Position numbers and translations under genes: made by a program. DNA of 40,100 nt from Oscillospiraceae bacterium. Lineage in GTDB: Bacteria > Bacillota > Clostridia > Oscillospirales > Ruminococcaceae. Below are positions 1 through 40,100 of this stretch, in pieces. The first letter of the stretch is position 1; each line of letters starts with the position of its first letter. The stretch is from the NCBI GenBank assembly GCA_017468365.1, contig JAFUIS010000016.1, positions 1-40,100 on the forward strand, written 5' to 3'. The notes under the pieces are model-generated. The model did no database searches. It saw nothing but the letters and a program-made list of their open reading frames with translations, and was not told the DNA's origin.

Positions 1-12
1 AAAATAAATCAT
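1..12 (-). CDS. start of a leftward gene, cut by the window edge
   Basis: On the minus strand a perfect GGAGG (18-22) lies 5 nt before an ATG at 12-10, and the frame stays open to the window edge. Only four codons (M-I-Y-F) are present, so no function can be given. The gene would be divergent from the S11 peptidase homologue at 203. Confidence 0.4.
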
Positions 13-202
13 TTTTTCCTCCGGAATTTAAAGAATAAAGCCGGTCAAAAATTAAGAAAAGATTAATTTTAGGTCAAACCGGCATAAAATTAAAAAATAT
101 CCTATTCCATTATACACCATTTTTTGCTATAATATCAATATAATACATGAAAATTCAAATTTCGTCATATTTTGATTTTTATATTTGGTTTCGGAGGAAA
201 TT
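13..202. promoter_or_regulatory. divergent intergenic region with promoter-like elements
   Basis: AT-rich spacer between two divergent starts. Rightward -10-like TATAAT copies are at 128-133 and 139-144, without a good -35. Leftward, the GGTCAA tracts near 44 and 73 read as TTGACC on the minus strand and are possible -35 elements. GCCGGT (40-45) and ACCGGC (77-82) form a 6-bp inverted repeat around these elements, a possible operator. Nothing else recognised. Confidence 0.3.
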
Positions 203-1528
203 ATGAAAAAAGCATTATCTCTTGTTCTTGCATTTATTATGGCACTCTCCTGCTGCATCACCGCTTTTGCCGCAACAAAATATCAGCCCTCTTTTGAAGT
301 GGACTGCGAATCCGTTTATCTCGCTGATGAAAGCGGAAATGTTCTTTTTGAACAGAATCCTCACCAGCGTATGTATCCTGCCGAACTTACTCAGATCATG
401 ACCGCTATTATCGTTATTGAAAACATAGACGCTGTCGGCGGCTGGACCGCAGAAGCGGCTTATGAAATGAGCACCCAGAACTTCCTTTATGAAAACCGCC
501 ACGGAATCGTATCCACCGGTATGCTCGCAGGCAACGTTTTTACCGCAGATGAACTTTTCCACGCAATGGTCATCGCTTCCGGTTATGATGCAGCCATGAC
601 TCTTGCAAAACTCATCGCCGGCGGTCAGGACGCTTTCGTTGAGCTCATGAACCAAAAAGCTATCGAGATCGGCGCAAGAGAAACCAATTTCACCAACTGC
701 CACGGTCTTCACGACACCGCAAACTATACCACCGCCTATGATATGTATCTTATCTCCAGATACGCCATGAGCCTTGATAAATTCAAAGAGACTGTTTCTA
801 AAACCGCATATACCTGCGAAGCCACCGATACCCACAAAAAACTCACCTGGAATACCGACAACGGACTTCTTGCCAGCGGCAATGCTCATTATTACTCTCC
901 TGTAACCGGCATCAAATCCGGTTACAGCGCCGAAATCGGCAGAAACGTTTCTTCCTATGCTGAATACGAAGGCTTCTCTTATTATCAGGTAAACATGGGC
1001 GCACCGTTCGAGCTTGACGAAGGCTATAACCTCGCTCTCAAAAACGCAAAGGATCTTTACGTCTGGGCATTCACCGAATTTGAGGTAAAAACCATTGTCG
1101 AAGCCGGTTCCCAGATCGGCGAAGTTCCGCTTGAACTTGCATGGCAGAAAGATCACCTTCAGCTCATGATTTCCGAAACCTACCGCGTTCTTCTCCCTAT
1201 CGATATCGACGTTGCTTCCATCACCTATGAATACGATGTTCCGGAAGTTGTTGAAGCACCTATCGAAAAAGGCGAAACCATCGGTAAACTCAACTTCTAC
1301 CATTCCGGTGAAGTCATCGGCAGCGTTCCGCTTGTTTCCGCAGAGGACGTTGAACAGAGCGAACTTCTCAGCGGTCTCAAAAACTTCTCCGATATGACCC
1401 GTTCTTTCTGGTTCAAGTTCATCGTCATCACCTTCTTCATCCTCGTTGCACTTTATGTAGCACTGATGATCATCAGAAACTATAACCACAGAAAATACGG
1501 AAACTTCAAACGCAAAAAACGTCTTTAA
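203..1528 (+). CDS. membrane-anchored S11-family D-Ala-D-Ala carboxypeptidase homologue with degenerate active site
   Basis: 441 aa. The ATG at 203 is chosen because GGAGG lies just upstream and a signal peptide follows directly (residues 1-24, ending AFA-A). The peptidase S11 (low-molecular-weight PBP) fold is recognisable to about residue 255, followed by a PBP5-C-like beta region and a C-terminal membrane anchor (about 410-430) with a basic tail. Active members use SxxK, SxN and KTG. Here these positions read E61-L-T-Q64, S126-G-Y128 and K238-S-G240, so the nucleophilic Ser and general-base Lys are both lost. Inference: a non-catalytic envelope protein that may bind peptidoglycan stems or regulate a partner, rather than an enzyme. 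No strong terminator follows; the rplJ promoter starts 25 nt after the stop codon. Confidence 0.85.
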   Translation: MKKALSLVLAFIMALSCCITAFAATKYQPSFEVDCESVYLADESGNVLFEQNPHQRMYPAELTQIMTAIIVIENIDAVGGWTAEAAYEMSTQNFLYENRHGIVSTGMLAGNVFTADELFHAMVIASGYDAAMTLAKLIAGGQDAFVELMNQKAIEIGARETNFTNCHGLHDTANYTTAYDMYLISRYAMSLDKFKETVSKTAYTCEATDTHKKLTWNTDNGLLASGNAHYYSPVTGIKSGYSAEIGRNVSSYAEYEGFSYYQVNMGAPFELDEGYNLALKNAKDLYVWAFTEFEVKTIVEAGSQIGEVPLELAWQKDHLQLMISETYRVLLPIDIDVASITYEYDVPEVVEAPIEKGETIGKLNFYHSGEVIGSVPLVSAEDVEQSELLSGLKNFSDMTRSFWFKFIVITFFILVALYVALMIIRNYNHRKYGNFKRKKRL

Positions 1529-1552
1529 TATCAAAAAATATTAAAAAAGCTA

Positions 1553-1581
1553 TTGACATTATAAATCATATTGTATATAAT
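1553..1581 (+). promoter_or_regulatory. sigma-A promoter of rplJ-rplL
   Basis: Perfect -35 TTGACA (1553-1558) and perfect -10 TATAAT (1576-1581) with a 17-nt spacer. It is the strongest promoter in the window, as expected for ribosomal protein genes. Transcription should start near 1588, at the base of the L10 leader. Confidence 0.9.
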
Positions 1582-1587
1582 ATTAAC

Positions 1588-1668
1588 GCTGTCCAAAGAC
1601 AGCAGGTGCGTTTCTGCGCTTAAACGGCTTAAAAAAGCCGGCCTGCCGAGGATGAGTGTTTTAATGTG
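1588..1668 (+). ncRNA. ribosomal protein L10 leader (L10-binding mRNA structure)
   Basis: The RNA begins with the hairpin GCTGTC-CAAA-GACAGC (1588-1603), then has AGCAGG-tg (1601-1608) pairing with CCTGCCGAGGA (1642-1652), plus an internal GGCTT-aaaaa-AGCC hairpin. This arrangement and the conserved CCTGCCGAGGATGAG stretch match the Firmicutes L10 leader, which binds L10 or L10(L12)4 for autoregulation. It sits directly before rplJ. Confidence 0.85.
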
Positions 1669-1677
1669 ATTTATTAC

Positions 1678-1713
1678 GCTCCTTCCACGGCTCGCGGAGG
1701 GAGCTTTTGTTTT
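1678..1713 (+). terminator. Rho-independent attenuator of the L10 leader
   Basis: The stem GCTCCTTCC/GGAGGGAGC (1678-1686 with 1696-1704, one G-U pair, 9-nt loop) is followed by TTTTGTTTT. It lies between the L10 leader and the rplJ ribosome-binding site, so it is the likely termination arm of L10 autoregulation. Confidence 0.8.
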
Positions 1714-1758
1714 ATACAAAATTCGCTCCCATCACAAAGCAGGAGGTGAATTTTTAAA

Positions 1759-2298
1759 ATGGCCAGTGAAAAAATCTTGCAAGCGAAAAAAGAAGCTGTT
1801 GCAGAGCTCGTTGAAAAGCTTAAAGCTGCAAAATCCGGTGTTCTCGTAGACTACGTCGGTATCAACGTTGCAGACGATACCAAACTTCGTCGCGAACTCC
1901 GTGAAGCAGGTGTTGAATACACCGTAATCAAAAACTCCATTCTTCGTTTCGCTGCTGAGGAAGCAGGTTACGGCGAACTCGATGCTTACCTTTCCGGAAG
2001 CACCGCACTCGCAATCTCTAATGAAGACCCCGTAGCACCCGCAAAAATCCTTGGCAAATTTGCAGAAGGTTCCAACGGTAAATTCTCTCTCAAAGCTGGT
2101 TTCATCGACGGCGAAGTTCTTGATGAAGCAAAAGTTATCGAACTTTCCAAAACTCCCAGCAAAGAAGAGATCCTTACCATGCTCGTTATCGCTCTTTCCA
2201 GCCCCATCAAAGGTATTGCTGTTGCGCTTGACAAATATGTCGAGAAAGAAAACGGCGGAAATGACGGCGAGCCCGAAGGCGACGGCGAAGCAGCATAA
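1759..2298 (+). CDS. rplJ: 50S ribosomal protein L10
   Basis: 179 aa, ATG preceded by AGGAGGTGA. L10 forms the base of the ribosomal stalk, binding 23S rRNA through its N-terminal domain and L7/L12 dimers through its C-terminal helix. The N-terminal half shows the usual L10 features: helix with KxxAVAEL, the DYxGI beta strand, the LRxELREAGVEYxVxKN segment around residues 43-57, and a LSGSTALA stretch near 78-85. It is slightly longer than typical because of a glycine/glutamate-rich acidic tail after about residue 160. It is the first gene of the rplJ-rplL operon, 69 nt before rplL. Regulation by the L10 leader upstream is expected. Confidence 0.97.
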   Translation: MASEKILQAKKEAVAELVEKLKAAKSGVLVDYVGINVADDTKLRRELREAGVEYTVIKNSILRFAAEEAGYGELDAYLSGSTALAISNEDPVAPAKILGKFAEGSNGKFSLKAGFIDGEVLDEAKVIELSKTPSKEEILTMLVIALSSPIKGIAVALDKYVEKENGGNDGEPEGDGEAA

Positions 2299-2367
2299 TT
2301 GCGCAGCCTGATCGCAAAACTATTTTATTAAGAATTACATCAAATTATCTACAGGAGGTAAACTACA

Positions 2368-2745
2368 ATGGCTTCTGAAAAAATCCAGAACATTCTCGAA
2401 GAGATCAAAGCTCTTACTCTTCTCGAAGCAAACGAACTTAAAAACGCAATCTGCGAGGAATTCGGCGTTTCCGCTGATGCTCCCGTAATGGTAGCTGGCG
2501 CTGCAGCTGGTGCTGCTCCTGCTGCTGCAACCAAAGACAGCTGGGACGTTGTTCTCACCGGCGCTGGCGAAACCAAAATGGCTGTTATCAAAGCAGTTAA
2601 AGAAATCACCGGTCTTGGCCTCAAAGAGTCCAAAGAGATCGTTGACGGCTGCCCCAAAGCAGTTAAAGAAGGCGTTTCCGAATCCGAAGCTGAAGAAATC
2701 AAAAAGAAACTCGAAGAAGCAGGCGCTTCTGTTGAAGTTAAATAA
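2368..2745 (+). CDS. rplL: 50S ribosomal protein L7/L12
   Basis: 125 aa, typical length, with ACAGGAGG before the ATG. It has the N-terminal dimerisation domain (residues 1-35), an Ala/Gly-rich hinge (43-56) and the C-terminal factor-binding domain with the conserved [24 protein letters not shown] region (about 70-93), here [20 protein letters not shown]. It recruits and stimulates translational GTPases at the stalk. A strong terminator follows at once. The usual downstream rpoB is absent: the next gene is a convergent XRE regulator. Confidence 0.98.
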
Positions 2746-2765
2746 TTTCTGCTTAAACGGAAATA

Positions 2766-2802
2766 AAAAAGCTCTTCCCTTTTGGGAAGAGCTTTTCTTT
2801 TT
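2766..2802. terminator. bidirectional Rho-independent terminator after rplL
   Basis: AAAAGCTCTTCCC, TTTT loop, GGGAAGAGCTTTT, then a T-run on the plus strand and an A-run (T-run on minus) on the other side. It serves rplL and the convergent XRE gene that ends at 2803. Confidence 0.9.
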
Positions 2803-3567
2803 TTATTTATGCCTTATTGCGCCGTAATATATCGGAGTAAATATCCCCATGATCGCGCTTATTGAAAACACCGTAACGAGTGCGTATGAAAGGCTTCCTT
2901 TAAAAAAAGTTCTTACAAGAATTGCCGCTATCGGCAAAGCGACCATTATGACCATAAGACTGATTCTTGTATTTTTTATTACATATGACCAGTTTCGGTT
3001 GTTGTAATAAACTCCCGGAGTGTGAAGTCGAAAAAATCCATCCGTATAATAATCCACTTTATTATCATCAAAATAAGCCGGAAGCCGTTCTTTTACAAAA
3101 AACATAAAATATGCACCGAAAATCGCCGCAAGAAGTTCTATTACAATAAGACTTTGGTAATACTGCGCTCCGTTGTTAAGATAAAAATAATAAGTTGCCG
3201 CGGCGCCGATTATAAAACAGGCAAGATAAACAAAAAATCTTTTTCTTTTTGCTTTTCCCGCCGCTTCTTTTTCTTCATCGGAAAGACTTATGGCTTTTTC
3301 TACCAGTTCTCCTACCTGCGAAACGTCTATGTTTTTGTTTTCTTCAAGTTTTCCGCAGTTCAAAAGTTCTGCCGCCGTAACGTCAAGAACCTTCGCAAGA
3401 GGATTGAGCATCGTGATATCCGGAAGGCTCTGTCCCCTTTCCCATTTGCTCACGGCTTTATCCGAAACAAAAAGGCGTTCCGCAAGTTCGCGCTGGGTCA
3501 TTCCTTTTTCCTTGCGAAGCTCCGCTATGAATTCTCCAAATTTTTCTTTATTCAATTCAAAATCCAA
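2803..3567 (-). CDS. XRE-family transcriptional regulator with C-terminal membrane segments
   Basis: 254 aa from the TTG start at 3567, which stands 8 nt after GGGAGG; a GTG at 3576 overlaps the SD and is unlikely. Residues about 4-60 form an XRE/HTH_3 DNA-binding domain (LRKEKGMTQRELAERLFVSD, then KAVSKWERG). After a short charged linker come four hydrophobic segments (about 112-135, 139-162, 200-220, 226-250). Such membrane-attached XRE proteins are common in Clostridia and are of unknown signal input. It lies 90 nt downstream of, and co-directional with, the TetM-like/NYN gene. It has its own promoter, embedded in an inverted repeat that may be an operator for autoregulation. Confidence 0.85.
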   Translation of the reverse strand: MDFELNKEKFGEFIAELRKEKGMTQRELAERLFVSDKAVSKWERGQSLPDITMLNPLAKVLDVTAAELLNCGKLEENKNIDVSQVGELVEKAISLSDEEKEAAGKAKRKRFFVYLACFIIGAAATYYFYLNNGAQYYQSLIVIELLAAIFGAYFMFFVKERLPAYFDDNKVDYYTDGFFRLHTPGVYYNNRNWSYVIKNTRISLMVIMVALPIAAILVRTFFKGSLSYALVTVFSISAIMGIFTPIYYGAIRHK

Positions 3568-3574
3568 AAAAATC

Positions 3575-3617
3575 ACCTCCCGAGGAAAATTATACCCCGG
3601 GAGGTTTTTTGTTTCAA
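3575..3617 (-). promoter_or_regulatory. promoter inside an inverted repeat that also holds the Shine-Dalgarno of the XRE gene
   Basis: On the minus strand TTGAAA (3617-3612), a 17-nt spacer and TATAAT (3594-3589) precede the XRE gene. Perfect 8-bp arms ACCTCCCG (3605-3598) and CGGGAGGT (3582-3575), 15 nt apart, flank the -10. The right arm is the Shine-Dalgarno. A transcript from this promoter would lack the left arm and leave the SD free, while read-through mRNA from the gene upstream could fold it away. It could also be a protein operator. Confidence 0.7.
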
Positions 3618-3657
3618 TATTTTACCGGTGGAATCGGTGTAAACCGTTGGTAGAATG

Positions 3658-5442
3658 TCATTTCAGCATTGAATCAAACGGGCGGTAAAAGCTCTTTTTG
3701 CCGTAAGTTTCAATGGTCTGGCGAATTTGTTTGTTTATCCATTCCACTTCTTCTTTAAGCTCGTTTGCACTCATTCGAAGAACGCCGTTTCTCACCGCCG
3801 CCACCTGGATAAGGTTATCGGAAGTGGCAACTTTTACGTTGTAGTTTTTTCCGATATCCTGGATAAGCTTTTCGATATACATATCTCCGGTCTCGTTTTC
3901 CTTGGTATAGGCAACGTGGATTCCATGATAGTCGGATTTTTCACCGTAGTTTCCTTTTACCTTGTAACCGTCGAAAACGAGCACCAGTTCACATTTCGTA
4001 TATCCGCGGTAGTTGCTTAAAACGTCCATAAGGATATGGCGGGCAGCATCAAGGTTGTCCTCTGCAATTTTGTTGAGCTCTTCCCAGCCGAAGATGATAT
4101 TGTATCCGTCAACGATAAGGTAATCCTTTTTCTTTTGCGGAACGGATTTATATTCCTTCGGGCGGTCCATCACCGCTTCGGAATACTGTTTTCTTCGAAT
4201 GGGGCCGAATTCGCGCTCCATTATCGCTTCAAGTTCTTTTTCATCTATGCTGAAATTGCGGCGGAACACCCTTACGTTCGGAATAAGAAGAACGCCGTTT
4301 CCCGCTTCAAAATCCAATCCGCTGGAAACGTGCATATGCTTTTCAACTTCGTTCCATTTGACGGTAACCCCCGCACCGTGAGAACAGAAGACCGAATCCG
4401 GCGTGTTTTCTATATCTGCACAAGGGTCGTATGCGGTTTCGGCTATCACGCTTTCCGCATTGTGACAAGGTGAATATCCGTCGGAAAAACAAACCAGTTT
4501 TCCCCTTCCGTGTGTATAGGAAAGAACGTCTTTAAGATAAGAACGCATCGTCGAAACCGGCGCGCGTCCGGTTATTTCTACCATATCCCCTTTTGTTTCG
4601 GGCGAAGAAAAGGTCCCTTCCATTTCGCGGATATCGTTTATCGCCCTTCCTATCTGTTCCGAAGGCACTTCAAGCCGGAAGGCATAATACGGCTCAAGAA
4701 GAACGCTTTTCGCCTTCATAAGTCCCTGGCGAAGTGCTCTGTAAGTTGCCTGGCGGAAGTCGCCGCCTTCGGTGTGTTTGACGTGGGCACGACCTGCAAC
4801 AAGGGTAACTTTCATATCCGTCACAGGAGAACCGGTGAGCACTCCCAGATGAGTTTTTTCTTCAAGGTGAGTAAGAATAAGCCTTTGCCAGTTGCGGTCA
4901 AGAACGTCCTCACTGCATCTTGTTTCAAAGTGAAGTCCGCTTCCGGGTTCACCCGGTTCAAGAATAAGGTGGACTTCCGCATAGTGGCGAAGCGGTTCAA
5001 AATGTCCCACACCTTCGACCGGTTCCGAAATCGTTTCGCGATAGATTATCTTTCCGCTGTCAAGCCCAATTTCAACGCCGAAACGGTCAAGTACCATGCT
5101 TTTGAGGATCTCTTCCTGAATTTCACCCATAAGGCAGGCGTAAATTCCTTTAAGCTGCTCGTTCCAGATTATATTTAGCTGAGGGTCTTCATCCTCAAGC
5201 TGTTTTAGCTTCGGCATAAACTGTGCCGGGCTCAATCCTTCCGGAAGAATTATTCTATAGGTCAGGACAGGTTCCAGAATCGGCTCAAATCCGCCCTCTT
5301 CAAAACCAAGTCCCTGGCCGGGATAGGTTTTTGAAAATCCCAAAACCGCGACAACGCTTCCCTGAGGTGCTTCGTCAATTGGTTCAAACTTCGCACCGGA
5401 GTATATTCTCAAAATGTTTGCTTTTTCTTCAATTTTTTCCAA
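3658..5442 (-). CDS. C-terminal part of TetM-like translational GTPase fused to a NYN (YacP/Rae1-like) RNase domain
   Basis: This is the same reading frame as the gene portion at 5452-6252, separated only by one UAA (5454-5452); the first possible initiator after it is a TTG at 5442 without a convincing SD. If the UAA is read as an amino acid the whole protein is 864 aa from the GTG at 6252. This part holds the rest of EF-G-like domain II, domains III-V (domain IV with the GGDFRQATYRALRQGL region near residues 225-240) and, from about residue 440, a NYN domain: DYLIVDGYNIIFGW, an LVLVFDGYKVKG strand and the KVATSDNLIQ acidic-patch strand. NYN/YacP domains are metal-dependent RNases; B. subtilis Rae1 cuts mRNA at the ribosome. 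Inference: a ribosome-docking GTPase carrying an RNase. Confidence 0.85.
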   Translation of the reverse strand: MEKIEEKANILRIYSGAKFEPIDEAPQGSVVAVLGFSKTYPGQGLGFEEGGFEPILEPVLTYRIILPEGLSPAQFMPKLKQLEDEDPQLNIIWNEQLKGIYACLMGEIQEEILKSMVLDRFGVEIGLDSGKIIYRETISEPVEGVGHFEPLRHYAEVHLILEPGEPGSGLHFETRCSEDVLDRNWQRLILTHLEEKTHLGVLTGSPVTDMKVTLVAGRAHVKHTEGGDFRQATYRALRQGLMKAKSVLLEPYYAFRLEVPSEQIGRAINDIREMEGTFSSPETKGDMVEITGRAPVSTMRSYLKDVLSYTHGRGKLVCFSDGYSPCHNAESVIAETAYDPCADIENTPDSVFCSHGAGVTVKWNEVEKHMHVSSGLDFEAGNGVLLIPNVRVFRRNFSIDEKELEAIMEREFGPIRRKQYSEAVMDRPKEYKSVPQKKKDYLIVDGYNIIFGWEELNKIAEDNLDAARHILMDVLSNYRGYTKCELVLVFDGYKVKGNYGEKSDYHGIHVAYTKENETGDMYIEKLIQDIGKNYNVKVATSDNLIQVAAVRNGVLRMSANELKEEVEWINKQIRQTIETYGKKSFYRPFDSMLK

Positions 5443-5451
5443 ACCGTCTTT

Positions 5452-5454
5452 TTA
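5452..5454 (-). other. in-frame UAA interrupting the TetM-like/NYN gene
   Basis: Minus-strand codons read TAT CTT TAA AAA GAC GGT TTG GAA. Frame is kept on both sides, so this is not a frameshift: one substitution from AAA, GAA or CAA would make it. It falls inside EF-G-like domain II, where no domain boundary is expected. A real mutation, an assembly error or stop readthrough would all look like this. Confidence 0.9.
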
Positions 5455-6252
5455 AAGATAAGAAACGACCGAGCGAACTTTAAGGCTTCCGCCGGTTATT
5501 TTCATAAAAGTCATGCGGTTTCCCTGATTATCGCGGGAAATTTTAAAGACTTTTGCACCGAATTCATCTTTTGCCTTCGGCTCTTCGGTATATTTTTCTA
5601 TTCCGCCGATAAATTCTTCGACGCCGAAAAGCCTGAGCGCAGAACCGAAAAAGCAAGGGAAAATCTTTCGCTCTTTTATGAGCACGGAAATTTCTTCGGT
5701 GCTTAAAGTTCCCTCTTCCATATATTTTTCCATGCTCATTTCATCGCAAAGGGCAATATTCTCATAAAACTCATCGTCTTCCAAAGAAAAATCAACAAAC
5801 CCTTCGCCAAGGTCTTTGCGGATATTTTTCATAATCACGGCCTTGTCGGTATCCTCAAGATCCATTTTGTTTATGAAAACAAAAGTCGGCACGTTATAGC
5901 GCGAAAGAAGTTTCCAAAGGGTCTCGGTATGCACCTGCACCCCGTCCCTTGCGCTGATAACAAGAACCGCATAGTCCAGCACCTGAAGGGTGCGTTCCGT
6001 TTCGGAGGAAAAATCAACGTGACCGGGGGTATCAAGAAGCGTAAACTCGGTTTTATCGGTCTTCATGACCGCCTGCTTTGAAAAAATGGTGATTCCGCGT
6101 TCGCGTTCAAGTTCATAGTTATCAAGATAAGCGTTTCTGTCGTCTACCCTTCCGAGCTTTTTTATCTTTCCGGTGGTATATAAAAGCGCTTCGGAAAGGG
6201 TGGTTTTTCCCGCGTCAACGTGCGCCAGAATTCCCATTACGAGTTTTTTCAC
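5452..6252 (-). CDS. N-terminal GTPase part of TetM-like translation factor
   Basis: 266 aa before the UAA. The GTG at 6252 is chosen because GGAGG lies 7 nt upstream; an ATG ten codons earlier has no SD and adds a non-conserved leader. It shows all translational-GTPase motifs: P-loop AHVDAGKTT (residues 8-16), switch I RERGIT, G3 DTPGHVDF and G4 NKMD. This is the TetM/TetO/EF-G-like group. The NYN fusion and lack of resistance context argue that it is a chromosomal ribosome-associated factor, not an acquired tetracycline-resistance gene; that is inference. The frame continues past the stop into the remaining domains at 3658-5442. A -10-like TATAAT lies at 6292-6287, about 35 nt upstream of the start. 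Confidence 0.88.
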   Translation of the reverse strand: MKKLVMGILAHVDAGKTTLSEALLYTTGKIKKLGRVDDRNAYLDNYELERERGITIFSKQAVMKTDKTEFTLLDTPGHVDFSSETERTLQVLDYAVLVISARDGVQVHTETLWKLLSRYNVPTFVFINKMDLEDTDKAVIMKNIRKDLGEGFVDFSLEDDEFYENIALCDEMSMEKYMEEGTLSTEEISVLIKERKIFPCFFGSALRLFGVEEFIGGIEKYTEEPKAKDEFGAKVFKISRDNQGNRMTFMKITGGSLKVRSVVSYL

Positions 6253-6360
6253 GTTTTTTCCTCCTTTCTTAAAAAAATACATTGTTATTATAACATTATT
6301 TTTTTATTAATAAAAGTCCATGCCCAAAAATACCTTTTCGGAATATTCCGCCGCGGAATA

Positions 6361-6389
6361 TTGAACAAGTTTAACTAATGTTGTATACT
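6361..6389 (+). promoter_or_regulatory. sigma-A promoter
   Basis: TTGAAC (6361-6366), a 17-nt spacer and TATACT (6384-6389), 21 nt before the start of the gene at 6411. Confidence 0.7.
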
Positions 6390-6410
6390 GACGTAAAAGG
6401 AGGTTTTTCC

Positions 6411-6962
6411 ATGCTCAAAAACGTAAAATTTCTTTATTCGGTAATTGCCGTTCTTCTTGCCGTCTGTATCCTTTGCGGCATCCATATAATGGTCGACAAC
6501 CGTATGATGCTTGAAAGAAAGGCTCATTACGTAAACACCCTTTGCGCCCAGACCGAAGGCGTTCACGAATGGATAAAAACCGCCCTTGATGAAAATGATC
6601 CTTCCGTTTCCCTCGGTTCGGCAAAGGTCTGTCTCGATGCTCTTACCGATACCGCGCACGTTGCAAGTTTTTACCGCTTTGAATATAACGAACTTCTTAA
6701 CGTAAAAATATTTTTCGGCGGCGCTTCGGATTTTTATTATAATCTTCGCCACGTCGGCGAAAGGTTCGATGAAATTCTCAAAAACCTTTCGGAAGATCCG
6801 GTCTTGTCCGAAGAGGACAGAGCCTATCTTGAAGAAGCCGAAAAAGCCTTCGGCGCTTTTATGGAAAAACTTGAGACCGACGGAGTAATAAATCCCGACG
6901 CAATAAAAAGTGATACATATCTCTCCTATGCCTGCATGGAACTTTCCGATATTGCAAGATAA
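6411..6962 (+). CDS. hypothetical membrane-anchored protein
   Basis: 183 aa; ATG at 6411 preceded by AAAGGAGG. One N-terminal hydrophobic segment (about residues 6-27, VLLAVCILCGIHIM) acts as signal anchor. The remaining ~155 residues are predicted extracytoplasmic and largely helical, with acidic, regularly spaced leucines (for example the LSEEDRAYLEEAEKAFGAF region near 137-155). There is no recognised domain or catalytic motif. It is a single-gene transcription unit with its own promoter and a bidirectional terminator shared with the convergent lipoprotein gene at 7004. Confidence 0.75.
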   Translation: MLKNVKFLYSVIAVLLAVCILCGIHIMVDNRMMLERKAHYVNTLCAQTEGVHEWIKTALDENDPSVSLGSAKVCLDALTDTAHVASFYRFEYNELLNVKIFFGGASDFYYNLRHVGERFDEILKNLSEDPVLSEEDRAYLEEAEKAFGAFMEKLETDGVINPDAIKSDTYLSYACMELSDIAR

Positions 6963-6964
6963 AA

Positions 6965-6998
6965 TAAAAAAAGCACCCGCAATGCGGGTGCTTTTTTA
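6965..6998. terminator. bidirectional Rho-independent terminator
   Basis: AAAAAAGCACCCGC, AAT loop, GCGGGTGCTTTTTT. It separates two convergent genes and has T-runs on both strands. Confidence 0.9.
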
Positions 6999-7003
6999 TT
7001 TTA

Positions 7004-7399
7004 TCAGCCGTATCCCCAGGTCATGAGCTTCCAGGCGCTGCCTTCGTTTCTGACCAATACCCAGTTCCATTTTGCATAGGTTTCTCCTTTTGCAAGGCTG
7101 GGGTTATCCCCTGCAACGTAAAATTTTGAAAGAAGAACGATTCCTTCATCATAGCCGTAATTTTTCGCCCAATCGTCTCCTCTTGGTTTTGAATATTTTT
7201 CGTCATATTCGATTTCAAGAAGGACACAGCCTTCGAAAGTAAGGAACTGTTTATATACTTCATCCATTGCCCGGTCGATTTCGCTTTTTCTGAAAAGTTC
7301 GGAATCACCGATTATTTTTTCCGCCGTAAAAGGAATTCCGCAGCCGGAAAAACAAAAAGCGCATATTGCCGCCATAATAAAAACAAGAATCTTTTTCAT
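7004..7399 (-). CDS. DUF4829-like lipoprotein
   Basis: 131 aa; the ATG at 7399 is chosen because AGAGG stands upstream and a lipoprotein signal peptide follows directly, with lipobox FSG-C20. The mature part carries features I associate with the DUF4829 family of Clostridia lipoproteins: the SEIDRAMDEVYKQF helix near residues 39-52, then F-x-G-C, and a C-terminal WNWVLVR...W...WGYG ending. The product should be anchored on the outer face of the cytoplasmic membrane; function unknown. It is the last gene of a leftward cluster (DUF3592 protein, HD hydrolase, lipoprotein, this gene), but a strong hairpin precedes it and may give it separate expression. Confidence 0.75.
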   Translation of the reverse strand: MKKILVFIMAAICAFCFSGCGIPFTAEKIIGDSELFRKSEIDRAMDEVYKQFLTFEGCVLLEIEYDEKYSKPRGDDWAKNYGYDEGIVLLSKFYVAGDNPSLAKGETYAKWNWVLVRNEGSAWKLMTWGYG

Positions 7400-7465
7400 A
7401 AAAACACCTCTTTCGGCAATTTCTGTTTTTATTATACCGCTGTATTTTTTCTTTTCCATAAAGTT

Positions 7466-7498
7466 AAAGGAATCTTAAACAAAGTTTAAGATTCCTTT
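7466..7498 (-). terminator. 15-bp perfect hairpin containing the stop codon of the upstream lipoprotein gene
   Basis: Perfect 15-bp arms (7466-7480 with 7484-7498) and a 3-nt loop. On the minus strand it spans the TAA at 7488-7486 and is followed by a weak U-tract, so it is an intergenic terminator or mRNA-stabilising hairpin. On the plus strand it is followed by CTTTTT, so it may also stop rightward antisense transcription. Confidence 0.6.
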
Positions 7499-7851
7499 CT
7501 TTTTACAGATATGCTTCCTTTATGTTCGTTTGCTTCGGCGGTTATCCTTATTTTTCCCTCGGCGGAAAAATAATAAATACCTGTTTTTGCGTCATCAATT
7601 TCAAAAACCGTGTTTCCGAAAGTATCCTCAACGGTTACGTCCACTTCGCCTTTTTCGGTGACTATTTCGATTTCCATTTCCTGCGTTTTCGCTCCGAGAT
7701 CAAGGGTATGCGATTTTCTTCCGTCAAGCATTTCGTGTCTTTGTTCCCAACTTTTTGCGGTAGCGCTTTCAATGGATAAAAAAGCCCTGTAACTGTCGCA
7801 GCCGGAAAACATCATAAGAACACAAATCAAAAAAGCCGCAAGTCTTTTCAT
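7486..7851 (-). CDS. small putative lipoprotein
   Basis: 121 aa. An N-terminal lipoprotein signal ends in lipobox FSG-C18. The mature region is a single ~90-residue, beta-rich module: alternating segments such as EMEIEIVTEKGEVDVTVED, then FEID, GIYYFSA, KIRITAEANEHKGSISV. This pattern suggests an immunoglobulin- or adhesin-like beta sandwich in which a small helix-poor domain faces outward. No family recognised. The SD (GAGGTGA) overlaps the last codons of the HD gene upstream (stop at 7856, start at 7851), so the two are very likely translationally coupled. Confidence 0.75.
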   Translation of the reverse strand: MKRLAAFLICVLMMFSGCDSYRAFLSIESATAKSWEQRHEMLDGRKSHTLDLGAKTQEMEIEIVTEKGEVDVTVEDTFGNTVFEIDDAKTGIYYFSAEGKIRITAEANEHKGSISVKRKES

Positions 7852-7855
7852 TTTT

Positions 7856-8506
7856 TCACCTCAGTTCGCTGTTTTCAATCTGGAAAAGAAGTTTTTCATA
7901 AAAACCTATCTGGTAATCAAGCTTTTCGAGCCACATGTTTTTTCCCGTTTCGGTGGCAAAATCAAGATTTTTATAGCTTTCAAGCCTTTCAAGCACTTTC
8001 TGGACGTGCTCTTTCTTTTCGCTTATGTCCATTTCGTCATATTTCACCCATTTAAGGTTTTCAAAAATTCGGTAAGCATCAAAGCGGTCGATATTATCCG
8101 CATCGCCTATGGAAAGAGCAAAAGCTGTTCTTTCCCCGGGAAAATCCGCCTTATCGTCAACGTGAATGGCAATTCCGTAACAGATATCCCCGATTGTTTC
8201 CGGCTCCATGCCTATTTCTTCAAGGAACGGTCTTGCAATTTTTGCGGAATATCTTCCGTGGTTTCGGGCTTCTTCTCTGCTTTCAAATTTGTTTATATAA
8301 GCAATATCGTGCAGAAGACAGGCGATGACCATTGCTTCGATATCCATACCCTCTTTTTCCGCAATTATTTTTCCGATATTCGCAACGCGGACGGAATGTT
8401 CAAAGCGATAATCCTTTTCCGATTTTTTATCCGAAAAATATTCGCTTTCGTCAAATTTTCTTTTAAGAAATTCTTCTGTTAATTTAACGCAGTCTTTGTT
8501 TCTCAT
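7856..8506 (-). CDS. HD-domain phosphohydrolase
   Basis: 216 aa. The HD superfamily metal site is complete: H37 (FEHSVRVA), H66-D67 (LLHDIAY), then H83 and H115 with D135/D137 (GDADNID). This is the arrangement of small HD hydrolases acting on nucleotides or other phosphoesters; the substrate cannot be read from the sequence. The length suits a stand-alone enzyme, with no signal or membrane segment, so it is cytoplasmic. The ATG overlaps the stop of the upstream DUF3592 gene by 4 nt (ATGA), and the next gene's SD lies in its own 3' end, so it sits inside a tight operon with membrane and lipoprotein genes. Confidence 0.85.
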   Translation of the reverse strand: MRNKDCVKLTEEFLKRKFDESEYFSDKKSEKDYRFEHSVRVANIGKIIAEKEGMDIEAMVIACLLHDIAYINKFESREEARNHGRYSAKIARPFLEEIGMEPETIGDICYGIAIHVDDKADFPGERTAFALSIGDADNIDRFDAYRIFENLKWVKYDEMDISEKKEHVQKVLERLESYKNLDFATETGKNMWLEKLDYQIGFYEKLLFQIENSELR

Positions 8507-9144
8507 TTTTTCTCCTTAACGCCGTTAACGATCGTTTTTACCATCTGCAAAATTCCTGCGGCGACCATAATCGAAGGAATAATTGCCAAAAATCCCATTG
8601 AACCGAAGGCTTTCCACGGAAAAACGCTTCCACCCATCATATAAACGCAAAGTTCGCCCACTGCAAATATAAGAAAACCAGCTGTAAAGTCAAATATCTT
8701 TACGTGCAGTTTTATTTTTCCGTTTATCCAAAGCCAGCAAACTATCATAAAAATCGGAATAAAAGTGAACATAAAACCTATTGTAAGATAGGTTGCCGAA
8801 GCCGTTCCGCCTTTTAATATGGCGTTTTGCGGGTTTTCCGGTTCATAAAGAACGGTTCTGACGCTGTCTGTTTCCGGAATAACTCCGCTGCCGTAATCCG
8901 TTTCAACAAAATATTCCGCTCCGCCGGAATAAAAAACGTATCTCAGACGATACGTGGTTTCGCCGTCGTCGTCAACGTCATAGATACTGTAATCACGAAA
9001 ATATCCCGTCGCGTCGAACCAGTCTTTCGTTTTTATTGCAAGAGCGATACTGTCTTTTATTCCCAAAAAGAGCAAAATAAATCCTGCAAGCAAAGCCGAT
9101 GCAAAAAGAAGTATTATTACCGCTTTCTTAAAATCAAATTTCAA
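8503..9144 (-). CDS. DUF3592-like membrane protein
   Basis: 213 aa. The TTG start at 9144 is 8 nt after AAAGGGGG. The layout is one N-terminal TM helix (about 8-30), a ~75-residue beta-rich external loop (Y-F-R-D-Y..., R-L-R-Y-V-F, V-R-T-V-L-Y-E-P-E-N-P), then three further TM helices (about 115-137, 145-168, 180-202). The T-V-x-Y-x-P-E-N-P motif, here VLYEPENPQNA, is typical of DUF3592 proteins. Function unknown. It is first in the leftward operon with the HD hydrolase. A -10 TATAAT lies at 9173-9168, just after the aldolase terminator; the -35 is poor. Confidence 0.75.
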   Translation of the reverse strand: MKFDFKKAVIILLFASALLAGFILLFLGIKDSIALAIKTKDWFDATGYFRDYSIYDVDDDGETTYRLRYVFYSGGAEYFVETDYGSGVIPETDSVRTVLYEPENPQNAILKGGTASATYLTIGFMFTFIPIFMIVCWLWINGKIKLHVKIFDFTAGFLIFAVGELCVYMMGGSVFPWKAFGSMGFLAIIPSIMVAAGILQMVKTIVNGVKEKK

Positions 9145-9186
9145 CGGCTTCGCCCCCTTTCGCTTTTATTATACTACCATTTATCC

Positions 9187-9217
9187 GATAAAAAAAGACC
9201 GCCGAAAGGCGGTCTTT
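9187..9217 (-). terminator. Rho-independent terminator of the aldolase gene
   Basis: Minus-strand AAAGACCGCC, TTTC loop, GGCGGTCTTT followed by a T-run. It ends transcription of the aldolase gene, whose stop is at 9231. Confidence 0.9.
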
Positions 9218-9230
9218 AAACTTTTTTGGA

Positions 9231-10166
9231 TTATGCTTTTCCGTTGCAGCCGAGAACATCAACGATTTTATGACGAACCATTTCTTTGATGTTTTCTCTT
9301 GCGGGTTTAAGATATTGTCTGGGGTCAAAGTGATCCGGATGCTCGACAAGATGCTGACGGATGGAACCGGTGCAAACAAGACGAAGGTCGGAGTCGATGT
9401 TGATCTTGCAAACTGCCATTTTTGCGGCTTCACGAAGAAGTTCCTCGGGAATACCGATTGCATCGGGCATCTGGCCGCCGAATTCGTTGACGATTTTTAC
9501 CCATTCCTGCGGAACGGAAGAAGAACCGTGAAGAACGATCGGGAATCCGGGAAGACGTTCTTCAACTTCTTTAAGAATGTCAAAACGAAGTTCCGGTTTG
9601 TGGCCGGGTTTGAATTTATAAGCGCCGTGGGAAGTTCCGATTGCGATTGCAAGGGAGTCAACGCCGGTTCTTTCTACAAACTCCTGAACCTGGTCGGGTC
9701 TGGTGTAAGAAGAATCCTCTGCGGAAACGTTAACATCGTCTTCGATACCTGCAAGGGTTCCAAGTTCGCCTTCAACGCAAACGCCGTGTGCGTGAGCATA
9801 TTCAACAACCTGTCTGGTAAGAGCAATGTTGTCCTCGAAATCATATTTGGAACCGTCGATCATAACGGAAGTGAAACCGCTGTCGATGCAGCTTTTGCAA
9901 ACTTCAAAGTCTGCGCCGTGGTCAAGGTGAAGAGCGATAGGAAGACCGGTGTCATAAACAGCGGCTTCAACAAGTTTGGTAAGATAGATAGGTTTTGCGT
10001 ATTTTCTTGCTCCTGCGGATACCTGAAGAATAAGCGGGGCTTTTTCTTCCGCTGCTGCTTCGGTGATACCCTGAATGATCTCCATATTGTTTACGTTAAA
10101 AGCACCGATTGCATATCCGCCTTCATAAGCTTTTGCAAACATTTCTTTTGTTCCGACGAGCGGCAT
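9231..10166 (-). CDS. fba: class II fructose-1,6-bisphosphate aldolase
   Basis: 311 aa, usual length for class II type-B enzymes. It cleaves fructose-1,6-bisphosphate to dihydroxyacetone phosphate and glyceraldehyde-3-phosphate in glycolysis. Visible signatures are the start PLVxTKEMFxKAYEGGYAIGAFNVNN, catalytic D82 with zinc ligand H83 (HLDHG), VEGELGTLAG (131-140), zinc ligands H180 and H213 (IGTSHG; VLHGSSS) and the NIDSD substrate motif (256-260). AAAGGAATG precedes the ATG. It is a monocistronic gene with its own promoter (TTGAAA, 17 nt, TAAAAT at 10233-10205) and terminator. The related tagatose-bisphosphate aldolases are the main alternative, but length and motifs fit Fba better. Confidence 0.95.
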   Translation of the reverse strand: MPLVGTKEMFAKAYEGGYAIGAFNVNNMEIIQGITEAAAEEKAPLILQVSAGARKYAKPIYLTKLVEAAVYDTGLPIALHLDHGADFEVCKSCIDSGFTSVMIDGSKYDFEDNIALTRQVVEYAHAHGVCVEGELGTLAGIEDDVNVSAEDSSYTRPDQVQEFVERTGVDSLAIAIGTSHGAYKFKPGHKPELRFDILKEVEERLPGFPIVLHGSSSVPQEWVKIVNEFGGQMPDAIGIPEELLREAAKMAVCKINIDSDLRLVCTGSIRQHLVEHPDHFDPRQYLKPARENIKEMVRHKIVDVLGCNGKA

Positions 10167-10204
10167 AAAAATTCATTCCTTTCAAAGCAATTTTTTACAT
10201 ATCC

Positions 10205-10233
10205 ATTTTATAACAAAACTTTTATGTTTTCAA
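10205..10233 (-). promoter_or_regulatory. sigma-A promoter of the aldolase gene
   Basis: On the minus strand TTGAAA (10233-10228), a 17-nt spacer and TAAAAT (10210-10205). It lies in the short gap between the glycosylase stop and the aldolase start. Confidence 0.65.
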
Positions 10234-10246
10234 TAGATAAACGAGT

Positions 10247-11086
10247 TTATTTTATTCCCACAAACTTTTCCGGAAAATTTCTTGCGTAATGGAAAAGAAA
10301 TTGCTGAGCAATCCCCGCATATTCCGTAACACAGGGCGGCATTTCACCACCGAGCGCCGCAATAACACGCTTCATCCAGACGTCTGCGGGGCATCTTTCT
10401 GCCCTTCCCAATCCGTAAAGAAGAACGCAGTCCGCAACTTTTGGGCCTACGCCATGAACTTTCAAAAGCCTTTCGCGCGCTTCGTTAAGCGGTGCGGTCA
10501 TAAGTTCCTCAAGCACAAGGCTTTTGTTATAAACCTCTTTTGCCGCCGAAGAAATATATTCCGCACGGTAACCGCAGCCTATTTTTGCAAAGCTTTCGCA
10601 AGGCTCAGCCGCAAGTCTTTCTGCTGTAGGAAAAGCATAAACTCCCTCTTCTATCTCTTCTCCAAAGGCGATGCAAAGACGCTCTACAATACCTTTTATC
10701 CTTGCTATGTTGTTATTCTGGCTGATGATAAAAGTGATAAAGGCCTCCCAGGGTTCCTGATGGAGCACCCTTATTCCCGGTGCGAATTCACAGGCAGCGC
10801 CTATCATTTCGTTTGCACTGAAATCCTTTTTAAGCGCGTCGTAATCCCTTGAAAAATCAAAATAATCAAGCCATATTTCGCTGAACTCGGTTTCGTCCGC
10901 GCCAAGAATGGTTATTCCGTCCTCTTCCTGACGAATCTTTCTGTAAACGCCTTTTACAACGCCGCACCAGTTGCCTTCGCTGTCGGTTTTCCAGCGAAAA
11001 CACTGTCCGCAGTCAAGGGTCTGCGGAAGAGAAAGAGAACTTATGTCTCTTACTCTTATTCCTTCTCTTGTCTTCTCTGTTCTCAT
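10247..11086 (-). CDS. 8-oxoguanine DNA glycosylase/AP lyase (OGG1-type, HhH-GPD)
   Basis: 279 aa. It removes oxidised guanine from DNA and nicks the abasic site. It shows the N-terminal OGG domain with the strongly conserved LPQTLDCGQCFRW stretch (20-32), the ISQNNN helix (121-126), and the helix-hairpin-helix with catalytic Lys K216 (HGVGPKVADC) followed by the Asp of the GPD loop, D235 (CPADVWMKR). All catalytic positions are intact and length is normal for bacterial OGG1-like enzymes. There is no clear SD: the ATG at 11086 is preceded by an A/T-rich stretch, and the alternatives downstream would cut into the conserved domain. It lies 80 nt upstream of the aldolase gene, which has a separate promoter. 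Confidence 0.92.
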   Translation of the reverse strand: MRTEKTREGIRVRDISSLSLPQTLDCGQCFRWKTDSEGNWCGVVKGVYRKIRQEEDGITILGADETEFSEIWLDYFDFSRDYDALKKDFSANEMIGAACEFAPGIRVLHQEPWEAFITFIISQNNNIARIKGIVERLCIAFGEEIEEGVYAFPTAERLAAEPCESFAKIGCGYRAEYISSAAKEVYNKSLVLEELMTAPLNEARERLLKVHGVGPKVADCVLLYGLGRAERCPADVWMKRVIAALGGEMPPCVTEYAGIAQQFLFHYARNFPEKFVGIK

Positions 11087-11469
11087 AAAAAATTTCTCTT
11101 TTCGCTTGGGATTTTGTATAATTTTGCAAATGGTTTTTCAACCTTTTTTTCGAGCATTTCCGACGTTTTTTGTGCTCATTTTTTGAGCACAAATGCTCAA
11201 GAAAAATTTACGTAAAGTCTAATAAACTGTTTGTATGATTGTGAATAAACTGTTTCAAAAATGTAAAAACTGCGTTTTTTCCCTTGAAATAAGGCATTTT
11301 TGACTTGAGTTTTCAACGTTTTCCACCAAGTTTTCAACTGCTCAACCCCAAAAACTATCCATTCAGTATAATCTTTGTTAACAAGAAAAATGTCCAAAAT
11401 ATGATGTATAATCCGAAAACAAAAATGGAAAATATATATGGATAATTTTATTCGGAGGTGCAGTGCATA
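11087..11469. other. 383-nt divergent intergenic region with inverted repeat
   Basis: No coding signal. It separates the leftward glycosylase from the rightward small gene at 11470. A 10-bp perfect inverted repeat, TTTGTGCTCA (11169-11178) and TGAGCACAAA (11184-11193) with a T5 spacer, is followed by a further ATGCTCAA, and a related GAGCATTT lies upstream near 11152. It has no T-run in either direction, so it is more like an operator than a terminator. Three GTTTTC(A/C)AC-like runs occur between 11310 and 11342. TATAAT (11407-11412) is a possible -10 for the gene at 11470. Confidence 0.5.
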
Positions 11470-11730
11470 ATGCTTCGCGGAGTCAATAAAAAAATCATCG
11501 AAATCAACAACGTCGAGGGCGGATATTTCGATAAGGTGCTATTTTTTGTTAATGAAGAAAGGCGCAGCGAACCTGATTCAGTGCTCAGCCGTCAGGCAGA
11601 AAAATACGTTTCCGAAAAGGAGCTGCTCAAATACAAAAAGAGCTTTTCGGGCGGTGAAACGTCAAAAGTTCTTCTTAAAATGGCAATATCCGCCGGCATA
11701 GGACTTGCCGTCGGAATATTGCTTCTTTAA
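11470..11730 (+). CDS. small conserved membrane-tethered protein of unknown function
   Basis: 86 aa. The ATG at 11470 follows GGAGG by 11 nt; an in-frame GTG at 11458 overlaps that SD. The N-terminus (MLRGVNKKIIEINNVEGGYFDKVLFFV) matches a short hypothetical family widespread in Clostridia, as I recall it. A charged middle part ends in K-Y-K-K-S-F, and one C-terminal hydrophobic helix (about 65-86, AISAGIGLAVGILLL) would tether it to the membrane, with the N-terminus in the cytoplasm. Function unknown. It converges on the cupin gene with only 5 nt between stops and no hairpin there. Confidence 0.75.
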   Translation: MLRGVNKKIIEINNVEGGYFDKVLFFVNEERRSEPDSVLSRQAEKYVSEKELLKYKKSFSGGETSKVLLKMAISAGIGLAVGILLL

Positions 11731-11735
11731 AACTA

Positions 11736-12233
11736 TTATTTTGTAAGTCGTTTAATGGTCAATTCGTGCTGAGGATACTCTTTGAGAAGGGTCTCTCTGT
11801 CAAGAAGTTCGAAATCTCCGAATTCAAAACCGGGAGAAACCATGCATCCTGCAAGAGAATAACCGGTGCCGTCCATAACTGCACCGAAGATGCTGCCTTT
11901 TGGGATAAGCACCTGAGGATGCTCGTCTCTTTCAACGTCAAGACCGAGTTTTACTCTTTCAAGTTCGCCGTTCTTGTTGATGATGAAAATGATCATCGGA
12001 ACGCCGGAATGATAATACCAGATCTCGTCTGATTTAAGACGGTGGAAACGGGAAATATCTCTGTCTTTAAGAAGAAAATAAATGCTGGTCCAAAGTTTGC
12101 GTTTTCCGTCGAATGCTGAATCTATTGCGGAAGCATCTACCATATCTTCGGAACGAAGGCATTCGTTATAATATCCGCCTTCGGGATGTTCTTTCATATT
12201 AAGCTTTTCTACAAAATATTTACCGGTAAACAA
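11736..12233 (-). CDS. DUF985-family cupin protein
   Basis: 165 aa; the TTG start at 12233 stands 8 nt after AGGAGG. DUF985 cupin signatures are complete: HPEGGYY (16-22), S-I-Y-F-L-L (50-55), FHRLKSDEIWYYHSG (63-77), and the C-terminal V-S-P-G-F-E-F-x-D-F-E stretch. Cupins are double-stranded beta-helix proteins, often metal-binding; this group resembles yeast YML079w and is of uncertain function (a sugar-epimerase-like fold). It is cytoplasmic. It lies 63 nt downstream of the MATE gene on the same strand, with an inverted repeat between them that carries the cupin SD. Confidence 0.85.
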   Translation of the reverse strand: MFTGKYFVEKLNMKEHPEGGYYNECLRSEDMVDASAIDSAFDGKRKLWTSIYFLLKDRDISRFHRLKSDEIWYYHSGVPMIIFIINKNGELERVKLGLDVERDEHPQVLIPKGSIFGAVMDGTGYSLAGCMVSPGFEFGDFELLDRETLLKEYPQHELTIKRLTK

Positions 12234-12241
12234 ATAAAAAG

Positions 12242-12284
12242 CCTCCTAAAAGATGATACATATATTGTAACATCTTTCGGGAGG
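12242..12284 (-). promoter_or_regulatory. inverted repeat with -10 in the loop and cupin Shine-Dalgarno in one arm; also terminator-like
   Basis: Minus-strand CCTCC-cg-AAAGATG (12284-12271) pairs with CATCTTT-ta-GGAGG (12255-12242), 12 pairs around a 2x2 mismatch, with a 15-nt loop holding TACAAT. The right arm is the SD of the cupin gene and is followed by CTTTTT. Read-through from the MATE gene would fold, terminate or hide the SD; transcripts starting after the loop -10 would leave it free. The plus strand also reads as a terminator (GGAGG then TTTTT). Confidence 0.6.
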
Positions 12285-12296
12285 TTTTTAAAGTCT

Positions 12297-13649
12297 TTAA
12301 TCCGAAAATCTTATCTCTATTTCCCGTTTTTTGTGCAGGTAATAAATGGTGCCGAGCATTGCGCTCAAAAGCCAGCCCAAAGGATATCCGAACGCCACCG
12401 CGGTGAAAGAATCTGTATATTGGGTGACCACATAAAGATATATCTGACGGAAAACAACAAAGGAAAAGAGCCTTATCGCCGTCGGGAATCTTGTGTCGCC
12501 GCTTCCGCAAAGAGCACCGGAAAGCACCGAGTTTACCGCAACCAGCGAATAGAACGGCGTCATGAATCTTAAAAGGAACGCACCGTATTCCACAACCTCA
12601 ATCTCTTTGTTGAACAGTGCAATGAATTGCGGCGCAAAAATAAGTATCGGAACGGTTATTGCAGCAGTGGCCGCAAAGGCAAGAATTACCGCGTTTTTTG
12701 TTCCCTTTTCCGCTCTTTTTACGTCGCGAACACCCAGGTTCTGTCCCACAAAGGTAGTGATGCTCATGGAAATACTGTCCAGCGGAATTATCGCAAAGTG
12801 GTCTATCTTGATATAAGCTGACCACGCCGCCATTACGGAAGAACCGAAGGAGTTTATATAGGACTGAACAAAAACATTCGAAAAGGAAGTTATGCTTTGC
12901 TGAATAGCCGTGGGAAAACCGATATGGAATATTTCCTTAAATATATACTGATGTATTTTCAGCTTGTTCCAGTGGAGCCTGAACATTCCCTCTTCCCTTG
13001 TAAGAGTCATGAGAACGAGCACAGAGGAAGCTATCTGGGAAAGCACCGTCGCATAAGCAGCGCCTGCAACTCCCATATCGAAAATGATTACGAAAACAAG
13101 ATCGAAAACGATGTTTACGAAGGAGGACGCGATAAGAAAATAAAGCGGTCTTTTTGAATCGCCCACCGCACGAAGTATCGCCGCACCCATATTATAGATC
13201 ATCAGCGATGCGATTCCGCCGAAATAAATGGTAAGGTAGGTTTTCGATTCGCCGAAAACGTCCGCCGGCGTTTTCATAAAGTTGAGCATATACGGCACCA
13301 TAAAAACGCCTATGGCCGTTGCAAAAACGCTCAGCACAAAAATAAGCGCTATGGCAGTATGTACCGCATCCTGAACTTTTTCCTTGTTCTGTGCGCCGAA
13401 GCTTCTTGCTATAACAACCGAAGCACCGCTTGAAAGTCCGGTGAAAAAACCAATGAGCATGTTGATTATCGGCGTTGTTGTTCCAACTGCCGCAAGCGCC
13501 TGTTTGCTTACAAAGTTTCCGACGATGATACTGTCAACGGTGGTATAAAACTGCTGAAAAACGTATCCCAGCGCAAGAGGAAGTGCAAATTTTATGATGC
13601 GCGACCAGATATTGCCTTCGGTCATAAGCATTCCGCTTTTTGAAGCCAC
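12297..13649 (-). CDS. MATE-family efflux transporter
   Basis: 450 aa, typical for the family. The GTG start at 13649 lies 7 nt after AGGAGG. About twelve TM helices in two MatE repeats of six; the N-terminal region contains the hallmark ALPLALGYVFQQFYTTVDSIIVGNFV-type segment (here residues about 18-44), then GxFTGLSSGASVVIARSFGA. It exports organic cations or drugs in exchange for Na+ or H+, in the cytoplasmic membrane; substrate unknown. It is first in a leftward unit with the cupin gene. The promoter TTGAAA, 17 nt, TATTAT lies at 13714-13686. Confidence 0.93.
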   Translation of the reverse strand: MASKSGMLMTEGNIWSRIIKFALPLALGYVFQQFYTTVDSIIVGNFVSKQALAAVGTTTPIINMLIGFFTGLSSGASVVIARSFGAQNKEKVQDAVHTAIALIFVLSVFATAIGVFMVPYMLNFMKTPADVFGESKTYLTIYFGGIASLMIYNMGAAILRAVGDSKRPLYFLIASSFVNIVFDLVFVIIFDMGVAGAAYATVLSQIASSVLVLMTLTREEGMFRLHWNKLKIHQYIFKEIFHIGFPTAIQQSITSFSNVFVQSYINSFGSSVMAAWSAYIKIDHFAIIPLDSISMSITTFVGQNLGVRDVKRAEKGTKNAVILAFAATAAITVPILIFAPQFIALFNKEIEVVEYGAFLLRFMTPFYSLVAVNSVLSGALCGSGDTRFPTAIRLFSFVVFRQIYLYVVTQYTDSFTAVAFGYPLGWLLSAMLGTIYYLHKKREIEIRFSD

Positions 13650-13685
13650 AAAATTACCTCCTTCTCAAAAATCATGCCACTATGA

Positions 13686-13714
13686 ATAATAAACTTATAT
13701 TTTTCCATTTTCAA
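13686..13714 (-). promoter_or_regulatory. sigma-A promoter of the MATE gene
   Basis: Minus-strand TTGAAA (13714-13709), a 17-nt spacer and TATTAT (13691-13686), about 37 nt before the GTG start. Confidence 0.65.
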
Positions 13715-13900
13715 GGCTTTTTGATTTGTTTCTATGAATATATCCAAATACGGTGAAAATTTTTTCATTTTTTGTGATATTTTTATCCTCGGCAAAATTT
13801 TCGTCAAAAACAGCCTTTTGCGAAATTTTGGTCAAAAGGCTTTTACAAATCCTGTTTTTGTGATATGCTATATAAAGAATTTTTTCGGAGGATTTTTGAA

Positions 13901-14245
13901 ATGAATTACATATATCTTATTCTTGGCGTTATTCTTGGTCTTGTTTTTCTCGGAAGAGGAAAAAACACCAAAAACCATAAATACATTCCCTATGAGGTAA
14001 AAAACACCCTCAGAACTAAGAAAACCATGGAACAGTACGAAGAATGGTGCCGCCGCGAAACCACCGGCTGCACTCTTATGGGACTTGGATTCATCGTATT
14101 CGGTGTTTCTGCAACCTTTATGGACAGCAACGCACTTTTGAGCACCGTTCTTTCCGTTGCTTCCCTCGTTCTTTTCATTGCCGGATTCTTCATAAGAGTC
14201 TATAACAACAAAAAACACCTCAACCACTATTTCACAAAACAGTAA
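13901..14245 (+). CDS. small integral membrane protein of unknown function
   Basis: 114 aa; the ATG at 13901 follows CGGAGG by 10 nt, while an upstream ATG lacks an SD. Three hydrophobic segments: residues 2-17 (IYLILGVILGLVFLG), about 56-76 and about 82-103. A polar loop (K-N-T-K-N-H-K-Y-I-P-Y-E-V-K) and the segment MEQYEEWCRRETTG lie between the first two. No family recognised. Possible promoter TTTACA (13842-13847), 16 nt, TATGCT (13864-13869). The stop codon sits inside the terminator that follows, so it is probably a single-gene transcript. Confidence 0.7.
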   Translation: MNYIYLILGVILGLVFLGRGKNTKNHKYIPYEVKNTLRTKKTMEQYEEWCRRETTGCTLMGLGFIVFGVSATFMDSNALLSTVLSVASLVLFIAGFFIRVYNNKKHLNHYFTKQ

Positions 14246-14263
14246 TTTTATTACTGTTTTTTT
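14236..14263 (+). terminator. Rho-independent terminator overlapping the stop codon
   Basis: AAAACAGTAAT (14236-14246), TTT loop, ATTACTGTTTT (14250-14260), then a T-run: 11 perfect pairs. It includes the TAA stop of the membrane-protein gene and ends 12 nt before the next start. Confidence 0.8.
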
Positions 14264-14274
14264 ATTATAATTTT

Positions 14275-15018
14275 ATGGAACTTATCAATATCAATTTCGA
14301 TTTCACAACGGATACTCCCCATTATTGGGATAATTTTTGGGATAATCCATATGGAATCGGAGGCGGTAAAAATGATCCCGACTCCAAAAGCAAAACTTTA
14401 CAAAAATATCATCAATTAGTGTGGAACCGTCAACTTCCAAACGGAGAAATTTTGGATTTAAAAATCCGCTCGGATAATAATTATCTTGTTTGGAACAGCA
14501 TTTCTTTTGGAAGCGATTCTATTTTAGCCAGTTTTAGATATAAAAAATATGAAAGTCATCTTGAGCAAGTTGCATCTGTTGTTCCTGATTACAAATTGTT
14601 TATTGAAACTTTTCTGCGAAAAGCCTATACAATCGGCGGTACCATAATATTTCCCAAAAATAATAGTATTAACCGTGCAAGAGGAATAAATCCCTTCATA
14701 TGTGACAGATGGGACTTAACTCTTGAATGTATAAGAAAGTATTACAACAATGAAGATAGCCCATTGTACAATGTTTTAAATGACAATAGGGAATTTTTTG
14801 ACCTGTTCGTTGATTTTAGAGGTTATGTTGATTTTTTCTTTCTTCAGGATTGTGTTTCTTCCGACTATAAGTCTGTAACCTTTTGGATTAAAAATGATTC
14901 TTTCAAAAAATATCCATTGCCTGAAAGTGTTGAAGAATATATCACTTGGATAAACAACCAACTCAAGTTTGTTAAAAAAAGAAACGAGCGAATAGATAAA
15001 TTTATAAATTTAAAATAA
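14275..15018 (+). CDS. DUF6994-like protein of unknown function
   Basis: 247 aa, cytoplasmic, no membrane segment. Features I recall from the DUF6994 family are present: I-N-F-D-F-T-T-D-T-P-x-Y-W near the N-terminus, G-x-G-G-G-K-N-D-P-D-S (about 30-37), Y-H-Q-L-V-W (45-50), the Y-T-I-G-G-T-I-I-F-P-K segment (117-127), ICDRWDLTLECIRRYY-type (143-157) and DFRGYVDFFFLQDCV (179-193). No catalytic motif is known to me. It is visibly more AT-rich than its neighbours and uses A/T-ending codons such as TTA, TTT and AAT more often, suggesting recent acquisition. There is no Shine-Dalgarno before the ATG, which follows a terminator by 12 nt. How it is transcribed is unclear. Confidence 0.7.
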   Translation: MELININFDFTTDTPHYWDNFWDNPYGIGGGKNDPDSKSKTLQKYHQLVWNRQLPNGEILDLKIRSDNNYLVWNSISFGSDSILASFRYKKYESHLEQVASVVPDYKLFIETFLRKAYTIGGTIIFPKNNSINRARGINPFICDRWDLTLECIRKYYNNEDSPLYNVLNDNREFFDLFVDFRGYVDFFFLQDCVSSDYKSVTFWIKNDSFKKYPLPESVEEYITWINNQLKFVKKRNERIDKFINLK

Positions 15019-15022
15019 AAAC

Positions 15023-15054
15023 AAAAAATCCCGCCTTCCGGCGGGATTTTTTTA
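15023..15054. terminator. bidirectional Rho-independent terminator
   Basis: AAAATCCCGCC, TTCC loop, GGCGGGATTTT with T-runs on both strands. It lies between the convergent DUF6994-like gene and the HEXXH-containing gene. Confidence 0.9.
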
Positions 15055-15840
15055 TTAAAATTCTTTTTCTGCTTCTCCTATATGGTCCCTTATCGCATTT
15101 TCGTTTTCAAGACAATAGGCATAAGAAGCTTCCATAAAATCCGTTATGCTGTTATTTTTATAAAGTTCGCTTATTTTATCAAGAACTGGCTTTCCGTTTA
15201 TAATCATATCGAAAAAATAAGGATAGACACAGCCGCCGTCTTCTCTTGGAAAATACGGATTTATCAAGCTTAATCTTTCATCACTCATTATGGCTTCCAC
15301 AACCATTTCGCTTAATATCCATTTAAGCGAAGGAGTTTCGTACTCTTCATAGTTGTCGCCGAAATGTTTGTTCCATACATAAAACCAAAAATAATGAATG
15401 ACCTCATGAATGGATAATCCCAATGCTCCTCTTTCGCTGTTGAGATAAAAAATATCAAAATACTTTTCCTGCAAAAACCTTGGGCAAACCGGGTTCATTG
15501 TTATGTTTCCCGTAAGGTCATTAAAAAGCAGTCCGGAATCCAGTTCAAACGCTTCGGAAAGTGCATCCTCGATTTGACTTTTGTGGTTCTGAAAATGCTC
15601 GTTATACCGGGTTATCTTACTTTCCAGCTCATCTTTTATATCGCCATAAACTTCTTCAAGAACTTTACAGATGTATTCTTTCTTTTCTTCAAAATTTCTT
15701 TTTTCAAGTTCCGTTTTATCTATCTGAGGATAAAAATACAGAACTGAATCGCTCCAGAAAGGTGTTTGTTCATCGGTTTGAAAAAGCATTATGCTTTCTA
15801 TGGAATGTTGATATCCGGGATTTTTATATGTGACATTCAT
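15055..15840 (-). CDS. hypothetical protein with HEXXH motif, possible zinc metallopeptidase
   Basis: 261 aa, with AAAGGTG before the ATG. No signal peptide, so probably cytoplasmic. The notable element is H145-E-V-I-H149 in a helix after a hydrophobic strand (GALGLSIHEVIHYFWFYVW), followed about 30 residues later by a second helix with conserved-looking acids, S-E178-M-V-V-E182-A-I. This is the geometry of gluzincin-type zinc peptidases, where a downstream Glu is the third ligand. The rest is rich in aromatic residues, and a charged coiled helix spans about 42-95. I do not recognise the family; the peptidase role is inference. It is co-directional with the gene at 15871, 30 nt apart. Confidence 0.6.
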   Translation of the reverse strand: MNVTYKNPGYQHSIESIMLFQTDEQTPFWSDSVLYFYPQIDKTELEKRNFEEKKEYICKVLEEVYGDIKDELESKITRYNEHFQNHKSQIEDALSEAFELDSGLLFNDLTGNITMNPVCPRFLQEKYFDIFYLNSERGALGLSIHEVIHYFWFYVWNKHFGDNYEEYETPSLKWILSEMVVEAIMSDERLSLINPYFPREDGGCVYPYFFDMIINGKPVLDKISELYKNNSITDFMEASYAYCLENENAIRDHIGEAEKEF

Positions 15841-15870
15841 TTATACACCTTTGTGTTTTATTAAAAAATT

Positions 15871-16680
15871 TTATCTGTAATCGTCCATTTCAAAAGTGAA
15901 AGTTCCCACTTCTCCGAACTCGTCATATTTGATTTCTTTTCCGGGAACAACAAATCCGCAGCTGTGAGAAAGCGGAGTGACTTCGACCATTTCGCCTTTG
16001 TTTTCCATCCAGTCAAGGCGGCAGACAATGACACTGGTGCAGATGTAATAGATATCCGCAACGTCTTTTCGCATGGCGACATAATCCGCGCCGTCATGGG
16101 AATAACAAAGTGCGGTGCACTGTTCTTCCCCTTCAAGAAGGTCTTTTATCTTTCTGATAAGTTCGCCGTCTTTTTCGTCTTTCATAAGCTCGTTTTTGAT
16201 GAATTTTCCGACGAAAAGATAGTTTTTCCTTCCGTTTTCGGAAAGTCCGTCTTTCTCAAGAATATCAAAAACGTTGGAATCTTCCGGAAATCCTTCAAGA
16301 AGAAGCGCAAGCGGATTTTCCTTGACGGATTTTCTGTAAGTCATAAGGCTTACGGTTTCGCCTTCGGCTATTTTTCCGTCAACAAAAGGCATAATGGGAT
16401 CCGCCCAAAAACGAATGTAATCCTTACCGAAAAGCGGGGATTCTTCCGTAAGCGTGCTTTCATGATCGCAAAGTTCTTTTCCGCCGTTTCTCACAACTCT
16501 GTAAAGTTCTTCGCTTTTAACTTCTTTCGATGCGGAAAAAAGTGCGCCTACGGTTTCTTCAAGAAGGTTTTTCACCTCTTCGGAAGAAAGTTCGCCGCGG
16601 TTTTCAAGTTTTTCTATCTTCGCAAAAAGCTCTTCGGCACTTGCGGAATTAAGTTTTTCAATGGCTTCGTCGTATCTCAT
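15871..16680 (-). CDS. hypothetical protein coupled to the DUF2284 gene
   Basis: 269 aa, cytoplasmic. The ATG at 16680 overlaps the stop of the DUF2284 gene (stop at 16677) by 4 nt, so the two are co-translated. The N-terminal ~60 residues are helical and acidic (A-x-A-E-E-L-F-A-K-I-E-K-L-E, then LSSEEVKNLLEETVGALF), followed by an alpha/beta region with W-A-D-P-I-M-P-F and, near the C-terminus, T-S-V-I-V-C-R-L-D-W-M-E and E-V-T-P-L-S-H-S-C-G-F. I recognise no domain or catalytic motif. The coupling suggests a shared role with the metal-binding DUF2284 protein, which is inference. Confidence 0.7.
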   Translation of the reverse strand: MRYDEAIEKLNSASAEELFAKIEKLENRGELSSEEVKNLLEETVGALFSASKEVKSEELYRVVRNGGKELCDHESTLTEESPLFGKDYIRFWADPIMPFVDGKIAEGETVSLMTYRKSVKENPLALLLEGFPEDSNVFDILEKDGLSENGRKNYLFVGKFIKNELMKDEKDGELIRKIKDLLEGEEQCTALCYSHDGADYVAMRKDVADIYYICTSVIVCRLDWMENKGEMVEVTPLSHSCGFVVPGKEIKYDEFGEVGTFTFEMDDYR

Positions 16681-17291
16681 TTTTTCTCGTCCTCTATTTC
16701 AATCTCTTCGGAATCGCTCAGAAGCCCCACTATAAAGAGGAAGTATTCCGGGGCTTTTCCGTTTTCTATCCAAAGGATCTTTGTTCCGAAAACCTCTTCC
16801 GCGGTTTTAACAAGGTTTCCGCCGATAGCGTCTATCGCCGGACGGATATCATCCTCATGACGGCAGGGTTTTCCTTTCGGACGGGTGCAGCGTTTGCATT
16901 TTGCGCAGTGTCCTCCGTCAAGCGCAAAAGAACCTGGGTTTTCCCTTTCGACGGAAAGGATCCATTTGCTTGCAAGGATATAGTTCTGGTGGCGAATTCC
17001 GAGCACAAGGGAATCCACCTCTTCGCTTGTCATTCCGTGCTCAACTATATCATCTTCAAGATACATTTTGAACGCGAAAAGATGAAGGTATTTATAGTTG
17101 TTCCAATATTTTTCCTTTACGTCAAAAGTATAGGGCGGGCATCCCCATTTTGCACCGAAGTTGGGACACATTTTGCAGCATTCGATAAACCTTTCCACCT
17201 CGACGTAATCTTTAAGATAATCGGCGGTGGAAATGACCTTGTGTTCCCTTTCGACGGATTTTATTCCTTTTGCTTTTCTGAATCGAATCAT
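16677..17291 (-). CDS. DUF2284 predicted metal-binding protein
   Basis: 204 aa. DUF2284 proteins carry two cysteine clusters, both present here: C38-C-x2-C42 ... W-G-C51-P-P-Y, and C129-x2-C132-x2-C135 ... G-K-P-C143-R-H. The second resembles an iron-sulfur or zinc-binding knuckle, while the first with GCPPY is the family hallmark. The protein is soluble and of ordinary family length. The biological role of DUF2284 is not established; corrinoid and electron-transfer contexts have been suggested for some members. It is first in a unit with the gene at 15871, with which it overlaps. A weak SD (AAGGATG) lies 7 nt before the ATG. Confidence 0.85.
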   Translation of the reverse strand: MIRFRKAKGIKSVEREHKVISTADYLKDYVEVERFIECCKMCPNFGAKWGCPPYTFDVKEKYWNNYKYLHLFAFKMYLEDDIVEHGMTSEEVDSLVLGIRHQNYILASKWILSVERENPGSFALDGGHCAKCKRCTRPKGKPCRHEDDIRPAIDAIGGNLVKTAEEVFGTKILWIENGKAPEYFLFIVGLLSDSEEIEIEDEKK

Positions 17292-17342
17292 ATATCAGAC
17301 ATCCTTAAATTAATATAGAGTAATGATAACATAAATGGGTGA

Positions 17343-17843
17343 TTATTGCAAACCGTTTGCAAGTTCCTCAATAACAACGCGGTATGCCGGCGAATAGAGT
17401 TTTCTGTATTTTTCGCTGTGACTTATCATCTGACAGTCATATCCGGAAACGAAATCGCGGAATTCTTCCGCACTGAAAGGCGTCTTATTTATTTTAACAA
17501 GCATTTCAAGCCCCATTATTTTCGGCAAAAGGGTGCCTTTTTGCCCTTCGTTTGCACTTTTTATAAAAATCTCGCAGATTTTTTCCGCCGGAATTCCAAG
17601 CGCTTTTGCCTTGTGAAGATCAAGCCTCGCGTAGCCGTTTCCAATCGGTTCGATAAGCTGAGCACCGTCGTCGGCTTCGATGTTTTCCATCTCGTTTTTG
17701 AGCATGCTCAAAGCCTGCTCTTCATTTTTGATAAGATGTCCGCAGCCGTATGCGCTTTGGTAACAAAGCTTCATCGCGTCCTGCGGCGTCATTTCCGGAT
17801 ATTTTTCAAAATTATATAAAAGGATAGCTTCAAAATTTTCCAA
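17343..17843 (-). CDS. conserved hypothetical protein
   Basis: 166 aa, soluble. Conserved-looking blocks are C-Y-Q-S-A-Y-G-C-G-H-L-I (27-38), I-G-N-G-Y-A-R-L-D-L-H (67-77), and near the end M-I-S-H-S-E-K-Y-R-K-L-Y-S-P-A-Y-R-V-V. I recall this three-block pattern from uncharacterised Clostridia proteins but know of no assigned function; the invariant Cys, His and Asn could form an active or metal site. An AAAAGGAG SD precedes the ATG. It lies 52 nt upstream of the DUF2284 gene on the same strand, so may be co-transcribed. Confidence 0.7.
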   Translation of the reverse strand: MENFEAILLYNFEKYPEMTPQDAMKLCYQSAYGCGHLIKNEEQALSMLKNEMENIEADDGAQLIEPIGNGYARLDLHKAKALGIPAEKICEIFIKSANEGQKGTLLPKIMGLEMLVKINKTPFSAEEFRDFVSGYDCQMISHSEKYRKLYSPAYRVVIEELANGLQ

Positions 17844-17961
17844 AACAAAAAACTCCTTTTAAAATCAACATAATTTGCATTTAAACGGTTGAATTATTCA
17901 TAACATTTGATTTATTATAATTATAATAACATAAATTTTCATTGTTTTACAGGTGTTTTTT

Positions 17962-18843
17962 ATGAACCGAATTTTTTCCGTAAACGGAATTATAGATCTT
18001 TGCAGGGAATATTTTGATCGAAAGTTGACTCGCTCCGCAGCAGCTCTTTCGTATTATCTGATCCTCACCCTTTTTCCAATGCTCATCTGCGCCCAATGGA
18101 TCCTTTCGCTTTTCGGCGAAGATATTGTACTTTTTCTAAAAGATTTTTCGTCTATAATCCCTTCCGAAGTTCTTTTGATAATCGAAGATTATCTTGCCTA
18201 TACCTCTTCCGGTTCCACCGGTCTTTTGCTTATCGGTCTTTCCACCGCAATATATACCGGTGCTTCCGCATTCAGAGTTCTTTCCGACGCGCTTCGAGAA
18301 ATTTTTGAAAGCACCGGCGGAAACAAAACCGCAAGATTTGTTTTCAGCTTTGTCTATGCGGTGGCTTTTCTTGCCGCGGTATATCTTTTTGCCATAATCG
18401 TCATCACCGGAAGGTGGCTTATCAACCTTTGCGAGCCGATTTTTGAAAACCTGGATTTTATTAATTTTCTCGGTCTTGCAAATATCTGGAACTGGTTCCG
18501 CTTTGTAATTCTTGATATTCTTTCCGCGGCAATGCTTTATACAGTCTATTTTTTCAACGCCTGGCGAAGCCCCTGTCACATAAACGTTCTTCCCGGTGCG
18601 GCGATAGGCTCCGTTCTTTTCACCGTCGTCAGCGGATTTTTCTCCTGGTTCATAAGTTCCTCGGTAAAATATTCCGCAGTCTACGGCTCCCTCGCTTCAG
18701 TAATCATTCTGATGCTCTGGCTTTATATCCTTGCCAACATAATCCTTATCGGTGCAGTGGTCAACAAAAAACTCAGCGACCACCGTTCCGACCCGAAAAT
18801 GAAACTTCACACCGACGTTCACAGTTTTATCAAAAAGAAATAA
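17962..18843 (+). CDS. YihY/BrkB-family inner membrane protein
   Basis: 293 aa. The ATG at 17962 is used; an in-frame GTG at 17953 overlaps the AGGTG SD. About six TM helices. Family hallmarks are the N-terminal RSAAALSYYLILTLFPMLI segment (27-45, cf. AASLAYYTLLSLFPLL), the P-C-H-I-N-V-L-P-G-A-A-I-G-S motif before TM5 (about 210-223), and Y-S-A-V-Y-G-S-L-A-S-V-I-I-L-M-L-W-L-Y in the last helix pair. Once annotated as ribonuclease BN, this family is now regarded as membrane proteins or transporters of uncertain function. Monocistronic, ending in a bidirectional terminator. Confidence 0.9.
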   Translation: MNRIFSVNGIIDLCREYFDRKLTRSAAALSYYLILTLFPMLICAQWILSLFGEDIVLFLKDFSSIIPSEVLLIIEDYLAYTSSGSTGLLLIGLSTAIYTGASAFRVLSDALREIFESTGGNKTARFVFSFVYAVAFLAAVYLFAIIVITGRWLINLCEPIFENLDFINFLGLANIWNWFRFVILDILSAAMLYTVYFFNAWRSPCHINVLPGAAIGSVLFTVVSGFFSWFISSSVKYSAVYGSLASVIILMLWLYILANIILIGAVVNKKLSDHRSDPKMKLHTDVHSFIKKK

Positions 18844-18845
18844 AG

Positions 18846-18876
18846 AAAAACTCCCGCTCAGATGCGGGAGTTTTTA
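18846..18876. terminator. bidirectional Rho-independent terminator
   Basis: AAAAACTCCCGC, TCAGAT loop, GCGGGAGTTTTT. Its downstream arm overlaps the end of the convergent HTH gene. Confidence 0.9.
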
Positions 18877-19301
18877 TAATATTCATTTATAAGGCCAAAA
18901 ACGTCCTTCGGCTTTCCCCTGAGAATCACTCTCGGCGTTTTATAGTTTCCGTCAAAGCTGAAGTTTATATCTTTATAATCTCCTTCGCTTATCCGGTAAC
19001 AGAAAAATTCCGCAGTTGCCATCCTGTCCGCATCCGGAAGGTCAAGAATAACGCAGGCTTCTTCTTCCTTTTTGCTGTCGTTGAGCATAAAATCATAAAC
19101 AACACTGTTGTTCCTTGCAATAATGCTCGGTCTTACCGCCGGGTTCTTTATGAACGCATCTACCTCTTCCGGAGTAAAATGCCACATTCCGTTTATCTTT
19201 TCTCCATTAAGTATTCCCGAAGCGATATAATTCCTTATGGTGCGGTCAGAAAGACCGGTTATCATTGTAAGGTGGTTTATAAGATAAAGTTCTTCTTCCA
19301 T
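18858..19301 (-). CDS. MerR-like/excisionase-type HTH protein
   Basis: 147 aa, with AAAAGGAG before the ATG. Residues 4-52 form a MerR-type winged helix-turn-helix: LYLINHLTMITGLSDRTIRNYIASG, then a short wing and F-T-P-E-E-V-D-A-F-I. The remaining ~90 residues are an alpha/beta effector-like region (V-I-L-D-L-P...F-C-Y-R-I...F-S-F-D-G-N) that I do not recognise. Likely a DNA-binding regulator; the similar excisionase family is small and mobile-element linked, but no element is visible here. It is divergent from the XRE gene at 19477 and has a good promoter at 19372-19344. Confidence 0.75.
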   Translation of the reverse strand: MEEELYLINHLTMITGLSDRTIRNYIASGILNGEKINGMWHFTPEEVDAFIKNPAVRPSIIARNNSVVYDFMLNDSKKEEEACVILDLPDADRMATAEFFCYRISEGDYKDINFSFDGNYKTPRVILRGKPKDVFGLINEYYKNSRI

Positions 19302-19343
19302 TTTTGAAAACTCCTTTTTTGTTCATTCGCCGGCTTTAATTAA

Positions 19344-19372
19344 ATTATAGTGCCTGCTTTCGTCGTTTTCAA
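19344..19372 (-). promoter_or_regulatory. sigma-A promoter of the MerR-like gene
   Basis: Minus-strand TTGAAA (19372-19367), a 17-nt spacer and TATAAT (19349-19344), 43 nt before the start codon. Confidence 0.75.
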
Positions 19373-19401
19373 TTTGAAATAAGGCAAGATTTTCATAACC
19401 G

Positions 19402-19460
19402 CAACCAATAGTTGACATGTGGTTGGTAGTCTGCAACGGATAATTTTGGTAATATATAAT
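19402..19460 (+). promoter_or_regulatory. promoter and possible operator of the XRE gene
   Basis: -10 TATAAT at 19455-19460 with no good -35 at 17 nt, which suggests activator dependence. Upstream lies the inverted repeat CAACCA (19402-19407)/TGGTTG (19420-19425), a possible regulator site. The TTGACA at 19412-19417 within it is too far from the -10 to serve as -35. Confidence 0.4.
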
Positions 19461-19476
19461 CACGGAGGTGATAAAA

Positions 19477-20151
19477 TTGACTCTTGGTGAAAGAATTGCA
19501 AATTTAAGAAAGGAATCAGGATATTCCCAGGAATATATCGCCGAACAGCTTGAAGTTTCCCGCCAGGCTGTTTCAAAATGGGAAAAAGATATGTCTTCTC
19601 CTGATACCGGAAATCTTATAAAACTTGCAAAACTGCTTAATACTTCTGTGCAGTTTCTGGCAACGGGAAAGGATTTTTATTTTCCGGAAGGAAAACCCGC
19701 CCCGGAAAAGAAAAAAATCAACATAAAAAAACTGATTTTAGTTGTTATCGGAACTATTGCCGGTCTTTTGTTTTCAGCTTACGTTCTTGTCGGACTTTTC
19801 GGACCGGTTTCCGTTGATTCCGCCGCCTGTTCCGGCGGTTACAAAACTTTTCTTTATGAAAAATATTCGGAAGAATTCAGCAATACGTTTTTAGAAAACC
19901 TTGATGACTATGACGAAAGGCACCCGGTTTTTATTTCCGCAAAACCTCGCGGCAGCGAACATTTTCAAATGTCCTCTTTCAGAAGAAACGTCAACGTTAC
20001 CATTACGGTTATCGGTGAAACCGAAGTGGGCAACGAATATCCATACAGCGTAATTTTTAAAGGCAAACGCATCTGGTATGATACTTACAAATGGGAACTC
20101 GTTTCCGTAACAGAAATGGACCCCCTATATATTTTCAATAAATCAACATAA
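19477..20151 (+). CDS. XRE-family regulator with one membrane segment
   Basis: 224 aa from the TTG at 19477, 8 nt after GGAGG; the in-frame GTG at 19468 overlaps the SD. Residues 2-60 are an XRE HTH domain (LGERIANLRKESGYSQEYIA, then VSRQAVSKWEKDMSSPDT). A lysine-rich linker leads to one TM helix (about 84-107, LILVVIGTIAGLLFSAYVLVG), and the ~115-residue C-terminal part would lie outside the cell. This single-pass layout suggests a membrane-bound sensor-regulator; ligand unknown. It is divergently transcribed from the MerR-like gene and ends at a long hairpin terminator. Confidence 0.85.
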   Translation: MTLGERIANLRKESGYSQEYIAEQLEVSRQAVSKWEKDMSSPDTGNLIKLAKLLNTSVQFLATGKDFYFPEGKPAPEKKKINIKKLILVVIGTIAGLLFSAYVLVGLFGPVSVDSAACSGGYKTFLYEKYSEEFSNTFLENLDDYDERHPVFISAKPRGSEHFQMSSFRRNVNVTITVIGETEVGNEYPYSVIFKGKRIWYDTYKWELVSVTEMDPLYIFNKST

Positions 20152-20190
20152 ATAAACACCCCTGCGGAAAATCCGCAGGGGCGTTTATTT
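20150..20190. terminator. long bidirectional terminator hairpin
   Basis: AATAAAC-a-CCCCTGCGGA (from 20151), AAA loop, TCCGCAGGGG-c-GTTTATT: 17 pairs with one mismatch. It lies between the convergent XRE and aminotransferase genes. Confidence 0.9.
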
Positions 20191-20192
20191 TA

Positions 20193-21365
20193 TCAATTTT
20201 CTTTTTTCGCTTTATAGATTCTTTCAAAGGTCGCTTCAAGAACGCGTTTCGGACAAGCGATGTTGATTCGCTCAAAACCGATTCCGCCTTTTCCGAAAAC
20301 GTAACCCTCGTCAAAAATCGCCTGTGCTTTATGTATCATAAAGTCCTCAAGTTCTTTTTCGTCCATTCCCCATGCTCTGAAATCGAGCCACATAAGGTAA
20401 GTTCCTTCAAGGCGGTGGACCTTTACTTCCGGCATTTTTTCCGCGACGAATTCTTCAACGAATTTTCTGTTTTCGTCAAGGTGGATAAGAAGTTCCTCAA
20501 GCCATTCTTCGCATTTGTCATAAGCAAGCTCACAGGCTTTATATCCGAAGATATTGAGAGAAAAATATCCTCTTGCCTGGGTCATTTTGTTTCTGTATTC
20601 CTCACTGGGAATAAAGATATTGGAAGTCTGAAGACCCGCAAGGTTGAAGGTCTTGCTGGGCGCGGTACAGATAGCGCAGTTATTGAGATATTTTTCCTCA
20701 AAAGTTCCCATGGAAACGTGCTCGTATCCCGGCATGATAAGGTCGAAATGGATCTCGTCGGAAATGATGAAAACGTTGTTTTCAAGACAGATTTCGCAAA
20801 GTTTAAGAAGTTCCTCTTTCGTCCAGATACGACCTATGGGGTTATGAGGGCTCGAAAGAATGCAAAGGGTGGTTTCGGGTCTTGCGGCTTTTTCCGCAAA
20901 ATCCTCAAAGTCAATGCTGTATTTGGTCCCCTCAAGGATAAGTTCGCTTCCGAGAACCGTTCTTCCGTTTGCCTCAACGCTGGAATAGAAAGGATAGTAG
21001 ACCGGGGTGAGCATAAGAACGGAATCGCCGTCTTTGGTGAATGCTCCAACCATTTCTTTGATTGCCGGAACAACGCCCGCGGTCATTACGAACCATTCTT
21101 TCTTCGGAGAAAATCCGTGGCGGCGCTCCATCCAGGAAGTTACGCTTTTATAATAATTTTCGGTCTCGCCGGTGTATCCCAAAACGGTTCTGTCGAGATA
21201 TTCTTTAAGGCCTTCGATTATTTCGGGCGGATTTTTAAGTTCCATATCCGCAACGGAAAGCGGAACAATTTCATCGGAAGCTTCCGGAAGCTGAGCATAC
21301 ATGCCTTCCCATTTATGGGCGCCGGTATTTCTTCTGTTGATAAGAGTTTCAAAATCGTATTTCAT
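20193..21365 (-). CDS. PatB/MalY-type PLP-dependent aminotransferase (C-S lyase)
   Basis: 390 aa. The ATG at 21365 is preceded by AAGGAG; a longer open frame upstream adds a basic non-conserved leader that overlaps the HD gene. Fold-type I aminotransferase of class I/II. Visible motifs are S-V-A-D-M-E (37-42), SPHNPIGR (172-179), SDEIHFDL (202-209) and the PLP-binding Lys K238 in APSKTFNLAGLQ. SDEIH with the S-V-A-D-M start is typical of the MalY/PatB group, which cleaves cystathionine or other C-S bonds and may also aminate. Third gene of an operon after the Mrp ATPase and HD protein, 10 nt after the latter. All active-site residues are intact. Confidence 0.92.
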   Translation of the reverse strand: MKYDFETLINRRNTGAHKWEGMYAQLPEASDEIVPLSVADMELKNPPEIIEGLKEYLDRTVLGYTGETENYYKSVTSWMERRHGFSPKKEWFVMTAGVVPAIKEMVGAFTKDGDSVLMLTPVYYPFYSSVEANGRTVLGSELILEGTKYSIDFEDFAEKAARPETTLCILSSPHNPIGRIWTKEELLKLCEICLENNVFIISDEIHFDLIMPGYEHVSMGTFEEKYLNNCAICTAPSKTFNLAGLQTSNIFIPSEEYRNKMTQARGYFSLNIFGYKACELAYDKCEEWLEELLIHLDENRKFVEEFVAEKMPEVKVHRLEGTYLMWLDFRAWGMDEKELEDFMIHKAQAIFDEGYVFGKGGIGFERINIACPKRVLEATFERIYKAKKEN

Positions 21366-21375
21366 TTTGTTCTCC

Positions 21376-21954
21376 TTATTCTTCAATGCCTTCCATTTCG
21401 GCTTCAACGGAAGCTTCGCAGGATTTCATTGCTTCAAGAGTTTTTTCAAGAAGATTGGAAAGTTCCCATCCAAGGCGCTCCGCACCGAGTTTTATCACGT
21501 CGCGGCTGCAGCCTGCGGCAAACTTTTTATCTTTGAACTTTTTCTTAACGCTGGAAACGTCCATATCCATGCAGCTTTTGGAAGGGCGCATTTTTGCCGC
21601 CGCCCAGATAAGTCCGGTAAGTTCATCGGCCGCAAAAAGCACCTTTTCCATAAGGTGTTCCGGTTCGACGTCGGAGGTCATTCCATAAGCATGGCTGCAT
21701 ACGGCGTGGATGAATCTTTCGTCAAAGCCCGCTTCACGAAGAAGCTCCGGAGCTTTTATGCAGTGTTCCTCCGGCCAGTTTTCAAAGTCGACGTCATGAA
21801 GAAGTCCGACGGTTGCCCAAAAATCCGCTTCGTCACCGTAACCGAGTTCGTTTGCGTACCAGCGCATAACTCCCTCAACGGTATATGCATGGCGGATGTG
21901 GAAAGCAACTTTGTTATATTTTTTAAGAGTTTCGACAGCGTTTTCTCTGTTCAT
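21376..21954 (-). CDS. HD-domain hydrolase
   Basis: 192 aa. The ATG at 21954 follows AAGGAGG. Metal-site residues of the HD fold: H19/H22 region (AFHIRHAYTVE), H53-D54 (GLLHDVDFENWPEEH), H64, and an A-D-E-L-T segment downstream. This H-D-V-D-F-E-x-x-P-E-E-H pattern is that of a widespread subgroup annotated only as HD-domain proteins, and the substrate is unknown. Cytoplasmic, with a C-terminal helical, acidic tail. It lies between the Mrp gene (19 nt after its stop) and the aminotransferase (10 nt before its start), so it is translated from one operon mRNA. Confidence 0.85.
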   Translation of the reverse strand: MNRENAVETLKKYNKVAFHIRHAYTVEGVMRWYANELGYGDEADFWATVGLLHDVDFENWPEEHCIKAPELLREAGFDERFIHAVCSHAYGMTSDVEPEHLMEKVLFAADELTGLIWAAAKMRPSKSCMDMDVSSVKKKFKDKKFAAGCSRDVIKLGAERLGWELSNLLEKTLEAMKSCEASVEAEMEGIEE

Positions 21955-21973
21955 TTTGTCCTCCTTGGGGTCA

Positions 21974-22804
21974 TCAGTCAAGCTTTTCGCAAAGCATATC
22001 GACTACGGGTTCAAGCCATTCTTCCTCGCAATATTCAATATCGCCGGCGTCACATTTTGCGGCAACGGAAGGATCCATGGGAATTTTTGCGGTAACGGGG
22101 ATTCCGTATTTTTCAGCAACTTCGTCAACGTGGCTTTCGCCGAAAATATTGTGGATTTTTCCGCAGTCCGGGCATCTGAAACCGGACATGTTTTCAACTA
22201 CCGCAAGAACGGGAATGTTCATCATTCCGGCCATTTTCACCGCTTTTTCAACTATCATTCCAACCAGTTCCTGAGGAGAAGTTACAACAACGATTCCGTC
22301 AACGGGAAGGGACTGGAAAACAGTGAGCGGAACATCGCCGGTACCCGGAGGCATATCGACAAACATATAGTCAACGTCGTTCCATACAACGTCTTCCCAG
22401 AACTGTTTTACAGTTCCGGCAATAACGGGTCCGCGCCATACAACGGGTTCTGTCTCGTCCTGAAGAAGAAGGTTTACGGACATAACTTCGATTCCGGTCT
22501 TGGAAAGTTCCGGAATAATTCCCGCGGCGCTTCCGGTTGCTTTATTGGTGATACCAAAAGCTTTGGGAATGGAAGGTCCGGTAACGTCCGCATCAAGAAC
22601 GGCTGTCTTAAAACCTTTTTTCTGCATGTTTGCGGCAAGAAGAGAAGTTACAAGAGATTTGCCTACGCCGCCTTTTCCGCTGACAACTCCGATAACATGC
22701 TTGATGTCCGAAAATTCGTTTTGCGGAACAAGAAAGCTTTCGGGAGTCTGTCTTGAAGAACAGTTCTGACCGCAATGTTCGCAGTCATGGTTGCATTCGC
22801 TCAT
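21974..22804 (-). CDS. Mrp/NBP35-family Fe-S cluster carrier ATPase
   Basis: 276 aa, with AAGGAG before the ATG. A ParA/MinD-like deviant P-loop SGKGGVGKS (42-50), switch motifs D-A-D-V-T-G-P-S (71-78) and VDMPPGTGD (149-157), and the CPDC pair (211-214) that bridges an Fe-S cluster between subunits. An additional N-terminal cysteine cluster (C4, C8, C11, C15) resembles the NBP35 N-terminal site. It carries Fe-S clusters to apo-targets in the cytoplasm. First gene of the Mrp-HD-aminotransferase operon, with the promoter TTAACA, 17 nt, TATACT at 22872-22844. Confidence 0.93.
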   Translation of the reverse strand: MSECNHDCEHCGQNCSSRQTPESFLVPQNEFSDIKHVIGVVSGKGGVGKSLVTSLLAANMQKKGFKTAVLDADVTGPSIPKAFGITNKATGSAAGIIPELSKTGIEVMSVNLLLQDETEPVVWRGPVIAGTVKQFWEDVVWNDVDYMFVDMPPGTGDVPLTVFQSLPVDGIVVVTSPQELVGMIVEKAVKMAGMMNIPVLAVVENMSGFRCPDCGKIHNIFGESHVDEVAEKYGIPVTAKIPMDPSVAAKCDAGDIEYCEEEWLEPVVDMLCEKLD

Positions 22805-22843
22805 AATATATATCTCCTTTTTGTTGAAGTCCTATATTAGATT

Positions 22844-22872
22844 AGTATATCACTTTATTTCGCAAATGTTAA
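22844..22872 (-). promoter_or_regulatory. sigma-A promoter of the Mrp operon
   Basis: Minus-strand TTAACA (22872-22867), a 17-nt spacer and TATACT (22849-22844), 40 nt before the ATG. Confidence 0.7.
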
Positions 22873-22987
22873 GTTTTTAAATTCATTAATTATTTTTCCT
22901 CGTTTTTTACAAAATATTGTCGCTTTTTGTAACGATTTGTGGTATATTTGAATTTATTGAATTATGATTTTTAGGAGAGTGTTTGTT

Positions 22988-23917
22988 TTGGCAGCTACGG
23001 CGGTTTTCGGCGTTGCATTCGTCGATATCAAAGGTTTCCCTTTCGGAAAATACATTTCCACCGGTACCAACCTCGGCGATGTAAAAATAGTTCACGGAGG
23101 AGTTTCCCGTAACGTTTGCGAAGATTTTGCAAACGTGGGTATGCCTGTTAATTTTGTAAGCGTTGCCGATCATACACCAATCGGACTTGACGTTGTGGAT
23201 CATCTCCAGAATATCGGCGTCGGAACCGATTATATCACAATGGTACCCAGCGGCGGTATCGGAATGTGGCTTGCGGTAATGGATGAACGCGGCGATCTTG
23301 CCGGTTCCACCAGCCAGATGCCAAACCTTGATGCTCTCGAATCCTTCATTGGCGCAAAAGGCGAAGAAATTGTTAAAAACTGCGAAAACATTGTTCTTGA
23401 AGTTGATACCAACGAGGCGATCGCAGAAAAAGTTCTTTCCCTTGCCGAAAAATATAATAAAAAAGTCTATGTTATCGTTGGCAATTTAAGCGTTATCGGC
23501 AAGCGTCCGGATTTTCTTTCCCGCGTTGACTGCTACATTTGCAACGAGATCGAAGCCGGAAAATTCTTTGATATGAATCTTGAAGAATATAAACCCGGAC
23601 AAATGCTTGAAGTTGTTAAGGAAAAATCTTCCGAACTCAAAGTTCCTTCCATGGTAGTCACCATGGGAAAAGCCGGCGCTGTTTTTTATGACAGCCGCAC
23701 CGGTGAAGAAGGTCATTGCCCCTGCTGCCCCTGCAATCTTGTTGATACCACCGGCGCAGGCGACGCTTTCCTTTCCGGAACAGTTATGGGACTTACCAGA
23801 GGCTACAGCCTTGAAAAAGCTGTTAAAGCCGGAACTTACCTTGCTTCCGCAACCATTCAGGTTGCAGAAAGTTCCTGCCCCAAAAACCCTAAATTCTTTG
23901 AACAGTTCGACAACTGA
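22988..23917 (+). CDS. PfkB-family carbohydrate/nucleoside kinase
   Basis: 309 aa. The TTG at 22988 is chosen because AGGAG lies 10 nt upstream; the in-frame ATG at 22964 precedes that SD and gives a basic leader before the conserved A-V-F-G-V-A-F-V-D start. Ribokinase fold: N-terminal GGV-x-R-N-V substrate loop (about 37-43) and the C-terminal catalytic DTTGAGDAFLSG (253-264) with Asp D259 as base. It phosphorylates a sugar or nucleoside using ATP; the substrate cannot be read. Unusual feature: a CxCCxC cluster (C244, C246, C247, C249) lies directly before the catalytic motif. Monocistronic, with a strong terminator. Confidence 0.88.
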   Translation: MAATAVFGVAFVDIKGFPFGKYISTGTNLGDVKIVHGGVSRNVCEDFANVGMPVNFVSVADHTPIGLDVVDHLQNIGVGTDYITMVPSGGIGMWLAVMDERGDLAGSTSQMPNLDALESFIGAKGEEIVKNCENIVLEVDTNEAIAEKVLSLAEKYNKKVYVIVGNLSVIGKRPDFLSRVDCYICNEIEAGKFFDMNLEEYKPGQMLEVVKEKSSELKVPSMVVTMGKAGAVFYDSRTGEEGHCPCCPCNLVDTTGAGDAFLSGTVMGLTRGYSLEKAVKAGTYLASATIQVAESSCPKNPKFFEQFDN

Positions 23918-23936
23918 TTTTAACATTGATAACATA

Positions 23937-23965
23937 GGCAGACGGATTTTTCCGTCTGCCTTTTT
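23937..23965 (+). terminator. Rho-independent terminator
   Basis: GGCAGACGGA, TTTT loop, TCCGTCTGCC, then TTTTT. It ends the PfkB transcript 20 nt after its stop codon. Confidence 0.92.
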
Positions 23966-23982
23966 GTTTAAGGAGGTACAAA

Positions 23983-24777
23983 ATGGATTTTAACGAACTT
24001 TATAACATAAAAGACGAATTTGAACAGATAAACCGCACCTATGATATTTTTAACGAGGAAATGCGCCTTAAATCAAAAGCCGGCAGTGTTGAATTTTTTA
24101 CCACGGTCAAATATATCGAAAAATATCTTAAACCGGGAATGAAAATTCTTGATATCGGTGCCGGCACCGGCGCATACAGTTTTTATTTTGCCGAAAAAGG
24201 CTTTGAAGTTTCCGCCCTTGAACTTGCAGATAACAATATCGCCGTTTTCAGACAGAAGATGAAACCGGAACATAATATTGAGCTTATCCAGGGCAACGCC
24301 GTTGACCTTTCGTGCTTTGCCGATGAAAGCTTCGATATCGTTTTGATGTTTGGTCCGCTTTATCACCTTCATTCCGAGGAGGACAGACAAAAAGCCATTG
24401 CCGAGGCAAAACGCGTCGCAAAAAAAGACGCCGTTCTTTTCTTTGCCTTCATCGGCAATGATATGGTCTTCATCACCGAACTTGGTTACGATGCGAACTA
24501 TATCAAAACCGGCGATTATAACCGCGAAACTTTCAAAATGGACGACTTCCCTTTCGTTTTCCACACAGTTGACGGCTGCCGCAAAATTCTTGAAAACGGC
24601 GGCATAAAAATCATGCACGAAGTGGCTTCGGACGGCGTTTCCGAACTTATGGCACAAAGGATAAACGAACTTGATGACGAAGATTACGAAACCTATCTGC
24701 GCTATCATTATTACTGCTGCGAAAAACCTGAAATGCTTGGAAGAAGCAGCCACCTTTTATTTATCGGAAAGAAGTGA
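23983..24777 (+). CDS. class I SAM-dependent methyltransferase
   Basis: 264 aa, with AAGGAGG before the ATG. Rossmann-type methyltransferase motif I ILDIGAGTGAYSFYFA (55-70), motif II acidic E-L-A-D-N (about 78-82), and the F-D-I-V-L-M-F-G-P-L-Y-H-L-H post-I region (about 113-127). It transfers a methyl group from S-adenosylmethionine to an unknown acceptor; the wide C-terminal part after residue 170 is a helical substrate-binding cap typical of this subgroup. Cytoplasmic. It follows the PfkB gene but after a terminator, so it likely has its own transcript; the next gene begins 86 nt later with its own promoter. Confidence 0.88.
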   Translation: MDFNELYNIKDEFEQINRTYDIFNEEMRLKSKAGSVEFFTTVKYIEKYLKPGMKILDIGAGTGAYSFYFAEKGFEVSALELADNNIAVFRQKMKPEHNIELIQGNAVDLSCFADESFDIVLMFGPLYHLHSEEDRQKAIAEAKRVAKKDAVLFFAFIGNDMVFITELGYDANYIKTGDYNRETFKMDDFPFVFHTVDGCRKILENGGIKIMHEVASDGVSELMAQRINELDDEDYETYLRYHYYCCEKPEMLGRSSHLLFIGKK

Positions 24778-24791
24778 TTTTCTTTCGTACA

Positions 24792-24820
24792 TTGAATCCC
24801 TTTATGATATGTGATAAACT
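24792..24820 (+). promoter_or_regulatory. sigma-A promoter of the lipid-kinase-like gene
   Basis: TTGAAT (24792-24797), a 17-nt spacer and TAAACT (24815-24820), 43 nt before the ATG. Confidence 0.55.
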
Positions 24821-24863
24821 GGAAAATATCTGAAAAATCTCTTTACTCAAAGGAGAAAAACAA

Positions 24864-25574
24864 ATGTATCCGATTTTGCACGGAACACTCAACCTTTTAT
24901 TCTACTTTATAGCAGCCGTTGCCGTCGTTTTTTCGGGACGCGCTTTGTTCCCCATTCCGAATGAAATTTTTCGCAAAATACTGCATTTCGTCCTGCTTGG
25001 TTCTTTTTTGGTGCTTTTGGTTTCTTATCCCACCTGGGTCTCCACCGCTTTGGCTGCAATCATTTTTGCAATAGTAGTTTATCCCATTCTTTTCTTTGCC
25101 GAACGCATCAAAAAATATTCAGAATTTACAACGGAACGAAAATCCGGCGAACTTAAGCAAAGCCTTTTGCTTGTTTATTCCATGTTTGCCGTCGTTGTGA
25201 CTGTCTGCTGCGGATTTTTCGGAGATAAATATCTTGCGCTCGCAAGCTTTTATGCCTGGGGAATCGGCGATGCCGTTGCGGCGCTTGTAGGAACAAAATA
25301 CGGAAAACATAAAATCATGTTTCATGGACTTGACGGAAAGAAAAGCTATGAAGGCAGTTTTTCAATGTTTTTCTCCGCTTTTATAACTGTGCTCATAATC
25401 CTCTCCATTCGCGGCGGAATGGGATTTTTCCACTGCATTATTACGGCGCTTGTCGTCGGTTTTGCCAGTGCTGTTTCCGAACTTTATTCAAAAAACGGAA
25501 ACGATACAGTAATCTGTCCGCTTTTTGCAATGTCAACACTTTTACCGCTGGTTTATTTATTCGGAGGCATTTAA
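24864..25574 (+). CDS. Sec59/DGK1/VTE5-like membrane CTP-dependent kinase
   Basis: 236 aa with about seven TM helices and AAGGAGAAA before the ATG. The conserved cytosolic signature of the dolichol kinase/diacylglycerol kinase (Dgk1)/phytol kinase group is visible: A-W-G-I-G-D-A-V-A-A-L-V-G-T-K-Y-G (131-147), and GKKSYEGS (158-165), which together form the CTP-binding region. The enzyme would phosphorylate a lipid alcohol at the membrane using CTP; the substrate is not known for bacterial members. A phosphatidate cytidylyltransferase is the nearest alternative. The next gene's SD (GGAGG) lies in its last codons and the stop abuts the next ATG, so the two are coupled. Confidence 0.82.
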   Translation: MYPILHGTLNLLFYFIAAVAVVFSGRALFPIPNEIFRKILHFVLLGSFLVLLVSYPTWVSTALAAIIFAIVVYPILFFAERIKKYSEFTTERKSGELKQSLLLVYSMFAVVVTVCCGFFGDKYLALASFYAWGIGDAVAALVGTKYGKHKIMFHGLDGKKSYEGSFSMFFSAFITVLIILSIRGGMGFFHCIITALVVGFASAVSELYSKNGNDTVICPLFAMSTLLPLVYLFGGI

Positions 25575-26189
25575 ATGAACAATAAAAAATCCGGTTCAAG
25601 AACTATGCTCATGTCGATTTTGATGAGCGCACCTGGTCCGCTTATAATCGGACTTGGTCTTATCGTCGGAAAAAGTTCCACCCAGATTTCCGATTTTGTG
25701 CGAAGAAGCGCCGAACTTCTCGGAATCATCATGGCGTTCATAGTTTATAAAATCACCACAAAAGACGGAGTCACCGACACCGCGCGAAAAGAACGCCTTG
25801 AACGGCTTTCCAATATTTTTGTGGGAGCCATGATGTGTGTCGGCGGTCTTCTCATGCTTTGGGTCACTTTTACTTCGAGCAGCACTGAAAAAGGAAATGC
25901 TGTTCCCGGCCTTGTCATTGCTTTGCTCGGCGTTGTTGCCAACACTCTTTTCTGGATAAAATACAGCAAACTCAACAAAGCGGAACCCAACGCCATAATC
26001 GCCGTTCAAGCCCGCCTTTACAGAGCCAAAAGCCTTGTGGACTGCTGTGTTTCCATCGCCCTTTTATCGGTCGTATTGTTCCCGGCTTCTGAAATTTCAT
26101 TCTATTTTGACTTTCTCGGTTCCGTTGTCGTTGCGGCTTATCTCGTTTGGTGCGGAATAAAAACAATTCGTGAAAGAATGGCCGGATGA
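25575..26189 (+). CDS. cation-efflux (CDF)-like membrane protein, no C-terminal domain
   Basis: 204 aa, six hydrophobic segments, starting immediately after the stop codon of the previous gene with its SD inside that gene. The TM layout and the A-K-S-L-V-D-C-C-V-S segment (about 153-162) with F-D-F-L-G-S-V-V-V-A at the end resemble the cation diffusion facilitator transmembrane domain, but the usual cytoplasmic C-terminal domain is missing and the metal-site HxxxD pattern is not complete. CDF similarity is from memory and moderate. Coupling to the CTP-dependent kinase-like gene hints at a membrane-lipid role instead of metal export, which is inference. Confidence 0.65.
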   Translation: MNNKKSGSRTMLMSILMSAPGPLIIGLGLIVGKSSTQISDFVRRSAELLGIIMAFIVYKITTKDGVTDTARKERLERLSNIFVGAMMCVGGLLMLWVTFTSSSTEKGNAVPGLVIALLGVVANTLFWIKYSKLNKAEPNAIIAVQARLYRAKSLVDCCVSIALLSVVLFPASEISFYFDFLGSVVVAAYLVWCGIKTIRERMAG

Positions 26190-26198
26190 CTTATTTTC

Positions 26199-26227
26199 TT
26201 GCAGATTGTCATTAATTATGTTATTAT
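26199..26227 (+). promoter_or_regulatory. sigma-A promoter of the ARH-ART-like operon
   Basis: TTGCAG (26199-26204), a 17-nt spacer and TATTAT (26222-26227), 35 nt before the ATG at 26262. It gives the two-gene unit its own transcript. Confidence 0.6.
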
Positions 26228-26261
26228 ATAGTTTAGTTTAATTTTGACCGGAGGACTTAAA

Positions 26262-27464
26262 ATGATTGGTGCAATAATCGGCGATATCGCCGGAAGCATA
26301 TATGAATTCAACAACATCAAAACCACCGATTTTCCCATAATTACCGATGATTGCTTTTTCACCGACGATACCGTAATGACCTTCGCCGTTGCCGAAGCTC
26401 TTATCGCCGGAAACCGCGATGAAGCAAAAACCGAAAAAGCTATGGTAAAATCCATGAAAAAATACGGAAAGATCTATCCCGATGCCGGTTACGGCGGAAG
26501 ATTCAGCCAGTGGCTTGCTTCTGCCGACCCCAAACCCTACGGAAGCTTCGGAAACGGAAGCGCAATGCGCGTTTCCCCCGTTGCATGGTTCTTCCACAGC
26601 CTTGAAAAAGTCGAAAGATTTGCCGAAATAAGCGCAAAAGTTACCCACGACCACGAAGAAGGTATCAAAGGCGCAAAAGCCACCGCCGCAGCAATTTTCC
26701 TTGCAAGAAACGGCAGACCCAAGGACTATATCAAACGCTATATCGAGCTTAAATACAGATACGATTTCACCAAGACCCTTGATGAGATCCGCCCTGTCTA
26801 TCAGTTTGACGAAACCTGCCAGGGCACTGTTCCGGTGGCTCTTCAGGTTTTCTTCGAGTCAGAAAGCTTTGAAGACACCCTTCGCAAAGCAATTTCCATG
26901 GGCGGCGACAGCGACACCCTTGCCGCAATTGCCTGTTCCGTTGCGGAAGGTTTTTATCCCGTTCCTGCAGAGATAAAGGAAAAAGCCCTTGCAAAACTTG
27001 ATAAAAAACTTTTGAGCATGCTCAAAAAATGGAATGACGACCTCAGCGTTTCTTCCAATCCTTTTGAGCACCGTGACGTCATGCTCTATCTCGACTATAT
27101 GCTCAAAAACCCCCGTACCCCCAGAAAAACCATTCACCATGCGGACAGCAACCAGGATTACGTCGTTCCGGAATACAGTGAAACCATGTTCAACTTCATC
27201 CGTGATGCGGTCGCTTCCGAAAGATTCCGCTCCGATTATGCCGAGATACTTGCAAAACACAATATCCGCAGCCACCAGGACATGGTCTGCGAGGTCTGCG
27301 ACGCTTCCGAAGTTCTTCTTGACGCAATGCTCACCGTTATTATCAGCGGCGAAAGAGTAAAACCCGGCAACGTTGCCTGGGCGGCAGAAGACGGAATCCT
27401 CGGCGATATTCTCTATTATATCCGCAAAAGACAGGAAGAAGATTTAGAAGAATATCAGGAATAA
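26262..27464 (+). CDS. ADP-ribosylglycohydrolase (DraG/ARH family) with C-terminal DUF6508-like domain
   Basis: 400 aa; the ATG at 26262 follows CGGAGG by 7 nt. The ARH domain (1 to about 250) removes ADP-ribose from proteins or small molecules using two Mg2+ ions. All metal ligands are visible: GDIAGS (7-12), TDDT (34-37), the D-A-G-Y-G-G-R-F segment (74-81), GNGSAMR (97-103), THDHEEG (128-134) and MGGDSDTLA (213-221). Residues about 270-400 form an extra domain whose M-L-Y-L-D-Y-M start and V-I-I-S-G-E-R-x-x-x-G-x-x-A-W-A-A-E-D-G end match my memory of DUF6508. It is followed after 2 nt by an ART-like gene, suggesting an ADP-ribosylation and removal pair. Confidence 0.9.
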   Translation: MIGAIIGDIAGSIYEFNNIKTTDFPIITDDCFFTDDTVMTFAVAEALIAGNRDEAKTEKAMVKSMKKYGKIYPDAGYGGRFSQWLASADPKPYGSFGNGSAMRVSPVAWFFHSLEKVERFAEISAKVTHDHEEGIKGAKATAAAIFLARNGRPKDYIKRYIELKYRYDFTKTLDEIRPVYQFDETCQGTVPVALQVFFESESFEDTLRKAISMGGDSDTLAAIACSVAEGFYPVPAEIKEKALAKLDKKLLSMLKKWNDDLSVSSNPFEHRDVMLYLDYMLKNPRTPRKTIHHADSNQDYVVPEYSETMFNFIRDAVASERFRSDYAEILAKHNIRSHQDMVCEVCDASEVLLDAMLTVIISGERVKPGNVAWAAEDGILGDILYYIRKRQEEDLEEYQE

Positions 27465-27466
27465 AA

Positions 27467-28057
27467 ATGAAACTTTATCATATCAGCGATACCCTTAAAC
27501 TCGGAGAAACCCTGTCTCAGGACTATAAAAACAACCTTGAACTTGTGGTCCCTTTTGTCAAGGCCCTTGAAAAAAGCGAAGATTGTTTTTACGGAATGAT
27601 CCTCAATGCAAAACTTATGAAAAGCGTTTTCGGAAAATTCGGTATGCGTGATATGCAGACCAACTATGTAAAATGGGCGACCGAAGGAATTTTTGAATAC
27701 GTCAGAAAAACCGAGTTTCCCGAAAGTTACAGCCGTTTGCTCAGCAATTATTTTTATGACAATGTTGCCGACATAAAACGCCTTTTTGAAGTTGATTGGA
27801 ATATGAAAGAAAAACCCGAAAGGTTCGATTTTCACGTTTATGAAATCGAGGTCGAAGACGATTTTCCTCAAAAACGCGATATGCTTCTTTTTGACGAAGC
27901 CTTCGATGCCATGTGGGAAAGCGACGATTACCGTACCGCTTTTGACTGCGCCCGAAGATATTTTTCCGGCGAAGGCACCGCTGAACCCGTTTGGGAAATC
28001 ATGAGCGACAAAACCGCAACCGCAATAAAAGATATTACGCATTGTCTTTATGAATAA
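27467..28057 (+). CDS. DUF2441-like protein, possible ADP-ribosyltransferase
   Basis: 196 aa, starting 2 nt after the ARH stop; no separate SD, so translation is probably coupled. The start M-K-L-Y-H5-I-S-D-T-L-K-L-G resembles the first strand of H-Y-E-type ADP-ribosyltransferases and DUF2441 proteins. Other matching blocks are F-P-E-S-Y-S-R-L-L-S-N-Y-F-Y-D (84-98), a V-Y-E-I-E-V strand (124-129), C-A-R-R-Y-F-S-G-E (161-169) and E177-I-M-S-x-x-T-A in the expected catalytic-Glu position. Function by analogy: transfers ADP-ribose from NAD+ to an unknown target, reversed by the ARH. The family link is from memory and needs structural checking; a non-enzymatic binding partner of the ARH is the alternative. 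Confidence 0.6.
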   Translation: MKLYHISDTLKLGETLSQDYKNNLELVVPFVKALEKSEDCFYGMILNAKLMKSVFGKFGMRDMQTNYVKWATEGIFEYVRKTEFPESYSRLLSNYFYDNVADIKRLFEVDWNMKEKPERFDFHVYEIEVEDDFPQKRDMLLFDEAFDAMWESDDYRTAFDCARRYFSGEGTAEPVWEIMSDKTATAIKDITHCLYE

Positions 28058-28060
28058 CAA

Positions 28061-28093
28061 AAAACTCCGCAGAAAATTCTGCGGAGTTTTTTT
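28061..28093. terminator. bidirectional Rho-independent terminator
   Basis: AAAACTCCGCAGAA, short loop, TTCTGCGGAGTTTT plus T-runs on both sides. It ends the ARH-ART-like operon and the convergent MFS gene. Confidence 0.92.
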
Positions 28094-29252
28094 ATTCTTT
28101 TATTCTGTTCAAACGTTCCATAACAAAAGTCATCGTCACCAAAAGTGCGCCAAGATAAAAAGGCAGTATTCCTGCGGAAACGTGATTTGCAAGAATTCCG
28201 AAAAGCGGCGGCATAAAACAGCTTCCGATATATGCACAGGCCATCTGAACTCCGATTATCGCCTGGGATTTGTCTGCTCCGAAATGTCCGGGAGTGGAAT
28301 GGATTATACAGGGATATACCGGCGCACAGCCGAGACCCGCAAGTACGATTCCCGCCATGGAAACCTTTTCTCCAAGCGGAAGAAGCATTGCCAGAACGCC
28401 GAGCGCAATAATTGCGCTTCCGAGTCGAATCATATTCTTATCGCTGAGCTTTGCAGCGATAAAACCGCTTGCCGCTCTTCCAACGGTTATTCCGGTGTAA
28501 AACAAAGTGGCAAGACCCGCGGCTGTTTCTTCCGAAACGCCGAACTGCATAACAAGATAGCTGCTTGCCCAAAGTCCTGCGGTGCTTTCCAAAGCGCAGT
28601 AACAGAAGAATGCGGTCATTATCTCTTTCGCGCCCGGAATGGCAAAAATTTCTTTTATCGAAAGAGGTTTTTTGCTTTGGTGTTCCTCTTCACCGTTTTT
28701 TTCCTCTTTCCAAAGCGGAAGAGTAAGGAACAGAACCGCCGTCAGCGCTATCTGAACTGTTCCTACCCAGCAATATCCCAGATTCCATCCGCCTTTTGTC
28801 ATTGACGCCGCAAGAATATAAGGTCCGGCGGAAGCGCCTATTCCCCACATGCAGTGCAGCCAGCTCATGTGGCGGCTGGAATAATGTATTGCGGCATAGT
28901 TGTTTATCGCCGCGTCAACCCCGCCTGCGCCAAGACCATAAGGCACCGCAATAATGCAGAGCATTATGAATGAATCGCTTACCGAAAAACCGAAAAGCGC
29001 CGCCGCAGTCGTTGCAACACTTATGGCGGTGACTTTTCCGGTACCCAGAAGTTTCGTCATCCTTTCGGAAAAAAGGCTTGAAACGATGGTGCCCATACAA
29101 ATTATCATCGAAATTATTCCCGCATAAGAAACCGGAACACCGAATTCCGTTTGCATGGTCGGCCACGAACCTCCCAGCAAAGCATCCGGCAAACCAAGAC
29201 TTATAAACGATATGTATATAATAGCAAGAAGCAGATTTGCCATTTGCTTCAC
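28092..29252 (-). CDS. major facilitator superfamily (MFS) transporter
   Basis: 386 aa, about twelve TM helices in two halves joined by a charged loop (E-E-K-N-G-E-E-E-H-Q-S-K-K near residues 203-215). The first half starts I-S-L-G-L-P-D-A-L-L-G-G-S-W-P, a pattern seen in sugar-type and FucP-like MFS proteins; the second half has G-I-T-V-G-R-A-A-S-G-F and L-G-C-A-P-V-Y-P. Proton-coupled import or export of an unknown small molecule at the cytoplasmic membrane. It is divergent from an XRE-TPR regulator gene at 29420, so that protein may control it. The SD AAGGGG lies 7 nt before the ATG; -10 TATAAT at 29279-29274. Confidence 0.88.
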   Translation of the reverse strand: MKQMANLLLAIIYISFISLGLPDALLGGSWPTMQTEFGVPVSYAGIISMIICMGTIVSSLFSERMTKLLGTGKVTAISVATTAAALFGFSVSDSFIMLCIIAVPYGLGAGGVDAAINNYAAIHYSSRHMSWLHCMWGIGASAGPYILAASMTKGGWNLGYCWVGTVQIALTAVLFLTLPLWKEEKNGEEEHQSKKPLSIKEIFAIPGAKEIMTAFFCYCALESTAGLWASSYLVMQFGVSEETAAGLATLFYTGITVGRAASGFIAAKLSDKNMIRLGSAIIALGVLAMLLPLGEKVSMAGIVLAGLGCAPVYPCIIHSTPGHFGADKSQAIIGVQMACAYIGSCFMPPLFGILANHVSAGILPFYLGALLVTMTFVMERLNRIKE

Positions 29253-29419
29253 CCCTTTTTAAACACTTTTTAAATTATACCACGGCTGTCAACCGAATTA
29301 TTTTAACCGCGGGTAAAAAAATAATTTTACTTTCTCTACCACCGGTGTATTCAACCCCGCAAAAAACGGTGATATCATATAGTCATGGTACCATTAAATC
29401 TTTTTTAGGAGATGATAAT

Positions 29420-30511
29420 ATGAAATCAAATATCAGTGAAAATATAAAATTTTACCGCAAGGAAAAGAATTTTACTCAGGAACAGCTTGCGGAAGCAATG
29501 GGTGTTTCGGTCGGTGCGGTTTCAAAATGGGAAAGCGGTGCTTCCGCACCGGAACTTTCACTCATTCTTGAGCTTGCGGATTTTTTTGAAATTTCTGTTG
29601 ATGCACTGCTTGGCTATAAAGTCAGGGATAATTCCGTAAAAGAAACTGTGGAAAGAATAGATTCTCTTCAGAATGAAAAAAAGTATGACGAAGCTATTGC
29701 GGAAGCGGAAAAAGCTCTGAAAAAATTTCCGAATAATTTTAAAATCGTTTACCAAAGCGCCCAGGCTTATTTTATGAGAGGCGTTGAATGCAGCGATTAT
29801 AATGCCTTTGAAAAAGCACTGGAACTTTATAAACATGCTCTTACAATTTGTGACGGGCCGGACGAAAAAGGAATAGGTCCCGCAAAAATTTATTTGGAAA
29901 TGGCTGAAATATATGACTGCATCGGAAAACCCCATGAAGCTGTTGAACTTTTAAAAAATAATAACGATAACGGAACGTATGACGATCTCATCGGTTATAT
30001 TTATTCTTCCAGTTTTTACAACGACTCAAAAGGAATTGACTATCTTTCCGATTCTCTCGTCACCGTACTTTCAAAACTTTTCCACATTACTTTCGGTCTT
30101 GCAAACTATTACGAAAAATTTTATAAAGATTATAAATCGGCACTCGATATCATGCTTATTTATAAAAACATCAACGATATGTTCCGCATTCCCGAAAAGC
30201 CGTCCTATCTCGATAAAGGCAACGTTATTATCCTTGTCGGCTGCGCGGATTTTGCCGCAAAACTCGGCGACAGAGAAAAGGCAAAGGAATATCTTCTTAA
30301 AGCAAAGAAAACCGCCGAAGTTTTTGACGCAAGCCCCGATTACTCCGCAAAGAACATTAAATTTTATAAAAAAGAAAAGCCCGCGGTTTCCGGTGATAAT
30401 TTCGGTTTAACCGCGCTTGAAGGAATCGAAAACACCGTTGAATCGGGAAAAGAAAACTCTCCTCTTCTTTATGAAATCTGGCAGGAAATAAAAGAAGAAA
30501 ACCTTATTTAA
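29420..30511 (+). CDS. XRE-family regulator with C-terminal TPR-like repeats
   Basis: 363 aa; the ATG at 29420 follows AGGAG, and upstream frame is not conserved. Residues 4-58 are an XRE HTH (IKFYRKEKNFTQEQLAEAMG, then VSVGAVSKWESG). From about 70 the chain is all-helical with tetratricopeptide-type periodicity: A-I-A-E-A-E-K-A-L-K-K-F-P-N, A-F-E-K-A-L-E-L-Y-K-H-A-L, and later A-K-E-Y-L-L-K-A-K-K-T-A. This HTH plus TPR architecture is that of RRNPP-like and related Clostridia regulators. No propeptide gene is visible next to it. It is divergent from the MFS gene, the likely target; possible promoter TTCAAC, 17 nt, TATCAT before it. Confidence 0.85.
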   Translation: MKSNISENIKFYRKEKNFTQEQLAEAMGVSVGAVSKWESGASAPELSLILELADFFEISVDALLGYKVRDNSVKETVERIDSLQNEKKYDEAIAEAEKALKKFPNNFKIVYQSAQAYFMRGVECSDYNAFEKALELYKHALTICDGPDEKGIGPAKIYLEMAEIYDCIGKPHEAVELLKNNNDNGTYDDLIGYIYSSSFYNDSKGIDYLSDSLVTVLSKLFHITFGLANYYEKFYKDYKSALDIMLIYKNINDMFRIPEKPSYLDKGNVIILVGCADFAAKLGDREKAKEYLLKAKKTAEVFDASPDYSAKNIKFYKKEKPAVSGDNFGLTALEGIENTVESGKENSPLLYEIWQEIKEENLI

Positions 30512-30530
30512 AAACCAATATAACGCGAAA

Positions 30531-30562
30531 AACAAAAAGCGGTCTTACGGCCGCTTTTTTAT
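30531..30562. terminator. bidirectional Rho-independent terminator
   Basis: AAAAAGCGG, 8-nt loop, CCGCTTTTTT between two convergent genes, with the T-run on the plus strand and an A-run on the other side. Confidence 0.8.
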
Positions 30563-30563
30563 A

Positions 30564-31352
30564 TCATTCATTTTTATAAGCTTCGTTCACGGTTATAAGA
30601 ACTATCTCGTTAAGGTGCTCAATTATAAATCTCTGGGCCGCCTCGCCGTAATAATTCTTGCTGTATTCCCGGTAATATTTGTTTATCTCCCAGAAATTTT
30701 CTATTCCGAGTCCGATGCCCTTATCGGTGGGCATTCTGTTTTCGGTTTTTGTTTTTTCATCAAAGACGATTCTAAGATAACCTTTTTCAAGAAGATATTT
30801 CGTTATCTGTACCGGAAGTATTTTTTCTTTTCCGGCGGCATCGTTTATTCTTTTTGCAAGAAGTTTTACGCCGACCGGGTCTTTCGTCACTTCGATTTTT
30901 TCAAGCTCGGAATCGGTGAAGCCGTGGTTTTTTATCTTTTTTGCCACCGCTCTTTCGGTGTTGATGATGTCCGAAAGTTTCTTTGCGGAAAGAAGTTTTT
31001 CAAGGCTGGTAAAAGCTTTTGCATAAATTCCGCCGCATTCTCTGACTATCGGTTTTTCAAGAGTTTTCCATTCTTCAACGTCAAAGCGGTAATAAACCAT
31101 TTCGCCGTTGTGGGAAGGAAGCGATTCGATGGCGCTTCTTTTCACCGCGGTTATTTTGCTGACCTTTCCGTAATATCTTATGCAGCCGTTTTCATCGCCG
31201 AAAGTTCCTGCCGGAAGATAAAGCGCAACGTATTCCACCGGCATCATATCTTTTGGAACAACTGCTTCGGGAATATGATAAAATTTTTCCTCAAAATTCA
31301 CTTCGAACTGCCTTTTGTTTTTTACTGTTCCTATCAAAACCTGATGTTCCAT
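30564..31352 (-). CDS. hypothetical protein
   Basis: 262 aa from the ATG at 31352, which follows GGGGAAAGG; an in-frame ATG at 31376 has no SD. Soluble. The N-terminal region (about 1-110) contains L-I-G-T-V-K-N, F-Y-H-I-P-E-A-V-V-P, P-V-E-Y-V-A-L-Y-L-P and C-I-R-Y-Y-G-K-V-S-K-I-x-x-V-K-R, blocks I associate with an uncharacterised domain found next to nuclease domains, but here no nuclease motif follows. The C-terminal half is helical with P-V-Q-I-T-K-Y-L-L-E-K-G-Y-L-R and P-T-D-K-G-I-G-L-G-I, resembling a winged-helix or KilA-C-type DNA-binding region. No function assigned. Confidence 0.65.
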   Translation of the reverse strand: MEHQVLIGTVKNKRQFEVNFEEKFYHIPEAVVPKDMMPVEYVALYLPAGTFGDENGCIRYYGKVSKITAVKRSAIESLPSHNGEMVYYRFDVEEWKTLEKPIVRECGGIYAKAFTSLEKLLSAKKLSDIINTERAVAKKIKNHGFTDSELEKIEVTKDPVGVKLLAKRINDAAGKEKILPVQITKYLLEKGYLRIVFDEKTKTENRMPTDKGIGLGIENFWEINKYYREYSKNYYGEAAQRFIIEHLNEIVLITVNEAYKNE

Positions 31353-31462
31353 AGCCTTTCCCCTATCCGCTTTCATTAACGCTAAAATAGCCTATTTTTC
31401 AGGATTAGTCAAGCAAAAAGAAAGTTTTGCGTCGTTTTTATATAAAATTTTAGGTTTTCTTG

Positions 31463-31572
31463 CAAGAATTGGTTCTTGACCACAAAGAAATCAAAAAACA
31501 AACAGTTTTTTGTTGCTAAATTGACAAATTCTCTAAAAAACTATTGAAAAATAAATTAATAAAGGTTAAAAT
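31463..31572 (+). promoter_or_regulatory. xpt upstream region: promoter and two inverted repeats
   Basis: Promoter candidate TTGAAA (31544-31549), 17-nt spacer, TAAAAT (31567-31572), 51 nt before xpt. Upstream lie two inverted repeats: CAAGAA (31463-31468)/TTCTTG (31473-31478), and CAAAAAAC (31492-31499)/GTTTTTTG (31505-31512). A purine riboswitch, common before xpt in Firmicutes, is not seen in the 270 nt here. Confidence 0.5.
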
Positions 31573-31623
31573 CAAGATATATTGAATATTTGCATTATAT
31601 ACCATTGATTGGGGGCTTCTTCT

Positions 31624-32205
31624 ATGAAAGTTCTTGAAGACAGAATCTTAAAAGATGGAGTAGTGCGCGCCGGTAATGTCCTGAAGGTCGATTGTTTCTT
31701 GAATCACCAGATGGACATTTCTCTTTTTCAGGAGATGGCGGCGGAATGGAAGACCCGTTTCGCAGATAAAGGCATCAACAAGATCCTGACCATAGAAGCT
31801 TCCGGAATTGCGATCGCAGCTATCGCTGCCACTGCTTTCGACAACTGTCCTGTTGTTTTTGCAAAAAAGACAGAAAGTCTTAACGTTGACGGCGCTGTCT
31901 ATAATTCCAAAGTTACTTCCTTTACCAAAAAACGTACTTATGACGTGTTCGTAAGCCAGAAATATCTTGATCCCGGCGACCGCGTTCTTATCATCGACGA
32001 CTTCCTTGCAGTGGGAAGCGCACTTAACGGACTTATCGATATCGTAGAACAGTCCGGCGCAACCGTTGCAGGCCTCGGAATTGCCATTGAAAAAGGCTTC
32101 CAGGGCGGCGGCGATAAACTTCGCGAAAAAGGTTATCAGCTTGAATCTCTTGCAATCGTTGATAAACTTGACGCCGAAACCGGAACCATTGCGTTCCGCA
32201 AATAA
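31624..32205 (+). CDS. xpt: xanthine phosphoribosyltransferase
   Basis: 193 aa, the family's usual length. The ATG at 31624 follows GGGGG by 8 nt. It converts xanthine and PRPP to XMP in purine salvage. It shows the type-I phosphoribosyltransferase fold with the PRPP loop [16 protein letters not shown] (121-136), the N-terminal LNHQMD segment (26-31) typical of Xpt, and the I-E-A-S-G-I-A-I-A nucleotide loop (57-65). First gene of a likely purine salvage and uptake locus: the BMP lipoprotein gene begins 73 nt after it. A weak hairpin (TGCAC/GTGCA with T5) lies in that gap and may reduce read-through. Confidence 0.93.
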
Positions 32206-32278
32206 ATGATAAATTTGCACGATTCTGTGCATTTTTATAAAAAGCTTCGAGAAAAGCTAAAATTTTAGGAGGAAAAAC

Positions 32279-33475
32279 ATGAAAAAAATCCTTGCTCTGA
32301 TTCTTGCACTTGTTATGGTTCTTTCTTTTGCTGCATGCGGCAACGATGAGCCCGCAAACGAAGGCGGCGAAAACGCAGGAACCGAAGGCGAAACCCTTAC
32401 CGCTGAAAACATCAAAATCGGCTTTGTACACGTAAGCGACCCTTCCGATATGGGATACACTTACAACCACGACCTTGGAACCTGGAAAATGGCTGAAAAC
32501 CTTGGCATTTCCGAAGACCAGATCATCAACAAATACAACATCGGTGAAGACGAAGGCTGCGCAACCGCAATCAACGAACTCATCGAAGCCGGCTGCGACA
32601 TCATCTTCGCAACCTCTTTCGGTCACGGCGACTATATGACCGAAGCTGCAGCAGAACATCCTGAAATCCAGTTCTGCCATGCAACCGGTTCACAGGCTGC
32701 TGATTCCGGCCTTTCCAACTATCACAACTATTTTACCTCCATTTATGAAGCACGTTACATCGCAGGTGTAGCAGCAGGTCTTAAACTCAACGAAATGATC
32801 GCAAACGGCACCATCACCGAAGATGAAGCAGTCATCGGTTACGTTGCAGCATTCTATTTTGAAGAAGTTATCTCCGGCTTCTCTGCATTCTATCTTGGTG
32901 CACGTTCTGTTTGCCCCTCTGCAACCATGATCACTCTTAAAGCTGACTCCTGGTCCGACCCTGTTAAAGAAGGTCAGATCGCACAGTCCCTTATCGACCA
33001 GGGCGCTGTTCTTATCAGCCAGCACTCCGATAACACTTCTCCTGCAACCACTGCAGAAGCAGCAGGCCTCTTCCACTGCGGTTACAACTCCGACATGGCA
33101 GAAGCAGCTCCCAAAGCTTCCATCATCTCCGCTCGTGCAGACTGGTCCATCTATCTCACCTACGCTGTAGAATGCGTCCTCAACGGTGAAGAGATTGTTA
33201 CCGACTGGTGCGGCGGTTATGCTGAAGGCGCAAACTTCACCAGCCCTCTCAACACTGCAGTAGCAGCAGAAGGCACTCAGGAAAAACTTGACGAAGTTGC
33301 AAACGGCATCAAAGACGGTTCCATTCACGTATTCGCAGGTCCCTGGTCCGGTTACTATGTATGGGATCAGACTCCTTATGAGTGCGCTGAAGGCGAATGG
33401 GTTGAAGAATCCGAAACCCGTTCCGCTCCTTACTTCGGCTACATCATCGACGGCATCACCCTTCTTGATGCATAA
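32279..33475 (+). CDS. BMP-family nucleoside-binding lipoprotein
   Basis: 398 aa, with AGGAGG before the ATG. A lipoprotein signal ends in lipobox FAA-C20, then an acidic Asn/Glu/Gly-rich linker to about residue 40. The mature domain is a periplasmic-binding-type BMP fold with I-G-F-V-H-V-S-D-P-S-D-M-G-Y (47-60) and G-x-G-x-Y-T-E-A-A-A-E-H-P-E-I-Q-F region, here S-F-G-H-G-D-Y-M-T-E-A-A (113-124). BMP proteins such as PnrA, and the BmpA of nucleoside ABC systems, bind purine nucleosides. Extracellular, membrane-anchored. Its terminator separates it from the ATPase gene, so the receptor may be made in excess over the transporter. Confidence 0.9.
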   Translation: MKKILALILALVMVLSFAACGNDEPANEGGENAGTEGETLTAENIKIGFVHVSDPSDMGYTYNHDLGTWKMAENLGISEDQIINKYNIGEDEGCATAINELIEAGCDIIFATSFGHGDYMTEAAAEHPEIQFCHATGSQAADSGLSNYHNYFTSIYEARYIAGVAAGLKLNEMIANGTITEDEAVIGYVAAFYFEEVISGFSAFYLGARSVCPSATMITLKADSWSDPVKEGQIAQSLIDQGAVLISQHSDNTSPATTAEAAGLFHCGYNSDMAEAAPKASIISARADWSIYLTYAVECVLNGEEIVTDWCGGYAEGANFTSPLNTAVAAEGTQEKLDEVANGIKDGSIHVFAGPWSGYYVWDQTPYECAEGEWVEESETRSAPYFGYIIDGITLLDA

Positions 33476-33489
33476 TTAAGCCTTTATTA

Positions 33490-33527
33490 AAAAATGGGGC
33501 CGTTAATTCGGCGGCCCCATTTTTTTG
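33490..33527 (+). terminator. Rho-independent terminator after the BMP gene
   Basis: AAAAATGGGGCCG, loop, CGGCCCCATTTTTTT. A partial terminator between the binding protein and its ABC genes is common and lowers their expression relative to it. Confidence 0.92.
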
Positions 33528-33660
33528 TTTTTTTCCGAGGATGAAAAAACGGCGAAATATATCTTTTTTTGCCGCTTTTTGACCGTCGGAAATTTTCTGT
33601 TTTCACGAAGGTCTTTTTCTTTTTGTTTTATTTAATCAGTTTTTGAGAAAGGGTGATTTT

Positions 33661-35199
33661 TTGGAAACTGCTGCAATACAGCTTAAAAATCTCACCAAAA
33701 CATTCGGCAGCGTTGTGGCCAACGACAAGGTAAGCCTTGAAATCCGTCACGGCGAAATTCTTGCGCTTCTTGGCGAAAACGGAAGCGGAAAAACAACGCT
33801 TATGAATATGCTTTCCGGTATCTATTATCCGGACGGCGGCGAGATTTATGTAAACGGAAAAGAAGTCATTATCGACTCTCCCAGCGACGCCTTTGACCTC
33901 GGTATCGGTATGATACATCAGCATTTCAAACTTGTTGACGTTCTTACCGCCGCCGAAAACATGGTTCTCGGCCTTAAAGAAAAAGGCAGACTCAACACCA
34001 AAGTCATCGGCGAAAAAATGCGCACCATTTGTGAACAGTATGGCTTCAACATCGATCCTGATAAAAAGATTTACGACATGTCCGTTTCTGAAAAGCAGAC
34101 TGTTGAAATCGTAAAAATGCTTTACCGCGGCGCCGATATCCTTATCCTTGATGAACCTACCGCCGTACTTACCCCCCAGGAAACCGAAAAACTTTTTGCT
34201 GTTCTTCGCAATATGAGAGCCGACGGCAAAGCGGTTGTTATCATCACCCATAAACTCACCGAAGTTATGGAACTTTCCGACCGTGTTTCCGTTCTCAGAA
34301 AAGGCGTTCACGTCGGCGACCTTATCACCGCAGAAACCAACCCCCAGGAACTTACCAACCTGATGGTCGGACGTGCCGTAACTCTCAACATTGAAAGAAC
34401 CAAATGCGAAAATCCCGTAAAACGCCTCGAAATCCGCAACCTTTCCTGCGTCAACGACGATGGCGTAAGCGTTCTTGATAACATCAACTTCGATGCCTTC
34501 GGCGGTGAAGTTCTCGGTATCGCCGGAATTTCCGGCTGCGGCCAGAAAGAGCTTCTTGAAGGTATTGCAGGCCTCCAGAAAGTTTCCGGAAGCATCATCT
34601 TCTATCCCGTTGACGGTTCCGAACCCCAGAACATCAACGGTAATTCCCCTATGGATATCATCAAGCGCGGAATTTCCCTTTCCTTCGTTCCCGAAGACCG
34701 TCTCGGCATGGGACTTATCGGAAACATGGACCTTGCGGACAACATGATGCTCCGCAGCTATAACAAAGGAAAATCCCCCTTCGCAGACAGAAAGACCCCG
34801 GCTGAACTTGCCGAAAAAGTCGTTGACGAACTTGAAGTCGTAACTCCCGGCATCAACGTTCCCGTACGTAATCTTTCCGGCGGTAACGTACAGAAGATCC
34901 TTGTCGGACGAGAAATAGCTTCCCAGCCCACCGTTCTTATGAGTGCATATGCAGTCCGCGGACTTGATATCAACACTTCCTATACCATTTATAACCTTAT
35001 GAACGAACAGAAAAACCGCGGTGCCGCAGTTATATATGTCGGCGAAGACCTTGACGTTCTTGTTGAGCTTTGCGACAGAATCCTCGTTCTTTGCGGCGGA
35101 AAAGTCAGCGGAATCGTTGACGGCCGCACCACCACCAAAGAAGAAGTCGGTCTTCTTATGACAAGCCTTGGCGGCGCAAAGGAGGCTGAAAAACAATGA
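33661..35199 (+). CDS. nucleoside ABC transporter, fused double ATPase
   Basis: 512 aa from the TTG at 33661, which follows AAAGGGTGA. Two ABC domains in tandem, as in NupO/RbsA-type ATPases. NBD1 is complete: Walker A GENGSGKTT (38-46), signature region D-M-S-V-S-E-K-Q (about 139-146), Walker B with ILILDEPTAVLT (160-171). NBD2 has a degenerate Walker A (G-I-S-G-C-G-Q-K-E-L) and signature LSGGNVQK; its Walker B reads L-M-S-A-Y-A-V-R-G-L-D, without the DE pair and without the Q-P-T normally seen in this subgroup. It powers purine nucleoside import with the two permeases that follow; its stop overlaps the first permease start by 4 nt (ATGA). Confidence 0.93.
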   Translation: METAAIQLKNLTKTFGSVVANDKVSLEIRHGEILALLGENGSGKTTLMNMLSGIYYPDGGEIYVNGKEVIIDSPSDAFDLGIGMIHQHFKLVDVLTAAENMVLGLKEKGRLNTKVIGEKMRTICEQYGFNIDPDKKIYDMSVSEKQTVEIVKMLYRGADILILDEPTAVLTPQETEKLFAVLRNMRADGKAVVIITHKLTEVMELSDRVSVLRKGVHVGDLITAETNPQELTNLMVGRAVTLNIERTKCENPVKRLEIRNLSCVNDDGVSVLDNINFDAFGGEVLGIAGISGCGQKELLEGIAGLQKVSGSIIFYPVDGSEPQNINGNSPMDIIKRGISLSFVPEDRLGMGLIGNMDLADNMMLRSYNKGKSPFADRKTPAELAEKVVDELEVVTPGINVPVRNLSGGNVQKILVGREIASQPTVLMSAYAVRGLDINTSYTIYNLMNEQKNRGAAVIYVGEDLDVLVELCDRILVLCGGKVSGIVDGRTTTKEEVGLLMTSLGGAKEAEKQ

Positions 35200-36293
35200 C
35201 TTATGAAAACGTCAAAAAGGAACCGCTTGTAAGAATTGCAAAGCGTCCCGAACTTTCTAAAGGAAAAGCAACCCTTGTAAGGCTTTCTTCCATTCTCGTT
35301 GCTCTTCTCATCGGCGGACTGCTTATCCTTGTTCTCGGATATAACCCCATTGCGGTCTATGCCGATATCATCAAAGGTTCTCTTCTTACCGGAACCGCTC
35401 TTAAATCTACTGTTAAAATTGCAGTACCGCTTCTCGGTGCGGCGCTTGCAATTGCTCCCGCATTCAAGATGAAATTCTGGAACTGCGGTGCCGAAGGTCA
35501 GATCACTGTCGGCGCTATCGTTTCCACCTATTTTGCTCTTTATCACGTGGATAACCTTCCTTCCCCCGTTCTTTTCATCGTTGCCTTTGCGGCAGCTGCC
35601 GTTGTCGGCGGTCTTTGGGGACTTATTCCCGCGTTCTTTAAAGCAAGATGGGGCACCAACGAGACTCTTTTCACCCTTATGCTCAACTATATCGCCATCG
35701 GTTTTGTAAAATACCTTCGTATCGGACCCTGGATGGATAAAGGCCAAATGTTCCCGAAAGTACCGATGTTCGACAAAGCTGCAAGACTTCCCGAAGTTTT
35801 CGGCGTACATATCGGCTGGATAATCGTTCTTGCTCTTGTAATTTTTATCTATGTTTACATGACCCGCACCAAACACGGTTATGAAATCGCCGTTGTAGGT
35901 GAAAGCGTTTCCACCGCAAGATATTCCGGCATGAACGTTGGCAAGGTTATCATGAGAACCATGTTCCTTTCCGGTGCTATCGCCGGTATCGTAGGCTGGA
36001 TGATGGTTTGCGGAACCAACTACACCCTCAGCGATACCACCGCAAATGGCTATGGCTTCACCGCTATCGTCGTTGCATGGCTTTCCAAACTCAACCCCTT
36101 CACCATGGTCGGAATTTCCGCCTTCCTTGCAATTCTTCAGAAAGGTTCCAACACCATCCAGACCAACTTCGGAATTCCCGCATCTGCATCCGAAGTTCTT
36201 ACCGGACTTATCCTTCTCTGCATGCTCGGAAGCGAATTCTTCATCAACTACCGCTTTGTTTTCCGCAAAAAAACTGTTGGAGGTGACGACTGA
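35196..36293 (+). CDS. nucleoside ABC transporter permease
   Basis: 365 aa, about nine to ten TM helices. BPD_transp_2 family signatures: A-I-A-P-A-F-K-M-K-F-W-N-C-G-A-E-G-Q (about 89-106), F-N-x-G-A-E-G-Q-type loop that meets the ATPase, T-N-E-T-L-F-T-L-M-L-N-Y-I (153-165) and G-M-N-V-G-K-V (about 245-251). It forms one half of the channel through the cytoplasmic membrane for purine nucleosides delivered by the BMP lipoprotein. Overlaps the ATPase gene by 4 nt at its start and the second permease by 1 nt at its end (TGATG), so expression is translationally coupled. Confidence 0.92.
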   Translation: MTYENVKKEPLVRIAKRPELSKGKATLVRLSSILVALLIGGLLILVLGYNPIAVYADIIKGSLLTGTALKSTVKIAVPLLGAALAIAPAFKMKFWNCGAEGQITVGAIVSTYFALYHVDNLPSPVLFIVAFAAAAVVGGLWGLIPAFFKARWGTNETLFTLMLNYIAIGFVKYLRIGPWMDKGQMFPKVPMFDKAARLPEVFGVHIGWIIVLALVIFIYVYMTRTKHGYEIAVVGESVSTARYSGMNVGKVIMRTMFLSGAIAGIVGWMMVCGTNYTLSDTTANGYGFTAIVVAWLSKLNPFTMVGISAFLAILQKGSNTIQTNFGIPASASEVLTGLILLCMLGSEFFINYRFVFRKKTVGGDD

Positions 36294-37276
36294 TGGATAC
36301 TTTTCTTAACTTTGTTGTAGCAGCCGTTCTTGCCGCCACTCCCCTTCTTTTCGGTACCCTCGGCGAGATCCTCACAGAAAAAAGCGGTCACCTCAACCTT
36401 GGTGTTGAAGGTATGATGTTCATGGGCGGTGTTGCCGGACTTGCCGGAACTTATTACTACGAAAAAGCAGTCGGCGAACCCGACAAGCTCGTTGCCGCAG
36501 TTATCGGCGTTGTCTGCGCATTCCTTTGCGCAATGCTCGGCGCACTTATTTATTCCTTCCTCACCATCACCCTTCGTGCAAACCAGAACGTTACCGGTCT
36601 TGCCCTTACCACTTTCGGTACCGGTTTCGGTAACTTCTTCGGCGAGATCATGGGTAACGCAGCGGGCGGTTACGTTTCCGTCGGCACCGTTATCAAAGCC
36701 GTTTTCGACGAAGGTATCCCGGTACTCCAGGATATCCCGATAATCGGAAAACTTCTTTTCAGTTATAACTTCCTCGTTTATCTTGCACTTGCGATTGCTC
36801 TTGTTCTTTCCTATTTCCTCACCAAGACCAGAAAAGGACTTAACCTTCGCGCAGTAGGCGAAAGCCCTGCAACCGCAGACGCAGCGGGTATTCCGGTTTC
36901 CACCTATAAATACCTTGCAACATGCATCGGCGGCGGTATCTGCGGTCTCGGCGGTCTTTATATCGTAATGAACTCCGCCAACGGCACCGGCGGCGTATGG
37001 GTACACAACAGCATCAGCGGTTACGGCTGGCTTGCGGTTGCAATCGTTATCTTCGCAACCTGGAGCCCCCTTAAATCCCTCATCTGTTCCCTTGTAATCG
37101 GCGCACTTTCCGTTTTGCCCTATTACTACCCCATCACCTTTATCCCTTCCGCAATTTATGAGATTTTCCCGTATCTTGCAACTGTTGCCGTTCTTATCAT
37201 GATCATCTTCCGCAAGAAGAAAAACAATCTTCCTCCCGCAAGCCTCGGCCTTGCATATTTCCGCGAGGAAAGATAA
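36293..37276 (+). CDS. nucleoside ABC transporter permease, second subunit
   Basis: 327 aa, about eight to nine TM helices, BPD_transp_2 family. Signatures are T-P-L-L-F-G-T-L-G-E-I-L-T-E-K-S-G-H-L-N-L-G (about 16-37), V-E-G-M-M-F-M-G, and R-A-V-G-E-S-P-A-T-A-D-A-A-G-I-P-V (about 186-202). It pairs with the permease encoded before it, starting at the overlapping TGATG. It ends the BMP/ABC locus and a strong terminator follows. Together with xpt upstream, the genes would let the cell import and salvage purine nucleosides and bases; that role for the locus is from family knowledge plus gene order. Confidence 0.93.
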   Translation: MDTFLNFVVAAVLAATPLLFGTLGEILTEKSGHLNLGVEGMMFMGGVAGLAGTYYYEKAVGEPDKLVAAVIGVVCAFLCAMLGALIYSFLTITLRANQNVTGLALTTFGTGFGNFFGEIMGNAAGGYVSVGTVIKAVFDEGIPVLQDIPIIGKLLFSYNFLVYLALAIALVLSYFLTKTRKGLNLRAVGESPATADAAGIPVSTYKYLATCIGGGICGLGGLYIVMNSANGTGGVWVHNSISGYGWLAVAIVIFATWSPLKSLICSLVIGALSVLPYYYPITFIPSAIYEIFPYLATVAVLIMIIFRKKKNNLPPASLGLAYFREER

Positions 37277-37286
37277 AAACCGATTT

Positions 37287-37318
37287 AAAAGCCCGTCCGA
37301 AAGGACGGGCTTTTTTTA
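37287..37318 (+). terminator. Rho-independent terminator of the ABC operon
   Basis: AAAAGCCCGTCC, GAAA loop, GGACGGGCTTTTTTT. Confidence 0.93.
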
Positions 37319-37389
37319 ATGAAAAAAGGCTTTTTTCGGCTAAAAAACAGTAAAATTGAACCAAAAATGATAACAAACTGTAAACTTGC

Positions 37390-37418
37390 TTGAAATGCAA
37401 GCGATTTTAATGTATAAT
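37390..37418 (+). promoter_or_regulatory. sigma-A promoter of the M23 peptidase gene
   Basis: TTGAAA (37390-37395), a 17-nt spacer and TATAAT (37413-37418), 39 nt before the TTG start. Confidence 0.75.
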
Positions 37419-37456
37419 GTTATCTGTATTTTTATGTAAAGTGAGGTGCATGCTTA

Positions 37457-39184
37457 TTGTCAGTTAAACCTGCCGAAAACGAAAACGCAAGTTTTGATTC
37501 TGCTGTTGAGTATCTGTATCTCCGTATTTATGAGTTTTTCTACATAACGGGAATCCGTTTTCTCCGCCAGATAAGAGGCGGATATCATTACGCTGCAAGA
37601 CAGTTACGCTATATAAAAACCGGAACCAAAGAATGGTTTCTTTATACCGGAAGAAGAATTTATACTTCCTTAAGAAACGTTTTCACCGGAAAATACCATG
37701 CATTTCTTTCTTACAGCAACAAAGCCGCAGATGCTTTTGAAGTGCTTCGCAACAGCAAAGAAAGCCCCAAAGATAAAAAAATAGCCGCGCTTAAAGACGT
37801 TATCTACTGCTGGGGAATTCTTGTCTGGAAAATATTCGCCACCATTTTTAACTATGTTGCACCGGTGCTTGCGCTTATTTTCCTTGTTGTGACTATCCAG
37901 TATTTCGGCGCTCTTCAATACGGACTTGCATTTAAATCCAACGGCAAGACCCTTGCTTATATCGCTGATGAAAGCGTTTATAACGAAGCTGAACAGATAA
38001 TCCGAAGCCGTACTTCCACCGAAATTTCCGATGTAGGAAATATAACTCCGCTTTTCTCCGTCGTTCCTGTAAGCAGCCTTAACCTTACCGAGCCGGAGGA
38101 ACTTGCAAACATAATCCTCGGAAGTTCCGGTCAAAGCGTTTATGAAGGATACGGACTTTATATAAACGACGAATTCGTTGGTTCCACCGACGAAGCGGAT
38201 AACCTTCTCGCCCTTCTCGACGAATACCGTGAACAGTTCCGTCAGGAAGGCGACACCGAATCCAAGCTTCAGTTCAAACAAAAAGTCGCACTTGTCGATG
38301 GTGTTTTCCCCACCTCTTCCATTATGGCAATCTCCGAATTCCGCCAGCTTCTCAACAGTGAGATTGAAGGCGAAAAATATCATACCGTTGCCGCCGGAGA
38401 ATCTCCTTCTCTTATCGCAAGTATGTATGATCTTTATTACCAGGAACTTGTTGCCATGAACCCCGCCCTTCAGGAAAGTACCACCGTAAGAGTCGGTCAG
38501 GACCTTGTTGTTTCCAAATCCGTTTCTTATCTTAACGTTACCATGACCCGCCGCGAGGTTTATACCGAAGAGATCCCCTTCACCACCAACTATACTTACA
38601 GCGACAAATACTATAACACCTATTCCAAAGTTACAAAAGCCGGCGTTCCCGGTGAACAGCTTGTCACCGCGCTTGTAACTTATGAAGACGGAATGCCAAT
38701 TTCCCGCCAGGTACTCGTTACCGAATCCATCAAGGATCCCGTTCCGCGCGAAATGGTCGTCGGTACCAAAAACCCGATCTATTCCGTAGGCAACTCTTCC
38801 GGCACCAGCAAGGGCTTCATCTGGCCCACTCTTAAACGCGGTCACGTAAGTATGCCTATATGGGGTTATCCCGGTCATACCGGTACCGATATCGCAGGCG
38901 TCGGCAAAGGCGCAAACATCTATGCCGCAGCCGCAGGTAAAGTCGTTAAAGTCAAATGGGGTTCCACCGGTTACGGTTACCACCTTATCATCGACCACGG
39001 CGACGGAATTCAGACTCTTTACGCACACTGCAGCAACATGTTCGTAAAAGTCGGTCAGTACGTCAACCAGGGCGACATCATCGCAGCCGTCGGTTCCACC
39101 GGTAACTCCACCGGACCGCATCTCCATTTTGAGATCCGAATAAACGGTAAATACGTAGACCCCATGAACTACGTATCACGATGA
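37457..39184 (+). CDS. LysM-G5-M23 membrane-anchored peptidoglycan endopeptidase
   Basis: 575 aa. The TTG start at 37457 follows GAGGTG; no in-frame ATG fits. A long basic, aromatic cytoplasmic-side segment (1-120) is followed by one TM helix (about 125-150). Outside lie a linker domain, LysM (308-354, with T-V-A-A-G-E-S-P-S-L-I-A), G5 (357-436) and peptidase M23 (474-572) with zinc ligands H474, D478 and H557, plus H524 and H555 (YAHC, GPHLHFE). The enzyme would cut peptide cross-bridges of peptidoglycan near the membrane; LysM binds the glycan. All catalytic residues are intact. The large N-terminal cytoplasmic part is unusual for M23 proteins. Monocistronic, with promoter and terminator. 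Confidence 0.92.
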   Translation: MSVKPAENENASFDSAVEYLYLRIYEFFYITGIRFLRQIRGGYHYAARQLRYIKTGTKEWFLYTGRRIYTSLRNVFTGKYHAFLSYSNKAADAFEVLRNSKESPKDKKIAALKDVIYCWGILVWKIFATIFNYVAPVLALIFLVVTIQYFGALQYGLAFKSNGKTLAYIADESVYNEAEQIIRSRTSTEISDVGNITPLFSVVPVSSLNLTEPEELANIILGSSGQSVYEGYGLYINDEFVGSTDEADNLLALLDEYREQFRQEGDTESKLQFKQKVALVDGVFPTSSIMAISEFRQLLNSEIEGEKYHTVAAGESPSLIASMYDLYYQELVAMNPALQESTTVRVGQDLVVSKSVSYLNVTMTRREVYTEEIPFTTNYTYSDKYYNTYSKVTKAGVPGEQLVTALVTYEDGMPISRQVLVTESIKDPVPREMVVGTKNPIYSVGNSSGTSKGFIWPTLKRGHVSMPIWGYPGHTGTDIAGVGKGANIYAAAAGKVVKVKWGSTGYGYHLIIDHGDGIQTLYAHCSNMFVKVGQYVNQGDIIAAVGSTGNSTGPHLHFEIRINGKYVDPMNYVSR

Positions 39185-39196
39185 AAAAGTTTTAAA

Positions 39197-39231
39197 AAAA
39201 AGCACCGCAAAAGCGGTGCTTTTCTTTTTTT
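39197..39231 (+). terminator. Rho-independent terminator of the M23 gene
   Basis: AAAAGCACCGC, AAAA loop, GCGGTGCTTTTCTTTTTTT. Confidence 0.9.
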
Positions 39232-39285
39232 GAGCACCGTTTAAAAAACTTGATGCTCATGCGGTTTTATAAGATTTTGCGCAAC

Positions 39286-39317
39286 AAAAAAAGGCTGCCT
39301 TCCGGCAGCCTTTTTTT
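39286..39317 (-). terminator. Rho-independent terminator
   Basis: AAAAAAAGGCTGCC, TTCC loop, GGCAGCCTTTTTTT, with T-runs on both strands. It serves the leftward gene ending at 39323. Confidence 0.92.
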
Positions 39318-39322
39318 ATTTC

Positions 39323-40100
39323 TTATTCAAATACCGGAGCACCGGTGTTGGGGTTTGCTTCTTCTTCGTCTTTGGAAAGGTCGATGACAACTTTAATGGT
39401 CTCTTTTTCCTGTTTTACAATCTCGTCATCGTTGTAATAATCCGCCAAGAAAAGTGCGGATTCAACGTCCTGATAATATTTGTCCTCAATGGGATCGTAT
39501 GCCTCGATATTCCAATTATAATTATCACCGGTGCTGTAAGTGGCTCTGAGGCTGTTTTGGGGAATATATCTGTACATCATGTACTCAATTTTGTCGTAAA
39601 CCCAATATTCGTCGCCTTCGTCGACCATTCTGACATAGAACGTGTTGTCTCTAACGCCTTCGGGAAGTATAACAAAAAGTTCTCTTTCAAAAACGCCTTC
39701 ACCTTCAACGGTTGCTTCTGCAATAATGGGTTCGTTAACGTTTCCGTCACCGACCATATCATCAATGGAAATTGATGCTTCACCGTAAGGCTCGGTATAA
39801 ACTTCAAATTTGAAAGTTTTGGTTCCTGGTGCGTTTTTGCCGAAGCTCATAACGTCGATAACTACCGGAATGGATGCGGTCGGTGCTACGTAAACATTGG
39901 TGAATTCTGCGGTTTTACTTCTGGGAACAAACATGTAATTCTCAATATTATCGTTATACGGAGTGCCGTCGTCATCCCGTAAAAGATAGTATTCATTCTC
40001 GGCAATTTTAAGAACGTTTTCATGGCCGGGTTTCTGCTCGTTCTGATATTTTCTCATCGGCACAACGTATTCTGCATCGGAATAATCCCAAGGCTCTTCC
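39323..40100 (-). CDS. C-terminal part of an exported-looking beta-rich protein ending in an NPNTG motif
   Basis: The frame is open to the right edge, so the N-terminus is outside the window; at least 258 codons are present. The visible part is acidic, rich in Tyr, Glu, Asp and Asn, with short beta strands and almost no cysteine, like cell-surface domains (for example S-I-P-V-V-I-D-V-M-S-F-G and F-E-R-E-L-F-V-I-L-P-E-G-V). It ends in E-E-E-A-N-P-N-T-G-A-P-V-F-E. NPNTG resembles a sortase-like or anchor motif, but no hydrophobic tail follows, so the usual sorting signal is absent. Family and location are unknown; surface location is inference. Confidence 0.65.
   Translation of the reverse strand, partial: EEPWDYSDAEYVVPMRKYQNEQKPGHENVLKIAENEYYLLRDDDGTPYNDNIENYMFVPRSKTAEFTNVYVAPTASIPVVIDVMSFGKNAPGTKTFKFEVYTEPYGEASISIDDMVGDGNVNEPIIAEATVEGEGVFERELFVILPEGVRDNTFYVRMVDEGDEYWVYDKIEYMMYRYIPQNSLRATYSTGDNYNWNIEAYDPIEDKYYQDVESALFLADYYNDDEIVKQEKETIKVVIDLSKDEEEANPNTGAPVFE

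Follow-up and report, generated by a model that had tools for sequence, protein, structure and literature searches.

The stretch of DNA analysed here (the window) comprises 40,100 nucleotides from a gut Oscillospiraceae bacterium (GCA_017468365.1, contig JAFUIS010000016.1, positions 1 to 40,100). Two plus-strand genes lie side by side in it: the first encodes a 400-residue ADP-ribosylglycohydrolase (ARH; 26262..27464) and the second, which follows after a 2-nt gap, a 196-residue protein with a predicted ADP-ribosyltransferase (ART) fold, divergent and DUF2441-like (27467..28057). The initial annotation had given this same layout and had proposed that the two genes form an isolated unit with its own promoter and a strong terminator. 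A terminator-like hairpin of 15 pairs is indeed present at 28059..28092, but it was detected on both strands and is common to the ends of the ART-like gene and of a convergent MFS gene (28092-29252). A scan of positions 26100-28200 for promoters, covering sigma-70-type sites, returned no site against a mean of 2.7 in shuffled sequences, and a gene on the same strand ends only 72 bp upstream of the ARH; because of these two observations a promoter of their own is unproven. The upstream gene, together with the rarity of the pairing among relatives (see below), also argues against an isolated two-gene unit.

The ARH is intact, as first annotated: it matches PF03747 with an E value of 4.2e-34 (119 bits, cut-off 26.2), and it carries the metal-site motifs of the family. 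D8, E15, T34-D35-D36, T128-H129 and D216-x-D218-T219 are all present, and each of these residues is invariant in 10 aligned orthologues. The TDDT and GGDxDT stretches align with an ARH3 chain, and E15 would be the counterpart of ARH3 Glu41. PMC7050489 describes Glu41 of ARH3 and the metal site of that enzyme, and a conserved TH motif is reported in PMC9503650. The protein stayed far below two equivalog cut-offs, with 58.1 bits against 337.05 for DraG (TIGR02662) and 36.7 against 490 for Tri1 (NF041672).

The C-terminal part of the ARH had been read as a DUF6508 domain serving as a substrate or partner recognition module. In the window protein itself, residues 301-390 (27162..27431, plus strand) score below the Pfam cut-off (PF20118, E 0.016, 15.5 versus 23.6 bits), but homology is supported through the relatives: PF20118 is matched at E <= 1 by 8 of 10 aligned ARH orthologues (best 5.7e-5), and a profile of the genus ARH tails matches 9 of 20 DUF6508 loci (best E 1e-10). 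These loci come from a survey in which PF20118 was found at 22 places in 19 of 391 genomes of the class, 20 of the places being taken for neighbourhood analysis. Five of them (L085, L086, L089, L093 and L102) resemble the window in having ARH and DUF6508 in one frame; unlike it, they lack a DUF2441-like neighbour over a distance of about 1.5 kb. The tail is real, but since no such gene was found at that distance from any of the 20 loci, it offers no evidence for a DUF2441-like partner. A structure model of the ARH, built from the window and L002 sequences only, reached a pLDDT of 43.3 and was discarded, and we claim no fold for the tail.

The assignment of the 196-residue protein to DUF2441 likewise held in part. 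The window protein falls below the curated cut-off of PF10386 (18.4 versus 25 bits), whereas profile homology is evident: each of 16 family members compared with PF10386 hits it at E <= 1, the best value being 2.7e-5, and hhalign against three PF10386 proteins gave a probability of 92.1 and an E value of 6.4e-7. The first DUF2441 alignment had consisted of three of the five DUF2441 loci (without L050 and L054) plus L020, which had itself been found with the family's own profile, and gave a probability of 94.6 and an E value of 6.8e-8; the values above are those of the comparison repeated without L020. On the strength of this profile homology, and although the curated cut-off is missed, we use the name DUF2441-like.

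The predicted structure of the protein matches that of the DUF2441 protein BC2332 (2aua, PF10386, SCOP d.166.1.6) over its whole length at 16-19% identity, and the two share a YH near the N-terminus, an FPxxxSR block and a conserved late Glu. Matches to several other ARTs are weak: the VIA Z values range only from 4.0 to 5.7, and an unrelated chain scores 5.6. The ART fold supposed from the sequence is thus borne out, by a good match to 2aua and weak ones to other ARTs. Pfam places DUF2441 in the ART clan (PMC7955679), BC2332-like proteins are found in SCOP d.166 (PMC3000352), and template matching assigns ART catalytic sites to 2aua (PMC3024214).

All the residues to which the initial annotation had drawn attention (Y4-H5-I6-S7, S89-R-L-L-S93 and E177) are present, but their roles need one amendment. 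H5 (codon 27479..27481), the predicted NAD-binding His, lies on the first strand of the model (residues 2-7), and E177 (codon 27995..27997), the predicted catalytic Glu, lies on the strand 176-180 and aligns with the conserved Glu of DUF2441. The likely Tyr of the triad is not part of the SRLLS block, whose S89 is Cys in L019; it is Y95 (codon 27749..27751), on the third strand (residues 94-97). All three residues (H5, Y95 and E177) are conserved without exception in 17 of 17 sequences with 43-82% identity to the window protein, and their invariance and strand positions agree with the H-Y-[EDQ] clade as defined in PMC7955679. Together they would form one site. In four DUF2441-type proteins aligned, the position equivalent to Y95 is Y, F, W or C.

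Such conservation bears on the idea that the protein is non-catalytic and serves only as a sensor, by binding NAD or a nucleotide. This reading is compatible with the literature searched, which, as far as the excerpts extend, contains no measured activity for DUF2441 or BC2332; invariance of the complete predicted triad across this range of identities speaks against it and makes it very improbable. A further possibility concerns the acceptor. The rifamycin ADP-ribosyltransferase Arr (2hw2, 9iaf) is also a small ART with a His-Tyr-acid triad, given for Arr-ms as His19, Tyr49 and Asp84 (PMC13246000), and its structural match to our model is weak. An Arr-like enzyme would modify a small molecule (an antibiotic, a xenobiotic or a metabolite), and its gene would be accessory cargo carried in the company of acetyltransferases and the like. 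We regard this as possible but not likely; it is a version of the explanation preferred below in which the kind of acceptor is named.

The central proposal of the initial annotation was that the two genes are coupled, as a reversible modification switch or a toxin-antitoxin-like pair. In a dedicated system of this sort the ART would act on a cellular target, and the ARH-DUF6508 protein encoded next to it would specifically reverse the modification. The opposite predicted activities, the 2-nt spacing and the shared terminator would suit such a system. In the DraG-DraT system an ADP-ribosyltransferase adjoins an ADP-ribosyl glycohydrolase (ARG), and PMC9503650 names its DraG among the ARGs that are paired with an ART. 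(An ARG lying between two peptide-ligase genes is described in PMC4431377.) The window differs from DraT-DraG in the low score of its ARH against the DraG equivalog and in the rarity of the arrangement among relatives. The ARH occurs in 14 of 15 genomes of the genus, including all nine of high quality, and an ART-like gene lies directly behind it at only two of these 14 loci (the window and L029). At eight others (L022, L023, L025, L026, L027, L028, L030 and L032) the slot holds a gene for a SnoaL-like protein of 124-131 residues, at two (L024 and L033) no gene lies between the ARH and the convergent MFS gene, and the remaining two are a contig end (L031) and a different context (L034). Four of the eight SnoaL-like proteins were scanned with Pfam: L025 matches at 1.1e-25, L032 and L026 at 6e-4, which is below the cut-off, and L022 gave no SnoaL hit, so that for L022 and the four unscanned loci the label denotes similarity read by eye. 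In G009, whose ARH is the nearest (92%), a SnoaL-like gene occupies the slot, and a distant copy of the ART lies elsewhere. This genome has one full ART-like copy and one partial match with stop codons (L015 and L018).

The same picture was obtained on a wider scale. An ART-like gene lies within about 1.5 kb of the ARH at 2 of 47 ARH loci scanned (again the window and L029), a set that consists of 15 genus rows (one a fragment, and the 14 loci above among them), seven loci from ART-bearing genomes and 25 from the wider family, which belong to a set of 32 matches found beyond the genus; contig ends truncate a few of the 47 loci. Conversely, an ARH was found in the flanks of 2 of 17 distinct ART-like loci (the window and L002), and a second count over L001-L018 agreed. 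The 17 are the window, L002-L011, L013-L017 and L019, with L012, whose contig equals that of L002 in length and content, counted once; they were found by exact matching of peptide patterns, with 10 of the 29 stretches confirmed, and are therefore a lower bound biased to close relatives. The flanks examined extend to at most 6 kb at L002-L011 and at most 1.5 kb at the others, and the ARH profile used on them was made from 10 sequences of the genus (first 262 columns) plus three of seven others. Linkage of the two genes is thus not conserved in these sets, and neither protein matched any family of the PADLOC-DB defence models at E <= 0.1.

We also considered co-occurrence in trans. In a single-protein search of 12 genomes, a close relative of the window ARH was found only in that of L002; the other 11 are ten further ART-bearing genomes and that of L020. 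This search speaks only of close ARH relatives, because it missed PF03747 genes that were found otherwise: six of those ten ART-bearing genomes contain a PF03747 gene of some kind and four contain none. The corresponding count for the family is 67 of 194 genomes (70 of 197 with three listed genus genomes included), which gives p = 0.17 and is not significant; a kinship is given for one of the ten only, L005, labelled Erysipelotrichaceae. There is no clear association, and a weak one is possible. Taken with the 2 of 14 and 2 of 17 adjacent loci and the SnoaL-like gene of G009, the ten genomes without a close ARH relative, four of them without any PF03747 gene, make a dedicated switch or toxin-antidote pair quite unlikely, even though two genomes of the genus retain the pairing, with identities of 83% (ART) and 87% (ARH).

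Within those two genomes a functional link between ART and ARH is possible, because the genes are only 2 and 18 nt apart and purifying selection acts on both. Between the window and L002, dN is 0.107 and dS 1.34 for the ART, and dN is 0.082 and dS 1.01 for the ARH, so that dN/dS is about 0.08 for each. In a 17-row tree the window ART groups with L002 and L003 at 95/89, and with L004 added at 100/99, while the fork joining the window and L002 is weak (86/79). The other ART copies of the genus (L013-L017) fall outside this group, though L013 and L017 share with it a wider, unstarred set of nine. The ART-like genes of L003 and L004 have no adjacent ARH, and in G009 the slot is taken by a SnoaL-like gene. 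The data fit an ART that arrived without an ARH; a transfer, its direction and its date would be part of this reading. Loss in other lineages could account for the pattern instead, and an ancient pairing with numerous later losses is formally admissible. The genome G006 has two full ART-like copies (L012 and L017) in different contexts.

Several further observations concern the surroundings of ART-like genes. GNAT genes were noticed by eye among their neighbours. At L019:2220-3480, the ART-like gene is followed by several small ORFs whose leaders resemble one another and end in Gly-Gly, as in secreted-peptide precursors (by eye). At L005:4343-6328 the gene lies between a LytTR response regulator and a sensor-kinase-like gene (by eye), as if inserted in a two-component operon. 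At L003:3970-4773, three genes ahead of the ART-like gene, lies the gene for a 267-residue protein with a VHST stretch and no Pfam match, which by eye could be another ART-like protein. Carriage by phages, plasmids or viruses was considered and set aside: sequence searches of phages and plasmids gave no ART-like relative, nor did a protein search of viral_contigs or an alignment search there, in which none of 77 pattern stretches was confirmed. The viral structure library gave two matches to the 196-residue model (E 4.2e-9 and 8.4e-6), one of them a Gordonia phage protein; with both E values under 0.001, distant phage relatives likely exist.

A different gene is found more commonly beside the ARH in this genus. 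DUF952 was detected upstream of the ARH, no farther than about 1.5 kb away, at 9 of 14 genus loci, in seven of the nine in the same frame as a NUDIX domain (L022:507-1382, L033:556-1419 and L002:3049-3900, the three in which the Pfam domains were checked). PF06108 is present in 10 of 15 genus genomes, nine of them at this spot; in G004 the only DUF952 gene is away from the ARH and shares its strand with the ART-like gene, at a distance of about 3.6 kb from the latter (G004:C20:21619-26131). The window's genome has no DUF952, and a profile built from three genus proteins, which distant members may escape, found none near the ARH at 25 family loci outside the genus. At L029 the ARH has DUF952 upstream and the DUF2441-like ART downstream. 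DUF952 is a member of the ART clan. One could imagine from this that ARH-DUF6508 is a fixed hub with rotating ART-clan partners (DUF952 upstream at 9 of 14 loci, the DUF2441-like ART downstream at 2 of 14), its tail acting as a common adaptor so that one hydrolase reverses several transferases. We consider this unlikely, and single inheritance explains the DUF952-ARH arrangement as well as function does.

We think it likely, instead, that a core ARH and an accessory DUF2441-like ART-fold enzyme are neighbours here with no sign of having evolved as a pair. The 196-residue protein would be a small, probably cytoplasmic enzyme of a divergent DUF2441-like branch, as its computed fold and conserved residues suggest; H5 and Y95 would hold NAD+, and E177 would serve the transfer of ADP-ribose to an acceptor. 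Its gene, accessory and present in many contexts, would have come into a variable slot directly behind the genus-core ARH. The ARH, judging by its family, would be a metal-dependent hydrolase in its own right, taking ADP-ribose off cellular substrates, and its DUF6508-like tail may recognise a substrate. By position, the two genes may share a transcript, in which case the ARH could reverse what its neighbour does.

The claim of an ART fold therefore stands and that of a module does not. The ARH probably removes ADP-ribose tags and the 196-residue protein probably adds them. Because the second gene usually lies elsewhere in relatives, the two do not have the appearance of a conserved on/off switch: opposite enzyme names two bases apart make coupling tempting, yet relatives mostly place the ART-like gene elsewhere. 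For the genus, NUDIX-DUF952 is the commoner neighbour of ARH-DUF6508 and a better candidate for a functional link than the ART, and DUF2441-like proteins emerge as a branch of the ART fold with a clear predicted triad.
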